From Nakamurella antarctica (GTDB lineage: Bacteria > Actinomycetota > Actinomycetes > Mycobacteriales > Nakamurellaceae), in the NCBI RefSeq assembly GCF_003860405.1, contig NZ_CP034170.1, forward strand, positions 2,852,001 through 2,916,000: DNA of 64,000 bases. Direction: 5' to 3'. Of this stretch, positions 1-64,000 are shown piece after piece. Below the pieces are notes generated by a model. It was given only the letters and a program-made list of their open reading frames with translations. It was not told the origin of the DNA and did no database searches. Every line of letters starts with the position of its first letter. Positions within the stretch are counted from its first letter, which is position 1. Both the position numbers and the translations under genes were made by a program.

Positions 1-1139
1 TTCATGATTACACCGCCCCTCGTGAGCAACATGGCCCCAGCCACGCTCGCCCGCATCGCCGTGATCTCCGTGACAGCCGCCGAGGCGGCAGCATCCAATT
101 CTGCAAGACTCACCTTGGCCGTAGTGGGAAAGGCCATGCCTGAAGCCGCGATCGCACCCATCAAGCGCCGAATGGATCGCACTTCTTGCGCCGCTGGGCC
201 GATACCGCTAATCCCGTCGACCAGTGCCGTCCGCACTCGCACTATTTTCGCCAGAACCTCAGCCAGTTGTTCGGTCTCTACCTCGGCGTCTTCCGGATTC
301 ACTGCGGAACACAGAAGGCCGTCTACAAATTCATCAGCCTCTACGTCACGCTCCGACTCCACATCGGGTGAGTCAGCGGTACTGGAGAACCCTTGCCCGT
401 TGGAAAAGATTGTGTCGTGGCCCAGCGCAGGCGGCACATACGGAGGGTTCCGCGGTAACGGCGGCATTGGAGGCCCAGGGGGAACACGCTTCCGCTCTCC
501 AGTCAAATACTTCTGCCACTCGCTGCACCCATCCCCGCCCATGCAATCCTCATTGCGCTCCCCGCAAACCTCACACATCGGCACCTTCGGCGTCGGCCTC
601 GTGTAGTCCTTCCCATCCACGCCAGCGACTTTGTCACGTCGTTCAACCCCCTGAACGGCAGATTCACCTGAGTCATTTGACTCAGCTGAACTGATATCCC
701 TCACGACCGTGCGCTGCCCGACGCCGAGGGCGGCTCCGATTGCGCGGGTGGACAGCCCCGCATCGCTGAGGCTCGCGACTAGGGCGGGTCGTTGTTCGCG
801 AGAGAATGCGAGCATGGGGCGGTTCCCGAAGAACTTGTCCGCCCATGCATCCCAGGTCCCCAGCCCCAGGGCGATCCAGATACGACCAGTGAAGCCCTCA
901 ATCACCAGGGCCTGTACGTGGTCCATGCCGGCCTGGACGCGACAGGTGTGCTGAATCGCTTCCGCATAACTGAACGATGTGCCATCCATCCTGCCTACGA
1001 ATGCGGCGGCATCTTCGACTGCGGCGGCGTCTTCGCTGCTGGCCGTGATGGTTCGGGTGCTGCCGTCCGGGTATTCCAGTTGCGCCGCGACCCGAAGGAT
1101 CGGATCCCCTGGAGCGTTGGAGAAGGGCTGCATTGTCAT
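1..1139 (-). CDS. HTH-domain protein of the integrated element, 3' end outside window
   Basis: The minus strand stays open from an ATG at 1139 to the window edge (379 codons) and is preceded by AGGTGA about 8 bases upstream. I read it directly because no stop lies in the window. It begins MTMQPFSNAPGDPIL. Around residues 105-145 a segment (SDAGLSTRAIGAALGVGQRT) has the look of a homeodomain-like or ParB-type helix-turn-helix used to bind DNA. Around residues 185-205 a cysteine cluster (CEVCGERNEDC followed by GC) could bind zinc, followed by a Pro-rich stretch. It is read after the integrase on the same strand, so it is probably element cargo or a regulator. I do not recognise a named family, and its true length is unknown. 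ATG at 1133 is an alternative start. Confidence 0.7.
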   Translation of the reverse strand, partial: MTMQPFSNAPGDPILRVAAQLEYPDGSTRTITASSEDAAAVEDAAAFVGRMDGTSFSYAEAIQHTCRVQAGMDHVQALVIEGFTGRIWIALGLGTWDAWADKFFGNRPMLAFSREQRPALVASLSDAGLSTRAIGAALGVGQRTVVRDISSAESNDSGESAVQGVERRDKVAGVDGKDYTRPTPKVPMCEVCGERNEDCMGGDGCSEWQKYLTGERKRVPPGPPMPPLPRNPPYVPPALGHDTIFSNGQGFSSTADSPDVESERDVEADEFVDGLLCSAVNPEDAEVETEQLAEVLAKIVRVRTALVDGISGIGPAAQEVRSIRRLMGAIAASGMAFPTTAKVSLAELDAAASAAVTEITAMRASVAGAMLLTRGGVIM

Positions 1140-1284
1140 GATGCGATCACCTGTTCTGTTGCAGAGGAAATGTCCAAAAAATATCGACTTTCGCCAGTAG
1201 TTGGAAGCTGCGCACACCAACCCTTCTGCGAAGTGGACCGCTTGCCTGCAGGAGTACCCAGTGCTGGAAACATTCCTAAAGCGC

Positions 1285-2469
1285 TCATGCTGCACCCCCT
1301 ACCGGGCGGACGAGCTCGTTGAGCAAGTTCGCCAGATCCGGGGCAACGTTCGAGCGGTGGACGTAGTGCCGAGTGGTGGTCGTCGTGGTGGAGTGGCCCA
1401 GTTGCGCGGCCGCAGCCTTGGTCGAGCTCTGGCTGTCGATCAGGCTTGCCACCGTCTTGCGGAAAGTTCGGTATGTTGCCCATTCCAGGCCCGCGGCCGT
1501 ACGTACCTTTCGCCACTGTTTCTGGGCGTTCACCGGATCCATAATCGTCCCGTCGGAGGACGGGAACACAAGATCGAACGGATTACTAAGCGACTCCTCC
1601 GCTCGGCGTCGTTCCAGCATCTCAAAGACGAAAGCAGGAAGAGACACAGTCCGCACCGACCCTGGAGTTTTCGGATGCTCCTGAATCACCAACCCCTCCT
1701 TACCTTTTCGCACCACGGTTCCCCGAATCGTCAAAGTTGCCGGCGTTACGCCGAGGTCAATATCCATCCACCGGACTGCCAGAACCTCACCTATTCTCGC
1801 GCCGGTGCCGAGCAACACGTCCACCAGATCGATGGCGCTGAACGACTTCGGTCTTCCGACTTTTCCTGGCTCGTTTGCGCCCAGCTCTCGAGCAGCCAAC
1901 CGCACAGCGGCAATCTCATCAAGAGTCAAGATCCGATTCACCGCAGCAGGTTTCGGTGTCGGTCGGCTAATATCCCGCATCGGGTTCGTAGTTAGTGCGC
2001 CGTGCCGGACCGCCAACCCCAACATGCCGGACAGCACGGTCCGGCAGTGGTGCCGCGTTTGGCTGCCCTGCTCCGTTGCGTCTTTTACGAACCGATCGAT
2101 GCGAGAAACCGTGCACTCACGCATTCGCAAACCACCGATTCCCGGCAGGATGTATCTGCGCACCACATCGTTGTAGCGCTGAATGGTGTTGTGCGCCTTG
2201 CCTTCCTGGAGTATTTCCTCCATCCACACTTCAGACAGTCGCGTCACTGTCATGTCTGCAGAAATATCGGTACCGGCTGGAGTCTCGCGAGACACCAGCC
2301 GCATTCGTAACTCTCGTTCTGCCTTGCTGGCCGATTCCGCCCACACAGAGATATCCCGAGTGGAGCCGTCGGCGTCGCGATACCGAGTGCGAGCGCGCCA
2401 CTTGTTGGCATCGATGCGAGTGCGGCTGATAACGCCCCAGGTCCCGATGGGCAGCGCTGGCCGCGCCAT
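1285..2469 (-). CDS. Tyrosine-family site-specific integrase
   Basis: A 394-residue phage/ICE-type tyrosine recombinase that would insert and excise the element by strand exchange at its attachment site. The N-terminal arm-binding region is followed by a SAM-like core-binding domain (about residues 75-165) and a catalytic domain. Visible catalytic features are Arg I in GTGARIGEVLAVRW, Arg II in TFRKT, the late His in QLGHS and the nucleophile in RHYVHR. The usual His of the HxxR box appears as Arg (RTFR). I chose ATG 2469 because it overlaps the upstream ATPase stop (TGATG). The frame extends upstream to 2544 but lies inside the ATPase gene. It sits about 1.7 kb from tRNA-Arg and is third in an operon after the HTH and ATPase genes. 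Confidence 0.93.
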   Translation of the reverse strand: MARPALPIGTWGVISRTRIDANKWRARTRYRDADGSTRDISVWAESASKAERELRMRLVSRETPAGTDISADMTVTRLSEVWMEEILQEGKAHNTIQRYNDVVRRYILPGIGGLRMRECTVSRIDRFVKDATEQGSQTRHHCRTVLSGMLGLAVRHGALTTNPMRDISRPTPKPAAVNRILTLDEIAAVRLAARELGANEPGKVGRPKSFSAIDLVDVLLGTGARIGEVLAVRWMDIDLGVTPATLTIRGTVVRKGKEGLVIQEHPKTPGSVRTVSLPAFVFEMLERRRAEESLSNPFDLVFPSSDGTIMDPVNAQKQWRKVRTAAGLEWATYRTFRKTVASLIDSQSSTKAAAAQLGHSTTTTTTRHYVHRSNVAPDLANLLNELVRPVGGAA

Positions 2470-3536
2470 CACAGTGCCTCGTGCACAGTAGAAGGCAAAA
2501 CTGCTCCGGTAGGTTTCGATGTATCTATCCAAGACCAGACCCATTGTTGTTGAACCTTTCTGGACTCAATTTTTAGGGTGAGTCGTGCACGTCGCAGGGT
2601 GGCTTCGCCGATTCCTTCTGCTGCTGCCTCCTTGATAATGGGTGCGGCATCAAATGGTCCTGCTTGTCCGCCGAGGTAACTACGTAACCACTTTGTGGCG
2701 GTCACTTCGCGACTGTCGAAGATGCTTGGGTTAACGATGTCGTCCGCAGATCTGTTGTCCGTCCCTAGCCATTCAACCGAAGCCACCCCGCTCGGATGCG
2801 CAACCAGGTTGTACTTCAAGGTGACCGCTTTTTTGCTGTAGCTGGACTTAGTGACCGAGAGCAGACGCGTCTCCGGAGTGGCCGGATCTAGGACCACCTG
2901 CAAACCCGCACGGGCCGCTCCGATAATCCCGACCGACCCACCACCGCGGTGAAGCGCCGAGGAACCGATCGTCTTCGTCGGGTGCCGGAGCAAGAGCATT
3001 GCCGCCCCAGTATCAGCTGCCACTCTGGTCAAACCCCGCATCACCAAGCGCACCGACTGATCCTTATGCGCGTCGATCGCGTCGCTGAGGTAAGCCATGA
3101 GGACGTCGACCACCACCAGTCGCGCACCGACGTAGGTGATGCGGTGCCGCAGATCATCAAGGTCCGTCGGGAACTGAACGCTCCGACCACCGCCGCCGCC
3201 TGCGGGGCTGTCGGTCCACATGTGGACATTGTCCAGATTCGCTCGAGCCGCGATAAGCCGCGGCACGACCGTGTCCGCCAGGTCGTCTTCTGCGGTAAGG
3301 ATCAGAGAAGCACCCAACGGGGCCGTCCCACCGTCGGGCCAAGAGCCGCCTACGGACAGACGTGCACAAATTTCCAAAGCCAAGGTTGACTTGCCGGTTC
3401 CCGGATCGCCATCAAGCATCGTGAGCTTGCCCGCGGGCAGTCGGCCAGGCCACAGCCACGTGACGTTGGTGGGCTGAACATCCCTCGCAGCAATAACGTC
3501 GTTCAGCGGCAGCCGAGCAATTTCGGGCCGCGTCAT
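2469..3536 (-). CDS. RecA-like AAA ATPase (RepA/primase-helicase type) of the element
   Basis: A 355-residue P-loop ATPase of the AAA_25/RepA-like type found in actinobacterial integrative elements and phages, where such proteins assist replication. Walker A is GDPGTGKST near residue 40. A Walker B-like strand is ARLVVVDVLMAYL, with LILTAEDD between them. The C-terminal region (KWLRSYLGGQAGPFDAAPIIKEA) resembles a winged-helix or primase-associated tail. ATG 3536 overlaps the stop of the upstream HTH gene (ATGA), which fixes the start. The open frame continues to 4163, but that part has non-coding character and runs over the HTH gene. Its stop overlaps the integrase start. A role in element replication is inferred from the family. 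Confidence 0.85.
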   Translation of the reverse strand: MTRPEIARLPLNDVIAARDVQPTNVTWLWPGRLPAGKLTMLDGDPGTGKSTLALEICARLSVGGSWPDGGTAPLGASLILTAEDDLADTVVPRLIAARANLDNVHMWTDSPAGGGGGRSVQFPTDLDDLRHRITYVGARLVVVDVLMAYLSDAIDAHKDQSVRLVMRGLTRVAADTGAAMLLLRHPTKTIGSSALHRGGGSVGIIGAARAGLQVVLDPATPETRLLSVTKSSYSKKAVTLKYNLVAHPSGVASVEWLGTDNRSADDIVNPSIFDSREVTATKWLRSYLGGQAGPFDAAPIIKEAAAEGIGEATLRRARLTLKIESRKVQQQWVWSWIDTSKPTGAVLPSTVHEAL

Positions 3537-3751
3537 CGCACGCCACCCTGCGACTGGGTCTGCAGCCAAGCCGAAACCACGGCCCAGTCGTACTTGACGT
3601 GTCGGCCGAGCTTCAAATAGCCGGGCCCCACGCCGCGCCAGCGCCACTGCGCCAAAGTCGCGACTGGAATTCCGATCTTTGCGGACACTTCCATCGGCGT
3701 TGCCAGCGAGGTGGGCAACTGCTGCGCGCTCTCGTTCCATGCGTTTGTCAT
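3533..3751 (-). CDS. Excisionase-like helix-turn-helix protein
   Basis: A 72-residue protein with a MerR/excisionase-type winged helix: a TPMEVSAKIGIPVATLAQWRWRG recognition segment followed by a YLKLGRHVKYDWAVVSAWL wing. Such proteins set the direction of integrase-mediated recombination or act as small regulators. It is the first gene of the operon leading away from tRNA-Arg and overlaps the ATPase start by 4 bases. A perfect 7-bp-arm palindrome lies 20 bases upstream of its start, between it and a divergent small ORF. Family placement is by motif. The choice between excisionase and regulator is open. Confidence 0.8.
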   Translation of the reverse strand: MTNAWNESAQQLPTSLATPMEVSAKIGIPVATLAQWRWRGVGPGYLKLGRHVKYDWAVVSAWLQTQSQGGVR

Positions 3752-3770
3752 CCGTCGTCAATCCGTTCTC

Positions 3771-3790
3771 TTGACCGAACGTGCGGTCAA
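3771..3790. promoter_or_regulatory. Palindromic operator between divergent element genes
   Basis: TTGACCG and CGGTCAA form a perfect inverted repeat separated by the six bases AACGTG. It lies 20 bases before the excisionase-like gene (minus strand) and 6 bases before a plus-strand small ORF. Each arm also resembles a -35 hexamer (TTGACC), so a dimer bound here could control both directions. The function is inferred from symmetry and position. No binding protein is identified. Confidence 0.5.
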
Positions 3791-3796
3791 GTACGT

Positions 3797-3973
3797 ATGA
3801 GCGGCACCAAGCGGTACCGAAAACGTATGGAGCGAAGAGTTGGTGAGTTAACTCCTGACGAGATTCCAGAGCATCTTGCTCAAGTTGATGATGAGAACCT
3901 GGATGCCCGGATCGCTGCACGCGCTCCGAATAATTTCCATAGTCCCGCACACACTGAATTGTTGAATTCTTGA
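3797..3973 (+). CDS. Possible 58-residue small protein of unknown function
   Basis: The ORF begins MSGTKRYRKRMERRVGEL and continues with an acidic middle part (TPDEIPEHLAQVDDENLDARIAAR). The composition looks protein-like and unlike the Arg/Ser/Pro-rich shadow frames around it: a basic N-terminus, then an acidic amphipathic segment. The ATG lies 6 bases after a palindromic operator and no ribosome binding site is visible, so translation would be leaderless or would start at the internal ATG 3827. A strong nested hairpin follows the stop within 10 bases. It is transcribed toward tRNA-Arg, divergent from the excisionase-like gene. I recognise no family. It may be an element-borne regulator or may not be expressed. 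Confidence 0.4.
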   Translation: MSGTKRYRKRMERRVGELTPDEIPEHLAQVDDENLDARIAARAPNNFHSPAHTELLNS

Positions 3974-3980
3974 AGTCATC

Positions 3981-4039
3981 GCAGGCCAGGGGCGGTGAGC
4001 AAGAATTCAAGGCTTCAAATCCTTGATTCTTCGGCCTGC
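3981..4039 (+). terminator. Nested inverted repeat, possible terminator
   Basis: Outer arms GCAGGCC (3981-3987) and GGCCTGC (4033-4039) enclose an inner stem of AAGAATTCAAGG (4001-4012) with CCTTGATTCTT (4021-4031), which leaves one bulged T. It starts 8 bases after the stop of the small ORF. No clean T-tract follows, so it may instead be a recombination or protein-binding site at the element's end. Confidence 0.4.
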
Positions 4040-4114
4040 AAGCCGATTTGAGAGGCCGACGTCGGGCTCCGGCGAGGAATCTTGCGCTTGGGCGCCCAGC
4101 GTTTTGAGGGTTTC

Positions 4115-4136
4115 CGGGGAGTAAACGGGGAGTAAA
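4115..4136. repeat. Two adjacent 11-bp direct repeats near the attachment site
   Basis: CGGGGAGTAAA occurs twice head to tail, at 4115-4125 and 4126-4136. It lies 65 bases from the tRNA-Arg 3' end, inside the element. Short direct repeats in this position are typical arm-type binding sites of tyrosine integrases. That role is inferred from position and was not tested. Confidence 0.4.
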
Positions 4137-4200
4137 GCGATCCAGGTTCAAAATAGCGAGCACGTAATCCTCCTGTCTTTGCAGATCAGGTACCGTGCGT

Positions 4201-4276
4201 TGGTGCCCCCGGCAGGATTCGAACCTGCGACCAGAGCGTTAGGAGTGCCCTACTCTATCCCCTGAGCTACGGAGGC
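4201..4276 (-). tRNA. tRNA-Arg (anticodon CCU)
   Basis: The minus strand reads as a full cloverleaf. Acceptor GCCTCCG pairs with CGGGGGC. The D-arm is GCTC/GAGT, the anticodon loop is CTCCTAA (anticodon CCT, reading AGG), and the T-arm is GCAGG-TTCGAAT-CCTGC. The discriminator A is followed by an encoded CCA at 4201-4203. Integrase, ATPase and excisionase-like genes begin directly beyond its 3' end, so the 3' half is the likely attB/attL core of the element, a common use of tRNA genes. The second copy of the core would lie left of this window. Confidence 0.95.
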
Positions 4277-4356
4277 GGGATAACGGTTCCAGCGTAGTCG
4301 GACGGCTCGGTTTCCGGAAAATCACTGTTGCCGGAAAATCACGGCGCCCCCAAGCT

Positions 4357-5148
4357 TCACTTCTTCCTCGGTGGCAGCGGCAGGAAACCGGAAGTCGTCT
4401 CGACGTACTCGGCGTATCCCGGTTTGGAACTCGACATCCGCTTCTCGGTCAATGCCTTTCCGGTCTTCGCGACGATCAGGTACGTCATCGCTGCCGGCCA
4501 GAGGATGGTCAGCCACCCAATCCAGCTCCAGGAGACCATCAGGAAGATCCCCCACCACAGCGTCGCGTCACCAAAGTAGTTGGGGTGCCTGGTGTATCGC
4601 CACAGACCCCGATTCATCACTTGGCCCTTGTTGGCTGGGTCAGACTTGAACTTCGCGAGCTGCGCATCGCCGATCGCCTCGAACCCGATGCCCACCAACC
4701 ACACTGCAACGCCGACCCACAGACCCCAACCCGCGGGGCCCGGCAACACCATGGCGAGCTGCACCGGCAGCGACACGAACCACATGGCGAGCCCCTGCGG
4801 TACTTGCACTTTCCTGATGACGCCGGTCGGGCCGACGTCCTTCAACATGTCGATGTAGCGACCGTCTTCCGGCAGCCCGTGGTTGCGCAGCAGAATGTAT
4901 CCGCCCAAGCGCAAACCCCAGATGGTCACCGCAGCAACCACTATCCACCGGACCAACGTGTCGCCGTGTCCCGCCGACACAGCGAACGCGACCCACGCGA
5001 TGACGACGAAACCCGGCCCCCACATCGCGTCGATCACCGAATACTTCTTGGTGATGGTGCCGATCGTGAACGCGGTAGCCATCACGACCACCACCGCCAG
5101 CAGGGTGAATCCCAGTACGGCAAAAAGCGTCGCTACAGGAAGCGTCAT
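4357..5148 (-). CDS. DUF1295 membrane protein (steroid 5-alpha-reductase-like)
   Basis: A 263-residue integral membrane protein with about six hydrophobic segments and the C-terminal signature NRGLWRYTRHPNYFGDATLWWG, typical of DUF1295 and of the steroid 5-alpha-reductase/isoprenylcysteine methyltransferase fold. I chose ATG 5148 because it overlaps the stop of the upstream methyltransferase gene (ATGA). ATG 5157 is also possible. In M. tuberculosis the homologous pair is Rv0447c (ufaA1)-Rv0446c. The tight coupling here points to a joint role in modifying membrane fatty acids, but the reaction of DUF1295 proteins in this setting is not established, and no FAD-dependent reductase partner is seen nearby. 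Confidence 0.88.
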   Translation of the reverse strand: MTLPVATLFAVLGFTLLAVVVVMATAFTIGTITKKYSVIDAMWGPGFVVIAWVAFAVSAGHGDTLVRWIVVAAVTIWGLRLGGYILLRNHGLPEDGRYIDMLKDVGPTGVIRKVQVPQGLAMWFVSLPVQLAMVLPGPAGWGLWVGVAVWLVGIGFEAIGDAQLAKFKSDPANKGQVMNRGLWRYTRHPNYFGDATLWWGIFLMVSWSWIGWLTILWPAAMTYLIVAKTGKALTEKRMSSSKPGYAEYVETTSGFLPLPPRKK

Positions 5149-6455
5149 AGTGCCCATGCCTTCTCGGTCGGCTCCATCGCGGAGACCCCATTTACCAATG
5201 GCTTTTGGCAGAGCATCTGGTCCACGCCCATCCGGTTCTCCTCGAACGCGAGGGCGCTGCCCACCAGGTACAGCCGCCAGACCCGGGTGCCCACCTCGCC
5301 GAGCATCTCGTCCACTTCCGGCAACCGGGCCTCGAACCGTTCCAGCCAGGCCCTAATCGTCCACGTGTAATGCTCCCGCAGCGCCTGCACGTCGCGTACC
5401 TCGAGGCCGGAATTGTTGAGCAGGTTGACCGTCATTCCCAGCGGCTTCATGTGCATGTCCGGCGCAATGAACTTCTCGATAAACGCGCCACCGCCGGGGG
5501 CGTTTTCGCCGCGAGACATCTGCTGTACCAGGGCGCGTCCGCCGGGCCGCAGCATGTCGAACAGGATCGACGCGAATGCCGGATACTCGGCGTCGCCGAC
5601 ATGCTCGCCCATCTCGATCGTCGAAACGGCATCGAAGGTTCCAGGCTCGAACATGCGAGCGCCTGAAGAGCTATCGACCGAGAGCTCTCGGTAATCCGCC
5701 AGCCGCACTGTTACCTGGCCTTCGACCCCCTCGTCGATGATCCGCTGCGAGACGAAGTCGAACTGCTGCCGCGACAGCGTCACCCCGGTCGACTGGGTGC
5801 CAAAGTGCTTGGCCGCGTGGATGATCAGCGACCCCCACCCGCACCCGATGTCCAAGTGCTTGCTCCCTTTGGCGAGCCCGAGCTTGCGACACACCAGGTC
5901 CAGCTTGGCCCTCTGGGCGACGACGAGGTCGGTGCCCGGACCGTCGACGTAATAACCGCAGGAATATGCCATCGACTCGTCGAGCAGTAGAGAATAGAAC
6001 GCGTTCGAGAGGTCGTAGTGGTGGGCAATCGCGGCCCGGTCGCGGTCCCGAGAATGTTGTTCGCCCGAAAGCTGCGCCGCCTGCTCGGGTTTCGGCGGTC
6101 GCCGCCCGATGATGCCCAACCGCACCGCGGACCCCGCCAACCCGACCGCTTGTTTGACACCCAGCTTTGGCTTGCTCATCTCGCCCGCACGCACCGCCGC
6201 CCACATGGTCGACAGCCCCTCGCCGAGTTCACCGTCCAGGTCGATGTCGCCGCTGATGTAGGCCTCGGCCAAGCCCATCTCGTTGGGGCTCCACATCAAC
6301 CGGCGCAGCCCTCGACGCGACCGGAATATCACCGTGGTCGCCTCGGCGGGCCCGGCAACGCTGCCGTCCCATGCCTGGATCCGCAGGGGGGCGTCGGCGC
6401 CCATCACCCGGCCTGCCACGTCGAGCAGTCGCTGAGCTGTTGTCGCCTTAGCCAT
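5145..6455 (-). CDS. SAM-dependent fatty-acyl methyltransferase (cyclopropane synthase family, UfaA1/TmsB-like)
   Basis: A 436-residue protein of the cyclopropane-fatty-acyl-phospholipid synthase family, which adds a one-carbon unit from S-adenosylmethionine to the double bond of a membrane acyl chain. The SAM motif is LDIGCGWGSLIIHAAKHFG. YDLSNAFYSLLLDESMAYSCGYY and STIEMGEHVG are family blocks near the active site. The N-terminal 130 residues form a helical lipid-binding region. ATG 6455 has GGGAGA 7 bases upstream; the longer frame to 6509 lacks that. In related actinobacteria UfaA1/TmsB-type enzymes make 10-methyl (tuberculostearic) chains with a flavoprotein partner that is absent here, so the product, cyclopropane or methyl-branched, is unresolved. 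Confidence 0.92.
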   Translation of the reverse strand: MAKATTAQRLLDVAGRVMGADAPLRIQAWDGSVAGPAEATTVIFRSRRGLRRLMWSPNEMGLAEAYISGDIDLDGELGEGLSTMWAAVRAGEMSKPKLGVKQAVGLAGSAVRLGIIGRRPPKPEQAAQLSGEQHSRDRDRAAIAHHYDLSNAFYSLLLDESMAYSCGYYVDGPGTDLVVAQRAKLDLVCRKLGLAKGSKHLDIGCGWGSLIIHAAKHFGTQSTGVTLSRQQFDFVSQRIIDEGVEGQVTVRLADYRELSVDSSSGARMFEPGTFDAVSTIEMGEHVGDAEYPAFASILFDMLRPGGRALVQQMSRGENAPGGGAFIEKFIAPDMHMKPLGMTVNLLNNSGLEVRDVQALREHYTWTIRAWLERFEARLPEVDEMLGEVGTRVWRLYLVGSALAFEENRMGVDQMLCQKPLVNGVSAMEPTEKAWAL

Positions 6456-6737
6456 CAATTCTCCCAGTGCTATTTTCCCAGTGCAGTACGTGGGGTGTTT
6501 GCTGAGCAATTCGAATCACTCGGCCAAACGGTTTGCGATCCGACGAGAATCGAGCTTCCCACGCGATCGGCGCTCGAGCCCCACTGCCGTCGTCATTGCA
6601 CGCCAAGTCCACCCGAAAGCGAGACCGTACGATTCCCCCATGAGCCTCACCGCCCCGGCAGCCACCGCCAGCCCGGAGCGCTCCCCCGGATCACCCAGAG
6701 GCATCCCGCCGTGCCCGCAACGAGCGGTCGGGCACCA

Positions 6738-8045
6738 GTGAAGGACCTGGACCACTCCCCGAAGCGAATCTTCAGCCTGGCCGGCTCCGCCTTCATCGTC
6801 TTGGTAGCCGAGCCCATCTTCCTGCTGGTCGACACCGCGGTCGTTGGCCACCTCGGACGGGTGCCATTGGCCGCACTCGGCGCCGCAGGAGCGTTGATGA
6901 CGCTGCTCGCGATCCTCGGAACCACCCTGCAATACGGCACCACCGGCCGAGCGGCGCGCTACTTCGGCGCCGGCCGCCGCGACGCCGCCGTCGTCGAAGG
7001 CGTCCAAGCCTCCTGGCTCGCAGTGATATTCGGGCTCATTGCCCTCGGTGTCGGCCAAGTTATCGCCGGCCCGGCCACTCGGTTGATAGCGGGCGGCCCC
7101 GGCGAGGTTGCCGACGCCGCCGAATCCTGGCTCCGTATCGCGATGTTCGGGCTGCCAGGGATATTGCTGATCGCCGCGGCGAACGGCTGGCTCCGCGGTG
7201 TTCAGGACACCCGCACACCGGTGCGAATAGTGGTGCTAGCCAACATCATTTCGGCCATCGCCTGCCCCATCCTGGTCTACCCCGTGGGGCTTGGGCTCGA
7301 GGGGTCGGCGATCGCCAACGTGATCGCGCAGACTTTCGGCGCCGCTGTGTGCCTGCGCGCCCAGCGGCGGGAGCAGGTACCGGCCAAGCCCGACTGGCCG
7401 ATTATGAAGAAGCAGCTCGTCGTCAGCCGGGATCTAGTGCTGCGGGCCGCGGCTTTTCAAGGTTCGTACCTGACCGCAGCGGCGGTCGCTGGCCGGATGG
7501 GCGCCGCCCAACTCGGCGCGCACCAGGTGGGCCTGCAGCTCTGGAACTTCGTCGCCCTGCTGCTCGACGCCTTTGCCATTGCCGCGCAAGCACTGGTGGG
7601 GGCCGCCTTGGGCCGCGGCAACCTGCTGGCCGCCCGCGAAACAGCTCTACGAGTGACGAAGTACGGAGCCATCGCCGGGCTCGTCATCGGCGTCGTCTTT
7701 GCCGCGGGCTGGTACGTGATCCCGCAAATCTTCACCGCTGACTCCGCCGTCCAGAATCAGGCTCACGCCCTCTGGCCCTGGCTGGTCGCGATGATGCCGA
7801 TCGGCGGAATCCTGTTCGCCCTCGACGGGGTCCTGCTCGGCGCCGGCGACAACGCTTACGTGCGAACGGTCACGCTGCTGTCTGCGCTGTTCGGCTACAT
7901 CCCGCTCGCCGTGGCGGCGGCGGTATTCGACTGGGGCATCGGCGGGGTGTGGGCCGGGCTCGGGTTCTTTATCGCCATCCGGTTCATCGCGATGACGTTT
8001 CGCGTCAAGGGCGATCGGTGGCTGGTGGCTGGCGAAAGCCGTTAG
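6738..8045 (+). CDS. MATE-family efflux transporter (DinF type)
   Basis: A 435-residue multidrug/toxin-extrusion transporter with about 12 membrane segments, expected to export compounds using a Na+ or H+ gradient. Family features are AEPIFLLVDTAVVGHLGRVPLAALG in the first helix region, QYGTTGRAARYFGAG, and the repeat in the second half (QLGAHQVGLQLWNFVALLLDAFAIAAQALVGAALG). The GTG at 6738 places the first helix close to the N-terminus as in homologues. The frame is open far upstream, but that part overlaps the divergent methyltransferase gene. GTG 6711 is an alternative. Its 3' end overlaps the convergent pseudouridine synthase gene by 4 bases. Confidence 0.9.
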   Translation: MKDLDHSPKRIFSLAGSAFIVLVAEPIFLLVDTAVVGHLGRVPLAALGAAGALMTLLAILGTTLQYGTTGRAARYFGAGRRDAAVVEGVQASWLAVIFGLIALGVGQVIAGPATRLIAGGPGEVADAAESWLRIAMFGLPGILLIAAANGWLRGVQDTRTPVRIVVLANIISAIACPILVYPVGLGLEGSAIANVIAQTFGAAVCLRAQRREQVPAKPDWPIMKKQLVVSRDLVLRAAAFQGSYLTAAAVAGRMGAAQLGAHQVGLQLWNFVALLLDAFAIAAQALVGAALGRGNLLAARETALRVTKYGAIAGLVIGVVFAAGWYVIPQIFTADSAVQNQAHALWPWLVAMMPIGGILFALDGVLLGAGDNAYVRTVTLLSALFGYIPLAVAAAVFDWGIGGVWAGLGFFIAIRFIAMTFRVKGDRWLVAGESR

Positions 8046-8953
8046 CTCGGATCCGGCCATTCCTGGAGCTGGCGCGGGCTTTCGAAGTGATGCGCCACCC
8101 CGGTGATGGGGTCGGTGAACGCGATGGTTTTCGCCAGTAGTTGCAGGGGTTTCGAATAATCCTGCGACGGCACGTCGTATAGGTCGGGGTAGAAGTGATC
8201 GTGCATGATGGGCAAGCCGATCGAGCTCATGTGCAGCCGAAGCTGATGCGTCTTACCGGTTTTCGGGCTCAGCCGGTATTTGCCGATCTCGCCGCGAACA
8301 TCCACCAGTTCCACCAGCGACTCGGCATTGGGCTCCAGGCCGTCGATCTCGCGTGCCTTGGGGGTGCCGCGCTCCTTGATGATGTGGCTGCGAACCGTCA
8401 TCGGCAGTTCCAATGACGGGTCCACCCGGGCGATCGCCTCGTACCCCTTGTGCACCTCGCGGCGGGCAAACATGGTCTGATAAGCCCCGCGATGTTCCTG
8501 GCGCACCACGAAAACCAGCAACCCGGCCGTCACCCGGTCAAGCCGGTGGGCCGGGCTCAGCTCCGGCAGGTCCAGCAGCACCCGCAGCCGGACCACCGCA
8601 GACTCCGTGATGTAGAGGCCGCGCGGCGTGCTGGCCAAAAAGTGCGGTTTATCGATCACCAGCAGGTTCTCGTCGCGGTGCACGATCTCGATCTCGAACG
8701 GCACCCGGTTCTCCGGGCGCGGATCGCGATACAGATAAATGAAAGCCCGCGGTGTGTAGGCGGTTTCAGAGGTGACAGGGCTGCCGTCCAGTTCCACCAC
8801 CTCGCCTGCGGCCACCTTTTCGGCCAGCCGGACGGCGTCATCCGGGAAGCGCTGCAACAGGTATTCGACCACGGTGGCCCACTCGCCGTCTTCCGGCAGC
8901 CGGATTCTGGTGGGGTTGAGCCCGTCGCGGACGGGGAGCGGGGCTGCGGGCAC
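8042..8953 (-). CDS. RluA-family pseudouridine synthase
   Basis: A 303-residue RNA pseudouridine synthase that isomerises uridine in rRNA or tRNA. The catalytic Asp is in AHRLDRVTAGLLVFV. The family start of the catalytic domain is EIVHRDENLLVIDKPHFLASTP, and the product-side block is KTGKTHQLRLHMSSIGLPI with Arg. The N-terminal about 85 residues are a non-canonical extension containing a reduced S4-like part (VRLAEKVAAGEVVELDG). The start is GTG 8953. The RNA target cannot be assigned. Confidence 0.92.
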   Translation of the reverse strand: MPAAPLPVRDGLNPTRIRLPEDGEWATVVEYLLQRFPDDAVRLAEKVAAGEVVELDGSPVTSETAYTPRAFIYLYRDPRPENRVPFEIEIVHRDENLLVIDKPHFLASTPRGLYITESAVVRLRVLLDLPELSPAHRLDRVTAGLLVFVVRQEHRGAYQTMFARREVHKGYEAIARVDPSLELPMTVRSHIIKERGTPKAREIDGLEPNAESLVELVDVRGEIGKYRLSPKTGKTHQLRLHMSSIGLPIMHDHFYPDLYDVPSQDYSKPLQLLAKTIAFTDPITGVAHHFESPRQLQEWPDPS

Positions 8954-8979
8954 GGGGAAAACGGTACCGCAAGCCCCCG

Positions 8980-9855
8980 TTACAACAGCGGCTTCACCTT
9001 CTCAGCTGCGAAGGTGACAAAGCCTTCCTGGTCCGGCTCGTCCAGCGTTGGTTGCAGCACCACGCAGTCGGCGCCCGCGTCGATCCAGCGCTGGACGCCC
9101 GCAGCGACCTCGTGGGCATCGCCCGCGACGCGGTTGTCCTGGTCCGGGTCGTAATTCCATAGCCCCACCTCACGTTCGACGCGCAGGTGCGCCTCGTTCC
9201 CTGTGGCGCAGATCAGGTACACGGTGATGACGTGCTCATCCGTCCGCCCGGCGATGGCCCGCCCGGCGTCGATCAAAAGCTTCGCCTCCCGCACCTGGTC
9301 TGGAGTGGTACCGCTGGTCAGCACCGTGCCGTCGGAGCATTCGCCGCTCAGCTGCAGGGTTTTCGGCCCGCCCGCCGCGGCGTGGACCGCCATGGGCGCG
9401 GCCGGCGGCCAGTCCAGCGCGACATCAGCCAAGCTCACATACCTACCGTGGAAGTCGACGCGCTCTCCCGCAAGCAACGCCCGAGTGACGGTGAGATGCT
9501 CCCGCAGCAGCGTCAGCGGCGAGCCGACCTTCGCTCCCACCTGCGCCATCCAGTCCTGCACGCCGTGTCCGATTCCGGGGATCAGCCTGCGCGGGAAGAG
9601 CCGCTCGATCGTGGCCAATTCCATCGCGGTCAGCGCCGCGTTACGGAAAGGCACTGGCAACACGCCGATCCCGACCTTGAGGGTCTCGGACCACGCCAAT
9701 GCTGTTGCGGCAGTGGCGATCCCGCTTTCCAGGAAGCAGTCCTCCCACAACCACAGCTGATCCAGGCCAGCGGCCTGCGCGGTGTGCACGACCGACTTGA
9801 GCCGCTCCGGCGGCAGTTGGGGACGGAACAACGCACCGATTTCTACCGTAGTCAT
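8980..9855 (-). CDS. Luciferase-like (LLM class) F420/FMN-dependent oxidoreductase
   Basis: A 291-residue TIM-barrel protein of the bacterial luciferase-like family, which in mycobacterial relatives is mostly F420-dependent. It begins MTTVEIGALFRPQLPPERLKS, followed by GLDQLWLWEDCFLESG, VGIGVLPVPFRN, RLIPGIGHGVQDWMAQVG and HAAAGGPKTLQLSG, all standard positions for this fold. ATG 9855 aligns with the usual N-terminus; the frame runs on to 9897 without family sequence. It stands alone between RluA and the divergent CoA transferase. The substrate is unknown. Confidence 0.88.
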   Translation of the reverse strand: MTTVEIGALFRPQLPPERLKSVVHTAQAAGLDQLWLWEDCFLESGIATAATALAWSETLKVGIGVLPVPFRNAALTAMELATIERLFPRRLIPGIGHGVQDWMAQVGAKVGSPLTLLREHLTVTRALLAGERVDFHGRYVSLADVALDWPPAAPMAVHAAAGGPKTLQLSGECSDGTVLTSGTTPDQVREAKLLIDAGRAIAGRTDEHVITVYLICATGNEAHLRVEREVGLWNYDPDQDNRVAGDAHEVAAGVQRWIDAGADCVVLQPTLDEPDQEGFVTFAAEKVKPLL

Positions 9856-9996
9856 GCCATCAGAGTCTGCCAGCTCGCTATCGGTGGAAGCCCTCACCCC
9901 TAGCCCGCCTCGGCAGGCCGCCGTGTCAGACTTGGGACCTGCCCGTTAGCAGGGCCCCTCGCACCACATATCACCGTAGATAGAGATGAGCCCGTC

Positions 9997-11208
9997 ATGA
10001 GTGCACCCTCCACGCCCCCTGTCACCGAAGGCGCCGGGCCACTGGCGGGAATCGTCGTCATCGACCTCTCCCGCGCCCTCGCCGGACCGCACGCGGGCAT
10101 GATGCTCGGCGACCTCGGCGCCCGCGTCATCAAGGTCGAATCCCCCGGCACCGGGGACGACACCCGCGGCTGGGGGCCACCTTTCATCACCCCGGAAGGC
10201 GCCGACCGGCAGAGCACCTACTTCCTGTCCTGTAACCGCAACAAAGAATCCATCGCGCTGGACCTCAAGTCCGACCGAGGCCGCGAAGTCCTCACCGCTC
10301 TGCTGGCAAAAGCTGATGTGTTGATCGAAAACTTTCGCCCCGGCGTGCTGGGGCGCCTCGGGTTCGGCAGCGACAAGCTGGCCCAGCTCAACCCCACCTT
10401 GGTGACGTTGTCGATCTCCGGTTTCGGGCATGACGGTCCCGAAGGGGGCCGCGCCGGCTACGACCAGATCGCCCAGGGCGAAGCCGGTCTCATGTCGTTG
10501 ACCGGATCTGCGCCGGACGACCCGCAGCGGGTCGGCGTCCCCATCGGCGACCTGCTGTCCGGGATCTACGGTGTGGTCGGTATTCTCGCCGCACTCATCG
10601 AACGCGCCACCACCACACGCGGCCAGTTGGTGCGGACGTCGCTGCTGGCTTCGATCGTGGGGGTGCACGCGTTCCAGGGCACCCGGTGGACCGTCGCCGG
10701 CGATCTGCCGCAGGCGCAAGGCAACCACCACCCGTCCATCGTTCCGTACGGCCTGTTCCGCTGCCAGGGCGGCAGTGTCCAGATTGCCGTGGGTAGCGAA
10801 GGATTGTGGAAGAACTTCTGCGCCGAATTCGGCCTCGACGCAGGCGCCGCCGGTTTCGCCACCAACCCGGAGCGGGTCGCCAACCGCGCCGCGGTGATTG
10901 ACCTCGTCGAGTCGGCCTTCGCCGATACCGAAGCCGAACCGCTGCTGACCAGGCTCGCCGGCGCAGGCATCCCCGCTGGCAAAGTCCGCACCCTGCAGGA
11001 AGTGTACGAGTGGGATCAGACCAAATCCCAGCATCTGTTGGTTGACGTTGACCACCCGACCCTCGGAACCGTCACCATTCCCGGATCACCGTTACGTTTC
11101 TTCGACACCACCCCGGAGTCGGAAACCGAGACCACCAAACGGACCCATGACGCGCCGCCGCTGCTCGACGAGGATGCGCGAACCATTCTGGATTGGCTGA
11201 GCTTGTGA
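9997..11208 (+). CDS. Family III CoA transferase (CaiB/BaiF type)
   Basis: A 403-residue class III CoA transferase, which moves CoA between acyl-CoA and a free acid through an aspartyl-CoA intermediate. Family blocks are GIVVIDLSRALAGPHAGMMLGDLGARVIKVE, the nucleotide contacts SCNRNKESIALDLKS, IENFRPGVLGRLG, and the catalytic Asp in GRAGYDQIAQGEAGLMSLTG. The C-terminal cap has AGIPAGKVRTLQEV. Its stop overlaps the GTG of the carboxyltransferase gene (GTGA), so the two are translated together. The acid substrate is unknown. Confidence 0.92.
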   Translation: MSAPSTPPVTEGAGPLAGIVVIDLSRALAGPHAGMMLGDLGARVIKVESPGTGDDTRGWGPPFITPEGADRQSTYFLSCNRNKESIALDLKSDRGREVLTALLAKADVLIENFRPGVLGRLGFGSDKLAQLNPTLVTLSISGFGHDGPEGGRAGYDQIAQGEAGLMSLTGSAPDDPQRVGVPIGDLLSGIYGVVGILAALIERATTTRGQLVRTSLLASIVGVHAFQGTRWTVAGDLPQAQGNHHPSIVPYGLFRCQGGSVQIAVGSEGLWKNFCAEFGLDAGAAGFATNPERVANRAAVIDLVESAFADTEAEPLLTRLAGAGIPAGKVRTLQEVYEWDQTKSQHLLVDVDHPTLGTVTIPGSPLRFFDTTPESETETTKRTHDAPPLLDEDARTILDWLSL

Positions 11209-12710
11209 CTAAGCCCGGCCGGACCAGCGCCTTGGAACTGATTGACATCGTGCTTGATCAGGGCACTTACCGCAGCTGGGATGTAGCCCCGGTCGAGGTC
11301 GCAATGTCGCCGGAGTACGCGGCGTCGATGGTGGCCGCCAGGGCGAAATCGGGCTTGGACGAGGCCGTCATCAGCGGCGAGGGCTTACTTCGGGGCCGCC
11401 GCGTCGCCGTCACCGCTTGCGAGTTCAGCTTTCTCGGCGGATCCATCGGCGTCGCGGCAGCCGAACGGCTTGTGCTGGCCATCGAAAAGGCCACCGCCCA
11501 GGGGCTTCCGCTGCTGGCCTCCCCTGTCTCGGGCGGCACCCGAATGCAAGAGGGCACCACCGCCTTCCTACAGATGGTCAAGATCTCCGCAGCAATCGCG
11601 GCCCATAAGAGCGCCGGGTTGCCGTATCTCGTCTACTTGCGCTCCCCCACCACCGGCGGGGTGCTCGCCTCCTGGGGGTCACTCGGCCACCTTACGGTCG
11701 CGGAGCCGGGTGCCCTCGTTGGCTTCCTCGGGCCGCGAGTGTACGAAGCCCTCTACAACACGCCCTTCCCCGAAGGGGTGCAGACGGCCGAAAACCTCTA
11801 CGCACACGGCCTTCTCGACGCCGTCCTACCCCCGAGCGGCCTCGCGGGCATTGCCGACCGCGTCCTCAACGTCCTGCTGGCCCCCCGCTACCGCACCGAA
11901 CCGCCGCACCCCGCCGAGCCCGCTTGCGCAGAAGATGACATCTCCGCGTGGGATTCGATCGTCCGCTCCCGCCGCCGCGACCGACCCGGCGTCCGCCGGT
12001 TGCTGCGCAGCGCCGCCACGGACGTGGTGCCGCTCAACGGAACCGGCACCGGCGAGGTGGACCCGGGAATCCTGTTGGCGCTAGCCAGGTTTGACGGCGC
12101 CCCCTGCATCATCCTCGGCCAAGACCGGCTCGGCCAGACCTCCGAGGCGCCCATGGGACCCGCCGCGCTGCGTGAGGCGCGCCGCGGAATGCACCTGGCC
12201 GCGGAGCTGCAGCTGCCCCTCGTCACCGTCATCGACACCCCCGGCGCGGCCCTCTCGAAGGAAGCCGAGGAAGGCGGCCTCGCCGGCGAAATCGCCCGCT
12301 GCCTCGCCGAACTTGTCACCCTCGACGCCCCCACCGTCTCCATCCTGCTCGGCCAAGGCACCGGTGGCGGCGCGCTGGCCCTGGTTCCCGCCGACCGCGT
12401 CATCGCGGCGCGGCACAGCTGGCTCTCGCCGCTACCGCCGGAGGGCGCCAGCGCCATCGTGCACCGCGACACCGCGCACGCACCGCAGATGGCCGAAGAG
12501 CAGGGCGTGCGCTCGGCAGATCTTTTCGCCGCCGGCATCATCGACCGGGTCGTCCCCGAAATGCCCGACGCCGCAGACGAACCCGCCGAGTTCTGCCGGC
12601 GCCTCGGACACGTACTCGCCGACGAGCTCTACGTCCTCATGACGATCCCGACCGCGGAACGAACGAGGCAACGTCATCAGCGCTACCGGCGCCTGGGGCT
12701 GCCCAGCTAA
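11205..12710 (+). CDS. Acetyl/acyl-CoA carboxylase carboxyltransferase, fused beta and alpha domains (AccD3-like)
   Basis: A 501-residue protein joining both carboxyltransferase halves, the size of M. tuberculosis AccD3 (Rv0904c). The beta-like half (about 1-230) has GLPLLASPVSGGTRMQEGT and TTGGVLASW. The alpha-like half (about 240-500) has PLVTVIDTPGAALSKEAEEGGLAGEIARCLAEL and ILLGQGTGGGALALVPADRVIAA, where glycine-rich loops form the oxyanion holes. It would transfer CO2 from carboxybiotin on a BCCP subunit encoded elsewhere to an acyl-CoA. GTG 11205 overlaps the CoA-transferase stop. Coupling suggests one pathway of CoA-ester metabolism. Zinc-ribbon cysteines of bacterial AccD are not seen. 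Confidence 0.9.
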   Translation: MTKPGRTSALELIDIVLDQGTYRSWDVAPVEVAMSPEYAASMVAARAKSGLDEAVISGEGLLRGRRVAVTACEFSFLGGSIGVAAAERLVLAIEKATAQGLPLLASPVSGGTRMQEGTTAFLQMVKISAAIAAHKSAGLPYLVYLRSPTTGGVLASWGSLGHLTVAEPGALVGFLGPRVYEALYNTPFPEGVQTAENLYAHGLLDAVLPPSGLAGIADRVLNVLLAPRYRTEPPHPAEPACAEDDISAWDSIVRSRRRDRPGVRRLLRSAATDVVPLNGTGTGEVDPGILLALARFDGAPCIILGQDRLGQTSEAPMGPAALREARRGMHLAAELQLPLVTVIDTPGAALSKEAEEGGLAGEIARCLAELVTLDAPTVSILLGQGTGGGALALVPADRVIAARHSWLSPLPPEGASAIVHRDTAHAPQMAEEQGVRSADLFAAGIIDRVVPEMPDAADEPAEFCRRLGHVLADELYVLMTIPTAERTRQRHQRYRRLGLPS

Positions 12711-12866
12711 GCCTGTCGGCAGGCTACTGTTCGACGGGCACGAAGCGTTGACAACTGAAGTTCACCTGACGCACAACCAATTGCCATCCTGACGCGTCAC
12801 TGTGTGAGAGGTGCCCGCAGTTGCTGGCCGCCCGCACGGGCCGTCGGGGAAGGGGGTGAGGCACAG

Positions 12867-14204
12867 ATGAACATCGCGCTGCTCTCAACCACCTTCCGCG
12901 TCGTCAGCTTTGTCATTGCCATCATCGCCATCGCCGCACTCCTTGCTAGCCGCGAGGAAAAATGGTGGTCCAGACGGGTACCGCTGGCGTTCGGTATTAC
13001 CGCCGCCGTCATCGGTATGTTGCTCCTGATCGTGGAGGTGTGGTGGCAGCCGTTCCAAGATCCCGTTCCCATCGGCGTCACCGCGTGGGTTGCCGCAGGC
13101 TGCCTGGCAATTACTGTGGCCACGCTGCGGCTCCGGGGGAAGAACCTGCGAGCCCGGGCACCGAAAGATTCCGCTAGCCGGGTGTGGCCGCACACCATCG
13201 CGACCACGCTCACCGCCGTCATCGTCGTCATCTGCGCCGCCGCACAAGTCAATCAAACCTTCGGCGCCTACCCGACGCTGCAGGCACTGTTCGGTGGACC
13301 GATGAAGTCCCAGGTGGCGTTCAACACCGTCAGCGGGCACGCGCAGCAGACCCAGAGTGCACCCGACTCCGGTTCCTTCGTGGACGCTTGGGCACCGCCG
13401 CGCAACCAGCCCAAGGCAGGGGTCGTGACGACGACCAACATTCCCGGGACGGTTTCGGGGTTTGCCACCAGAAATGCTTGGATCTACCTGCCCCCGGCCT
13501 ATCTGGCCACACCGCGCGCGCTGCTGCCAGTCCTCATCTTGCTGAACGGCAACCCCGGCGAGCCGCGCCAGTGGCTCGATGGGGGCAACGCTGCAAACAC
13601 GATGAACGCCTATGCAGCCGAACACGGTGGACTCGCGCCCGTCGTCGTGATTCCGGATCGACTTGGTAGCGCCTTGGCCAATCCGATGTGTGTCGATTCA
13701 GAATCCCGCGGGAAGAATTTCACCTACCTCACCGTCGATGTCGTCCAATGGATTAAGACCAACCTCCAGGTCAATGAAGACCCGAAACAGTGGGCGGTGG
13801 GCGGGCTTTCCTCCGGCGGAACATGCGCGGCGCAACTCGCGCTCAACGCCCCCGATCTCTTCCCCACCTTCCTCGACCTGTCCGGTCAGGACACACCAAC
13901 GATTGGTTCACACTCACAGACGGTGCGGGAACTTTTCGGCGGTAGCGAGGCAGCTTTCACCGCAGCAGATCCCCTATCCATCCTCGCGTCGCGGAAGTTC
14001 CCGCAGTCCGCGGGGTTCTTCGCCGCTGGCAGCGCCGATTCCGTGTACGGACCGCAAACCCACGCCGTCTACATCGCTGCGAAGGCCGCCGGAATGGACG
14101 CCACCTACGCCGAAGTCCCCGGCGGTCACGACTTCTTTGTCTGGACCGAGGCACTGCAGGTCGCCATGCCATGGCTCGGCCCCCGATTCGGGTTGACAGC
14201 ATGA
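12867..14204 (+). CDS. Membrane-anchored alpha/beta-hydrolase (esterase family)
   Basis: A 445-residue protein with four N-terminal membrane segments (about residues 5-135) and an extracytoplasmic alpha/beta-hydrolase domain of the esterase/mycolyltransferase-like type. The nucleophile is Ser in VGGLSSGGTCA, the likely catalytic His is in PGGHDFFVW, and PVLILLNGNPGEPRQW carries the oxyanion loop. ATG 12867 has AGGGGGTGAGG 6-16 bases upstream. It lies 10 bases before the aminoacyl-phosphatidylglycerol synthase gene. In Pseudomonas aeruginosa (PA0919) and corynebacteria, hydrolases next to such synthases remove the amino acid from the lipid. That is the likely job here, by context only. Trehalose-ester or other lipid esterase activity is an alternative. 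Confidence 0.85.
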   Translation: MNIALLSTTFRVVSFVIAIIAIAALLASREEKWWSRRVPLAFGITAAVIGMLLLIVEVWWQPFQDPVPIGVTAWVAAGCLAITVATLRLRGKNLRARAPKDSASRVWPHTIATTLTAVIVVICAAAQVNQTFGAYPTLQALFGGPMKSQVAFNTVSGHAQQTQSAPDSGSFVDAWAPPRNQPKAGVVTTTNIPGTVSGFATRNAWIYLPPAYLATPRALLPVLILLNGNPGEPRQWLDGGNAANTMNAYAAEHGGLAPVVVIPDRLGSALANPMCVDSESRGKNFTYLTVDVVQWIKTNLQVNEDPKQWAVGGLSSGGTCAAQLALNAPDLFPTFLDLSGQDTPTIGSHSQTVRELFGGSEAAFTAADPLSILASRKFPQSAGFFAAGSADSVYGPQTHAVYIAAKAAGMDATYAEVPGGHDFFVWTEALQVAMPWLGPRFGLTA

Positions 14205-14214
14205 AACAGGCGGC

Positions 14215-16764
14215 ATGAAGACACTTGCGCCGAAACAGCCAGCGGCCACCGCAACCTGGCGCAGCCGAACCACCACCTTCGCCGGCTTTGTGCTCAAACA
14301 CATCACAGCTCTGCGCCAGACCCCGGCCACGCTCACGGTTCTCCTCCTGATCTGGGCCATCGGCATCGCCACCTCAAGCGTGATCAACGGCCCCGGCGTC
14401 CAAACCCTGCGGCGGGTGGGCGCCAGCGTGCCCACGACCCTGGACGGCGGACGGCTCTACACCCTGATAACAGCTGGGCTCTTTGACGCCAACCTCTCCA
14501 GCTATCTCCTCGGAACCGCAGTAATCGCCGTCGTTGGCTCGGTGGTGGAGAGACGCTGGGGGTCGCGCCGGCTGATCTGGGTGGCGCTGTTGTCCCAGGC
14601 TTCTGGATTGTTGCTCAGCCTGCTCCTGATAAAAGTCGGGGCCAGCATGAACAACAACTGGTTGATGTCGATGACACACACCCGCGCTGTGGGCTCGTCC
14701 TGGGCGGTGGTGGGGGTACTCCTTGCCTACAGCGCAACCGCAGATGCGCTGTGGCGCAAGCGCATCCGGCTAGGTGTGCTCGCCACCCTGGGCACCATGG
14801 TGCTGTATAGCGGGCAATTGACGGACGTTCTGCGTCTTGGCGCCGCGCTCGCGGGGTTGCTGATCGGTGTTCTCGTGATCAAACACCAGCCCTACCCCAA
14901 GGCTCTGCGCACCTCGCGGCGCGAAACTCGTTCCCTGGTGGCTGTTCTGGTGGCGGCAAGCGCCGCTGGTCCGGTGCTTGCCGCAGTCTCGTCCAAGGCT
15001 GCGGGTCCCCTCGCCGTCCTCCGGTACCTGTTTACCTCCCCCCAAATTCGGCCGGACGGACTCGACGATTTCTGCTCGGTGCCGTCCGCGGCCGCCCAAT
15101 GTTTGAAGCTGACGAGGGAACTGCGTTTCCACGGGTTGGGGCCGGCGGTGCTCTCGCTGCTTCCTGCCCTCTTAATGTTGGTATTCGCGTGGGGGCTGAA
15201 GAAGGGCCGCAGATTCGCCTGGTACGGCACGGTGGTCGTGCACATCCTGCTCGCCGGCCTCGGCCTGTTTGTGCTGATAACCGACGTGGTGCGCCGTCAA
15301 GACGCTGGGCCCCACCGATTCTCCTTCCTCTCCGGCCACTCGATGTTCGGGCACATCATGGCGTTCGCGCTTCCCGTGGCGGTGCTCACCGTTGTGCTCG
15401 GGACACGGCGCGCCTTCACCGTGCCCGCTCCCATCGGTACCTATCGCACCCTTGGCAAGCGGCTGGGGCTCGCGGTGGCAGCACTCTTCGTCCTGTACGT
15501 CGGCCCTGGCTATCTCGCTGCCAGCAGCTTCAACCCCTCGCCCAGCTTCACCCAAATTGTCCTCGACTTCCCCAACCGCCTCGCACCCCCCGGCTACCTC
15601 GGCCTAGTGTCGCTGGATTTTGTTCCCACCACTGCCATTTCGACGTTCCTCTTCGAATGGATCGGTATCGCTGCGTGGAGTATCGCCATCGTTTTGGTTC
15701 TGCGAAGTTTCACGCGTGCATCGCTGGCCGTAGTCGACGCCGACGCCGCGCAGGCGCGGTCAATTTTGGAGCAGTACGGGGAGGCTGCCCTGGCCTACCT
15801 CACCATGTGGGAGGGAAACACCTACTGGTTTAACGATTCGCGCACCACCTTTGTGGCCTTCCGGGTGCACGGTGGCGTAGCGATCACCACCGGCGACGCT
15901 ATCGGTCCTGCTTCCGAGATCCCCGAAGCCATGAGGGCTTTCGCCGAATACTGCACAGGTCGCGGCTGGATCGTGTGCTTTTACAGCACGACGGCCCCCT
16001 CCCGGGACATCGGCGAAAGCCTTGGCTGGGACAGCATCCAGGTCGCCGAAGAAACGGTGCTGCCGCTCGGCGAGTTGGCCTTCACCGGCAAGAAATACCA
16101 AGACATTCGCACTGCCAGCTCCCGTGCGGTAAAGGAGGATATCCGCGCCGAGTGGATCACCTTCCCCCACGCGCCGTGGGCCATCACCGAACAGATCGCA
16201 GCCATCTCCGAAGAATGGGTTGCCACCAAGGGATTGCCCGAAATGGGTTTCACCCTGGGAGGTCTCGATGAGCTCGACGACTCCGCGGTGCGCTGCCTCA
16301 TCGCCATCGACGACCAGGGCATCGTCCACGGAATAACCAGCTGGCTTCCCGCCTACCGCCACGGAGTGATCATCGGCTGGACGCTGGACTACATGCGCCG
16401 CCGCACCACGGCCTTCAAAGGCGTCATGGAATTCCTCATCAGCACCGCGGCACTGCAATTCCAGACCGAAGGCGCCGAGTTCGTCAGCCTCTCCGGCGCA
16501 CCTTTGGCCCGCGCGGACAAGGAAACTGAACCGTCCAGGCTGCAGAAGCTGCTCGATACCCTCGGCAACAGCCTGGAACCGGTGTACGGCTTCCGGTCGC
16601 TGCTTCACTTCAAAGCAAAGTTCCAGCCGGACTACCGCCCGATCTACATGCTGTATCCGGAAACCGCGGCGCTCCCCCGGATCGGCAACGCCATCAGCAA
16701 GGCCTACCTGCCGCATATGACGATGCGGGAAACCGTGCGAATGCTCCGAAAGTTAAGTAGCTAA
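14215..16764 (+). CDS. Aminoacyl-phosphatidylglycerol synthase, MprF/LysX-N-terminal-like (DUF2156)
   Basis: An 849-residue membrane enzyme. The C-terminal third (about 510-845) is the DUF2156 GNAT-like domain that transfers an amino acid from aminoacyl-tRNA to phosphatidylglycerol. Family blocks are WEGNTYWFNDSRTTFVAFRV, GVAITTGDAIGP, EEWVATKGLPEMGFTLGG and MRRRTTAFKGVMEFLI. The N-terminal about 500 residues hold 12 or so membrane segments. The first part (RLYTLITAGLFDANLSSYLLGTAVIAVVGSVVERRWG) looks rhomboid-like, without visible protease residues, instead of like a canonical MprF flippase. The amino acid (Lys or Ala) cannot be read. It makes membranes less anionic and would protect against cationic peptides. 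Its partner hydrolase lies immediately upstream. Confidence 0.88.
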   Translation: MKTLAPKQPAATATWRSRTTTFAGFVLKHITALRQTPATLTVLLLIWAIGIATSSVINGPGVQTLRRVGASVPTTLDGGRLYTLITAGLFDANLSSYLLGTAVIAVVGSVVERRWGSRRLIWVALLSQASGLLLSLLLIKVGASMNNNWLMSMTHTRAVGSSWAVVGVLLAYSATADALWRKRIRLGVLATLGTMVLYSGQLTDVLRLGAALAGLLIGVLVIKHQPYPKALRTSRRETRSLVAVLVAASAAGPVLAAVSSKAAGPLAVLRYLFTSPQIRPDGLDDFCSVPSAAAQCLKLTRELRFHGLGPAVLSLLPALLMLVFAWGLKKGRRFAWYGTVVVHILLAGLGLFVLITDVVRRQDAGPHRFSFLSGHSMFGHIMAFALPVAVLTVVLGTRRAFTVPAPIGTYRTLGKRLGLAVAALFVLYVGPGYLAASSFNPSPSFTQIVLDFPNRLAPPGYLGLVSLDFVPTTAISTFLFEWIGIAAWSIAIVLVLRSFTRASLAVVDADAAQARSILEQYGEAALAYLTMWEGNTYWFNDSRTTFVAFRVHGGVAITTGDAIGPASEIPEAMRAFAEYCTGRGWIVCFYSTTAPSRDIGESLGWDSIQVAEETVLPLGELAFTGKKYQDIRTASSRAVKEDIRAEWITFPHAPWAITEQIAAISEEWVATKGLPEMGFTLGGLDELDDSAVRCLIAIDDQGIVHGITSWLPAYRHGVIIGWTLDYMRRRTTAFKGVMEFLISTAALQFQTEGAEFVSLSGAPLARADKETEPSRLQKLLDTLGNSLEPVYGFRSLLHFKAKFQPDYRPIYMLYPETAALPRIGNAISKAYLPHMTMRETVRMLRKLSS

Positions 16765-16793
16765 GGGTTTTTGCCCCGATGGACTGGCCAGGT

Positions 16794-17837
16794 TCACTGA
16801 AGCGTCAGGTCTGCCCGGCTGGAAGTGAGCGAGCCGATCCGAACCTCAGCTTTGTACGCCCCCGCCGGCACTCGGAGTCGGTCCGTCGCGCAGCCCGGAG
16901 ACGACGTGGTTCCAGACCAACGGATGTTGTACTGCAACGTTTCGCCGGGCTTGAGGAATCGCACGTCAGTGCCGGTTCCGGGCAGACAGTCGGAGGTCGA
17001 AAACAGGCGGGCGTCGGCTGCGTCGTAGATCAGGTATTCCTGCAGGCTGCCGGAAACGTCACGCACGCAGGCCTTGTCGCCCACATTCTTGACCGTCACG
17101 CCGAGAATTGGCTGCTCACCCACCTTGTAAGTAGGTGAACCCACTGTCGCGCTCAATTGCACGGACGCATCTGGGCAGTTCAGTCGGCCCTGCGCGTCGT
17201 AGGTGAGCGCAGCAGCAGCGGCGGCATCAGCGGCGGCCTTCGCGGCAGCATCGGTCGCAGCCTGCGCAGCAGCTGCATCAGCGGCCGCTTTCGCGGCAGC
17301 GTCGGTCGCAGCCTGCGCAGCAGCTGCATCAGCGGCCGCTTTCGCGGCAGCGTCCGTCGCGGCCTGCGCAGCGGCAGCGTCGGTCGCAGCCTGCGCGGCG
17401 GCAGCATCCGTCGCGGCCTGCGCGGCCGCAGCATCGGTCGTGGCCTGCGCGGCGGCAGCATCGGTCGCGGCCTGCGCGGCGGCAGCATCGGGCGCAGCCG
17501 AATCAATGGGTGCACCCGTGGACGCAGCCGCGGCAGCGGCTTCTGCCTCCGCTGCTGCTGATGCGGCGGCGGAAGGGTCGTCGGTGGGGGGCGTGGAGGT
17601 CGCCAGTTCGGGGAACAAATCACCCGTCATGGCCGCCGAATTCGAGGCCGAGGGTGCGCGGGCGGCAGTACTTCCCGAAGTGCCGACCACCTCCAGCTCA
17701 TTCGCTGCTGTCGATGTATTTCCGCCGCGGCTTGTCACCACCCACACGGCCGCGATCAATACGACCACCCCAAGGCCCAAAAGCCCTGCTCGGCGCGCCC
17801 AATACACTTTCGGGGACAGAGGTCCGACTGGCTGCAT
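16794..17837 (-). CDS. Ala-rich repeat membrane protein (Rv3587c-like)
   Basis: A 347-residue protein with one N-terminal membrane anchor (AGLLGLGVVVLIAAVWVV), a long low-complexity segment and a C-terminal beta domain of about 125 residues (from NCPDASVQLSATVGSPTYKVGEQPILGVTVKN) with four cysteines likely forming disulfides outside the cell. The middle carries tandem 9-residue units of the type AAAAQAATD alternating with AAAKAAADA. ATG 17837 has CAGGGTG before it; the frame open to 18023 overlaps the divergent mutY promoter. In M. tuberculosis Rv3587c lies next to canB and mutY, which matches this location without canB. The function is unknown. Confidence 0.8.
   Translation of the reverse strand: MQPVGPLSPKVYWARRAGLLGLGVVVLIAAVWVVTSRGGNTSTAANELEVVGTSGSTAARAPSASNSAAMTGDLFPELATSTPPTDDPSAAASAAAEAEAAAAAASTGAPIDSAAPDAAAAQAATDAAAAQATTDAAAAQAATDAAAAQAATDAAAAQAATDAAAKAAADAAAAQAATDAAAKAAADAAAAQAATDAAAKAAADAAAAAALTYDAQGRLNCPDASVQLSATVGSPTYKVGEQPILGVTVKNVGDKACVRDVSGSLQEYLIYDAADARLFSTSDCLPGTGTDVRFLKPGETLQYNIRWSGTTSSPGCATDRLRVPAGAYKAEVRIGSLTSSRADLTLQ
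17208..17500. repeat. In-frame Ala-coding tandem repeat
   Basis: About ten imperfect 27-bp units rich in GCGGCCTGCGC and GCAGCATCGGTC lie head to tail inside the Rv3587c-like gene and encode AAAAQAATD/AAAKAAADA. Units stay in frame, so copy number can vary without breaking the protein. Confidence 0.8.
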
Positions 17838-18079
17838 CACACCCTGACGGTAGCGTTGCAGCAAGTGAATGTATGCGAGCAACGCCGAGGAGTGCACGTG
17901 GGAGCAGCAGACGACCCGTCCGTGCGTTGTGCGGGTGCCGCGCCCCGCGGGCGACGACCCCCACAATTCGGTGCGGCATTTTTTGCGCACAGTGCGGGAT
18001 TCCCGGTGTGCGACCCTCGCCACTGCGGTGTGCGGGTTGGTCGTTGAACTCGAATCCGGTTGCGGAGAAAAGGTTTTCG

Positions 18080-18949
18080 TTGAATCCCCGCGATCTGCTG
18101 CCGCCGCGCGCCATACTGGAATTTTTTGCCCATCATGGCCGCGACCTCCCTTGGCGCCACCCTGCCATCGGGGCGTGGCCCATCCTGGTCAGTGAAGTGA
18201 TGCTCCAACAAACGCCCGTCGCCCGAGTGCTGCCAGTCTTCGAGCACTGGCTGCGTACCTGGCCCACGCCAGGACATCTGGCTGCGGACGCCCCCGGTGA
18301 CGCAGTGCGGGCCTGGGGTCGTCTCGGCTACCCGAGACGCGCTCTGCGATTACACGCGTGCGCCACCGCCATCATCACCGACCACGGGGGCGTGGTGCCC
18401 GAAGAGGTGGACGTGCTGCTCACCCTGCCCGGCGTCGGCGACTACACCGCCCGCGCGGTCGCCGCGTTCGCCTACGGCGCCGCCGCCCCCGTGGTGGACA
18501 CCAATGTGCGGCGCGTCATCAACAGGGCCATCCGCGGCAACAACGACGCCGGACCAGCGACCGCCGCGGACCGCAGCTTGATGCAGACGCTGCTCCCCGA
18601 TCAGCAAGCCGCAACTTTTTCGGCGGCGGTGATGGAACTTGGCGCGCTGATTTGTACCCGGGCCGCACCGGAATGCGGCCGGTGCCCCTTGCGAGAATCG
18701 TGCCGGTGGCTCGCGGCTGGACAACCGTCATCCGAAGTGCGCAACAAGAAACAGGCCTGGAACGGCACAGACCGTCAGGTGCGCGGACGGATTTTGGCGC
18801 TGCTGCGCGACGCACCGGAACCATTGTCGGAAGCTGAAGTACGCCTCGCGTGGCCCGACGCCGAACAATGGCAGCGGTGTGTTAATTCGTTACTGGCAGA
18901 CAAACTCATCGCGCGCGCCGACGGCCAGGCTTTGATGCTGCCCAGCTAG
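18080..18949 (+). CDS. mutY: Adenine DNA glycosylase MutY
   Basis: A 289-residue base-excision repair enzyme that removes adenine mispaired with 8-oxoguanine. The catalytic Glu is in SEVMLQQTPVARV. The helix-hairpin-helix is LPGVGDYTARAVAAFAYG with the catalytic Asp in VVDTNVRRVINR. The [4Fe-4S] ligands follow the C-x6-C-x2-C-x5-C pattern in CTRAAPECGRCPLRESC. The start is TTG 18080 with GAAAAGG upstream; the open frame to 17510 is shadow sequence. The C-terminus is short and seems to lack the full MutT-like 8-oxoG recognition domain, as in mycobacterial homologues. Confidence 0.93.
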   Translation: MNPRDLLPPRAILEFFAHHGRDLPWRHPAIGAWPILVSEVMLQQTPVARVLPVFEHWLRTWPTPGHLAADAPGDAVRAWGRLGYPRRALRLHACATAIITDHGGVVPEEVDVLLTLPGVGDYTARAVAAFAYGAAAPVVDTNVRRVINRAIRGNNDAGPATAADRSLMQTLLPDQQAATFSAAVMELGALICTRAAPECGRCPLRESCRWLAAGQPSSEVRNKKQAWNGTDRQVRGRILALLRDAPEPLSEAEVRLAWPDAEQWQRCVNSLLADKLIARADGQALMLPS

Positions 18950-18994
18950 GAGTCGGCGAGGCCGCATCGCCCAGGTGCACTGAGGCTGTGCGGC

Positions 18995-19678
18995 TCACTT
19001 CTCAGCATGCATCCCAGCGACCTGCGCGGCCGCACCCGCACTCTGCGGCGAGCGCGACAACGAGTGCTCCAGCGCCAGGTGGCGCCGGCGAAAGATCAAC
19101 GCGACGAAGTTGGCTGCCATCACCACCACCAACGGCCCGGCCACCCAGATCACGGCAACCTCCCACACCAGGAGCGCATAGGTCAGCCACAGCACCTGAG
19201 CCGCGGTGTTGACGAGCAACATCGCGGGCGAAACACCCCGGACATCGTCAGCCACCCGAATCTGTCGAAGCTGAGCGATCTGACCCGTGATTGCGGGCAC
19301 GCACATACAGAATGCAAAGACGAATGGCCCGAGCCACACATCCAGACCCACGGACGTGGCACTCACCGCAACCGGCAGCGCCCAGACCCTGAAGGACGGG
19401 ATTTTTGCGCTGCGTTGCAGTTGGATCAAAGTGGCGCCCGAGCCGACGATGAGAATGGCATTCGGGCCGATGATCTGGGGATTTTCTACCAAAATCCCGT
19501 AGACCGTCCACGACAGACCCGCAATGAGGAGCGTCTGCCACGTCAAAAGGTTGAGACCCGCGACGGATCGGGTACGCAAAATCCTCGCAACCTGCGGGAT
19601 GGTGAGGCAGGCGCTGAGAAAGGCTGCGAGCCAACCGAGGGCGGCGGGAATGGACACTGGCACCATTCTAGGCGCCAT
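18995..19678 (-). CDS. PQ-loop (SWEET/SemiSWEET-like) membrane protein
   Basis: A 227-residue protein with about seven membrane segments arranged as two PQ-loop bundles. The first has LSACLTIPQVARILRTRSVAGLNLLTWQTLL, with the hallmark Pro-Gln and the following SVxGLN. The second begins near LGPFVFAFCMCVPAITGQIAQLRQIR. SWEET-type proteins pass sugars by facilitated diffusion, but other PQ-loop proteins carry amino acids, so the substrate is open. The start was placed at ATG 19678 behind GGCGG; ATG 19666 is an alternative. It is convergent with mutY. Confidence 0.8.
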   Translation of the reverse strand: MAPRMVPVSIPAALGWLAAFLSACLTIPQVARILRTRSVAGLNLLTWQTLLIAGLSWTVYGILVENPQIIGPNAILIVGSGATLIQLQRSAKIPSFRVWALPVAVSATSVGLDVWLGPFVFAFCMCVPAITGQIAQLRQIRVADDVRGVSPAMLLVNTAAQVLWLTYALLVWEVAVIWVAGPLVVVMAANFVALIFRRRHLALEHSLSRSPQSAGAAAQVAGMHAEK

Positions 19679-19748
19679 CACGAAAACCGCCCGCCCCGAA
19701 AAAACAGTCCCGGGACGGGCGGCAATTCGCTACACCAGCATCAGCTAC

Positions 19749-22277
19749 CTATTCGGCGCTGCCGCCTTCTTTCAGCAAGCCCACCGGCACCACATCAGGT
19801 ACCAGCGAAGGCTTGTCAACACCGCGGAAGGTGAAGGTTTTGCTGGACGCAAGCCCATCTTCACCCTCGGCCACGTCCACCAGAATCAGCTGGCCGGACT
19901 TCAGTTCGTCAAACAGGATCCGCTCCGAGAGCTGATCCTCAATCTCGCGCTGAATCGTGCGACGCAGCGGCCGCGCACCCAGCACCGGATCAAATCCACG
20001 CTCGCCCAGCAGCTTCTTCGCTTCTTGGGTCAACTCGATGGTCATGTCCTTGTTCTTCAAGGCGCCTTCGACGCGCTGCAGCATCAGGGTGACCATCTGG
20101 TCGATTTCTTCCGACGTCAACTGGTGGAACACGACGATGTCGTCGATGCGGTTGAGGAACTCGGGACGGAAATGACGCTTGAGCTCGTCGTTGACCTTGA
20201 GCTTCATCCGCTCATAGTTCGATTCAGAGTCGTTCCCGTGGGCGAAACCGAGGCCAGCACCCTTCGAGATGTCCGCGGTTCCCAGGTTGGACGTGAAGAC
20301 GATGACGGTGTTCTTGAAGTCGACCGTACGACCCTGTCCATCCGTCAACCGGCCATCTTCCAGCACCTGCAGCAGCGTGTTGTAGATGTCCGGGTGGGCC
20401 TTCTCGATCTCGTCGAATAGCACCACCGAGAATGGCTTGCGGCGGACCTTCTCCGTCAGCTGGCCGCCCTCTTCGTACCCGACATATCCGGGAGGCGCTC
20501 CGAACAGCCGCGACGCGGTGTAACGGTCGTGGAACTCACCCATGTCGACCTGGATCAACGCATCCTCGTCGCCGAAGAGGAACTCGGCAAGCGCCTTTGT
20601 CAGCTCCGTCTTACCCACACCGGACGGACCCGCGAAAATGAACGAACCGGACGGACGCTTCGGGTCCTTGAGGCCTGCCCGCGTACGCCGGATCGCCTTC
20701 GAGACTGCCCGAACGGCCTCTTCCTGCCCGATGATCCGCTTGTGCAGCGCATCTTCCATCTTGAGCAGACGGGTGGTCTCCTCTTCGGTGAGCTTGAAGA
20801 CCGGGATGCCGGTCCAGTTGGCCAGCACCTCCGCAATCTGCTCCTCGTCAACCTCGCTGACAACATCCAGATCGCCGGCTTTCCACGCCTTTTCGCGCTC
20901 GGCCTTCTTCCCCTGGAGCTGCTTCTCCGAGTCGCGCAGCGAGGCTGCCTTCTCAAAGTCCTGCGAGTCGATTGCCGACTCCTTCTCGCGGCGAACACCG
21001 GCGAGCTTGTCGTCGAAATCGCGCAAGTCCGGCGGAGCCGTCATTCGGCGGATTCGCATCCGGGCGCCGGCCTCGTCGATAAGGTCGATGGCCTTGTCCG
21101 GCAGGAAGCGGTCGCTGATGTAACGGTCAGCCAACGTGGCTGCCGCAACGAGAGCGGCGTCGCTAATGGTGATGCGGTGGTGGGCTTCGTAGCGATCTCG
21201 CAGGCCCTTGAGGATCTCAATGGTGTGCGGAACACTAGGCTCGCCAACCTGAATCGGCTGGAAACGACGCTCGAGCGCGGCGTCCTTCTCCACGTACTTC
21301 CGGTATTCGTCCAGCGTGGTGGCGCCGATGGTCTGCAGCTCGCCGCGGGCCAGCTTCGGCTTCAGGATCGACGCAGCATCGATGGCACCTTCAGCGGCGC
21401 CTGCGCCGACGAGGGTGTGGATTTCGTCAATGAACAAGATGATGTCGCCGCGGGTGCTGATCTCCTTGAGGACCTTCTTCAGTCGCTCTTCGAAGTCACC
21501 CCGGTAGCGGGACCCGGCCACCAGCGAACCCAGGTCAAGCGTGTACAGCTGCTTGTCCTTCAATGTGGTCGGAACGTCGCCGCGAACGATGGCCTGCGCG
21601 AGGCCCTCCACGACCGCCGTCTTACCCACACCGGGCTCGCCGATCAGTACCGGGTTGTTCTTGGTACGGCGGGAAAGGACCTGCATAACCCGCTCGATTT
21701 CCTTCTCGCGCCCGATGACGGGGTCGAGCTTGGACTCGCGCGCCGCCTGCGTGAGGTTACGACCGAACTGGTCGAGAACGGTCGAGGATGACGGGGTTCC
21801 TTCGCTGCGGCCACCTTCGGCCGCTGCGGTCTCTTTGCCCTGGTAGCCCGAAAGCAGCTGCAGAACCTGCTGGCGCACGCGGTTGAGGTCGGCGCCAAGC
21901 TTAATCAGGACCTGGGCTGCGACGCCTTCGCCCTCGCGAATAAGACCGAGCAGAATGTGCTCAGTGCCGATGTAGTTGTGGCCGAGTTGCAGTGCCTCGC
22001 GGAGGCTGAGCTCCAGCACCTTCTTGGCGCGCGGGGTGAACGGGATGTGACCGGACGGCGCCTGCTGGCCCTGCCCGATGATCTCCTCGACCTGCGAGCG
22101 GACGCCTTCCAGCGCGATGCCCAAAGATTCGAGCGCCTTGGCAGCTACGCCCTCGCCTTCGTGGATCAGACCCAGCAGGATGTGTTCAGTGCCGATGTAA
22201 TTGTGGTTGAGAAGTCTGGCCTCTTCTTGGGCCAGCACAACCACGCGTCGGGCTCTGTCGGTAAATCTTTCGAACAT
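19749..22277 (-). CDS. clpC: AAA+ protease ATPase ClpC
   Basis: An 842-residue Hsp100 unfoldase that feeds substrates to ClpP. It has two N-terminal Clp repeats ([20 protein letters not shown]... and a second copy near residue 80), ATPase domain 1 with [16 protein letters not shown], a UVR motif ([28 protein letters not shown]), and ATPase domain 2 with [20 protein letters not shown] and [13 protein letters not shown]. The ClpP-docking region lies near the C-terminus. ATG 22277 has GAGGAG 5 bases upstream. A ClgR-like site is seen about 265 bases upstream. It is divergent from the DAHP synthase unit. Confidence 0.97.
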
Positions 22278-22541
22278 GTGCACTCCTCGGGGCGCAGTGG
22301 CGTGCAATTAATGGCGTTAGCTTGACCCGTCGCATCCCACAGGCTGATTGCCCGCCGTACGCCGGATACCTTCACTGTAATCGGTGCTCCCGACGGCCAC
22401 AGTTCGCTGCGCGCAGCTATCTGCTGACACACACTCCGCATTGACCGTGAAAAATCACCGCACAAAACGGGAATCACGCCGTGTTCCCCGTCTTCCTTCT
22501 TCAACGCTCCCCCACCAGCAGACGTTCCGCCAGTCTGACGG

Positions 22542-22559
22542 CTACGCCGAGGGCGAAAA
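22542..22559. promoter_or_regulatory. Possible ClgR-binding site between clpC and aroF
   Basis: GCTACGCCGAGGGCGAAA is close to the corynebacterial ClgR consensus as I recall it (CGCYNANRGCG core, with A/T bases outside). The core CGCCGAGGGCG at 22546-22556 matches fully. ClgR activates clp genes in actinobacteria. The distance to clpC is long (about 265 bases) and no clear clpC promoter was found, so this is tentative. Confidence 0.35.
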
Positions 22560-22581
22560 GTAGCCTCACCGAACCAGCGAC

Positions 22582-22611
22582 TTGACCGGTATGCCACCAC
22601 AAACCTACTGT
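22582..22611 (+). promoter_or_regulatory. Promoter of the DAHP synthase attenuator transcript
   Basis: TTGACC at 22582-22587 and TACTGT at 22606-22611 are separated by 18 bases and fit a housekeeping-sigma promoter with the actinobacterial TANNNT -10 pattern. The predicted transcription start falls at about 22618-22619, on or beside the GTG at 22619 that opens the leader peptide. Translation would then be leaderless. Confidence 0.6.
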
Positions 22612-22618
22612 GACGGAC

Positions 22619-22675
22619 GTGAACATCATGTGGCAGTCGTATTTTAGGTTGGCTCTGGAGGAGCCAACGCGCTAA
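22619..22675 (+). CDS. Leader peptide of an aromatic-amino-acid attenuator
   Basis: An 18-codon ORF from GTG 22619, or 15 codons from ATG 22628, encoding MWQSYFRLALEEPTR in the shorter form. Trp, Tyr and Phe codons all lie within five residues, which is very unlikely by chance directly ahead of the first enzyme of aromatic synthesis. A promoter places the transcript start at or next to the GTG, so it can be read without a ribosome binding site. A stem (GTTGGCTC 22648-22655 with GAGCCAAC 22661-22668) overlaps codons just after the aromatic run, and a terminator follows at 22706. Corynebacterium glutamicum aroF also has a leader (aroR) of this kind; similarity is in design. Confidence 0.75.
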   Translation: MNIMWQSYFRLALEEPTR

Positions 22676-22701
22676 TCGCTGACCGCGTAATTCCCAGAGC
22701 C
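22648..22701 (+). promoter_or_regulatory. Alternative leader RNA stems (attenuator switch)
   Basis: Two mutually exclusive pairings share one segment. GTTGGCTC (22648-22655) pairs with GAGCCAAC (22661-22668), while the overlapping GGCTCTGG (22651-22658) pairs with CCAGAGCC (22694-22701). A ribosome stalled on the aromatic codons at 22631-22645 would cover the shared arm. How this reaches the terminator arm at 22706 was not resolved by eye. Confidence 0.5.
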
Positions 22702-22705
22702 CCCA

Positions 22706-22739
22706 GGCACAGACTCACCGTCTGTGCCTTTTGCCTTTT
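22706..22739 (+). terminator. Rho-independent terminator (attenuator) before aroF
   Basis: GGCACAGAC (22706-22714) and GTCTGTGCC (22720-22728) form a perfect 9-bp stem with loop TCACC, followed by TTTTGCCTTTT. It lies between the leader peptide and the DAHP synthase gene on the same transcript, so it must be conditional. This is the expected place for an attenuator. Confidence 0.8.
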
Positions 22740-22804
22740 CAGGCGGCCCTGGATGCATCCGGAGCCGCTGGACCCCACACCAGACCGGACAAAGGAAGCG
22801 CCCT

Positions 22805-24001
22805 ATGAACACCGCCAGCAAGAATGCCGCTCACCCCGCCGCCGCCCTGTGGGCCACCCCCCAGTCCGACCCCGTGCCCAATCCGCACAGCACCACGGAT
22901 CTGCAGGTCAAAAGCTTTGACGTATTGCCAACCCCCGCCGCCATTCGGTCCGAGTTCCCGCTCGGACCTGTGCGCGCGGCGGTCGTCTCCTCCACCCGCG
23001 AAGCGATCCGTGGCATCTTGGCGGGAACGGACGACCGCCTGCTGATAGTCATTGGCCCGTGTTCGGTCCACGACGTGGACGCGGCGTTGGATTACGCCCG
23101 CGCCCTCGCAAGCGAGGCTCGCCTGCATGCCGAAGAGCTCCTCATCGTCATGCGCGTCTACTTTGAGAAACCGCGCACCACCGTCGGGTGGAAAGGGTTA
23201 ATCAATGATCCCGGCCTCGATGGCTCCTACGACGTACAGCGCGGGTTGCGCACCGCTCGCCAGCTCTTGCTCGACATCCTTGACCTGGGAATCGGTGTGG
23301 CGTGCGAGTTTCTTGAGCCCATCAGCCCGCAATACATTGCGGACGCAGTTAGCTGGGGCGCGATCGGCGCCCGCACCACAGAAAGCCCAGTGCATCGCCA
23401 GCTCGCCTCCGGCCTGTCGATGCCGGTGGGATTCAAGAACGGCACCGACGGTGACGTCCAAATCGCCATCGATGCGATGATCGCCGCGGGCGCCGGTCAG
23501 GCCTTCTTCGGCGTCGACGACAACGGTCGCGCTGCCGTCGTGTCGACCCGCGGAAATCCGGATACGCACGTTATTACCCGCGGTGGCCGAGGGGGGCCGA
23601 ACTACTCAGCCGACCACACGCGGGCAATTTGCGCCCGCCTGACGAAAGCGGGGCTGCCGGCGCGGGTCGTCGTGGACGCCAGCCATGCCAACAGCGGCAA
23701 AGACCATATCCGGCAAGCGGTGGTCGCTGGCGAACTCGCAGCTCAAGTTGCCTCTGGCGAAGCGATCGCGGGCATCATGCTGGAAAGCTTCCTCGTAGCC
23801 GGACGACAAAACCTACCGATAGATGTAGTGGGCGGCGCCCCGCAAGGGTCGTTCGATGTTGCCGAACTCGTGTACGGCCAAAGCGTCACCGATGCGTGCA
23901 TGGGGTGGGAATGTGCCCTCGAAGTTCTCGGCGAATTCGCTCAAGCGGTCACCTCTCGGCGCCGCAGCGATAAATCCGCTCGCGTGCTGTTCCAGAACTA
24001 A
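22805..24001 (+). CDS. aroF: 3-deoxy-7-phosphoheptulonate (DAHP) synthase, class I AroF/AroG type
   Basis: A 398-residue enzyme that condenses phosphoenolpyruvate and erythrose 4-phosphate, the entry step of the shikimate pathway. Active-site blocks are LLIVIGPCSVHDVDAALDYA, VYFEKPRTTVGWKGLINDP, WGAIGARTTESPVHRQLASG, FKNGTDGDVQIAIDA, VVDASHANSGKDH, and the closing GQSVTDACMGWE. ATG 22805 is preceded by GGAAGCG; the longer frame to 22724 crosses the terminator hairpin. Synthesis is probably controlled by the leader peptide and terminator upstream. Many Mycobacteriales rely on a type II enzyme, so this class I enzyme with its attenuator resembles the corynebacterial arrangement. Confidence 0.95.
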   Translation: MNTASKNAAHPAAALWATPQSDPVPNPHSTTDLQVKSFDVLPTPAAIRSEFPLGPVRAAVVSSTREAIRGILAGTDDRLLIVIGPCSVHDVDAALDYARALASEARLHAEELLIVMRVYFEKPRTTVGWKGLINDPGLDGSYDVQRGLRTARQLLLDILDLGIGVACEFLEPISPQYIADAVSWGAIGARTTESPVHRQLASGLSMPVGFKNGTDGDVQIAIDAMIAAGAGQAFFGVDDNGRAAVVSTRGNPDTHVITRGGRGGPNYSADHTRAICARLTKAGLPARVVVDASHANSGKDHIRQAVVAGELAAQVASGEAIAGIMLESFLVAGRQNLPIDVVGGAPQGSFDVAELVYGQSVTDACMGWECALEVLGEFAQAVTSRRRSDKSARVLFQN

Positions 24002-24041
24002 TAATGGCTCCGGGGAATCAGTGATTCCCCGGAGCCATTAT
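24001..24041. terminator. Strong bidirectional terminator between aroF and lsr2
   Basis: A 19-bp perfect stem (24001-24019 with 24023-24041, core GGCTCCGGGGAATC) closes on a 3-base loop. It begins at the last base of the aroF stop codon and lies between convergent aroF and lsr2. It ends in TTT on the plus side and TAT/ATT-rich sequence on the minus side. Confidence 0.85.
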
Positions 24042-24071
24042 TTCACTGCCAGCTTTTGCTACTTCCAGATA

Positions 24072-24419
24072 TTAGTGAGCAGCCTCGAAAGCTTCAACGA
24101 CTGTCGCCGAGAGGCGGCCGCGGTCGGAAACGGCCATACCCTGGCTACGGGCCCACTCGCGAATTGCCGTCGTCTGCTCGCGATCCGGCGTTGCACGGCC
24201 CGCTTTTGCCGGGCGCCCGCGACCCGGACCGCGACGGCGTGCGCTGTCGCCTCGGCGTGCTTCGCTCACGTACAGGGCGAGAGCGTCGCGCAATTTGCTG
24301 GCGTTCGCCTCGTTCAGGTCAATCTCGTACGCAGCGCCATCAAGGCCGAAGGAAACGGTTTCGGTTGCCGGCGAGCCGTCCATGTCGTCGATGAGCAGTG
24401 TCGTGGTCTTGGTTGCCAT
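24072..24419 (-). CDS. lsr2: Nucleoid-associated xenogeneic silencer Lsr2
   Basis: A 115-residue H-NS-like protein of actinobacteria that bridges AT-rich DNA and silences foreign genes. The N-terminal oligomerisation domain runs MATKTTTLLIDDMDGSPATETVSFGLDG..YEIDLN. A linker leads to the C-terminal DNA-binding domain, which has the AT-hook-like RGRPAK in RRRGPGRGRPAKAG (the Arg-Gly-Arg core) and IREWARSQGMAVSDRGRLSATVVEAFEAAH. The start has AGGAGG 6 bases upstream. An inverted repeat overlaps its likely promoter. Confidence 0.97.
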   Translation of the reverse strand: MATKTTTLLIDDMDGSPATETVSFGLDGAAYEIDLNEANASKLRDALALYVSEARRGDSARRRGPGRGRPAKAGRATPDREQTTAIREWARSQGMAVSDRGRLSATVVEAFEAAH

Positions 24420-24475
24420 TTAAATCCTCCTGTAAGGCGCCCCTTAATACTGGAACACCGTGATGCGAAGTTTGT

Positions 24476-24515
24476 TGTGTTCTCGGAGCATAGAACACAT
24501 TTCTGCACTCTACAA
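24476..24515 (-). promoter_or_regulatory. lsr2 promoter with overlapping inverted repeat
   Basis: On the minus strand TTGTAG (24515-24510) and TATGCT (24492-24487) are spaced by 17 bases and fit a -35/-10 pair directed at lsr2. The perfect inverted repeat TGTGTTCT (24476-24483) / AGAACACA (24492-24499) with an 8-base spacer covers the -10 region, as an operator for repression would. The regulator, possibly Lsr2 itself, is not known. Confidence 0.5.
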
Positions 24516-24672
24516 AATGTTAAGGGCTATGCCACGCCTGCGTGAATCAGAATCACTCTTACGAGAGAAGCGGCACTCACTAATGCTCCGTTCGCTCTCC
24601 ACGATGGACTTCCCGAGCATGCACCATGCGGATTACCTGTGAATAGCAATGGAGTTTTGCCGATGCTTTTGG

Positions 24673-26253
24673 CTATTCTTCGGGGCGAACGAAAGGGAAC
24701 AAGATGGTTTCTCGGATACCTAAGCCGGTTAGCGCCATCAGCAGACGATCCATCCCCATCCCCATGCCACCAGCCGGCGGCATGCCGAACTCCATTGCCC
24801 GCAAAAAGTCTTCGTCGAGTTTCATTGCTTCTGCATCGCCGAGTCCGGCGTAACGCGTCTGTTCGACGAAACGCTCGCGTTGAACCACCGGATCTACGAG
24901 CTCCGAATATGCGGTCGCCACCTCATAACCGTTGATATACAAATCCCACTTCTCCGCCAGCCCAGGGGTTTCCCGATGGTCGCGGGTGAGGGGGGACGTG
25001 TCGACGGGAAAATCCCGAACGTAGGTGGGAGCGATCAGTGAGGGCACCACAAAGTGGTCAAATAATTCCTCGGCTAATTTTCCCGGACCGTAATGCGGAG
25101 CGACCTTCACGCCCACCCTTCCGGCTAGAGCGACAAGCTCCGCCATCGGGGTTTGCACCGAAATTTCCTCTCCTGCCCGCTCCGATAACGCGCCATACAA
25201 CGTGATTTCCGGCCAAACGCCACCCACGTCGAAGGTCGTGCCGTCCCCATGCGTGACGACGGTCGAACCCAAAGCCGCAACCGCTGCGTTGTGGACGAGC
25301 GCCGTTGTGAGCTCTGCCATGCCGTTGTAATCGCTGTACGCCTCATACGCTTCCAACGAGGTAAATTCTGGCGAATGTGAGGAGTCCACACCCTCGTTGC
25401 GGAAGTTTCTGTTGATCTCAAACACTCGATCAATTCCACCGACCAGAGCCCGCTTTAAGAAAAGCTCCGGGGCGATTCGCAAGAACACATCCATATCCAT
25501 CGCGTTGAGATGCGTCACGAATGGTCTCGCTGCTGCTCCTCCGTGGATGGCTTGCAGCATGGGAGTTTCGATCTCGACGTACTCGCGCGCATGGAAAGTG
25601 TCACGAAGAGACCGCATCACATCGGCACGCATTTGCACAGACTTGCGAGCCTGCGGACGCACGATCAAATCAACATAGCGCTGCCGGACGCGGCTTTCTT
25701 CACCCATGGGACGATGCGCCACGGGGAGCGGTCGCAAAGTTTTGGACGTCAGCTGGCAGTGGTCCGCCATCACCGACAGCTCGCCGCGCTTGGAGGTAAT
25801 GACCTCGCCGTGCACAAACACGTGGTCGCCAAGGTCGATATCTGATTTCCAGGCCGCGAGCGCCTCCGCACCGACACCGGCTAAAGAGACCATCACTTGG
25901 AGTTCAGTACCCGTATCGCCAGCTCCCCCTTCGCGGATAGTGGCGAAACACAATTTTCCCGAATTACGCATAAAGATAACGCGGCCCGTTACTCCGACCA
26001 GGTCGCCCGTTGTGACGTCCGCCTGAAGACCGGAATGACGCTCCCGCACCTGGGCCAGTGTCGCCGTGCGCTCCACGGTGACGGGATAGGGGTTGGTGCC
26101 ATTTGCTAAGAGGCGGTCCCGCTTCTCCCGGCGCACTCGCATTTGTTCTGGCAGATCCTCGGCTGCGGCGTTATCAGCCGGCATTGCGGCGGGCGCGGGG
26201 ATAGACGCGGGGACCGCTTCGGGTTCAGAAGTGGTGTTTTCAGCATTGCTCAC
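24673..26253 (-). CDS. lysS: Lysyl-tRNA synthetase, class II
   Basis: A 526-residue class II enzyme charging tRNA-Lys. The OB-fold anticodon domain has [22 protein letters not shown]. Motif 1 includes [26 protein letters not shown], motif 2 is [32 protein letters not shown], and motif 3 is [16 protein letters not shown] placed the start at GTG 26253; the open frame to 26409 has Arg/Gly-rich shadow sequence from local 15-bp repeats. The first about 45 residues (Ala/Pro-rich) are a poorly conserved extension. Confidence 0.96.
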
Positions 26254-26317
26254 CAGTGTGACTTTACTGTGAGCACGCACCTGGTTCCGCCTGACGCTGC
26301 CACCGCCTGACTCCAGA

Positions 26318-26362
26318 CCGGCTCGCTCCAAGCCGGCTCGCTGGAAGCCGGCTCGCTGGCGT
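26318..26362. repeat. Three 15-bp tandem repeats upstream of lysS
   Basis: CCGGCTCGCT followed by CCAAG, GGAAG or GGCGT occurs three times head to tail in the region between divergent lysS and the glycosylase-like gene. The unit count may vary between strains. No function is visible. Confidence 0.6.
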
Positions 26363-26399
26363 GAGAGCGGAGGGACTGCTTGCCTGGCAGGATGAAGCC

Positions 26400-27431
26400 G
26401 TGACTGCACAACCCGCGACCGAACGGGAGTGGACCATTCCGCGACCGCCTCTGCGCACCGTGGACCACGCGCAGTCCACAGATGTTCCTCCCCCTGCCTC
26501 GGCTGGGGCTTCCTTCGCGGTCTCTGACTCGGCTGGGGCTTCCGCTCCCTTGAAGCGCATTCCTCGCGCGGTCTGGCGCGCTCAACAGCAGGCGCATGAG
26601 GCGTTGGTCGACACGCTCACCCAAGGCCAGCGCGACAGGTCTCGCGCCGGCAAGTCCCACCCTGTCGAGGACTTCCTTTTCACCTATTACGCATTGCGCC
26701 CCGCCCAGCTTCGGGTGTGGCATCCTGGCGCGGGCGTTGCTCTCATCGACGCAGACGAATATGACGCCAAACGGTTCTACACCACGCGCATTGTCGACGG
26801 CGTTTCGCTGACCTGGGTTAACACCGCCGAGATCGCGACAGCTCGAAGCGGGCTTGTGGCTCTCATCGCCGGGCTACTGCCTGCGACCGCTGAGGCACCC
26901 GCCCAGTTTGGCTGCTTCGGACTCCATGAATGGGCGATGGTGCACCGGCAAACCGACGCGGACCGACGCCATGAGACCTGGCCACTGCGGCTCTCGGCCG
27001 CCGAGACCGACGCAGTCGTGGAATCCCATCAGATCAAATGCTCGCACTACGACGCGTTCCGTTTCTTCACCCCGTCTTCGAGGCGGCTCAACCTGTTGCA
27101 GCCCACCGTTGAAAGCCGAGAGCAACTGGAGCAGCCCGGCTGTCTGCACGCCACCATGGATCTCTACAAATGGGCCTACAAATTATCGCCTGCGGTTCAG
27201 TCGGATCTCTTGATCGAGTGCTTCCTCTTGGCGCGAAGGGTTCGAGAGTGGGACATGCGAGCTTCGCCCTACGATCTCTCGTCCCTTGGCTACGAGCCGG
27301 TCGCGATCGAAACCGCTGAGGGTAAAGCGGCCTACGTGGCGATGCAGCGAGAATTTGCCGAGTTGGGCCAGGTCCTGCGTCGCCGATTGATCCAGGCTCT
27401 CACCGAAGCGGGCCTCATTCCCGTTCCTTAA
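26400..27431 (+). CDS. Conserved protein often annotated 3-methyladenine DNA glycosylase; function unproven
   Basis: A 343-residue protein whose core ([29 protein letters not shown]) matches an actinobacterial family usually labelled 3-methyladenine DNA glycosylase. I see neither the AlkA nor the Tag signature, so the label is inherited. The middle block [13 protein letters not shown] and [21 protein letters not shown] have conserved-looking His, Cys and Arg residues. The C-terminal helix is acidic/basic mixed. GTG 26400 has AGGATG 6 bases upstream; GTG 26361 is possible. The N-terminus contains a small SAGAS repeat (TCGGCTGGGGCTTCC twice). It stands alone between lysS and the convergent DUF6779 gene. 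Confidence 0.75.
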
Positions 27432-27526
27432 GGTTGGCACCCCACACGATGTCCCGGATATCGCTGCCCACGCGCTACTGAGGCTGATCGATTCATCGAC
27501 CTCTGCACTGGACGAGTTGGGAGGAG

Positions 27527-29314
27527 TCAGTCTTCGGAGTCGTCGTAGCGGCGGCGGCGGCGGCCACGCACCTCCGCGGTAGCACTGCGGTAGGAAGCAA
27601 GGAGTTCGGCAACGGATAAGCCGGTGCTGTGATCACCCAGTGGTTCCGCTTCTGCGGCTTGGGGTTCTGCGGCTTGGGGTTCTGCCTGAGCAACTTCAGA
27701 GCGTGCGATATCCAGCGGGCCGTTCTCATTTTCGTCTTCAGCGGCGCTTGCCTCGGGAGCGGCCTCTTCCGCCGCAGCAAACGCGGCAGCCCCTGGAAGC
27801 TCCCAGCTTCCGGTAGTGCGGGTACTTGTATCCGCGGGCTTTCCCGCCACGACAGGCTCGGTAGTGGTCGAAGGTTGATTCGGAAGCGAGTCTCTGTCGG
27901 GCATTGCCGGCGGCCGGGGACCTGCGAGGACGCTCGAAAAGTTAAAGCCCCCCAGCGCAGACGGCCGACGTCGATCGACCATGTTGTGTGACCACTGCAC
28001 AGCATCAATCTGCACAGCATCAATCTGCACAGCATCAGGCTGCACAGCATCAATCTGCACAGCATCAACCTGCACATCATCAACCGGCACATCATCAACC
28101 GGCACAGCATCAACCTGCACAGCGTCAGCGTGCACATCATCTGGCGCGGCGTGGTGGTGCGGTGCCTCGTGGAGGACGTTCGGCGCACCCCAGGAAGATG
28201 TGAGACCCGGCGCACCAGCGTCCGTGGTCGGCCACCGATGAGAACTGGGCTCGGGGCCAGCTTCCTGGGGGTGAAGGCTTTCCTCCATTGACGTTTCTGT
28301 ATCCCGCGCCTGTGCGGGAAGGGACTCAGAGTCAGGCTGTGCTTGGTGGTCGCTCGCCGAAACGTCGACTTCTAGCAGTGGTTCTTCGGCTGCGTCTTGA
28401 CCACCGTTGAGCGGCAGGGGTTCGCTGACAGGGTCAGAAACGCCCAGCTCAGCAGCATCATGCGCGTGGATTACATCGGGAGAAGTTGACTCACGGTCCT
28501 CTCCTTCAGTTGCAGACGGCGCGAACGAGTCCAGCTCATCCGCCTCAGTGGTCCCAGTTACGTACCGATCCGCGGCGTGACTGTCGACAACATCGCTGCC
28601 GTCGACCTCCGATTCAGCAGCACCCGATTCAGCCCCGTCAAGTTCGGCATCACCAAGTTCGACATGATCAAATTCAGCATCACCAAGTTCAACATCACCA
28701 AGTTCGACATCATCAAATTCGGCATCCATGATGTCCGAGTCGTCAGCATCGGGATACCCGGCACCCGATTCGGATATGCCGTAACCGGTGTTATTCGCTC
28801 GGGCCGGTCCGTACATGGGTGAAAGCTCGCCGCGTCCCCCGTCTGATCCGACGGCGCGGACCCGGGTGGATTCGGCCGACAGGGTGAGCCTCTCGAACAA
28901 GAGGTTGCCATCAAAGAGTTTCGAGACCGTTTCGTTGAGTCGTTGCACCTGATCACGCAGCTCACGCAGCTCGACCTGGTGGGCGGTTTCGAATTCGCCG
29001 CGTAACTCATCGCTCATGCGTCGCTCGTGTTCGCGGCGGGCGTTAATCTCACGCTGGAGCTCTAGGTCGTAGGTCAGTTTGGCCTCGTCGCGCTTATTCT
29101 CTGCAAGCCGGGTCTCACGGCGGGCTCGCACTGTGGCGAAACCGCCGATAGCAAACGCCCATAGCGCAAGGACGAGGGCCAGGCGCAAAATCGGCGGTGT
29201 GTCAGAAAGCACCCCGACCACCGCGGCCACCGCGGCCAGAACAATGCTGATTCCCACGAGCCACTTCAAGACGTCGGTGGCGCCTTTACGTCTGCCGCCG
29301 TCTGATGCACTCAT
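27527..29314 (-). CDS. DUF6779-type membrane protein with acidic repeats (Rv3604c-like)
   Basis: A 595-residue protein. Residues 1-70 hold two membrane helices (LKWLVGISIVLAAVAAVVGVL and LRLALVLALWAFAIGGFATV). A coiled coil follows (about 75-150, from RRETRLAENKRDEAKLTYDLELQ). The remainder is a long, strongly acidic low-complexity tail with pentad repeats (DVELG/DAELD type and AVQID type) that ends in a conserved-looking LSVAELLASYRSATAEVRGRRRRRYDD. Location beside DUF3180 and folK matches M. tuberculosis Rv3604c. ATG 29314 is chosen because it precedes the first helix; no strong ribosome binding site is visible. The function is unknown. The domain order suggests an anchored cytoplasmic scaffold. 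Confidence 0.85.
   Translation of the reverse strand: MSASDGGRRKGATDVLKWLVGISIVLAAVAAVVGVLSDTPPILRLALVLALWAFAIGGFATVRARRETRLAENKRDEAKLTYDLELQREINARREHERRMSDELRGEFETAHQVELRELRDQVQRLNETVSKLFDGNLLFERLTLSAESTRVRAVGSDGGRGELSPMYGPARANNTGYGISESGAGYPDADDSDIMDAEFDDVELGDVELGDAEFDHVELGDAELDGAESGAAESEVDGSDVVDSHAADRYVTGTTEADELDSFAPSATEGEDRESTSPDVIHAHDAAELGVSDPVSEPLPLNGGQDAAEEPLLEVDVSASDHQAQPDSESLPAQARDTETSMEESLHPQEAGPEPSSHRWPTTDAGAPGLTSSWGAPNVLHEAPHHHAAPDDVHADAVQVDAVPVDDVPVDDVQVDAVQIDAVQPDAVQIDAVQIDAVQWSHNMVDRRRPSALGGFNFSSVLAGPRPPAMPDRDSLPNQPSTTTEPVVAGKPADTSTRTTGSWELPGAAAFAAAEEAAPEASAAEDENENGPLDIARSEVAQAEPQAAEPQAAEAEPLGDHSTGLSVAELLASYRSATAEVRGRRRRRYDDSED
27995..28130. repeat. 15-bp tandem repeats encoding AVQID-type pentads
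   Basis: Nine or so copies of a 15-bp unit of the form GCATCAATCTGCACA (plus strand) encode (A/D)VQ(I/V/P)DA on the minus strand, inside the acidic tail of the DUF6779 gene. Units remain in frame. Confidence 0.8.
28625..28735. repeat. 15-bp tandem repeats encoding DVELG-type pentads
   Basis: A second, unrelated set of 15-bp units (CAAGTTCGACATCAT-like, plus strand) encodes DxELG or DAEFD pentads in the same protein. Two separate expansions in one tail suggest that slippage is tolerated there. Confidence 0.75.
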
Positions 29315-29367
29315 AGAGGTCAGGTTACCGTCATCAACCCTGTCTTGAGTGGCACCCCGGCGTTGTT

Positions 29368-29910
29368 TCACTGCCGCGGTTGCGTCACATCGTCCCCGCC
29401 TCGAGGCGGGTCTTGCTGGGGTGGAGCAACACAGGACCGCTCTAACCACAGTGCCCCTGCCACCATAATCAACGCTCCGACCAGACCGATCGTCCCCGTA
29501 GCGGAATCCGCGCTTGCGGCCCGAAGATCTGCGGCATGGGGCGTGACGTACAGCACAAGCCCCAGCCACAACCCCACGACCCCAGCGCCCGCCAGCGCGG
29601 TCGCCTTGGCCACCATCAACGCGCGAGCCGCCACCAGCGGCGGTATCGGAGTCCGCGTCGGGAGCTGCGCACGGTTCGGCGCCAACGAGGAATTACCTCT
29701 GGTGCCGAGTCGGCTGCGCATAGTGAACCCAGCAGCGGCCTCCCCCAGACCGACGAGTGCGGCCGAGATCCCGGCGAACCTCGGCAATTGCGGCAAATTG
29801 CCGTATTGCCAGCGCACTAATGCGTAGGACGCCAGCGTCGCGAGCACAGACACGGCGGCAAGGTCGCGCCACCTGGTTAACCCCATCCGGCCGTCATCAT
29901 CGCGGCTCAT
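29368..29910 (-). CDS. DUF3180 membrane protein (Rv3605c-like)
   Basis: A 180-residue protein with four membrane segments (for example DLAAVSVLATLASYALVRW, and GLVGALIMVAGALWL near the end). It contains the conserved PPLVAARALMVAKATALAGAGVVGLWLGLVLY block of DUF3180. The start overlaps the folK stop by 4 bases (ATGA), so it is translated with the folate operon as in M. tuberculosis (Rv3605c after folK Rv3606c). The function is unknown. Confidence 0.88.
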   Translation of the reverse strand: MSRDDDGRMGLTRWRDLAAVSVLATLASYALVRWQYGNLPQLPRFAGISAALVGLGEAAAGFTMRSRLGTRGNSSLAPNRAQLPTRTPIPPLVAARALMVAKATALAGAGVVGLWLGLVLYVTPHAADLRAASADSATGTIGLVGALIMVAGALWLERSCVAPPQQDPPRGGDDVTQPRQ

Positions 29911-30431
29911 GAGCGGCTCGCAGGACCCTGCTCCACCAGCGGGCCAATGCTTCGAACGGCCTCCCGCTCGGTCGCATCAATGGCGCGCAGCAACGCAACG
30001 ATAGGTCCATGTCCAGGAAGTTCGGCGTCTGGTTCTACCTCTAGCCATGGCGCCAACACAAAGGCTCGCTCGAAGGCCCGCGGGTGCGGAAGTGTCAGCA
30101 CCGGATCATCATTCGTCACCGGTCCCGCTTCGTCCCAGACCGCAATGACGTCGGCGTCCAAGGTTCGCGGTCCCCACCGGACAAGCCGCTCGCGGCCGGC
30201 CGCCTGCTCGGCTCGGTGGCACAACGCCAGCCAGCCAGCGGCGTCCATGCCGTCGGCACTCACAATGAGCACCAGGTTGTAGAAGTCGTCCTGTTCCACT
30301 GGGCCCCACGGCGGCGTTTGAAACACCGACGACGTGGCCACGACCGAAGGAGCGAACACGCTGACAGCAGCGGCAAGGGTAGCTCCCCGGTCCCCCAGGT
30401 TGGACCCCAGCGAAAGGACGGCACGCGTCAT
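29907..30431 (-). CDS. folK: 7,8-dihydro-6-hydroxymethylpterin pyrophosphokinase
   Basis: A 174-residue folate enzyme that transfers pyrophosphate from ATP to 6-hydroxymethyldihydropterin, giving the substrate of FolP. Signature blocks are LSLGSNLGDRGATL, FQTPPWGPVEQDDFYNLVL and the HPPK motif RWGPRTLDADVIAVWD with Mg-binding Asp pair, followed by LPHPRAFERAFVLAPW. It overlaps folB upstream and the DUF3180 gene downstream by 4 bases each. Confidence 0.96.
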   Translation of the reverse strand: MTRAVLSLGSNLGDRGATLAAAVSVFAPSVVATSSVFQTPPWGPVEQDDFYNLVLIVSADGMDAAGWLALCHRAEQAAGRERLVRWGPRTLDADVIAVWDEAGPVTNDDPVLTLPHPRAFERAFVLAPWLEVEPDAELPGHGPIVALLRAIDATEREAVRSIGPLVEQGPASRS

Positions 30432-30835
30432 AATTGCTCTCGAGTTTCATCCAGAGTTGATCGCAACCTTCCGGATTTGACCGAGCGCCTCATTGTGACA
30501 GCTACATCGGTAAACGCCAGCGGGATAGGTGCCCCCGGTTTGTGCACGGTGACTTCCACGGCGATGACGGGCCAGCGTTCCATCACGCCGTCCGCAATTT
30601 CTGCCGCCACGGTCTCGATGAGATCCCGGGGCGCGCCCCCGATCACTGAGGCCGCAAACTCGGCAAGCTCGCCGTAGTGCAGGGTGTCGGTGACATTGTC
30701 CGACTTCGCTGCCTGCGTCAGGTCCAGCCAGCAGGTGATGTCAGCGATGAAGTCTTGGCCGTCCCTTTTCTCGAAGTCGAAAACGCCGTGGTGGCCGAAG
30801 ATCTTCAGGCCCGTGAGAGCAATCCGGTCAGTCAT
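30428..30835 (-). CDS. folB: Dihydroneopterin aldolase
   Basis: A 135-residue enzyme that cleaves dihydroneopterin to 6-hydroxymethyldihydropterin and glycolaldehyde. Family features are ALTGLKIFGHHGVFDFEKRDGQDFIADI (with the conserved HGV and a downstream acidic residue), TLHYGELAEF, LIETVAAEIADGVM and the Lys of VTVHKPGAPIPLAF. It overlaps folP by 8 bases and folK by 4 bases. Confidence 0.95.
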   Translation of the reverse strand: MTDRIALTGLKIFGHHGVFDFEKRDGQDFIADITCWLDLTQAAKSDNVTDTLHYGELAEFAASVIGGAPRDLIETVAAEIADGVMERWPVIAVEVTVHKPGAPIPLAFTDVAVTMRRSVKSGRLRSTLDETREQL

Positions 30836-31850
30836 GGTGACTCCCCCTCTGTGCCGTTCCCGGCTTTGGTGTGTGATCAGTAGCCGCCACTGAATCCGTG
30901 TTCGTCATGCCCGGGTAGAACATGCCCACCCTGACCGGCGGCTCTGATCCGGTTCGGCGTGCAGCGCACAGAGGCGATTCTGCGGCTACGAACGACGGCG
31001 CCCCACTGAAAGCAGCCGCGTTCCACGCCTGATGCACCTTGAGTGCGTCGCGCGACGGCTGCGGCTCGTGAACCCGGACCGCCCAGACATCCCGGTCGGC
31101 GGCCATCAGCGTAATCGCGGCAGTCGCACCGTCACGGGCGGCGGGCTCGCGAGAGCCATCGCTCCCGGCTAGAAGTTCCCCCAGGAAGCGTTTACGAGAG
31201 GCACCAATCAGCACAGGGAGACCCAGCGCCGTGAGGGTCCCGATCCCGCGAAGCAGTTCCCAGTTCTGCTCACCGTCTTTCGCAAACCCCAGACCCGGGT
31301 CGATAATCAACGACCTCTCATCGATGCCGTGCGCCAGCGCGTCATCGACGCGCCGCAGAAGTTCGTCGCGAACATCGGCGACCACGTCGCTGTAGGTGTT
31401 CATCGCGCCCATTACGTCGCTGTGCCCACGCCAGTGCATCAGGATCCAGGGGACACCGGCGTCAGCTACTACTTGCGCCATCGCGGGGTCGGCTAACCCT
31501 CCTGAAACGTCGTTCACCAGTGACGCTCCCGCGGCAAGGCTTGCGGCCGCGAGAGCTGACCTGGTGGTGTCGACCGAGCACGCGACACCCTCGGCGGCTA
31601 GGGCGGCGATTACCGGAAGCACGCGAGCCGCTTCTTCAGCCGGGTCGACGCGGTTCGCGCCCGGCCGGGTGGATTCGCCGCCGACGTCAACCATGTCCGC
31701 GCCCTCTGCAACCAGCTCCATTCCGCGCGAGATAGCAGCCTCTACGGAATCCCAGCGGCCACCGTCGGAAAATGAATCGGGGGTGACGTTGAGGATGCCC
31801 ATCACCCAGGGCCGAACCCCCCACGCGGGGAAAGAATGGTCGCCGGGCAT
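30828..31850 (-). CDS. folP: Dihydropteroate synthase
   Basis: A 340-residue TIM-barrel enzyme joining p-aminobenzoate to the pterin pyrophosphate; it is the sulfonamide target. Family blocks are MGILNVTPDSFSDGGRW, VDVGGESTRPGA, LVNDVSGG, DPGLGFAKDGEQNWELL, PVLIGASRKRFLG and AVRVHEP. The C-terminus runs about 60 residues beyond the usual end (after ALKVHQAWNAAAF), is low in conserved look and overlaps folB by 8 bases. The extension may come from loss of an earlier stop. The start is ATG 31850, 7 bases after the folE stop. Confidence 0.95.
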   Translation of the reverse strand: MPGDHSFPAWGVRPWVMGILNVTPDSFSDGGRWDSVEAAISRGMELVAEGADMVDVGGESTRPGANRVDPAEEAARVLPVIAALAAEGVACSVDTTRSALAAASLAAGASLVNDVSGGLADPAMAQVVADAGVPWILMHWRGHSDVMGAMNTYSDVVADVRDELLRRVDDALAHGIDERSLIIDPGLGFAKDGEQNWELLRGIGTLTALGLPVLIGASRKRFLGELLAGSDGSREPAARDGATAAITLMAADRDVWAVRVHEPQPSRDALKVHQAWNAAAFSGAPSFVAAESPLCAARRTGSEPPVRVGMFYPGMTNTDSVAATDHTPKPGTAQRGSHHD

Positions 31851-31856
31851 CAGGAG

Positions 31857-32504
31857 TTAACGTCCGGTGATCAGGCTCATCGCTTCAGCCCGTGTCGGCT
31901 GCGAGGTCTGGAAGATTCCCCGCACCGCGGAGGTCGATGTCACCGCGCCCGGCTTGCGGACACCGCGCATCGCCATACACAGGTGCTCGGCTTCCATGAC
32001 GACGATGACCCCAGCCGGAACTAGCCTGCGGACCATAGCGTCGGCGATTTGGGTCGTCAGACGCTCTTGGACCTGCGGGCGGCGAGAGTACCCGTCGACG
32101 AGCCGCGCCACCTTGGACAGGCCGGTGACGCGCCCGTCCGGTCCCGGGATGTAGCCCACGTGGGCCTTGCCCAGAAATGGCACCAGGTGATGTTCACAGG
32201 TGGAGTAGAACGTGATGTCCCTGATCAGGATCATTTCAGCGTGATTCTCGTCAAAAACCGTGTCGAGAACGTCATCCGGGTTGGTGTGCAGTCCCGAGAA
32301 TTGTTCGGCAAACGCGCGGGATACACGGCCCGGAGTGTTCAACAAGCCCTCACGGTCAGGGTCCTCACCCACCGCCAACAACAGTTCCCGAATCGCCGCT
32401 TCGGCGCGCTCCGAATCGTAAGGGCGCTTGGCCATCGCCGGGAGCGACAGCCGCTTAGGTGCTGCGGCCGGCGATACGGAATCCGTGGGGTCTGGCGCGG
32501 TCAC
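31857..32504 (-). CDS. folE: GTP cyclohydrolase I
   Basis: A 215-residue enzyme that converts GTP to dihydroneopterin triphosphate, the first step of folate synthesis. Zinc ligands are the Cys and His in [23 protein letters not shown] and the second Cys in [44 protein letters not shown] completes the active site. The start is GTG 32504, overlapping the ftsH stop (GTGA), so folate synthesis is translationally coupled to FtsH as in mycobacteria. Confidence 0.97.
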
Positions 32505-35026
32505 TTGTCATTCTCCTTCGGCGGAGCCCACGGGTCAGTGGGGTCAGAGCTCTGCGGCGCCGTAGCGGCGCTTTCGGGTTTGGTCAGATCTGGGCGAGTC
32601 CATCCGCCGGTCTCCGGTGCCGCTGGCCCCATGTGGGGGTAGCCGTGCTGGCCCTGCGGGTGCACGCCAGCCTCATATCCCGTGGGACCTTCGGCAAACG
32701 CGGGAGCATCGGGGTTACGTCCGGGGAGCGGGCCGAGAGGACCCGACAAAACTCCGCCGGTCCAGTTGGCTGGCAGCTGACCAGCCGGCTGGTACCCGCC
32801 CTGGTTCGACGGCATTGGGCGGGCGGAGTCGCCCGAACTGCTGCCGTGGTAGCCGTTGTGCGGAGCCCCGCCGTTGGTTGCCGGTTGCGGTCCCTGGTAG
32901 CCGGGAGCTCCCGGGGGCGGCGCCGGGGTGTACCCGTAGCGGTTGACATCCGCTTGGCCATAAGGGCTTCCGCCGGAGGGGAAGCCAACTGGGCCAGAGG
33001 GGGCCGCACCGCTCATGACGCCGGAGGGCTGGCCCGGGGGAAGCAAATATCCCTGCTGACCTGCCGATGCATAGGCCGGAGCCGCTGGCTTGCGCGGCCA
33101 CTCCTCGCCTCGTTCAATCGCCAGCTCACCTGGCGTCTTGATGGGCGGCAGGGTCGACGGGATACGAGCGCCAAACTCATCAAAGGACGTGATCTTCGGG
33201 CGCTTCACCACGTCGACGAAGATCCGGGTCAGATCTTTGCGGTCCAGGGTTTCCTTTTCCAGCAACTCCATCGCCAGCTTGTCCAGGATGTCGCGGTTCT
33301 CGTTCAAGACGGCCCATGCCTCGGTGTGGGCCGCCTCGATCAAGGCACGCACTTCGTCGTCGATCTCGCCAGCCGTCTCGTGGGAATAGCTGGGGGTGCT
33401 GCCGTATGTGCGTCCAAGGAATGGTTCGTCATCGCCGGTGCCGTACTTCACAGCTCCAAGCTTTGCGCTCATGCCGTACTCGGTCACCATTGCCCGAGCG
33501 GTTTTGGTGGCCATCGCGATGTCGCTGGAGGCTCCGGTGGTGGGCTCCGCAAACACCAATTCTTCCGCGGCGCGGCCGCCCATGGCCATCACCAAACGCG
33601 CAATCATCTCGGAGCGAGTTAACAATCCCTTGTCGTCCTCGGGCACGACGAGCGCGTGTCCGCCGGTCCGACCGCGAGGCATGATCGTCACCTTGTATAC
33701 GGGCTCAAGATCTTCCATTGCCCACGCTGCCAGGGTGTGTCCACCCTCGTGATAGGCGGTGATCTTGCGTTCCTTTTCGGAGATGACTTTGCCCTTGCGT
33801 GCGGGGCCGCTGGTGACGCGGTCCACGGACTCCTCGAGCGCTGCATTAGTGATCACATTGCCGTTAAAGCGGGCGGTAAGAAGCGCCGCCTCGTTGATCA
33901 CGTTGGCCAAGTCGGCTCCGGACATCCCTACGGTGCGCTTAGACAGAGCCACGAAGTCGACGTCGTCGGCAAATGGTTTGCCCTTGGCGTGCACGGCAAG
34001 CACCGCTTGTCGGCCACGTAGGTCGGGAGCCGTCACCGGGATCTGTCGATCGAAACGCCCCGGGCGCAGCAGCGCGGGATCGAGAATGTCCGGCCGGTTA
34101 GTGGCCGCGATCAAAATGATGCCGCCTTTTGCTTCAAAACCGTCCATCTCTACCAAGAGCTGGTTGAGGGTCTGCTCGCGCTCGTCGTGACCGCCACCCA
34201 TTCCAGCGCCGCGGTGGCGACCGACAGCATCGATTTCATCCACGAAAATGATGGCTGGAGAATTCGCCTTTGCCTGTTCGAAGAGGTCGCGCACCCGGGA
34301 TGCGCCCACTCCGACGAACATTTCCACGAAGTCGGAACCGGAGATCGTGTAGAACGGGACGCCCGCTTCGCCGGCGACCGCGCGTGCGAGCAGGGTCTTG
34401 CCTGTACCGGGCGGGCCGTACAGCAGGACGCCCTTCGGAATTTTGGCACCCAAAGCCTGGTAGCGCGCCGGGTTCTGCAGGAAATCCTTGATTTCGTACA
34501 GCTCCTCGACGGCCTCATCAGCGCCAGCCACATCGGTGAACTTCGTACTGGGCATGTCTTTATTGAGCAGCTTGGCCTTCGACTTCCCGAAGCCCATCAC
34601 CTTGTTGCCGCCGCCCTGGGAATTGTTCATCATCCAGAACAGGAAGAACAGAATGAGTCCGATCGGCAGCAAATAAATCAAGATCGAGAAGATCGAGTTA
34701 TCGCTCGTGACCTTGGTGTTGAACCCACCCGTCGGTGCGGCCTTTTGAACGGCGGCAAAGATCGCGTCGGACGCGCCCGCCGGGTACTGGGCATAGATCT
34801 TGGATTCGCCATCGACGCCGTTCTTCAAGGTCAGGCGCAGGCGCTGCTCCTTGTCGTCGATCAGCGCATTGGTGACATTGCCGGATTCGAGCTGCGACAG
34901 GGCCACCGAAGTGTCCTTGGCGGCATAGCCGCGGGTGTCGTCAGAAAACAACGAATACAACACGAAGGCGATGACCACGACAGCGAGCCAGGCCAGCGGT
35001 GAACGAAGAAGACGCTTGCGATCCAT
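32501..35026 (-). CDS. ftsH: Membrane-bound AAA+ zinc protease FtsH
   Basis: An 841-residue membrane protease for quality control of membrane proteins. Two membrane helices ([17 protein letters not shown] and [20 protein letters not shown]) flank an extracytoplasmic domain. The AAA module has [34 protein letters not shown] and the second region of homology [21 protein letters not shown]. The protease site is HEGGH near residue 420, with Gly where most homologues have Ala, and a later Asp ligand. From about residue 640 a 200-residue Pro/Gly/Tyr-rich tail extends beyond the usual length. The gene leads the folate operon. Confidence 0.97.
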
Positions 35027-35292
35027 ATGGCGTTCGGCCGCGAACGGCCTCGACCCTCCTACGTCAAAAGTGCGGTAGTCGGCGCCGCCTGTCTTGACGA
35101 CGCCGCGGTAGTTCTAGAAAGACTGCAGTGACACATTGATGCCATACAGCACCGACAGCCGGGAGAAAAACTCCCGGCGCCACTGGTAGGCAAGACTACC
35201 GCGCAGCAGCGTGGGGGTGTGGTGAGCAGCAGTTCCCGCAGGACAAACGAGGGGCAGGCTCAGATCGTTCCCTCAGCGGTGGACCGGGAGGG

Positions 35293-35970
35293 TCAGAGAT
35301 ACATTTTCGGATCGAGCAGTCCCACGAAGGGCATATCGCGGTAGCGCTCGGCGTAGTCAAGGCCGTAACCGACCACGAATTCGTTGGGAATGTCGAAACC
35401 GACGTACCGTACGTCCACATCGACCTTGACCGCGTCCGGCTTCCGCAACAATGCGACCACCTCAATGGACGCTGGGCCGCGGGTCTGCAGGTTCTTGAGC
35501 AACCAGGACAGCGTCAAACCCGAATCGATGATGTCTTCGACGATCACCACGCGCCTGCCGGTGATGTCACCATCGAGATCCTTCAAGATCCGGACGACGC
35601 CCGATGACGAGGTGGCCGAGCCGTATGACGACACCGCCATGAACTCCAGCTCCGACGGAATCGGCAACGCCATCGCGAAGTCGGTGACGAACATCACCGC
35701 GCCCTTGAGCACACAAATCAGCAAGGGCGGCTTGGGGTTGTGGTGATCGGCTGCGACGGCGACGGCAAGTTCGGCGATCTTGGCTTGCAGCGTCTGGCTG
35801 GTGATAAGAGTGGCCGCGATTTCCTCGGTGTATCCGTACGCTTTGCCCGGATCGCCCCCGTTGACGATGTCGGCTTTGCTCAAGCGGGTCGTAACACCGG
35901 TGGGTGCAGGGGGGATAGGTGCAGCGGGGGCGGGTGCAGCGGCGTTCTGGGCGGAATTGCTACCGGACAC
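35293..35970 (-). CDS. hpt: Hypoxanthine-guanine phosphoribosyltransferase
   Basis: A 225-residue purine salvage enzyme making IMP or GMP from hypoxanthine or guanine and PRPP. The PRPP loop is [35 protein letters not shown] and the base-binding [35 protein letters not shown] are family blocks. The start is GTG 35970 with GGGAGA upstream. The first about 30 residues are a Pro/Ala-rich extension. A 266-base gap separates it from ftsH, in which I see nothing definite. Confidence 0.95.
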
Positions 35971-36043
35971 GAATCTCCCGAGTGTGCTGAGGTGCGCGGA
36001 TGTGAAACTAACTTTTCATCGTGGAGTTGGTCATCGTTGACAA

Positions 36044-37129
36044 CTATCTCGCTGGATGCAGCTCCAGCTTGCCAGCAACAGCCACCGCGTCCAAGTGTCC
36101 GGGCAATCGCACGGAACTGGTGGTTGCTTGCGGCGTCATCAGGGTCCTATCCAACCGCAGGAGGTGGTCGGAGGTAATCCCTGTCACGCCTGCCATGTGT
36201 AGCCACAGCCGCAGGACCCGCCGGCGCAGCGCTACGGGTTGTTCGGCAACCTGCGCGACGTCAAGTGCGTTGGCGCCCTTCGCGGTCGGCCTGACGCTTT
36301 TTTGTAGCGCCGCCACCGCGAGTGCGTCCAGCACCTGGGCATCCTCGCGGAGCTGGTCGGCGGTCCGCGCGAGGGCTTGCGCCACACCGCCTCCGAGCAC
36401 CTCTTCCAGCAACGGCAGCACCTCCCGGCGCAGCCGCACCCTAGTAAAAGCGGGGTCGACGTTGTGTGGGTCCTGCCACGGCTCACGGTCCATTTCTGCG
36501 CAGGCGGCTTCGGTGTCGATGCGGCGAAGGCCCAACAATGGTCGTCCATAGGGCTTGGTGAACGCTTGCATACCTGAGATCGACCTCGCGCCAGACCCGC
36601 GCCCCAGCCCCAGGAGCACTGTCTCCGCTTGATCATCGAGCGTATGGCCGAGCAGGATGGCGCCGCCCGCGGCGAGCGGGTGCAGCGCGTCATATCGCGC
36701 CCTGCGCGCTGCGGCTTCCATTCCACCGTCCCGCGTCACCCGGACAGTGGCTACTTTTACGTCGATGTAGCCCATCTCCCGCAACACTGCGGCAGTTTGT
36801 TCAGAACGGGCAGCGGATCCGTGTTGCAACTGGTGGTCGACGATGACGGCGGCCACCGGGTATCCCTGGCGTGGCGCTTCCGCCATGGTGGCAGCGGCGA
36901 GAGCCAGCGAATCCGCTCCGCCCGAACAGGCAACAGTAACTTTCTTTCCCGGGGCCAGGTGCGTATCCAGCCAGCGTCCCACCGCTTTGCTGATCTTGCG
37001 CAGCGCTGGTCCGGGATCTGTGGACGCAGCATCCCGGCTCTGAGGCGCCTGGGTCCCGAGCTCCCGGCTTTCACCCGCCCGGGTCCCGAGGTCCCGGTTT
37101 CCAGGTGCTGGCGTCCCAGATTCGGTCAC
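36044..37129 (-). CDS. tilS: tRNA(Ile)-lysidine synthetase
   Basis: A 361-residue enzyme that converts the wobble C of tRNA-Ile(CAU) to lysidine. The PP-loop is VACSGGADSLALAAAT; AARRARYDAL, LLGHTLDDQAETVLLGLGRGSG and DPHNVDPAFTRVRLRREVLPLLE follow in the standard order. The C-terminal domain is short. The start is GTG 37129, overlapping the stop of the DUF2342 gene (GTGA). The N-terminal about 45 residues are unusual and contain 10-residue repeats (NRDLGTRAGE, SRELGTQAPQ). Confidence 0.95.
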   Translation of the reverse strand: MTESGTPAPGNRDLGTRAGESRELGTQAPQSRDAASTDPGPALRKISKAVGRWLDTHLAPGKKVTVACSGGADSLALAAATMAEAPRQGYPVAAVIVDHQLQHGSAARSEQTAAVLREMGYIDVKVATVRVTRDGGMEAAARRARYDALHPLAAGGAILLGHTLDDQAETVLLGLGRGSGARSISGMQAFTKPYGRPLLGLRRIDTEAACAEMDREPWQDPHNVDPAFTRVRLRREVLPLLEEVLGGGVAQALARTADQLREDAQVLDALAVAALQKSVRPTAKGANALDVAQVAEQPVALRRRVLRLWLHMAGVTGITSDHLLRLDRTLMTPQATTSSVRLPGHLDAVAVAGKLELHPAR

Positions 37130-38307
37130 AGGACGCGGGCCACCCACGCGGCCGGGTCGGTGGTTTCGGCTCGCGTCGGGAGGGTGTCCGGGCTATCCCA
37201 GATGTGGTTGAACTCCGTCATACCGACCTGTTCAACTGCCGCGTGCACGAAGGCGCCGCCTTGGACGTACTGCTTCATTTTCAAGTCCATGCCCAGCAGT
37301 GCGCGCATCAGCCGGTCCAAAGGCCCCTTGCTCTTCAACCGGCGCTGGCTGAAAGCCTTCCTAATCTGCGCCACACTCGGCACCACCTGTGGGCCAACTG
37401 CGTCCATGACGTAGTCCGCGTGACCCTCGAGAAGGGTCATCATCGCGGTGATTTTGTCGAACACCTCCCGCTGCGCGGGTGTTTGAGTGGCCTCGATCCA
37501 CGAGAGGCCAGGAGTGTGGTTGCGCGATTTCAGTGCATTGGTCATCGTTCGCAACAACGCGGAGGAGTCCAGTTCCTGCTCGGCGGCGAATTGCGCCACG
37601 AGACCACGGAAGTAGTCACGCATCCACGGCACCGCGGTGAACTGCAAGCGGTGCGTGCTTTCGTGCAAACATACCCACATCCGGAAATCGGACGGGTCTG
37701 CCTCGATCTCCCGCTCGACCTTCACAATGTTGGGCGCGACGAGCAGCAGCCGCCCCGGGTCGCTACTGCCCGGGACACTGCTAAACGGATCGTATTGGCC
37801 CAGCACCTTCCCCGAGAGGAAACCGAGAATGGTGCCCACCGGGACCGCGGCAGCTGCGGTGGATTTCGAGCTGGCGGGAGTACTCGCACTGGAATGGCCC
37901 ACGCGGAACTTAGCTGCGCCAGGTGCGTCGCGGTCGCGTTTCGGGTCAGTGGCAAACTGTTCCGCGAGGCGATCCGTCATGGGCTGCGCCAAAACCCGCA
38001 TTCCTTCAGAGGTCGCTCTGATCCAACCTGGCCTGTCGACGACGGTGCCGTCCAAGACGGGAAGCTCGTGTCCGAGCAGGGTGACCTCGCGGACTGCTAA
38101 CTCCGCCGAGCGGGAAAAGGACCGCAGCTGATCCACCGCGTGTTTGGCGGTGTGACCGGAAAGTCGGGGTCCGGTGGGTGCAGCTTTGACGCCAATCCGA
38201 ACAGCAGCGTCCCAGTCGATAGGCCCGGCGCCCGCACCAGTAGCCCCCGAGTCGGGCCCACCCAGATCAGGCACAGCCACATCCGCGCAGGGTTGCGGCG
38301 ACGGCAT
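37126..38307 (-). CDS. DUF2342 zinc-dependent metalloprotease-like protein (Rv3626c-like)
   Basis: A protein of up to 393 residues of the DUF2342/coenzyme F420 biosynthesis-associated type. The zinc-protease motif is HESTHRLQF (HExxH) within WVCLHESTHRLQFTAVPWMRDYF, and a likely third ligand sits in MTLLEGHADYVMD. PGRLLLVAPNIVKVE and QYDPFSS are other family blocks. The start is uncertain. ATG 38307 overlaps the dacB gene by 41 bases, while GTG 38280 or 38274 nearly abut its stop; the open frame extends to 38358. It is coupled to tilS downstream, an arrangement conserved in Mycobacteriales. Its substrate is unknown. Confidence 0.88.
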   Translation of the reverse strand: MPSPQPCADVAVPDLGGPDSGATGAGAGPIDWDAAVRIGVKAAPTGPRLSGHTAKHAVDQLRSFSRSAELAVREVTLLGHELPVLDGTVVDRPGWIRATSEGMRVLAQPMTDRLAEQFATDPKRDRDAPGAAKFRVGHSSASTPASSKSTAAAAVPVGTILGFLSGKVLGQYDPFSSVPGSSDPGRLLLVAPNIVKVEREIEADPSDFRMWVCLHESTHRLQFTAVPWMRDYFRGLVAQFAAEQELDSSALLRTMTNALKSRNHTPGLSWIEATQTPAQREVFDKITAMMTLLEGHADYVMDAVGPQVVPSVAQIRKAFSQRRLKSKGPLDRLMRALLGMDLKMKQYVQGGAFVHAAVEQVGMTEFNHIWDSPDTLPTRAETTDPAAWVARVL

Positions 38308-39694
38308 CCATCGCCGGCCGGGTGGTCTCGCCGTTGACGTTGTTGACGCTGAAGGCAAAGACGAAAATCCGTCCGTCGGCGCCGGGGACCACGCCAGCGA
38401 GCGCGTACGTCGCGTTCAACGAACCGGTCTTTGCGCGGAGCCAGCCGCGAGCAGCTTCGCTGGCCGTTCCAGCTTTGAACCGGTCGGACAGGGTGCCCGT
38501 GGCGCCGGCGATGGGAATTCCGACCACGAGGTCGCGCAAATTGGTGTCGCCAGACTTCACGGCCAAGGCCAACACCTGGGCCAGCAAGCGCGGTGGCACC
38601 CGATCGGAGTTGGAAATACCGGAGGCATCGGCCAGCACCATCCCGGCGGTGTCGAGCCCCAACTGCTGCAGCTTCAGGGTAATTGCGGACACTGCGCCGC
38701 CGAAGGTCGCGGGCGCCCCTTCCTTAATGGCTACTTCGCGGCCCAACGCTTCAGCCAGGATGTTGTCCGAGTTCTCCAGCGCTTGGGCCAGCAGCACCGA
38801 GATCGGTTGGGAGGTAACGGAGGCCAGAACTGCGGCGCTGGGGTCGGCAGTGATTCCGGTAGTGATCGCGATGGCGGGGTTACCCAAAGCCACTGCCAGT
38901 GCTTTGGCGGCCGCGTTAGTGGGGTCGCCGGTGCGTCCGGAGTGGTTGATCCCAGATTTAATGCGGTCGCCGTCCACCATGATCGGCGACATGTGAGTGA
39001 TATCGCCGGGGTTGCTGGCGTCACCGATGTCAGCTGCGAGCCAGCCCTCGGCCAATTCGTCACTGCCCCAACGGGTGGTGTCGGTCTCGATCTTGGTGAC
39101 GGTTATCCCGGCGGCCTTGATCTGCGTCGCCAAGTCCGTCATGGAAGCAGCTCCCGGGTACATCGTTTCCTGACCCTTGCGGGCGGAGAGGGTGACGTCG
39201 CCGCCGCCGACAAGGACGATGGCTCCGGGCGCGGACCCCTGGACCACCTTGGTGGTGAGCACCGCTTGCGGTTCCAGGCTGGTCAGGACAGCAGCGCCGG
39301 TCAGCAGCTTCGCCGTCGACGCCGGGATCTGCGGGGCCGCAGCGTTGGTGTCAAGCAATGTGGTGTCGGTCGCAGCGTCGATGATGATCCCGTTGAACTG
39401 CGCCGGGGCCAACGCGCCAATCGGACCCGCGAGAGCTGCCCCGACCCCCGCGGCCGAGGGAGCGGCCGGGCCAGGCGTCACCGGCGTAATTTGGACGCCT
39501 TTGGCAAGGACGAGGGGATCGATCGCGCCGTTTTCGTTGGGGTTGACCGACGTCGTCGACGTGCTATTGGCCACATCGGCTTCGCCGCTGGATCTGAAGA
39601 AGACGAAGTACGCCCCGGCGCCGAGTGCGACGACAAGTACTAATACCAGCCCAATTATCAGACCTCGACGCGAACCAGAGCGGTTGGTGGCCAA
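38267..39694 (-). CDS. dacB: D-alanyl-D-alanine carboxypeptidase/endopeptidase PBP4 (family S13)
   Basis: A 475-residue exported penicillin-binding protein that trims or cleaves peptidoglycan stem peptides. An N-terminal membrane anchor (GLIIGLVLVLVVALGAGAYFVFF) precedes a Thr/Pro-rich linker. The catalytic triad motifs are PASTAKLLT (SxxK), NSDNILAE (SxN) and RAKTGSLNATYAL (KTG). The start is TTG 39694 with GAGAAGGGA upstream. The 3' end runs into the DUF2342 gene. Confidence 0.95.
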   Translation of the reverse strand: MATNRSGSRRGLIIGLVLVLVVALGAGAYFVFFRSSGEADVANSTSTTSVNPNENGAIDPLVLAKGVQITPVTPGPAAPSAAGVGAALAGPIGALAPAQFNGIIIDAATDTTLLDTNAAAPQIPASTAKLLTGAAVLTSLEPQAVLTTKVVQGSAPGAIVLVGGGDVTLSARKGQETMYPGAASMTDLATQIKAAGITVTKIETDTTRWGSDELAEGWLAADIGDASNPGDITHMSPIMVDGDRIKSGINHSGRTGDPTNAAAKALAVALGNPAIAITTGITADPSAAVLASVTSQPISVLLAQALENSDNILAEALGREVAIKEGAPATFGGAVSAITLKLQQLGLDTAGMVLADASGISNSDRVPPRLLAQVLALAVKSGDTNLRDLVVGIPIAGATGTLSDRFKAGTASEAARGWLRAKTGSLNATYALAGVVPGADGRIFVFAFSVNNVNGETTRPAMDAVAATLRGCGCA

Positions 39695-39946
39695 CGGTAA
39701 ATCCCTTCTCAGAACGTCTGACGAACGCGCGGCGCGCTCAGCAGGCCGTCATCGAAGACGACGGCGCACTACGTCCAGACTAGAGTCTTCCCTACGGAGG
39801 TTGGGGCGTTTGTCCCCATGCGAGAACTGCGGGCCGCTGAAGTTCCGCCAGATCATCTCCCGATCAGTACCCATCGCCCGCGCCAAGTGCGGGCGATGCG
39901 AAAAAGCTCAGACAGACCCCATTGCAGCAATTGAAAGGTGGCACCG

Positions 39947-40465
39947 GTGGACTTTGACGTCACCATCGAAATCCCGAAGGGCAGCCGTAACAAGTACGAG
40001 GTCGACCACGCATCCGGTCGGATCCGCCTTGATCGCACCCTGTTCACGGCCACGCAATACCCCGCCGACTACGGATTCATCGACGACACACTCGGCCAGG
40101 ACGGCGACCCGCTCGACGCGTTGGTGCTCCTCGCAGAACCGACGTTCCCCGGCTGCCTGGTGCGCGCCCGCGCCATCGGCATGTTCCGAATGACGGACGA
40201 GGCTGGGCCCGACGACAAAGTGCTGTGCGTGTCCGCGAACGACCCGCGTGTGGCGCACCTGCAGGACATCGGAGATGTCAACAGCTTCGAGCGTCTGGAG
40301 ATCGAGCATTTCTTCACTGTGTACAAAGATTTGGAGCCCGGCAAGTCTGTCGAAGGCGCGACCTGGGTGGGTCGCGGCGACGCCGAGACAGAGATCCGGA
40401 TCAGCTACAACCGCGAGGTCAAGCGGCTCGCGGCTGCCGCCGAGAACGGCGAAGCCGCTCACTAA
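39947..40465 (+). CDS. ppa: Inorganic pyrophosphatase (family I)
   Basis: A 172-residue cytoplasmic enzyme hydrolysing pyrophosphate to phosphate. [26 protein letters not shown] and the metal-binding [21 protein letters not shown] (signature DxDPxD) are clear, as is DDKVLCV. GTG 39947 follows GAAAGGTGG at normal spacing and matches the M. tuberculosis N-terminus. GTG 39938 is in frame but too close to that site. It is divergent from dacB. Confidence 0.96.
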
Positions 40466-40539
40466 TCTTTCGCGAACAGCTCCAACGCTCTTGCCGCCGA
40501 GAGGTCGCTGAGCCCCGGTTTGCTCACCACTTCCGGGGG

Positions 40540-41844
40540 TCAGCAACCACTCGGCGTTTTAGTATTCCGGGGCCAACGGCGGTCGAAGGTGCGGATCAGC
40601 GCACGTCCCACGCCGGACCCCACCAGAACCCCGAGCGCGATGCAGGTCACCACTCCCACCGCCGAAATTGCGGCGCCGAAGCCGCTTTCGGCATCGGTTG
40701 CTAGTGCGGTAGTGCTGAGCAGCCCGAGGCTGCCGGGGACGAGCAACCAGAACGCGGGGAGAAACACCACGATCTGTGGGGGCCCAGCGGGAATTCGCTG
40801 GATGACCGCAGCGCCCACGGCAGCGAAGACGGCCCCGATCAGGCCGCCTGCAGCTGCCCCCGACCAAGCCTGTCCGAGCATCTGGCCGCCGAAGGCCACC
40901 AGTAGCAATAGCCAGATCCAGGGCAACGCTCCGGTCGGCGCACTCACGTTGTAATAAACCCCGGCGCCGACAAGCAACAGCCCCAACCAGGGCGCCCACC
41001 AGCCAAGTTCGTGAAGCTGGACGTCGGAAAATTGCCCGACACCCGCCGTGGACCCGCGAAAGGCGAGTTTCGCGCCCGCCACGATCCCCAAAGCGAGCAA
41101 CAGTAATTGCACGATTCCAAAGGTCAGGCGGGCGGCGCCAGCGACCATCGCGCCGGCGGCAAGTTCGGACATCCCCGTGACAAGGAGTGCGCCGGGTAGC
41201 AGCACGGCCAGCGGAGCTAACAGGGTGCGCAGCGGGCCTTCCAGCAGACCGTGATCCGCGGCCAGGAAAGTCAGCGATGAGACAGCGAAAGCGGCAAGGA
41301 CAGGCAGCAGCGTCTGGATCAGTGCCGATTTGCTCGCCAGCTTCATCAAGCCCCCGCTGACCACGGCCCCCGCGAGAGCGGCCAACAGATTCGGCCATCC
41401 CGGCTGGACGATCAGCGAAATGCCCGCGGCAATCGGCAGCAGCGCGGCGTAGCCGAGCCATTGCGGCACCCGTGATGGGGCCTCGCGGGCCGTTTGTACT
41501 TTTCGGATGGCAGCTTCCGGTAGCAAGGTGCCCCGCAGTCCGTCGCGCACTATCCGCGCCACCGCGTCAGCTTGATCGAATCTCAGGCCGGGGCCAGCGG
41601 CTTCAAAGCCCACCGATCGGTTACTTCCCACACTGACCAACAGGCCGGTGGGAGTGGCTGACACCCGAGTCCCTGGCGCTCCGTAAGCGGCGCCAAGCCT
41701 GCGCACCTCGTCCTCGGTTTCGTAGACCGAACGGCCGCTGGCGATCAGCGCGGCGCCGACGCTCAGCAGACTTTCGCGGATGACGACGGACTTTGCTTCC
41801 GGCCCCGAAGGGTCGCCAGTCGCGCCTTCGACGGTGAAATTCAT
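40540..41844 (-). CDS. Threonine/serine exporter family (ThrE-like) membrane protein
   Basis: A 434-residue protein joining a cytoplasmic N-terminal domain (about 1-120, including GAALIASGRSVYETEDEVRRLGAAYG) with about ten membrane segments that form the two halves DUF1212 and its partner. The N-terminal block is the ThrE family hallmark, where a soluble domain resembling a hydrolase precedes the transporter. It would export small neutral amino acids. The substrate here is inferred from Corynebacterium ThrE. It is convergent with ppa. Confidence 0.85.
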   Translation of the reverse strand: MNFTVEGATGDPSGPEAKSVVIRESLLSVGAALIASGRSVYETEDEVRRLGAAYGAPGTRVSATPTGLLVSVGSNRSVGFEAAGPGLRFDQADAVARIVRDGLRGTLLPEAAIRKVQTAREAPSRVPQWLGYAALLPIAAGISLIVQPGWPNLLAALAGAVVSGGLMKLASKSALIQTLLPVLAAFAVSSLTFLAADHGLLEGPLRTLLAPLAVLLPGALLVTGMSELAAGAMVAGAARLTFGIVQLLLLALGIVAGAKLAFRGSTAGVGQFSDVQLHELGWWAPWLGLLLVGAGVYYNVSAPTGALPWIWLLLLVAFGGQMLGQAWSGAAAGGLIGAVFAAVGAAVIQRIPAGPPQIVVFLPAFWLLVPGSLGLLSTTALATDAESGFGAAISAVGVVTCIALGVLVGSGVGRALIRTFDRRWPRNTKTPSGC

Positions 41845-41908
41845 AGTGCAGGTCTACCGCACGCGGCGGCGCGGCAGGTCGAGGGATGATGCGATGCGGG
41901 CTGAAGCG

Positions 41909-42229
41909 CTACCAGCGGGTGCCGCGCTGCGCATCTTTGAGACGGGGGCGAACATCAACCACGTACACGATGGCGCCGATGATGGCGGCCAGCCAGAGAA
42001 GGTTTGGCGGCAGCGGGAACCCCAGTAGTGGAGCGGAGATCAACATCAGAGCGCACAGCGCCGTAATGCCGATCCAGACGATTTTGGTTTGCTTGTCCGC
42101 AGCCACGTAGGCATCGGCCCGGTGTCGCAGTGCGTCAATGATGGCGAACGCGCCAAGCAGACCTCCGCCGATGCCCAAGATCTGGAGGGTCCAGTACGTC
42201 ACCCACAGCACGATGTTTACAGATTCCAC
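41909..42229 (-). CDS. DUF2516 membrane protein (Rv0476-like)
   Basis: A 106-residue protein with three membrane segments (VTYWTLQILGIGGGLLGAFAIIDAL, IVWIGITALCALMLISAPLLGF, LLWLAAIIGAIVYVVDVRPRL). The closing YVVDVRPRLKD is typical of DUF2516. It follows hbhA, as Rv0476 follows Rv0475 in M. tuberculosis. The function is unknown. Confidence 0.88.
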   Translation of the reverse strand: MESVNIVLWVTYWTLQILGIGGGLLGAFAIIDALRHRADAYVAADKQTKIVWIGITALCALMLISAPLLGFPLPPNLLWLAAIIGAIVYVVDVRPRLKDAQRGTRW

Positions 42230-42307
42230 AGTTACAGACTACGGGCCACAGCCAGATACTCGGCTGTGGCCCGTAATCAGAACACTCTCTGGAGATACCT
42301 CGGCAGG

Positions 42308-43219
42308 CTACGGAGCCTTGGTGGTGCGTGCAGCCGGCTTGGGGCCGGGCTTTGCCTGTGCGCGGACGGCGCGTGCCTTCGGCGCGGATGGCTTCGCTTT
42401 CGCAGCCTTTTCCGCTAACTCGGCCGCAATCTCTTTGGCGGCAGCAATCTTCGCTGCCACGTCCGCTTCGGTCTCGGCAGTTGTTGCCGCGTCGTGAATT
42501 ACCTGCTTCGCAGCAGGAGCCTTGACAGCAGGAACTTTCACGGCAGGAGCCTTCACGGCCACGGCCTTGGCCGCCGCTGGCTTGGCAGCTTTTGCTGGCT
42601 TTGCTGCAACCTGTTCGACGGTCGATGCCGGCTTGATGGCAACTGCCCGCACCGGAGTGGTCGCAACAGCGCTGCCATGTGCGGCGGGCTCCCCGTCAGC
42701 TTCGGCGGATGCAGGAGACTCGTGGGTGGCAGTAACCTTCGCCCACGTCTTGTCGCCGCGGTCGGCGAGGCTGCCGTAGATGGCTCCAGCGAGTTGGGTG
42801 TAGCCGTCGACGGCTTCCCTCAACTGTTCAGCGGACAGCGCTTGGCGAATCTCTGTGACCTTGTCCGGAAGTTCGGCAACGAGCTGCTGCGTTTTGGCAG
42901 GAGCATCCGACACGAACTTTTCCATCGATTCGATGACATCAGACGCTGCCTTGTGGAGCTTCGCGGGCAGGTCCTCGGCGAATTCTCGTACCTCCAGCGC
43001 GGCGTCTTTGACATCCTCTGCGTCGGGCATCCGCGCGGCAGAGACGGGGGCGAGATCCCAGCCCTGCGCCAAGGATTCGCGGAGCTCGGCAAGTGTGGCG
43101 ACGGCGAGATCGCCAGCACCAATAGCGGCGAGTAACGGTCGAGGTAGGTCGGCGAACCGGTCGCTGAGCTGGTTCAGTGCACTTTCGGATACGGCGCGGA
43201 TGTCAGTGATAAACGACAT
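42308..43219 (-). CDS. hbhA: Heparin-binding hemagglutinin-like surface protein HbhA
   Basis: A 303-residue protein with a helical N-terminal coiled coil (MSFITDIRAVSESALNQLSD... to about residue 160) and a Lys/Ala/Pro-rich C-terminus (KPAKAAKPAAAKAVAVKAP). In M. tuberculosis this tail binds heparan sulfate and the protein also associates with intracellular lipid inclusions. It is about 100 residues longer than Rv0475 (199 aa), mainly in the tail. ATG 43219 has AAGGAG 6 bases upstream. It lies directly after the HTH gene with 10 bases between them, so both are likely one transcript. Confidence 0.88.
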   Translation of the reverse strand: MSFITDIRAVSESALNQLSDRFADLPRPLLAAIGAGDLAVATLAELRESLAQGWDLAPVSAARMPDAEDVKDAALEVREFAEDLPAKLHKAASDVIESMEKFVSDAPAKTQQLVAELPDKVTEIRQALSAEQLREAVDGYTQLAGAIYGSLADRGDKTWAKVTATHESPASAEADGEPAAHGSAVATTPVRAVAIKPASTVEQVAAKPAKAAKPAAAKAVAVKAPAVKVPAVKAPAAKQVIHDAATTAETEADVAAKIAAAKEIAAELAEKAAKAKPSAPKARAVRAQAKPGPKPAARTTKAP

Positions 43220-43229
43220 GCTGTTCTCC

Positions 43230-43661
43230 TTAGTTCGTTGTTGCGGTGATATGCGTTGCACTGGCGGCGCTTTCGGGCTCGACAGCGGTGGGTGTAGCTG
43301 GGGCAGCGAGCAAGGCTTCCCGGCGAAAGGCTCGGTAGATCTCCAATAGTGAAGACTTCTGACGTTCCGTCAGGAGTGGATCCGCGTTGACCGCGGTGAT
43401 GACGTCGGGGACGTCGTCTCCGTGCTCCAGAATCCCTGCTTTGGTCAGCAGGCTTTCGACAGAAATCTGCAGCCCGTGGGCAATTTGGGCCAGGATGTCG
43501 GCGCTGGGTTTGCGCAGTCCGCGTTCCACTTGGCTGAGGTAAGGATTACTGACGCCCGCTTTGGCAGCGAGCTGGCGCAGCGAGATCTGGGCCGTCGTCC
43601 GTTGATCCCGGATAAATTCACCGAGGTCCCGTACGGGGTTCAACACCGGTCCTAGCTCCAT
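43230..43661 (-). CDS. XRE-family HTH regulator (Rv0474-like)
   Basis: A 143-residue protein with a clear Cro/cI helix-turn-helix (ISLRQLAAKAGVSNPYLSQVERGLRKPSADILAQIAHGLQISVESLL) and a C-terminal helical region (LTERQKSSLLEIYRAFRREAL). The order regulator-HbhA-DUF2516 equals Rv0474-Rv0475-Rv0476 of M. tuberculosis. A 22-bp perfect palindrome 20 bases before its ATG suggests it regulates itself and hbhA. ATG 43661 is chosen because it leaves the palindrome upstream; the frame to 43697 runs across it. Confidence 0.9.
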   Translation of the reverse strand: MELGPVLNPVRDLGEFIRDQRTTAQISLRQLAAKAGVSNPYLSQVERGLRKPSADILAQIAHGLQISVESLLTKAGILEHGDDVPDVITAVNADPLLTERQKSSLLEIYRAFRREALLAAPATPTAVEPESAASATHITATTN

Positions 43662-43676
43662 GTCACCAACGTTACC

Positions 43677-43702
43677 TGCAAGTGCTTGCAATTGCAAGCA
43701 CT
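43677..43702. promoter_or_regulatory. Palindromic operator upstream of the HTH-hbhA unit
   Basis: Positions 43681-43702 are a perfect 22-bp palindrome centred on CAATTG, with half-site AGTGCTTGCAA. A second, overlapping inverted repeat, TGCAAG-TG-CTTGCA, covers 43677-43690. The site sits 16-41 bases before the regulator start and reaches to within 4 bases of the stop of the upstream kinase-like gene, so it probably binds a dimeric XRE-family protein. Autoregulation is inferred. Confidence 0.65.
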
Positions 43703-43705
43703 CTG

Positions 43706-44347
43706 CTAACGCAGGTCCAGCCCGTGAACGGCCGGCGTTGCTGGATGGTCGTAGGAAAGCACCACCAGATTGCCGGGCTTCTCAGGGCCCAGCCAATGCA
43801 GCTCGCGGTAGGTGTCGAAGGCAGCCAATTCCCAATGACGTACCTCGGGGAGCGCCCGGCGCACCGCACCGGCAGAAACTCCGAGCCTGACCACCGCGTC
43901 AAAGGCAAAACCGTGACCCAGTAACATTTCTCCCGCTAATAGCAGCACCGAATTCGAGGGCGCCTGCTGGTAGGCCTGACGGATGGCACGGTCGGATCCC
44001 GCATCTCGCAACTTCGTCAGATGACGACCACTGCCCGCAGGTCCAAGGGGGTCCACTACTTCACGGGTCAACGAGCCGGTGTCGACCCACCCAGATAACC
44101 GCGATTCCTGATCCTGCCTGCCGTATTCGAGACGAAGTGCCGCCGGGCGCCACCACCAATCGGTGGACACGACAACCGAAGGCCGTTGCAGCGCAGTCAG
44201 TTCAACCGCAACCTGCTCGGCCAACGCAGTGGACCCGGCCTCCGCAAAGCCGTCGAATCCCACTCGCAGGCGGCGGCCATCAAGGTGGTCGATCCAGCGG
44301 GCCAACCTTCTGGCGAGCGCCTGCGGGGACATGGGAACGAACTTCAC
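43706..44347 (-). CDS. Uridine kinase-like protein with degenerate P-loop
   Basis: A protein of about 213 residues resembling the actinobacterial uridine kinase-like family: RLRVGFDGFAEAGSTALAEQVAVEL at the P-loop position, VVVSTDWWWRPAALRLEYGRQD, LVDPLGPAGSGRHLT-type block (VVDPLGPAGSGRHL) and LLLAGEMLLG. The Walker A lysine is missing (GST instead of GKT/S), which occurs in this subfamily, so true kinase activity is doubtful. GTG 44347 is chosen by comparison with homologues; the frame extends to 44422. Nothing in context gives a substrate. Confidence 0.7.
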   Translation of the reverse strand: MKFVPMSPQALARRLARWIDHLDGRRLRVGFDGFAEAGSTALAEQVAVELTALQRPSVVVSTDWWWRPAALRLEYGRQDQESRLSGWVDTGSLTREVVDPLGPAGSGRHLTKLRDAGSDRAIRQAYQQAPSNSVLLLAGEMLLGHGFAFDAVVRLGVSAGAVRRALPEVRHWELAAFDTYRELHWLGPEKPGNLVVLSYDHPATPAVHGLDLR

Positions 44348-44614
44348 GGGTTCCAGCTTGCCCGAATCCACTGCAGACCGCGCGAATCGCGTTCCGCGGT
44401 GCTCAGAAGGTTGCCACGTCACGGTCGGGATGCACTTGCTGGGAGAAGGTTTCGTCTCACCATGTGGGTGCGAGAACGTCTGGCGGGAGTGGGTAGCTAG
44501 CGACCGCGGTTCGGGGCGGGCAAGTACGACGAGGTCACGCCAAATCGTCGGCCCAGTTGCGGGCGTGAACGTGATGGTGACCTTAGCGCGGACGGTTCCC
44601 TCTCGCAGGAGGTT

Positions 44615-45898
44615 TCAGCCAAGAAAATTGTGTGCCACGGTGTAGATCGCCAGGCCTGCCAACGCACCGACAACCGTGCCGTTGATCCGGATGAATTGCA
44701 GATCCCGGCCCACCAGCAGCTCAATCTTCTTGCTGGTTGCTTCACCATCCCAGTTGGCCACGGTCTCGTCGATTATCCCGGCCACTTCGCGTGAGTACCT
44801 GTTGGCGAGATAGCCCGCGGCATCCTGGATCCAACTATCGATCTTGGACGCGAAAGCCCTGTCCTGCATCAGCTTTTCACCCAACTGGGCGATGCCGTCG
44901 GCGGCCTTGCGGCGCAGCACCGAGTCGGGGTCGCCGGTCGCATCAAGGATTGTCGCTTTCACGGAGGTCCAGATGGAATTGACCAATCCCTGAATCTGCG
45001 GGTTGGCCGCGATTTGATTCTTGACCTCTTCCGCTCGGGCCATCGTCACCGGGTCGTGCTGCAGATCGTGCGCAAGTTCGGTGAGGAAATCGTCCAAGGC
45101 GATTCTAATTTTGTGGTCAGGGTCGTCCCGAACACCCCGAACATACTTCTCCACCTCGCGGAACAGCTTTTCGCTGACGAGCGAGTCGACAAAGCGCGGA
45201 GTCCACGACGGCGCCTGTTTGGTCACGGCCCCCGAAACCAAGTCTTCGTGATTGAGCACCCAAGTGTGGATACGTTCGATGAGCAGGTTCACCACGTCGT
45301 GGTGATCGCCGCGTTCGAAAACGCCACCGGCGATCTTGCCCAGGGCGGGCGCTACCTGGATCTGCTCGATCCGGCGTTTCGCAGTACTGGCCAACATCTC
45401 CGAGATTTGGTCGTCGTGCAGGATATTTGCCAGACCACTGATGGCGTGGGAGATCTCGGCCGTCACGCGTTCTGCGCCAGCCGGTCGGGCCAGCCAGCTT
45501 CCCACGCGATGCGAGAGGGAAAGCCGAGAAAGCTTGTCCCGCACCACTGTTTCGTTGAGGAAGTTGTCCGCCACGAACTCACTGAGTGAGCTACCCAAGC
45601 TTTCCTTCTTTTCCGGGATGATCGCGGTGTGCGGGATTTTGAGGCCCAACGGGTGCCGGAACAGCGCCGTCACTGCAAACCAGTCCGCGAGTGCGCCCAC
45701 CATCCCCGCCTCGGCGCTGGCGCGAACATAGCCGAGCCAGGGGAAGTCGCCTTGAAACTCCCACGCAATGACGAATATGACGGCCATCACCGCCAATAAC
45801 GAGGTGGCTACCAGCTTCATCCGCTTGAGGGCGCGCATGCGTTCCAGGTCCGCCGGGCTATCAGTGCCCATCAGCCCGGCGGGATTCAAGATGCTCAT
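44615..45898 (-). CDS. DUF445 family membrane protein
   Basis: A 427-residue protein with an N-terminal hydrophobic pair (MKLVATSLLAVMAVIFVIAW and YVRASAEAGMVGALADWFAVTALF), the DUF445 block FRHPLGLKIPHTAIIPEKKESLG with FVADNFLN, a long charged helical middle and a C-terminal membrane segment (VGALAGLAIYTVAHNFLG). DUF445 proteins are widespread and may span or tether membranes. Their biochemical role is not established. Confidence 0.88.
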   Translation of the reverse strand: MSILNPAGLMGTDSPADLERMRALKRMKLVATSLLAVMAVIFVIAWEFQGDFPWLGYVRASAEAGMVGALADWFAVTALFRHPLGLKIPHTAIIPEKKESLGSSLSEFVADNFLNETVVRDKLSRLSLSHRVGSWLARPAGAERVTAEISHAISGLANILHDDQISEMLASTAKRRIEQIQVAPALGKIAGGVFERGDHHDVVNLLIERIHTWVLNHEDLVSGAVTKQAPSWTPRFVDSLVSEKLFREVEKYVRGVRDDPDHKIRIALDDFLTELAHDLQHDPVTMARAEEVKNQIAANPQIQGLVNSIWTSVKATILDATGDPDSVLRRKAADGIAQLGEKLMQDRAFASKIDSWIQDAAGYLANRYSREVAGIIDETVANWDGEATSKKIELLVGRDLQFIRINGTVVGALAGLAIYTVAHNFLG

Positions 45899-45955
45899 GC
45901 CCCCAGTCTGACCTGCCGCTGGCCCTTCTCCTGCGCTCCGGGTAGGAATGTCGGC

Positions 45956-47128
45956 ATGTCCCGCGCGCGCACTCCACTCGTTCCCCGGCTGCAGCCCTAC
46001 ACCTCCACGATCTTTGCGCAGATGTCCGCACTGGCCACGGCGACCGGGTCCATCAACCTCGGGCAGGGATTTCCGGATTCCGATGGGCCAGCCGCGATGT
46101 TGGCGGTGGCCGAGCGCGCCGTCGCGGGCGGTGTCAACCAGTACCCGCCGGGGCCGGGATCTCTAGAATTGCGGGAGGCCATCGCCTTCGCCCGAAAACG
46201 TGATCATGGCCAGGTTTTCGACCCTCAGGACGAGATCTTGGTGACTGTGGGCGCGACCGAGGCGGTAGCAGCTGCCGTCATCGCGTTATGCGAAGCAGGT
46301 GACGAGGTGCTGACGCTGGACCCCAGTTACGACTCCTACGCCGCCGTGATCGCGATGGCCGGTGCCCGCCACACCTCGGTGCCACTGCGCGATGACGGCG
46401 CCGGACGCTTCGCGGTGGACGTCAACGAGTTCGCAGCGGCGGTGACGGACCGAACGCGGCTCGTTATTCTCAACACCCCGCATAACCCCACTGGCACTGT
46501 GCTCACGATTGAGGAACTAGCGGGAATCGCCAAAATAGCAGTCGACCGCGACCTCATCGTGCTGACCGACGAGGTCTACGAGTACCTGGTGTTTGGCGAC
46601 GCCGCGCACACCCCGCTCGGCACGCTGCCGGGGATGGCGGAACGCACACTGACGGTCTCCAGCGGCGGAAAGTCGTTCAACACCACGGGGTGGAAGATCG
46701 GCTGGGTGTGCGGGCCCGCCGACTTGGTGGCGGCCGTTCGCGCGGTCAAACAATTCCTCACCTACTCCGCTGGCGCGCCCTTTCAGCCAGCTATCTCCTA
46801 TGCGCTCCGGTCGGAATCCGCATGGGTGGCGACGCTGCGGTCCGGCCTGGAAAGAAAGCGAGATCGTTTATGTGCGGGCCTGGCTGCGGCTGGTTTCACC
46901 GTGTCTGTTCCGCAGGGTGGGTACTTTGCACTGGCTGACATTCGCCCTTTGGGCGAGGTGGATGGCATGGCATTCTGTCTGGCGCTGCCGGGGCGCGTGG
47001 GCGTAGTGGCCGTTCCCGCGGAAGTATTCACCAGGCAGCCAGAGAAGTGGAAACACGTGGTTCGGTTCGCATTTTGCAAATCCGACGAGACCATTGATGA
47101 GGCTTGCTCGCGGCTCTCGCGTTTGTAG
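45956..47128 (+). CDS. PLP-dependent aminotransferase (DapC/Rv0858c-like)
   Basis: A 390-residue fold-type I aminotransferase. INLGQGFPDSDGP, QYPPGPGSLELREAIA, VTVGATEAVAAAV, NTPHNPTGTVL, LTDEVYEYLVF and the Schiff-base lysine in SSGGKSFNTTGWKIGWVCGP are in order. Rv0858c in M. tuberculosis is assigned as N-succinyldiaminopimelate aminotransferase (lysine/peptidoglycan precursor). The sequence fits that or a related kynurenine/methionine aminotransferase, so I leave the symbol blank. It is divergent from the DUF445 gene. Confidence 0.88.
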   Translation: MSRARTPLVPRLQPYTSTIFAQMSALATATGSINLGQGFPDSDGPAAMLAVAERAVAGGVNQYPPGPGSLELREAIAFARKRDHGQVFDPQDEILVTVGATEAVAAAVIALCEAGDEVLTLDPSYDSYAAVIAMAGARHTSVPLRDDGAGRFAVDVNEFAAAVTDRTRLVILNTPHNPTGTVLTIEELAGIAKIAVDRDLIVLTDEVYEYLVFGDAAHTPLGTLPGMAERTLTVSSGGKSFNTTGWKIGWVCGPADLVAAVRAVKQFLTYSAGAPFQPAISYALRSESAWVATLRSGLERKRDRLCAGLAAAGFTVSVPQGGYFALADIRPLGEVDGMAFCLALPGRVGVVAVPAEVFTRQPEKWKHVVRFAFCKSDETIDEACSRLSRL

Positions 47129-47197
47129 CCCCATCTGACAAAACCCCATTCTGAGAAAACCTGAGCGCCCGCGCGATTGCTGCTTTACCGTTGCGTC

Positions 47198-48418
47198 ATG
47201 GTTCACGACATAAGAACAATTACCGATGACGAACTACCGGCTTGGACCGCCGCGGTGAGTACAGGATTTTTTAGAACCACCGGTGACGCCGGCGCCGAGC
47301 TTCGGCGTGCCTGGATGGAGCTCGACCGCACGTGGGGAGCCTTCGACGGAGCCGAGATAGCGGCCACCGCAAGAAGTTTCCCTACATCGATGACGGTTCC
47401 CGGCGGCAACGGTATTGACGTTTCGGCCCTCACCGCCGTCACCACCACGTCCACACACCGTCGCCGCGGCTTGGCTTCGCGATTGGTCCACGCCGATCTT
47501 GTCGCGGCAAAAGAACGCGGGGAGATCGCTAGCGTCTTAATCGCTGCGGAATGGCCGATCTACGGTCGGTTCGGTTTTGGACCCTCTACGGAAAGCCAGC
47601 GGGCCGTGATCGACGCCCGCGCGGGCCGCCTACGGGAACCAATCGCCGGGAGCGTCGAATTTATTGAGAGGGCTGTTGCCCGCGAAATAGTCCCGCCAGT
47701 CTACGACGGGCATCGGGTGAGATACGTGGGCGAAATCCAGCGGCTGCCCCACTTTTGGGATCTTGAGCTCGGAGTCGTCGTCGATCCAGCGTGGCCCGCG
47801 CCGAAAGCTGGTTTCTTCGTGCGCGCTACCGACGGCGATGGCGCGAGCGGGCTCGTCTCCTATTCCTACGAGGACAAAGAGAAGGGCCGGGTCCCCGCCA
47901 GCGAAGTGACTGTCAACTTCATGTTCGCGCCGAACCCCACGGTCGAAGCGCTTCTGTGGCAGCACCTGCTCGCACTAGACCTCGTTGCGACGATCACGGT
48001 CGGCGAGATGCCCGCCGACTCGGTGTTGCCCTGGCTCCTCACCGACGGCCGTCATGTTCAATTCCAGCACCGCTCAGATTTTCATTGGTTGCGACCATTG
48101 GATGTGCCAAAGATGCTTACCTCACGCGCCTTTCACGCTTCGGGGAGCGTGGTTTTGGAGATCATCGACAGTCTTGGGTTCACCGGTGGGCGCTACGCGT
48201 TGGACGCTACACCAAGCGGAGCGACCTGCGTGGCAACTACTGCAAGTGCAGACCTGACCATGGGCGTTGCTGCATGTGGCTCCCTGTACCTGGGTGGCCA
48301 CCGCCTGCGGACACTCGCCGCTGCGGGCCTGATTGACGTGCACAGCCAAGGCGCCGCGGATGTGCTGGACTCGCTCCTGCACTCTCCGACAGCACCGTTC
48401 TCGGCAACCTGGTTCTAG
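47198..48418 (+). CDS. Eis-like GNAT N-acetyltransferase
   Basis: A 406-residue protein with the Eis family layout: an N-terminal GNAT domain (VTTTSTHRRRGLASRLVHADLVAAKERGEIASVLIAAEWPIYGRFGFGP, with the acetyl-CoA-binding RRRGLAS loop), a second degenerate GNAT domain and a C-terminal SCP2-like fold (DLTMGVAACGSLYLGGHRLRTLAAAGLI). The last residues TAPFSATWF match the conserved C-terminus that completes the Eis active site. Family members acetylate aminoglycosides or lysines. Which substrate applies is unknown. Confidence 0.9.
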   Translation: MVHDIRTITDDELPAWTAAVSTGFFRTTGDAGAELRRAWMELDRTWGAFDGAEIAATARSFPTSMTVPGGNGIDVSALTAVTTTSTHRRRGLASRLVHADLVAAKERGEIASVLIAAEWPIYGRFGFGPSTESQRAVIDARAGRLREPIAGSVEFIERAVAREIVPPVYDGHRVRYVGEIQRLPHFWDLELGVVVDPAWPAPKAGFFVRATDGDGASGLVSYSYEDKEKGRVPASEVTVNFMFAPNPTVEALLWQHLLALDLVATITVGEMPADSVLPWLLTDGRHVQFQHRSDFHWLRPLDVPKMLTSRAFHASGSVVLEIIDSLGFTGGRYALDATPSGATCVATTASADLTMGVAACGSLYLGGHRLRTLAAAGLIDVHSQGAADVLDSLLHSPTAPFSATWF

Positions 48419-48453
48419 CTGAAAAGTGGTTCTAGCTGAAAAGTGGTTGTAGC

Positions 48454-48493
48454 GGTTGTGGGGTACGGACTGGGCAGTCTGCACCCCACAACC
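48454..48493. terminator. Hairpin between convergent GNAT and glpK genes
   Basis: GGTTGTGGGGT (48454-48464) pairs with ACCCCACAACC (48483-48493) around an 18-base loop. It lies 36 bases after the GNAT stop and 9 bases after the glpK stop, with T-rich sequence on neither side, so it probably slows both transcripts. The 17-base unit GGTTCTAGCTGAAAAGT at 48411-48427 is duplicated at 48428-48444 just before it. Confidence 0.6.
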
Positions 48494-48501
48494 ATTACGT
48501 C

Positions 48502-50028
48502 TCAGTCTTTTTCGACCCAGTCAAAGGTTTTGGTGACGGCCTTCTTCCACAGTGCGTACGCCTTGTCGCGGGTGGCCGGGTCCATGTTGGGTTCCCACCG
48601 TTTGTCCTCGGCCCAGTTGTTGCGGATATCGTCGCCGGAGGCCCAGAATCCGACGGCGAGGCCTGCCGCGTAGGCAGCACCCAGCGCGGTGGTCTCGGCC
48701 ACCACCGGCCGAATCACGGGTACTCCCAGAATGTCTGCCTGGAACTGCATCAGAGTCTCGTTGACCACCATGCCGCCGTCCACCTTGAGGGCGGTCAGAT
48801 CCACCCCGGAGTCCGCGTTCATCGCGTCCAGCACTTCTTTCGTCTGGAAGGCCGTCGCTTCCAACACCGCGCGCGCGATATGCCCCTTGTTCACAAAACG
48901 TGTGAGGCCCACAATGGCGCCGCGGGCATCCGCTCGCCAGTAGGGCGCGAACAGGCCGGAGAAGGCGGGAACGAAGTAGCAGCCGCCGTTGTCGTCGACG
49001 CTACTCGCCAGCACTTCGATTTCTTCGGCAGAGCTGATCAGCCCCAAGTTGTCGCGTACCCACTGCACCAGCGACCCGGACACTGCAATGGAACCCTCGA
49101 GGGCGTACACCGTCGGCTCGTTGCCGATCTTGTAGCAAACAGTGGTGAGCAAGCCATTTTTGGACGGAACCATTTCCTGGCCCGTATTCAGCAACATAAA
49201 ATTGCCGGTGCCGTAGGTGTTCTTGGCTTCCCCTGGAGAAAGGCATGCCTGCCCGAAAGTGGCCGCCTGCTGGTCGCCGAGGATGCCCGCGATCGGCACG
49301 CCATGGAGGGCTCCTCGTTGCCGACCTTCGGCGTAAACCTCAGAGCTGGAACGAATCTCGGGCAGCATCGACATCGGGATGCCCATATCGGCTGCGATAC
49401 TCTCGTCCCAGGTCAGGGTTTCCAGGTCCATCAGCATGGTGCGGGAAGCATTGGTGGGGTCCGTGATATGGATTCCGCGCTCGTCACCTTGGCCCGCGCC
49501 GCCGGTCATATTCCACAGCACCCAGGTGTCCATGTTGCCGAATAGCAGGTCGCCTGCCTCCGCGCGCTCGCGTACACCTTCGACGTTATCCAGGATCCAT
49601 CGCACCTTGGGGCCCGAGAAGTAGGTTGCCAGCGGCAATCCCACCTTGGCCTTGTACCGCTCCGCCCCGCCGCCCATGGCCGCGAGCTCCTCGCAGATCG
49701 CTGCGGTTCTGGTGTCCTGCCACACGATGGCGTTGTAGACGGGCTTTCCGGTGTGTTTGTCCCACACCATGGCAGTTTCGCGTTGGTTCGTGATGCCCAC
49801 GGCAACAATGTCGGCTGCTGTTAGGTCAGCTTTGGCCAAGGCCCCGGACACGACAGTTCTGGTGTTCTCCCATATTTCGATCGGGTTGTGCTCGACCCAC
49901 CCGGCCTTCGGGAAAATCTGCTCATGTTCCTTTTGGTCCACTGCGACGACTCTGCCCTTGTGGTTGAAAATCATGCAGCGCGTGGAGGTGGTGCCTTGAT
50001 CAATCGCGGCTACGAACTTCTCACTCAT
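48502..50028 (-). CDS. glpK: Glycerol kinase
   Basis: A 508-residue enzyme phosphorylating glycerol to glycerol 3-phosphate, last gene of the glpD-glpF-glpK unit. [17 protein letters not shown]-type phosphate loop ([12 protein letters not shown]), [56 protein letters not shown] and the C-terminal [18 protein letters not shown] are standard. ATG 50028 has AAGGGA 6 bases upstream. Confidence 0.97.
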
Positions 50029-50080
50029 AGTGGGTCCCTTCATTACGACACTGGAATAACGGGGCAGGACGGGCAGGCGA

Positions 50081-50815
50081 CTACACGGTCGGCATCAAGC
50101 TGGCTACGCCTAGGATATTGAACAACGATGCGGCCAGAACACCACCCACGATGGGGCCAACAATCGGGACCCAGGCGTAACTCCAGTCGGAACCACCCTT
50201 ACTAGGGATGGGCAGAACGGCGTGCGCAATGCGCGGCCCGAGATCCCGGGTGGGGTTGATGGCATAGCCGGTGGGACCACCCAGGCCAGCCCCGATTCCG
50301 ACGACGAGCAACGCCACCGCAAGCGGCCCGAGGTTCGAGGGGGTGCCGCCGAACATCAACACCACCAACACCAGTACGAACGTGGCGATCACCTCGGTGA
50401 CCACATTCCATGGGAGGTTTCGGATAGCGGGGCTGGTGACGAAGGCATCCCGAATGACGATGGGATCTTTCTCCGCGGCAAAGTGGTCGCGGTAGGCCAG
50501 CCACGCTAGGACAGCGCCGATAAATGCGCCGACAAGTTGGCCGCCGATGTACGCCGGAACGTCCGACCAGGCTGTCTTATCGGCGATGGCGAGGCCGATG
50601 GTGATCGCCGGGTTAAGGTGCGCACCCGACCTGAACGCCACAAACACACCAGCGAAAACCGCGATGCCCCAGGCAAAGGTGATCAGAAACCAGTCGGCCC
50701 CATAACCTTTGGTGCCTTTGAGCGTGACGTTCGCTACCGCACCTCCGCCGATGAGCAGCAGGATGGCACTGCCCAGCATCTCGTACAGAAATATCTGGCC
50801 TGTTGTTACCGACAC
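50081..50815 (-). CDS. glpF: Glycerol uptake facilitator (aquaglyceroporin)
   Basis: A 244-residue channel of the MIP family with six membrane segments and two half-helices. The first NPA box is [11 protein letters not shown]. The second reads [11 protein letters not shown], with Thr in place of the usual Ala but the pore Arg and the Asp typical of glycerol channels retained. It passes glycerol to GlpK. The start is GTG 50815 behind GGGGGAACAAGA. It is 59 bases from glpD and 52 bases from glpK. Confidence 0.95.
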
Positions 50816-50874
50816 TCTTGTTCCCCCGGGGGTTTTCGACTACATCAGGTGCGGCACACTGGCAAAGCCACCCA

Positions 50875-52599
50875 CTAGGACCCCGCAGCACCCACCCGAA
50901 CCTCGGGGGCGCCGAGCCTAGCAGCATCCGCAGTCTGGTCATCGATCTGAATCTGCGATTCCCGCTCGGCTTCCACCCGCGCGTTGTAGTGCTCGATTTC
51001 GTTCGCGATTGCTGCCTCATCCCAACCCAGCAGCGGCGCCACTAGTGCTGCGACCGCGGGGGCGCAGGCCACACCGCGGTCCGGGGTATCAATGGACACC
51101 CGGGTTCGGCGGGCCAAAATATCGTCCAGATGTAACGCACCCTCGTGCGAAACCGCGTACACCATTTCGGCTTTCAGGTACTTCTCGGCGTGCTCGACTT
51201 CCTCGCCGAGCTCTGGGCGCTCGTTGATCAGCGCCACAATCTCCTTGATGCCACTGCCATAGCGACTCAGCAGGTGGGTGACCCGCAGGCTCGTCATACG
51301 TGTCTCGGCGGCGATCTTGTCGACATTGTTCTTGAGTGGCGTGTATCCCTCGGCGCCGATCACGGGCACGGTGGCAGTGATCGATTTGCCGACCTTTCCG
51401 GGCAGCGACTTCACCGCGAGATCGACGGCGTCCTTGGCCATCACGCGGTAGGTCGTGTACTTCCCGCCGGCCACGATAACCAGGCCCGGGACAGGCGAGA
51501 CCACGGCATGCTCGCGGGAAAGCTTGCTGGTCTCATCGCTTTCGCCGGCCAGCAGCGGACGCAGACCCGCGTAAACACCGACCACGTCGTCACGGGTCAG
51601 TTTCACCTCAAGCAACCGGTTGGCCTGGTCAAGGATGTAATCGATGTCGCCGCGGCTGGCGGCCGGGTGGGCGAGGTCGAGATCCCAGGCGGTGTCAGTG
51701 GTCCCGATAATCCAAAAGTCATCGTTCCAGGGGCACGGGATGATGAAGAGCAGGCTCTTCTCGGTTTCGGTGATCAGGCCCGTCTTGCTGGGGATCTTGT
51801 GCCGGTCGACGAGGACGTGCACACCCTTGGATGCGGTGACCCGAAAATTGCGCTTGCCGCCCGTCATCTTCTGGATTTCATCGGTCCACACGCCAGCGGC
51901 ATTGATAACCTGCTTCGCCTTGATGTCAAGTTCGCGGCCGGTTTCCAGGTCTTTGACGTGGACGCCAATGACGCTGTCCCCATTGCGCAGGAATCCGGTC
52001 ACTCTGGCGCTGTTAGCGCACAACGCTCCGTAGGACGCCGCAGTGCGCGACAGCATCATGGTGTGGCGTGCGTCGTCGAGCTGCCCCTCGTAAAACTTGA
52101 TACCGCCGTGGATCCCGCCCTTCTTCCCGCCGGGGAAATACTCCAGGGTTTTCTTCTTTCCGAGGTGCCGCAAGTGGCTGGGTACCCCGCGGCCGGCTCC
52201 GAGGATGTCGTACACACCCACACCGGTTCCGACCCACGCACGGTCAATAAAACGCCGCTCCAGCGGATAAATAAATTCGACAGGCCGCGCGAGGTGCGGG
52301 GCCAAAGTGTCCAGAATCAGCGAGCGTTCGCGCAGCGCCTCGAACACCAGGCGAAAGTTCAATTGCTTCAGATACCGCAGACCACCGTGGACCAGCTTTG
52401 ACGAACGGCTGGAGGTGCCTGAAGCGTAATCGCGAGCCTCCACAAGCCCGACCTTGAGGCCTCGGCTGGCCGCGTCCAATGCGGCTCCCGCGCCAACAAC
52501 GCCGCCACCGATAACGAGCACATCAAGTTCGCCCGCTGCCATCTGATCCAATGCTTCGCGCCGGCTTTGGGGGCTCAACGCGGTAGAAATAAAACTCAT
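50875..52599 (-). CDS. glpD: Glycerol-3-phosphate dehydrogenase (FAD-dependent, aerobic)
   Basis: A 574-residue flavoenzyme oxidising glycerol 3-phosphate to dihydroxyacetone phosphate, passing electrons to quinones at the membrane. The FAD Rossmann motif is LDVLVIGGGVVGAGAALDAASRGL; SSRSSKLVHGGLRYL, VINAAGVWTDEI and IGTTDTAWDLD are family blocks. ATG 52599 has AGGAG 8 bases upstream; the GTG at 52608 is too close to that site. It is the first gene of the glp operon. Induction by glycerol is expected, but I identified no operator in the 274 bases before it. Confidence 0.96.
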   Translation of the reverse strand: MSFISTALSPQSRREALDQMAAGELDVLVIGGGVVGAGAALDAASRGLKVGLVEARDYASGTSSRSSKLVHGGLRYLKQLNFRLVFEALRERSLILDTLAPHLARPVEFIYPLERRFIDRAWVGTGVGVYDILGAGRGVPSHLRHLGKKKTLEYFPGGKKGGIHGGIKFYEGQLDDARHTMMLSRTAASYGALCANSARVTGFLRNGDSVIGVHVKDLETGRELDIKAKQVINAAGVWTDEIQKMTGGKRNFRVTASKGVHVLVDRHKIPSKTGLITETEKSLLFIIPCPWNDDFWIIGTTDTAWDLDLAHPAASRGDIDYILDQANRLLEVKLTRDDVVGVYAGLRPLLAGESDETSKLSREHAVVSPVPGLVIVAGGKYTTYRVMAKDAVDLAVKSLPGKVGKSITATVPVIGAEGYTPLKNNVDKIAAETRMTSLRVTHLLSRYGSGIKEIVALINERPELGEEVEHAEKYLKAEMVYAVSHEGALHLDDILARRTRVSIDTPDRGVACAPAVAALVAPLLGWDEAAIANEIEHYNARVEAERESQIQIDDQTADAARLGAPEVRVGAAGS

Positions 52600-52873
52600 G
52601 TCGCTCACTCCTGAAAGATGGTCCGCAACGCGTGATGCGGGCGGCGCCGTAGGGCATTTCTCTGCCCCGGCGTCGTGTTGTCCACTTTAGCCACGCGCCC
52701 AATGGGCAACAACTGATGCGCTGGGCGGCCGGTATCTACCAACGCCGATCTGGTTGTGGCTGTGAACAGTTTTCTAGAATCCGGTGGTCAGTGAACCCCG
52801 AGATTTCGCGAATACCGGGGCTTAACCACTACTCGGCCCGAGGGCGGCCAGGGCTGCAAACTAGGATTGCCCC

Positions 52874-54034
52874 ATGACTGATCGGATCGCCGCCCTTCTT
52901 GCCGAACACCCCGTTTTTGATGGGCACAACGATATTGCGTGGGCGCTGCGCACACAGGCGAACTACGATCTCGCCCAGCGTGACATTGCGTTGCCGCAGC
53001 CCGCTTTGCACACCGATATCCCGCGGCTGCGCGCTGGCGGGGTCGGTGCACAGTTCTTCTCCGTTTACGTGCCTGGCGATATGCCCGGTTCGTCAGCCGT
53101 GACGGCGACTCTGGAGCAAATTGATTGCGTGTACAAAATAGCGGCGCGCTACCCCGAAACCTTCGCCCTGGCCCGTACCGCCACGGAAACCAAAAGCATT
53201 ATGGCCCAGGGGAAGATCGCTGCGCTGATGGGCGCCGAGGGTGGCCACTCCATCGACAACTCACTCCCTACCCTGCGGATGCTTCGCAAATTGGGTGTGG
53301 CGTACATGACGCTGACGCATAACCACAACACCGACTGGGCCGACTCCGCCACGGACGTGGCGCTCTCGCATGGGCTCAACGACTTCGGCCGCGACGTAGT
53401 GCGGGAAATGAACCGAATCGGGATGATCGTCGACATCTCCCATGTGGCAGCTACGACCATGCGCGCGGCTATTCAGACCTCCACTGCGCCGGTCATTTTC
53501 TCCCACTCAAGCTGCCGAGCCCTGTGCGATCACGTCCGCGATGCACCCGACGACGTGCTGGCCGCGCTGGCGAAGAATGACGGCGTGATCATGGTGACGT
53601 TTGTCCCCGCTTTCGTCTCGCAGGAATGCGCGGACCACGGCGCCGCTGAAAAGGCCGAAATCGAAAGGTTGGGCCTGGTCGAAGAGTCGATCTTCGCCCT
53701 TGACGTTCCCGGTCAGGATCCGAACGCCCTCGCCCAGCTCAATGCCTGGAAGCTCGCGAATCCTGCGCCTAAGGCGACGTTATCGCAGGTAGCAGACCAT
53801 GTCGAACATGCCAGGGAAGCGGCCGGAGTGGCCAACATCGGGCTGGGCGGCGATTTTGACGGCGTGTCCGAACTGCCGGAGGGGTTGCAGGACGTCTCCA
53901 CCTATCCCGCGTTGCTTTCCGAGCTGGCCGACCGCGGCTGGTCAGATTCCGAACTCGCGGGCCTCACATCGCAGAACGCGCTGCGCGTTTTGCAGGCGGC
54001 GGAAGAGATCGCCGATGACGGTTTCGGCGCCTAA
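52874..54034 (+). CDS. Membrane dipeptidase family (M19) zinc hydrolase
   Basis: A 386-residue renal-dipeptidase-type metalloenzyme. Metal ligands are in VFDGHNDIAWAL (HxD), GAEGGHSID (the bridging Glu) and the two His of DISHVAATT and VIFSHSSCRAL. GLGGDFDGV has the late Asp. Family members cleave dipeptides, including D-amino-acid ones, and no signal peptide is seen, so it probably acts in the cytoplasm. It is convergent with the AlaX-like gene (17 bases between). Confidence 0.92.
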   Translation: MTDRIAALLAEHPVFDGHNDIAWALRTQANYDLAQRDIALPQPALHTDIPRLRAGGVGAQFFSVYVPGDMPGSSAVTATLEQIDCVYKIAARYPETFALARTATETKSIMAQGKIAALMGAEGGHSIDNSLPTLRMLRKLGVAYMTLTHNHNTDWADSATDVALSHGLNDFGRDVVREMNRIGMIVDISHVAATTMRAAIQTSTAPVIFSHSSCRALCDHVRDAPDDVLAALAKNDGVIMVTFVPAFVSQECADHGAAEKAEIERLGLVEESIFALDVPGQDPNALAQLNAWKLANPAPKATLSQVADHVEHAREAAGVANIGLGGDFDGVSELPEGLQDVSTYPALLSELADRGWSDSELAGLTSQNALRVLQAAEEIADDGFGA

Positions 54035-54051
54035 CGCAGTCGGGCAAACGC

Positions 54052-54921
54052 TTAGGCCACCAGGACCGTCGCTGCCGTCCGCATCGTCAGCTTGCCGATC
54101 GGCTCGTCGTAGCTGAACGAGATCTCGATTTTTTCGTATTGGCCGAGCGAGCCGAGATGGGTTCCACCGCAGGGGATGCGCTGTGTGCCCTGCGGTAGTT
54201 CGCAGACCCACATGCGCTTGTCCGTGACACCCGGGCCCTCGATTTCCAGCGTCACCGGCGCTGCCGCTTCCACCCAGGAGGCCAAGAGGTCGTTGGCCTC
54301 CGCAGCCAGCGTCAGCAGCTCCGGGTAGAGATCGTCGGCATTAAACCCCTTCTTACGCAACGACTTTCCTAGGCGATACACGTCCACCGCGCTGTTGATC
54401 CCGATCCGTGACGTGTCCAGCGCCTCTTGGTCGAAGTCGGGACTGCCCAACCCGTCAACCGGGATTTCCTTATTCCAACGCGGGGTGAGCACCCGGTTGA
54501 GCGCGAGGGCAGCGACGTGGCAAGCCGTGTGGCCGGCAGAGAGGCCGTGCCGGCGCTCGGCGTCGCAGACCATATCGACGGACGAGCCCACCACGAGCGG
54601 CTCGTCAAGAATGTGAGCGACCACGAAAACCCAACCCGCGGTTCCGCGCCGAACGGGAATATCCTTGCCAATAAAGAGGTCTGCGCCGTCGGTGGCTCCG
54701 ATCACGCAGTCCAGCACCTCGAACGGCAGGCCTTCGGCGACGATAATCCCCTGGTCCGGGCCTTGGTCGGGCCACCGTGGGTCGATGGGGTGGAAGGGGG
54801 TTCGGTCAGTGAGAATCGCGAACCTTCCGTGCTCAAGTTCCGATACCGCTATGACGGAAGCCGCCTCGGCCGTCACGCCGTGCGGGTAGCTGACTTCGGT
54901 CTGAGTTCCGGGAAAGTACAT
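54052..54921 (-). CDS. AlaX-like metal-dependent hydrolase (alanyl-tRNA editing type)
   Basis: A 289-residue protein with the second additional (SAD) domain fold of alanyl-tRNA synthetase. Zinc ligands are in GLSAGHTACHVAALALNR (HxxxH) and CELPQGTQRIPCGGTHLGSLGQ (CxxxH). Stand-alone AlaX proteins hydrolyse mischarged Ser- or Gly-tRNA-Ala. Closeness to a true editing enzyme cannot be judged by eye, and generic metal-dependent hydrolase is the safer name. ATG 54921 is the start; the frame extends to 54957. Confidence 0.85.
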   Translation of the reverse strand: MYFPGTQTEVSYPHGVTAEAASVIAVSELEHGRFAILTDRTPFHPIDPRWPDQGPDQGIIVAEGLPFEVLDCVIGATDGADLFIGKDIPVRRGTAGWVFVVAHILDEPLVVGSSVDMVCDAERRHGLSAGHTACHVAALALNRVLTPRWNKEIPVDGLGSPDFDQEALDTSRIGINSAVDVYRLGKSLRKKGFNADDLYPELLTLAAEANDLLASWVEAAAPVTLEIEGPGVTDKRMWVCELPQGTQRIPCGGTHLGSLGQYEKIEISFSYDEPIGKLTMRTAATVLVA

Positions 54922-55013
54922 GGCCCCATCTTCGCGCAAGTCGGTCCCAGCACCCAAAGCCGGCAGCTGGCTGGCGCGATTCGCCCGTTCTTTGTACGTC
55001 AGCTACACCGCAA

Positions 55014-56312
55014 TCACACTGCGTCGGTTGAGGTCAGTTGCTTCTCCACGGCTCCGAGGAGCACACACACCGTAAGTCCCTGGGTTGCCTTTTCCAGGTC
55101 AGCCAGGGACGGAAAGGTCGGCGCGAGCCGGATGTTGCTGTCCTTCGGGTCCTTCCCATAAGGGAAGGTGGCGCCTGCCGGCGTCAAAGCGATACCCGCC
55201 TCTTTGGCCAGGGCAACCACTCGGGAGGCGCAACCATCCGGGACCTCGAGGCTGATGAAGTACCCGCCCTTGGGGGTGGTCCAGGTTGCGACGCCGCTAC
55301 CGGCGAGGTTCTCGGCGAGAATCCGCAACATCATGTCGAATTTGGGAGCGATAACCGCGCGGTGTCGCGCCATCAGGTCAGTGACGGCGGCCGCATCGGG
55401 CAGGAATGCCAAATGACGCAGTTCGTTAATTTTGTCGGGTCCGATAGTGCGGCAGAACAGGAACTTCTGAAGCCAGGCAACGTTTTTCGCTGACCCACCA
55501 AAGAAGGACAGCCCCGAGCCGGCCAGGGTGATTTTGGACGTGGAGCCGAAAATGTAGGCGCGCTCGGGGTTCCCGGCGGCTTCGCAGGTGGCGAGGATGT
55601 CGGCTAGTTCCACCGCTTCCTCCGTGAGGTGGTGCACTGCATAGGCGTTATCCCAGAAAATACGGAAATCCGTTGCGGCAGTTGGCATTGACGCAAGTTC
55701 GGCCACGACCTCGTCGGAGTACACGGAACCAGATGGGTTGCTGTACTTGGGAATACACCAAATGCCCTTGATCTGCGGGTCGGCAGCGACGAGGTCTTTC
55801 ACCACCGTCATGTCAGGGCCGTCAGCCAGCAGCGGCACTGGGATCATCGTGATTCCGAGGCCTTCAAGGATGGTGAAGTGCCTGTCGTACCCGGGCACCG
55901 GGCAGAGGAAGGAAATCTGCTGCCCGCCCCACGCCAATTCGCCGTCGCCGGTTCCGTGCAGCACCGCGTTGACCACCACGTCGTGCATCAGCGCAAGGCT
56001 GGAGTTACCGCCCTCGATGAGCTGCGCGCCGGGCACGTTGAACACCTCACCCCACACCGCGCGCACTTCCGGCAGCCCCGTCAGTCCTCCGTAGTTACGG
56101 GCGTCGGTACCGTCGGGCGCCCGGTAGTTGCCGTCACCCGGCAGGTCCAGCAGCGCCGAGGACAGGTCGAGCTGCGCCGGCGCTGGTTTACCGCGCGTCA
56201 GGTCCAAGCTCAGGTTCGCCGCGACTAAATCGCGGTGCTGGGCCCGAAGGTCGGCGTGCAAGGCGGCAAGTTCTTCGGGGCTGGCGTGGGCGATGTCGAG
56301 GGTGGAGTCCAT
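55014..56312 (-). CDS. Aspartate aminotransferase (Rv3722c type)
   Basis: A 432-residue PLP enzyme of the unusual aminotransferase subgroup that serves as the main aspartate aminotransferase in M. tuberculosis (Rv3722c, 435 aa). Blocks are LDLTRGKPAPAQLDLS, NYGGLTGLPEVRAVWGEVF, GGNSSLALMHD, CPVPGYDRHF, IPKYSNPSGSVYS, FWDNAYAVHHL and the lysine of FGSTSKITLAGSGLSFFG. It would interconvert glutamate/oxaloacetate and aspartate/2-oxoglutarate. It is divergent from the AAA+ gene. Confidence 0.92.
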   Translation of the reverse strand: MDSTLDIAHASPEELAALHADLRAQHRDLVAANLSLDLTRGKPAPAQLDLSSALLDLPGDGNYRAPDGTDARNYGGLTGLPEVRAVWGEVFNVPGAQLIEGGNSSLALMHDVVVNAVLHGTGDGELAWGGQQISFLCPVPGYDRHFTILEGLGITMIPVPLLADGPDMTVVKDLVAADPQIKGIWCIPKYSNPSGSVYSDEVVAELASMPTAATDFRIFWDNAYAVHHLTEEAVELADILATCEAAGNPERAYIFGSTSKITLAGSGLSFFGGSAKNVAWLQKFLFCRTIGPDKINELRHLAFLPDAAAVTDLMARHRAVIAPKFDMMLRILAENLAGSGVATWTTPKGGYFISLEVPDGCASRVVALAKEAGIALTPAGATFPYGKDPKDSNIRLAPTFPSLADLEKATQGLTVCVLLGAVEKQLTSTDAV

Positions 56313-56425
56313 GACCGCAGATTACCCGTCGTCGCGATGCTGGCAACGTGTGGCTTCCGGGGGCCCGCGGCGAGCGCGGATAGAATTGTTGGCGGCGTGT
56401 TCCGCGAGAAATAGAGGGGTTGAGG

Positions 56426-57787
56426 GTGAGCCAGAGTCCACTGCTGGAGGCGATGCGGCGCGCCGTGCAAGCCACCCCTCATGACGCCGAGCTTCGACTG
56501 CACCTTTCCGGACTACTCATCGACGCGGGCGGGCCGCTGCTCCTTTCAGAAGCGGTAGGCCACTTGGCCGCCGTACTTCAGTTATCGCCGGGTGACGAGC
56601 GGGCCCGCACGCTGATGACGCAGGCGTTGGGGGGTGTGGTCGAGGCTCCGCAAGATTTCGCCCCTACCCCGGTTCCGCCATCCGGTGGTCCCACCGCTGA
56701 AACCACCACCCCCGTCCCTTCAGACCTCACTCCGGCTCACCCCGGGCCAACCTTCGACTGGTCCCGGGCCGAGGCCGAGCTTGCCGACGTGGTCGGACCG
56801 CAATTTACCGGGCCCGCAATCCCCGGTATTCAACCTCCCGCCGGGTACCGGGATCCTGCTCTACCACCGGCAGAGGTGAGAACAACCGAGGGCAGTAAGC
56901 AACTTTCGGTCAGCTCACTGCAAAGACCCACCATCACGCTGGCCGATGTGGGAGGTCTGCAGCAGGTGAAGGACCGGCTGAACGCCGCCTTCCTTGCGCC
57001 GCTCCGCAACCCGGATCTGCGCAAGTTGTACGGTAAAAGTTTACGTGGCGGGATGCTGCTCTATGGCCCCCCCGGATGCGGAAAAACGTTCTTGGCGAAG
57101 GCCATTGCTGGCGAAATGGGAGCTTCCTTCCTCACCGCTGGTCTCAGTGAAATCCTCGAGATGTGGATGGGGCAGAGCGAGCGCAATCTGCATTCGCTGT
57201 TCGAGGAAGCTCGGCAGGCCGCACCGTGCGTGCTCTTCCTCGACGAAATCGATGCCCTCGGCGCGAAGCGGAGCTTGAGCCGCTCTCCTGTGATGCGGAA
57301 TGTGGTGAACCAACTCCTGTCCGAAATGGACGGGGTCCGGTCGGCGAACGAAGGCGTCTACATTATCGCCGCGACCAACCAACCCTGGGACGTCGATCCG
57401 GCGCTGCGCCGGCCCGGTCGCCTTGATCGGACCCTGTTGGTGCTCCCGCCCGATAACCAGGCTAGGGAAGCAATTTATCGCACACATCTTGCGTCCAGGC
57501 CGATTGAGAACATTAACCTCGCCGAGTTAGCTGCTGCCAGCGAAGGGCTTTCCGGGGCCGATATCGCCTACGTCTGCGAACTCGCCGCCGAGGGCGTGAT
57601 CCTGGATTCCCTCCGCTCCGGGACGGCCCGGTTAATCCGGATGACAGACCTCGCTGCGGCCCGTGCCCAGGTGGCCCCGTCCACTGCTGCCTGGTTGGAC
57701 TCGGCACGCAACGTCGTCGCCTACGGGCAGGACGATGGGACATTCGCCGAACTCAAGGCTTATCTCAAGAAGTCCAAGCGCTGGTAG
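56426..57787 (+). CDS. AAA+ ATPase with TPR-like N-terminus (CDC48/FtsH-like module)
   Basis: A 453-residue protein. The N-terminal about 70 residues look like tetratricopeptide helices (SPLLEAMRRAVQATPHDAELRLHLSGLL, AVLQLSPGDERARTLM), then a Pro/Thr-rich linker to about residue 165, then one AAA domain of the CDC48 type: LADVGGLQQVKDRL, GPPGCGKTFLAKAIAGEMG (Walker A), VLFLDEIDALGAKR (Walker B), ATNQPWDVDPALRRPGRLDR (second region with Arg fingers) and a sensor-2 helical lid. There is no protease domain. GTG 56426 follows AGAGGGG. A TPR membrane protein gene lies 3 kb downstream on the same strand and may be its partner. The substrate is unknown. Confidence 0.85.
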   Translation: MSQSPLLEAMRRAVQATPHDAELRLHLSGLLIDAGGPLLLSEAVGHLAAVLQLSPGDERARTLMTQALGGVVEAPQDFAPTPVPPSGGPTAETTTPVPSDLTPAHPGPTFDWSRAEAELADVVGPQFTGPAIPGIQPPAGYRDPALPPAEVRTTEGSKQLSVSSLQRPTITLADVGGLQQVKDRLNAAFLAPLRNPDLRKLYGKSLRGGMLLYGPPGCGKTFLAKAIAGEMGASFLTAGLSEILEMWMGQSERNLHSLFEEARQAAPCVLFLDEIDALGAKRSLSRSPVMRNVVNQLLSEMDGVRSANEGVYIIAATNQPWDVDPALRRPGRLDRTLLVLPPDNQAREAIYRTHLASRPIENINLAELAAASEGLSGADIAYVCELAAEGVILDSLRSGTARLIRMTDLAAARAQVAPSTAAWLDSARNVVAYGQDDGTFAELKAYLKKSKRW

Positions 57788-57814
57788 ATGTTCCGTGACG
57801 CTTCGAGCCGCCTG

Positions 57815-59292
57815 CTAGACCGCAGTGGTGGCGAGCGTTGGCTTCGAGGGCCCTCCCCGCTCGTCTGTGGGGAACTCCCCCGGCGCAGGTGGCTCGGCGC
57901 CGCCTTGATCCAGCCGAAACGGCGGATATGCGTCGGTCATCAGTGCCGCGTAGGCGATAACCCGGTAAAGCCAACGATTCATCCCGACGATCAGGTCGAA
58001 GAGCGGCATCGGATATTTTCCGCGGAACAACAACACCGCGCCAGCAATGAGCACAAGAATTCCTAGGATGCCGGCGCCGCCGACCGGCCCTGTCGCGAAA
58101 CGGTCGTGGCCGGTCGAGGTCCAGCCATACCAGTTACCGACCACAAGTCCGATGATGAGGTAGTGCGGAATGGCCAGAAGCCACCACTTGACCAAAGCTA
58201 GCCCCCGGGAAAGTGTTGCCGGGTAGGCGATATCCAAGGACGCGGGATAGTCCGAGGCGACTCCTAGCGTGAATGGGGGTAGCGGTCGGTGCCCATCCCG
58301 CCGTTGAACGCATAGTAGGAAACTCGCCAAGACCAGCGCAGCACGCCGGAGTTGAATTCGAAAAGCGCCGGGGGGTACTTGCCGGTGAACAGGATTGCGA
58401 AGCCAGCAACGGTGGTGAGCACGATGAACGCTGGCCAGAGGAAAACCAGAATCAGGTAGTGCGGAATGGCGAGAAACCATTTCACCAGCCACTTCCACCG
58501 CGACAAAGCTGCATCCAGTCGGGCCGTCAGCACCACCGGATGATCAGCAGTAGCCCTCGGCCCTCTGCCACCAGATACGCCTTCATGGATGGACCCCGAT
58601 GTTGCGGCCGCTGGGCGCCCCGAATCAGAGCCTCCGCCGGACGCCCCGATGACGATCAGCACGATGGCCCCTGCCAGGATGAGCAGTCCGATGCCCACAA
58701 GGATCAAGCCGAGCGGCAGCAAGAAGGCCACACGAACTTCCAGCACCGCAGTGGTGGAGATGCCCGCGGAGCCATCAGCATTCATCACCACGATTTTCCA
58801 GTCGCCTGCCATTGCCGGAAAGTTGAGCTGCTGCAGTCCCACCCCGGATGCTTTCGCTGACCAAAAGGTTTCACCAGACGGGGGCGGCACAACACCAGTG
58901 CCAGGGGTCGTCGCCACTGTGGCCGCGCCGTGGGCGATGCCGGTGACATCGTCGTGCGGCGCTCCGGCAAGGTAGGCATCGACGTCGGCAGTCGGAGCTA
59001 CGCCGATAAACATCGGCCCGTTACCAGACTGCGTCACTCGGAGTCGGATATCGGCGTCCAAAGAGTCTGTGAGCCAGGCTTCGCCCTGCAAATCAGCGGA
59101 CAGGGCGAAGGTCCCGGTTGTGACTGCCACCGACTGGCTCTCCACGCGCGTAAGCGGTGAGTGGAGGTAACCAGCGTCGTCCCGCGCGACTCCATAGGCG
59201 ATGGCAATGCCGGCGCCGCCAAGCAGCAATCCCAATCCAGGCAACAACATTAGGCATCCGATGACTAGCGCAACAACGCGGCCAGGCTTCAT
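57815..59292 (-). pseudogene. DUF4389 membrane protein broken by a single-base frameshift
   Basis: The gene is read in two frames. The 5' part (58264-59292, 342 residues) begins MKPGRVVALVIGCLML, has membrane segments and a first DUF4389 block (LVKWFLAIPHYLILVF...FAILFTGKYPPALFEFNSGVLRW) and stops after GTDRYPHSR. The next frame resumes at once with PFTLGVASDYPASLDIAYP and a second DUF4389 block (LVKWWLLAIPHYLIIGL) to 57815. In homologues GTDRYP-PFTLG is continuous. The junction is a run of five G (plus strand) at 58275-58279, and one more base would restore the frame. Either a real deletion, a sequencing error or slippage explains it. ATG 59292 has AAGGGA upstream. Confidence 0.85.
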
Positions 59293-59635
59293 TGTCGATC
59301 CCTTCTTCTCGAACGTGCACAGTGGACTCTTGCGCCGCGCAATTGGCACGCCCCCGCCTCACAGCGTGTCCTGGAAACCTCCGCTGTGGCAGGGGAAGAA
59401 GTCACCCGGTGGTGCAATCCATGCCCGATTCAGGATTCCGCCGGGCCGCATTGGCGAGCGTGAAACAGCTTCATCCCCGGCCTTATTCGTCGATCCCGGC
59501 ACACAGCAAAGGGTCGTTTGGCCCTAGCTCGATCGTCGGCGTCGCCCGAACATGAGGTGGCGGGGGATCCGGAAGAACCCAGCGCCCGAACAAGCCGACT
59601 CCCTCACACGACAGCACCACCACGAAGGGACTTCT
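59293..59635. other. Intergenic region between divergent DUF4389 and DUF6544 genes
   Basis: About 340 bases with no frame of protein-like composition. It should hold the two promoters, but none was clear enough to place. Confidence 0.5.
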
Positions 59636-60762
59636 ATGGCGCGCATCGCACTCGTCACACTCGTGGTGCTTCACGGCTTCATTCACCTCCTCGGCTTTGC
59701 CAAGGCCTTCGGGCTGGCAGAGATCACTCAGCTTGCGCAGCCCCTCTCGCGTGAATGGGGGCTGCTCTGGTTGGCGGCGGGGGTGATCCTCCTCGCGACA
59801 GCTGTTGCCGTCGTCGTCGCGCGCCGGTGGTGGTGGACGATCGGGTTGCTTGCAGTCGGTATCTCGCAAGTCGTCATCTTCTCGTCATGGCACGATGCCA
59901 AGTGGGGAACAGCGGCGAACGTGGTACTGCTCATCGCGGCCCTGTACGGATACGCCTCCAGAGGTCCGCGGAGCCTTCGCACCGAATTTGAGCAAGATCT
60001 GTTGCACGAGTGGCCGCCCGCGCTTTCGCCATCAGATGCACTCATAGAGGAATCGGATCTGGCACACCTGCCCGCACCTGTCCAGCGATACCTGCGTCGG
60101 TCCGGTGTAGTCGGCCGGCCAGCCGTTACCGACTTCCGCGCAACGTGGACGGGGCGGATGCGCAGCGGACCCGACAAAGCATGGATGACTTTCAACGCGG
60201 AGCAGATGGATGTCATCGATCCTCCTCGGCGCTACTTTTTCATGAATGCCCGGATGAAGGGCATGCCGGTCGACGTCTTCCACGCATTCGATTCCGACGG
60301 TGCAACTATGAGAGTGCGGCTGCTGTCTGCCTTTACGATGGTCGATGCGAAAGGCGCCGCGCTCACCCGCGCCGAGACAGTCACGCTCTTCAATGACCTG
60401 TGCTGCCTTGCACCAGGCGCCCTTCTCTCCCCCAATACCGCCTGGACACCCATCGACGGACTCTCAGCATCTGCCCAATTCACGCTCGGCACCAACACCA
60501 TTACTGCAAAGCTTGTGTTTGACGACGCAGGGGATCTGATCGATTTCGTTGCCGACGGCCGCGGCGCCATGTCGTCAGACGGCACGACGATCACCCCGAT
60601 GCGCTGGACGACCCCGATGCACGACTACGCAGAGGTCGGTCAGGCGCGGGTAGCCACCAAAGCGGAGGTGCGATGGCATCCGGAATCGGGGCATGGACCT
60701 ATGGTGAGTTCGAGCTCGCATCGTTGGCTTACAACGTCGCGGTCCGCAGCCACGGCGGCTGA
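59636..60762 (+). pseudogene. DUF6544 family protein broken by a single-base frameshift near its end
   Basis: The protein starts MARIALVTLVVLHGFIHLLGFAK behind GAAGGGA and has four N-terminal membrane segments. It continues with the DUF6544 core (ESDLAHLPAPVQRYLRRSGVVGRPAVTDFRATWTGRMR ... SGPDKAWM ... MHDYAEVGQARVATKAEVRWHPESG). At a GGGG run (60688-60691) the frame slips. With one extra base it would read AWTYGEFELASLAYNVAVRS and stop at 60762, the expected ending of the family. As given, the frame runs on to 60943 with unrelated sequence that enters the TPR gene. The loss is limited to the last about 25 residues, so function may survive if the shift is real. Confidence 0.82.
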
Positions 60763-60863
60763 CAAAACCCCTCTCGTTGCGAACATCCACATCTCGACAT
60801 ACCTTCGGGGAAGATGCACTAAGTCCACCGCGATAGTCGACACGACCCCCGGATTCGATACTC

Positions 60864-62003
60864 ATGCCGCCCGACCAGTTTCCAGGCTCTCCCCCAGACT
60901 CGGGTTCCCCCTCGGGTCGCCGCGCCAGCCCTACGGCTGGTGACGGGCCGGCCGGAGCCGCTCGGCGCGCCGAACTCCTTCTCAACGCTGGGCGCTTCGA
61001 CCAGGCATGGGAGCTGGTCCGCGACTACGTCCCCACGGGCAATCTCGCCGTAATGCTGGTGGCCGCGCAGGCGCAGACCAAGCTCACGCATTATGACGAG
61101 GCCCAAAAGCTCGCGGAAGCAGCCGTAGCCGCCTACCCATCGAGCCCACTTGCGCTCTTGGTGTTGGCGAAGGTTTTCACCCAGCGCCGCTTCCCGTGGC
61201 ACGTGCACGAAGTGTTGACAAAAGCGCTGGCGCTCGCTCCCTCCGATCCGCGGCTCCACACGGAGTGGGTGCTGGCCGACCTGTTGGGCGCCAGCGTGAA
61301 CTACCTGACCGAAAAACACGCCCGCGAGGCCGTCTCGTTGCAGCCGGGTGAGCCTGCTGCGCGCCAACTACTTTCACTGACACTGTTCCGGTTGAAGGAT
61401 AAGACGAAGTACGCCGAAGCGCAGGCCCTGGCTGCCGAAGCGGCGGCGGAGGCTCCCGACAGCTCCCTGACGGGCCTGACCCTCTCCCTGACATCACACC
61501 GACGCTGGAACCTGCTACCGGTGATGCGCCACGAATTGCAAACTCTGCGGGTGAGCCCCACCGACGTCAATGCCCGCGGTGTCCTGGTGCTGATCTTGCT
61601 GCGAATCCTCGGGGCCGGTCTGCTCATTTACTTCTTGGTCCTCTTCGTTGAAACGCAGACCGCGTACGAGTCGTACGGGGACGTAGAGGCTCAGCGAGCC
61701 CAGGCCGCCGGCATCGTCCTGGTGAGTTTTGCTGCCGTCATCGTGGGCTTCTGGGCAGTGGTGATCGCCAGAATGGGACGGTTGCGCGGCGCGCTACTCA
61801 TGGTCATTGCCCGCTCCCCAGTGGTTCTCGGCGCGCTCGGGTTACAGCTGGCTTCGTTTCTGAGCGGACTGTTGACAGTGGGCTGGCAGAACAACGAGGG
61901 TCGGGCGTGGCTGCTCGCCGGATTCTCCTGCGCACTCAGTGGGACGCTATGGTGCGCTACCGCCATCTGGTTGCGCCGAACCGCGGCGATTACCCCTCGC
62001 TGA
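60864..62003 (+). CDS. TPR-repeat membrane protein
   Basis: A 379-residue protein with cytoplasmic tetratricopeptide-like helices (RAELLLNAGRFDQAWELVRDYV, AQAQTKLTHYDEAQKLAEAAVAAYPSSPLALLVLAKVF, and later pairs to about residue 230), then four membrane segments (from GVLVLILLRILGAGLLIYFLVLFV to the end). It lies downstream of the AAA+ gene whose N-terminus is also TPR-like. Two unrelated-looking genes sit between them. A membrane-bound platform for that ATPase is a reasonable inference. No ribosome binding site is obvious before ATG 60864. Confidence 0.75.
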   Translation: MPPDQFPGSPPDSGSPSGRRASPTAGDGPAGAARRAELLLNAGRFDQAWELVRDYVPTGNLAVMLVAAQAQTKLTHYDEAQKLAEAAVAAYPSSPLALLVLAKVFTQRRFPWHVHEVLTKALALAPSDPRLHTEWVLADLLGASVNYLTEKHAREAVSLQPGEPAARQLLSLTLFRLKDKTKYAEAQALAAEAAAEAPDSSLTGLTLSLTSHRRWNLLPVMRHELQTLRVSPTDVNARGVLVLILLRILGAGLLIYFLVLFVETQTAYESYGDVEAQRAQAAGIVLVSFAAVIVGFWAVVIARMGRLRGALLMVIARSPVVLGALGLQLASFLSGLLTVGWQNNEGRAWLLAGFSCALSGTLWCATAIWLRRTAAITPR

Positions 62004-62119
62004 TCTGTTAACGATTGTCCGGTCCCGGGTACTCACTATCTCAGCACCGCTCATTTAAGCACCGCTAGTTTCGACACCACTACATTGAAGACACCGGCAC
62101 CAACTCACAAGGGGACACA

Positions 62120-62281
62120 ATGGCATTTTTAGGTAAGACAGCTCTTCTGGGCACGCTCATGACGTTCGCGAGGAGCCAAAAAGGCCGGGAGCTGGCAGCC
62201 AAGGCAAAAACTGTCGCGATGGACCCGGAAAACCAGCGCAAAGCCAAAGAGTTCGGCCGGAAGATCACGAAGAAGCGGTAA
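62120..62281 (+). CDS. Small basic helical protein, 53 residues
   Basis: The short ORF MAFLGKTALLGTLMTFARSQ... ends in a Lys/Arg-rich tail (KEFGRKITKKR). The ATG has AAGGGG 6 bases upstream. The sequence predicts two short helices, the first hydrophobic and possibly membrane-associated, the second strongly basic. Codon choice and a good ribosome binding site make it credible. It sits between the TPR gene and the convergent lplA gene. I do not know a family function. Confidence 0.65.
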   Translation: MAFLGKTALLGTLMTFARSQKGRELAAKAKTVAMDPENQRKAKEFGRKITKKR

Positions 62282-62295
62282 TCGCCGTCCCAGGG

Positions 62296-63378
62296 TTAGG
62301 GAACGTAGTTCGTCCATTCCGGGCTGGAGAACTTCGATGCCGCAAGAGCTTCGCTTTCGACTAACGTTGCGTCATCGAGCTGGGTATCGGTTAGTCCGTA
62401 TCGCGCTCGGAAAAACGCTATGAATGCGGCGATGATGTCTTCCCGAGGCAGCCCCGATTGTGAGCGCATCGGATCGACTCGTTTGTTGGCGCTCTTAATA
62501 CCTTTATCGGAAAGCTTTTCACGGCCGATACGCAGCACGTCGAGCATCTTGTCCGCGTTGATGTCGTAGGCCATCGTGACGTGGTGCAGCACAGCGCCGT
62601 TCGTAAGTCGCTTCTGCGCGGCGCCGGCGATTTTGCCTGCGGGGGAGGCGATGTCGTTGAGCGAGACATAGCTGGCTTTGATGCCGAGTTCGGCCAGAGC
62701 GCCCAGCACCCAGTCGTCAAGGAACGCGTAGGAAGCCGCGAACGAAAGTCCCTCCACCAGCGAACCGGGGACGTACAGCGAATAGGTGATGGTGTTGCCG
62801 GGCTCAACGAACATCGCGCCGCCGCCGGAAATGCGGCGTACGACCGTGACGTCGTGCCGGGCCGCGGCCTCCAGGTCCACCTCGTTGGTCACGGACTGGA
62901 AGGACCCCAGGATGACGGCATTGGACGCCCAGTCCCAGATCCGCAGCGCGGGTGGCCTCGTGCCAGCGCCGACCTGACGAAGCAGCACCTCGTCGAGCGC
63001 CATCTGCATCGCCGGATGCTGCGGACCAGCTTGGATCAGCTGGAAATCATGGTCCCACCAGCTGGTGGCCCGGCCGAGTGCGCGGCGCACGGCCACAGCA
63101 ACGGATTCCGGGGTGAAGCCGGTGAGCACCACCTCGGGTGCTAGTGCCGCGGTGATGGCGGCGCTCATCCCGGCGACGTCCGTAGTGGCTGGCATCCCGG
63201 TCAGCGACCGGTTGATGTCAAGCAGCGCGTCATCGGGTTCGAGGAAGAAGTCACCGGAAATGGCAACTCTGCTCAACGTTTGGGTTGTCTCGTCAACCTC
63301 GACGTCAGCTGCTACGAGCTTGCCGCCGGGGACCTTGTATTCACCATGCACCCTTCCGACCTTAGACCCGTCGGCCAT
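62296..63378 (-). CDS. lplA: Lipoate-protein ligase A-like, domain-permuted
   Basis: A 360-residue biotin/lipoate ligase-fold protein that would attach lipoate to dehydrogenase E2 or GcvH. The catalytic domain (about 110-355) has MALDEVLLRQVG, ILGSFQSVTNEVDLEAA, the lipoyl-adenylate loop VVRRISGGGAMFVEPGNTITYSLY and the lysine of SPAGKIAGAAQKR. The N-terminal about 100 residues (from MADGSKVGRVHGEYKVPGGKLVAADVEV) correspond to the accessory domain that sits at the C-terminus of E. coli LplA, so the order is swapped. It is divergent from csoR, 61 bases apart. Confidence 0.88.
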   Translation of the reverse strand: MADGSKVGRVHGEYKVPGGKLVAADVEVDETTQTLSRVAISGDFFLEPDDALLDINRSLTGMPATTDVAGMSAAITAALAPEVVLTGFTPESVAVAVRRALGRATSWWDHDFQLIQAGPQHPAMQMALDEVLLRQVGAGTRPPALRIWDWASNAVILGSFQSVTNEVDLEAAARHDVTVVRRISGGGAMFVEPGNTITYSLYVPGSLVEGLSFAASYAFLDDWVLGALAELGIKASYVSLNDIASPAGKIAGAAQKRLTNGAVLHHVTMAYDINADKMLDVLRIGREKLSDKGIKSANKRVDPMRSQSGLPREDIIAAFIAFFRARYGLTDTQLDDATLVESEALAASKFSSPEWTNYVP

Positions 63379-63412
63379 TGGGACGTGCTTTGTCTCACTC
63401 CCCTCCGGGCCG

Positions 63413-63430
63413 GTACCCTACGGGGGTATA
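63413..63430. promoter_or_regulatory. CsoR-type copper operator
   Basis: GTACCCTACGGGGGTATA fits the GTACCC-N-GGGGGTAT pseudo-palindrome of CsoR operators. It lies 9 bases before the csoR start, so it probably overlaps the promoter and represses csoR-copZ until Cu(I) is present. It may also affect divergent lplA. Confidence 0.75.
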
Positions 63431-63439
63431 GTTCCTTTC

Positions 63440-63778
63440 ATGACGAGCAGCACCCATCCTGACGCAGGCGCCGAGCCGACGCGGGCACACGCCACCCCCT
63501 ACGGCTACATCGGCCGCAAGGACGACTACCTCAAACGGCTACGCCGGATTGAGGGCCAAGCTCGCGGCCTGCAGCGCATGGTCGACGGCGAAGAGTATTG
63601 CATCGATATTTTGACGCAGGTGTCCGCGATGACGAAGGCGCTGCAGTCGGTCGCGTTGGGATTACTCGAGGAGCACTTAAGCCACTGCGTGGTCCAGGCA
63701 GCTATCGCCGGCGGCCCTGAAGCGCAGGCAAAAGTAAAAGAAGCATCCGATGCCATCGCCCGGCTTGTCCGGTCATAA
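63440..63778 (+). CDS. csoR: Copper-sensing repressor CsoR
   Basis: A 112-residue all-helical repressor that leaves DNA on binding Cu(I). Copper ligands are the Cys in EYCIDILTQ and the His and Cys in EEHLSHCVVQA (the Cys-His-Cys set), with KRLRRIEGQARGLQRMV as the basic DNA-contact helix. ATG 63440 is chosen because the operator lies just upstream. The open frame back to 63065 crosses lplA. CopZ follows 34 bases on. Confidence 0.95.
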   Translation: MTSSTHPDAGAEPTRAHATPYGYIGRKDDYLKRLRRIEGQARGLQRMVDGEEYCIDILTQVSAMTKALQSVALGLLEEHLSHCVVQAAIAGGPEAQAKVKEASDAIARLVRS

Positions 63779-63812
63779 AACCTATGAAGCACCATCACTA
63801 CAAGGAGCAAAC

Positions 63813-64000
63813 ATGAGCACCCAGTCCTACACCGTCACCGGAATGACCTGCGGCCACTGCGTTTCTTCGGTCACCGAAGAAGTCAGCGAGATCCCAGGCG
63901 TCAGTGATGTGTCTGTGACGTTGGAATCAGGGAACCTGGAATTCACCAGCGCCAGCCCCGTCGATGACGCCACCGTCGCGGCCGCCGTAGAAGAGGCCGG
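63813..64000 (+). CDS. copZ: Copper chaperone CopZ-like HMA protein, 3' end outside window
   Basis: The N-terminal 63 residues of a heavy-metal-associated domain protein, MSTQSYTVTGMTCGHCVSSVTEEV, with the metal-binding motif MTCGHC (MxCxxC) that carries Cu(I) to an exporter. AAGGAG lies 7 bases before ATG. The domain is almost complete at the window edge, so it may be a free CopZ or the start of a copper ATPase. Position behind csoR supports copper homeostasis. Confidence 0.85.
   Translation, partial: MSTQSYTVTGMTCGHCVSSVTEEVSEIPGVSDVSVTLESGNLEFTSASPVDDATVAAAVEEA

Follow-up and report, generated by a model that had tools for sequence, protein, structure and literature searches.

The type I DAHP synthase gene aroF in the window, by which we mean the whole 64,000-nucleotide stretch of Nakamurella antarctica DNA analyzed here, is preceded by a short leader that, judged by sequence comparison, belongs to a large family of actinobacterial leaders (Table 1). 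We lean toward the view that this leader is a ribosome-mediated regulator of aroF, in which a ribosome stalled on aromatic codons would allow segment B to pair with segment D, and the B:D helix would act both on the terminator and, by a relay of further pairings, on translation of aroF. Across the family, comparison supports the predicted leader ORF, its leaderless start, its codons, and the putative pairings B:D, D:F, F:F' and F':SD, where SD is the aroF Shine-Dalgarno sequence.

The leader locus and its relatives

Direct reading of the DNA confirms the layout that an earlier note had described, with a -35/-10 pair, its spacing, and an ORF from GTG 22619 carrying Trp, Tyr and Phe codons. The ORF encodes V N I M W Q S Y F R L A L E E P T R followed by a stop, with TGG at 22631, TAT at 22640 and TTT at 22643. 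GTG 22619 lies 7 bases past the -10 element, the spacing seen in relatives, and places Trp at codon 5 (compare MTNRW... in relatives); another GTG, at 22610, overlaps the -10 element. A simple sigma-70 scan does not list the leader promoter, because TACTGT matches TATAAT at only three of six positions; relatives show the form TANNNT. The terminator proposed ahead of aroF is present as a hairpin with a T-rich tail, and has 10 pairs (22705-22729) rather than the 9 claimed. It is one of four terminator-like sites on the two strands of 22400-22860, where shuffled sequences give 0.4, and the stretch 22619-22804 folds with a stability z of -3.3. The genome also encodes a class II DAHP synthase (G000:C1:1393928-1395208) and has no second copy of the leader above noise (next match E 0.74); in the same genus, the type I enzyme is matched in just 3 of 17 genomes, including this one. 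A T-box or other described riboswitch would suit a location upstream of an amino-acid gene, and is scarcely credible given that Rfam has no family here: nothing comes near threshold in 22300-23100, where two sub-threshold sRNA matches have E values of 4.7 and 6, and nothing reaches the gathering threshold in four relatives. No NCBIfam model matches the five leader peptides tried. Elsewhere in the window, a 680-aa ORF on the minus strand contains a 15-base tandem repeat of 9.8 copies (27995-28141; VDAVQ/IDAVQ-type repeats) and a second, 15/45-base array (28639-28726), and GC-rich tandem repeats of 27/51 bases lie at 17215-17499.

Table 1. Features of the aroF leader locus, in window coordinates; RNA segments and pairings are predictions.
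Feature	Position	Strand	Basis or remark
Promoter-like pair TTGACC (22582-22587) and TACTGT (22606-22611), spacer 18	22582..22611	+	read directly
Putative leaderless leader ORF, GTG start, VNIMWQSYFRLALEEPTR, stop TAA	22619..22675	+	homologous to MTNRWYAYFSLALEEPAR and others
Segment A, sensor codons TGG CAG TCG TAT TTT (W Q S Y F)	22631..22645	+	conserved aromatic cluster; rare synonyms TAT/TTT
Local hairpin B:C, GTTGGCTC...GAGCCAAC, within the ORF	22648..22668	+	ribosome-free fold prediction
Segment B, GGCTCTGG	22651..22658	+	pairs with D; B:D covaries in the family
Segment C', at and past the stop codon	22674..22688	+	fold; partner of A (22628-22643) in free RNA
Segment D, CCAGAGCC, switch strand	22694..22701	+	exact complement of B; F is its second partner in the family
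Terminator-like hairpin E:E', AGGCACAGAC-TCACC-GTCTGTGCCT	22705..22729	+	terminator scan; present in every modeled ribosome state
T-rich tail TTTGCCTTTT	22730..22739	+	TTYGYCRTT-like tail in relatives
Segment F (AGGCGGCCCTGGA), alternative partner of D	22741..22753	+	one mismatch in 8-base core; weak in window, significant in family
Segment F', pairs with F (GGCGGC:GCCGCT) and weakly with the SD flank (TCCGG:CCGGA)	22757..22769	+	weak in window, significant in family
CCGGA flank (22785-22789) and Shine-Dalgarno-like AAAGGAAG (22791-22798)	22785..22798	+	direct reading; start-codon scan
aroF, type I DAHP synthase, 398 aa, ATG 22805	22805..24001	+	PF00793 (E 5.1e-82), TIGR00034

A scan of named genomes gave 80 loci with AroF, and short ORFs with an aromatic cluster were sought upstream of 36 of them (the first 31 and five further actinobacterial loci; several were read by eye). 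A leader was found at 25 of the 30 named actinobacterial loci, for example MTKRWYAYFPLALEEPAR, MSAVNRWYWRYEPAPGGAGGHVR and VNIGVRAYWRFIVAPGGASDAASG; one of these (L009) has a longer ORF that our leader finder missed, and was recognized by eye only. At the other five (L007, L010, L018, L026 and L067) the ORF scan found no leader ahead of the enzyme. A covariance model built from 19 leaders and starting at the sensor codons matched 9 of 396 genomes of the phylum at E < 1e-14, in all nine cases directly upstream of type I DAHP synthase. Four weaker matches in the phylum (E 1.4e-4 to 0.005) resemble noise, and no leaderless aromatic ORF was found at L123-L126 and L149, in the same E range. The model also matched 31 of 249 genomes of the order (E up to 0.01), 61 of 394 of the class (E up to 1e-4), 61 of 149 in the family of genome G024 (E up to 1e-4; two look like chance), 17 of 24 in the family of G931 (E up to 1e-4), and 10 of 101 in the genus of G625 (E up to 0.1), which we take to be Corynebacterium from its FYF peptides. 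L244 (E 3.4e-5) and L245 (E 1e-5) were considered as leaders and set aside as apparent chance matches. Our leader checks took up part of the matches from the G024 family and passed over L202-L204, L206 and G624.

In the phylum sample, the leader is found in all 13 genomes that belong to the window's order or class and carry the enzyme, a count that includes three of YFWF type (G066, G251 and G294) as well as G220. Within the order, the leader at L117 is identical to that of Mycobacterium colombiense (L008) over the 120 bases compared. The other classes of the phylum have a leaderless aromatic ORF of another type at 3 of 37 places scanned out of 44 (two with short upstream sequence). Three loci of another class (L106, L109 and L110) have leaderless, F/Y-rich ORFs (FYERFYYRS, FHERFYYRF) ahead of type I DAHP synthase that are perhaps an independent attenuator. 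At three Burkholderia-type loci (L027, L029 and L032), the same enzyme is preceded, about 90-330 bases ahead of the gene match, by an ORF reading MSAKFYFYFF(W/A)YL... and a hairpin with a T tract, which may be the proteobacterial equivalent. The comparisons below use 36 representatives (< 78% over 140 nt) drawn from the 120 leaders in which the hairpin could be located; these 120 include two identical pairs. Outside the 120 stand L009, L242 (no hairpin found), and seven loci of Rhodococcus/Nocardia/Antrihabitans/Amycolatopsis type (L025, L030, L031, L035, L036, L063 and L073; YFWF or YWF) that keep the hairpin and have no T tract.

That the leader ORF is leaderless, as the earlier note had suggested, gains support from a conserved spacing between the -10 element and the start codon. 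All 36 representatives have TANNNT 6 to 8 bases before an in-frame ATG or GTG, where shuffled sequences would give 0.38, and the spacing is 7 bases in 27, 6 in 8 and 8 in one. The same arrangement is found in 104 of 104 model matches with a type I DAHP synthase (DAHPS-I) downstream, in 21 of 21 in one further family, and in 18 of 20 matches lacking DAHPS-I downstream, the remaining two of which look like chance. The covariance model does not select for the start because it begins at the sensor codons, and none of the 104 DAHPS-I matches was lost for want of the TANNNT that the leader finder requires. A -35-like hexamer (at least four of six positions) precedes 33 of 120 leaders, against 11.8 expected. 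The leader mRNA seems to start on the start codon itself, as predicted from the -10 spacing, and if it does so at GTG 22619, a ribosome would load at the 5' end with no need of a Shine-Dalgarno sequence. Because homologues elsewhere share its place, its -10 spacing, its codons and its stems, the window leader goes beyond chance.

Sensor codons and the genes that follow

Single Trp, Tyr and Phe codons, which the earlier note had proposed as the sensor, are conserved in the family: Tyr is present in 36 representatives, Phe in 35, Trp in 31, and all three in 30. The five leaders without Trp are L152 (RRYPYF), L207 (RRSRYF), L224, and L200 and L205, both from the genus of G625. Among the closest relatives, where loss of these codons would have counted against the proposal, both same-genus genomes with the enzyme keep all three (RWFTYF and RWYAFF), and no loss was seen. 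The 36 leaders use TAT 47 times and TAC never for Tyr, and TTT 39 times and TTC 6 times for Phe; the DAHP synthase genes themselves (partial, from representatives with a located start) use TAC 171 times and TAT twice, and TTC 231 times and TTT 5 times.

The codon content of the leader follows the downstream gene. At 17 loci, mostly in large genomes (L212-L214, L217-L223, L225-L227 and L229-L232; Pfam was run on one fusion and two mutases), the leader stands before the gene for a chorismate mutase, either alone or fused to a DAHP synthase, and these leaders have Phe, often Tyr, and never Trp; their T tracts are often longer. The products of these enzymes lead to Phe and Tyr and not to Trp. Ahead of tyrS, assigned by TIGR00234, the leader has one Tyr codon (VLTRRVYPNGSGV..., VLMRRVYPN...; L216, L284, L286, L287 and L288, of which L216 and L288 are the same place). 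In all four genomes of one genus (G931 and G1211-G1213) there are two copies, the aroF copy with Tyr, Trp and Phe codons and the tyrS copy with a single TAT. We are highly confident that this is a codon-sensing leader.

The terminator hairpin, the B:D helix and the relay

The earlier note had envisaged mutually exclusive terminator and antiterminator stems, as in a classical trp-type attenuator, in which the stall would produce an antiterminator incompatible with the terminator hairpin. In keeping with this scheme, the locus has a leader ORF with sensor codons, alternative pairings and a terminator-like hairpin, but our modeling and comparisons argue against the exclusion itself. Whichever aromatic codon the ribosome occupies in the model, and also when it sits at the stop, E:E' has a probability close to 1 for 44 of the 46 leaders (for the other two, L148 and L021, the script had picked an odd hairpin), and in the window too E:E' forms in every modeled state, with and without a stalled ribosome. 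Its loss costs 17.4 kcal/mol in the window, and a median of 17.1 and minimum of 5.5 across 36 leaders. We also compared pairing between segments of the same species with pairing to other species' segments in the 36 representatives, where about 3.6 would fall in the best tenth under the null. With C denoting the local partner of B, and P the whole region past the terminator, the counts are 35 for E:E', 14 for B:D, 13 for D:P and 10 for A:C'. The pairings C':E, B:E, A:E, A:E', B:E', C':E', B:P, E:P, C':P and A:P give 1 to 6, at the level of the null, and D:E, D:E', the T tract and the whole upstream RNA give 0 to 5, so that no upstream segment pairs with either terminator arm or the tail beyond the cross-species control and no competitor of the terminator emerges. 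Folds truncated after E, so that E' is still absent, likewise give no sign that a stall keeps E paired with upstream RNA: in 44 leaders the mean paired fraction of E is 0.15 with the first codon stalled, 0.25 with the last, 0.40 with the ribosome at the stop, and 0.43 in free RNA. Thus, of the features of a trpL-type leader, the sensor-codon ORF and the terminator-like hairpin are found and the terminator-excluding stem is not; the textbook part of the attenuation proposal is not supported, and we consider a classical attenuator improbable. Alternative pairings do exist, as the note had claimed, but none competes with the terminator, and in relatives the device runs past it to the aroF Shine-Dalgarno sequence.

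A modeled hairpin that is insensitive to ribosome position would also be expected of a constitutive partial terminator or insulator, with the ORF incidental or otherwise used. The conserved leaderless start, the codon choice, and the codons matched to the downstream gene are hard to explain without codon-dependent regulation, and make this alternative very unlikely.

The pairing of B with D is our candidate for the starved state, and we think it likely that B:D plays this role. Own-species pairing of B with D exceeds other-species pairing at a mean z of -1.35, and in 37 aligned leaders (alignment A4, comprising 35 of the 38 sequences of one list and two others) both sides have changed in 5 of 14 B:D pairs, as they have in 7 of 9 E:E' pairs and 4 of 6 F:F' pairs. 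In folds with a ribosome stalled on the first aromatic codon, the predicted B:D helix directly abuts E (gap of 0 bases) in 25 of 36 representatives, and a single base separates the two in 6 more; the predicted gap in the window is 0. A pair near this flush end covaries (UA in 27 and CG in 5 of 37). In the genus of G625, B:D and E:E' are flush in 4 of 5 folds by eye and in 3 of 8 by script.

We propose that a shortage of Trp-, Tyr- or Phe-tRNA would cause the ribosome to pause on TGG, TAT or TTT, where it would hold segment A off C' and leave B free to pair with D, in a helix that would end flush against E:E'. When amino acids are plentiful, the ribosome would instead reach the stop codon and cover the stretch from B to C', leaving D free. 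Segment D would thereby serve as the switch strand, engaged in B:D under starvation and in D:F in fed cells, with F situated past the terminator. Across the family, D:F would free F' to cover the aroF Shine-Dalgarno sequence in fed cells, and B:D would let F pair with F' under starvation, so that the Shine-Dalgarno sequence opens. A single stall would probably have two effects: the flush helix would act on the terminator, and the relay B|D|F|F'|SD on translation of aroF. Here we infer the stalling, the direction of the response, and any effect on termination.

The downstream arm of this model draws on several comparisons. These used 28 of the 36 representatives, eight that have no start codon 50-100 nt downstream being left out. 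Against dinucleotide shuffles, the three adjacent pairings of the relay are all stronger than expected: D:F with a mean z of -1.85 (t -7.8, n 28), F:F' with -1.19 (t -5.3, n 26), and F':SD with -0.95 (t -3.3, n 26). The non-adjacent controls F:SD (z -0.25) and F-region:B (z -0.30) are not significant. Contiguous helices scoring at least 6 are found in 17, 19 and 16 of the 28 representatives for D:F, F:F' and F':SD, with 6.4, 6.5 and 4.9 expected, and in 52, 60 and 46 of all 83 loci, with 16.2, 22.1 and 13.6 expected. D:F pairs in 86% of alignment cells, and in 21-58% when slid. On A4, 18 of 500 shuffles reach the covariation score of D:F and 12 of 500 its number of cells changed on both sides, with no gain over shuffles in the number of covarying pairs or of pair types (490 and 498 of 500). 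In one group of loci, the F':SD pairing changes in step by eye (GTCCCG:CGGGAC, GTTCCCG:CGGGAAC, GATCCCG:CGGGATC).

In modeled folds, a stalled ribosome lowers the cost of opening the Shine-Dalgarno sequence by a mean of 2.17 kcal/mol relative to a ribosome at the stop codon (cheaper in 22 of 28, dearer in 4). Shuffling the inter-region brings this mean effect to -0.11, and in 23 of 28 leaders the real value is above the shuffled mean for that leader (paired t 5.1). Coupling is strongest at the seven loci without a T tract, where the effect is 6.2 versus 1.0 (t 4.1). Leaders ahead of other genes show an effect of 0.47 versus -0.24 that is not significant (t 1.3; 15 of 18, three with an unclear start omitted). 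The effect in the window itself, 1.6 kcal/mol, is no larger than the 1.3 obtained with a shuffled inter-region; its F':SD pairing has 5 pairs and lies beside rather than over the Shine-Dalgarno sequence, and its D:F duplex (-15.1 kcal/mol, one mismatch) has a z of about -1.0 to -1.2. We judge it on balance credible that the Shine-Dalgarno relay is a real output in the family, and somewhat doubtful that it is one in this window.

An account confined to transcription is possible, though not the one we prefer: the flush B:D helix would bar the terminator hairpin from the polymerase exit channel under starvation, and the downstream pairings would merely shape the read-through mRNA. The near-zero gap between B:D and E in most representatives and in the window, and the covarying pair at the flush end, would fit such a mechanism. 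The genus of G625 likewise has flush helices yet no clear relay, with no clear D:F at L148, L201 or L205. Flushness would also be expected, however, from stacking of D:F on E:E', and the seven loci that have the hairpin but no T tract retain the coupling to the Shine-Dalgarno sequence. We also know of no published case of antitermination by abutment, which counts against this account. It is consistent with control of C. glutamicum aroF at transcription, as reported in the available part of a review (PMC11802643). In the dual-output model that we prefer, a flush B:D helix acting as a steric antiterminator is a possible component.

Relation to described leaders and significance

The known relative of the window leader is aroR of Corynebacterium glutamicum. 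The aroR-aroF attenuator is reportedly the subject of work by Neshat et al. in 2014. Like the window leader, aroR encodes a short leader peptide with aromatic residues and precedes a DAHP synthase gene, and the leaders in the genus of G625 carry FYF, several with Trp, together with the same B, D and E segments. The earlier note's precedent of similar design in Corynebacterium is a real one, as far as the accessible text of three papers goes (PMC11802643, PMC4046766, PMC3890552). In that text the aroR peptide has Phe-Tyr-Phe, whereas the window leader has Trp, Tyr and Phe, and aroR is presented as a transcription attenuator that responds to Phe and not to Tyr: the review reports that Phe limitation raises aroF transcription and that Tyr availability has no effect (PMC11802643). 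This report favors an effect on transcription in C. glutamicum, and cautions against taking every aromatic codon of a leader peptide for a sensor.

With attenuators of the trpL type, including actinobacterial trp leaders as described in the available portions of two papers (PMC1262725, PMC8079986), the aroF leader shares sensor codons in a leader ORF, a stalled ribosome that would free a segment for downstream pairing, and a terminator-like hairpin. It differs from the descriptions there in using single codons of three amino acids, written as rare synonyms, in lacking a terminator-excluding stem, and in having a switch strand that finds an alternative partner downstream of the terminator. In translational attenuators of the ermC type, a stall rearranges a chain of alternative stems and uncovers a Shine-Dalgarno sequence. 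Folding models suggest a comparable stall-driven opening through alternative stems for the aroF leader family, but not beyond shuffled sequence in the window itself; the family departs from the ermC type in sensing amino-acid codons rather than a drug, in its longer chain, and in the terminator-like hairpin nested within it. The ilvB and ilvB-II attenuators of Corynebacterium and mycobacteria likewise combine an actinobacterial uORF, sensor codons and a terminator, according to the accessible text of two reports (PMC10272879, PMC13236596). Terminator and antiterminator are described there as alternatives, while no such exclusion was found in the aroF leader.

According to its available text, a 2005 survey of leaders in actinobacteria saw no conserved RNA structure ahead of Phe/Tyr operons. 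In the corresponding portion of a reannotation of S. lividans, leaderless leaders are given for leu, trp, ilv, met and thr, together with an alaS leader and with nothing aromatic beyond trp. The accessible sections of three further papers (PMC4833913, PMC12125101, PMC4974804) hold nothing on a leader of the window type, and the peptide motifs RWYAYF, MWQSYF and others are absent from the literature searched.

We tentatively suggest, as a reading we would not yet bet on, that these leaders form a widespread class of actinobacterial attenuators, with an always-folded terminator disabled by abutment, a Shine-Dalgarno relay that jumps over it, and a leaderless, rare-synonym ORF re-coded for each aromatic gene (aroF, DAHP synthase-chorismate mutase, chorismate mutase or tyrS). 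If our model is correct, many actinobacteria would have, at the entry step of the industrially interesting shikimate pathway, a compact sensor of the whole aromatic amino-acid family, and the leader would be an attenuator whose terminator and antiterminator are not alternatives. The leader is also a case of rare synonymous codons chosen almost without exception, and its aroF and tyrS copies in one genome offer a clean natural experiment in the matching of codons to genes.
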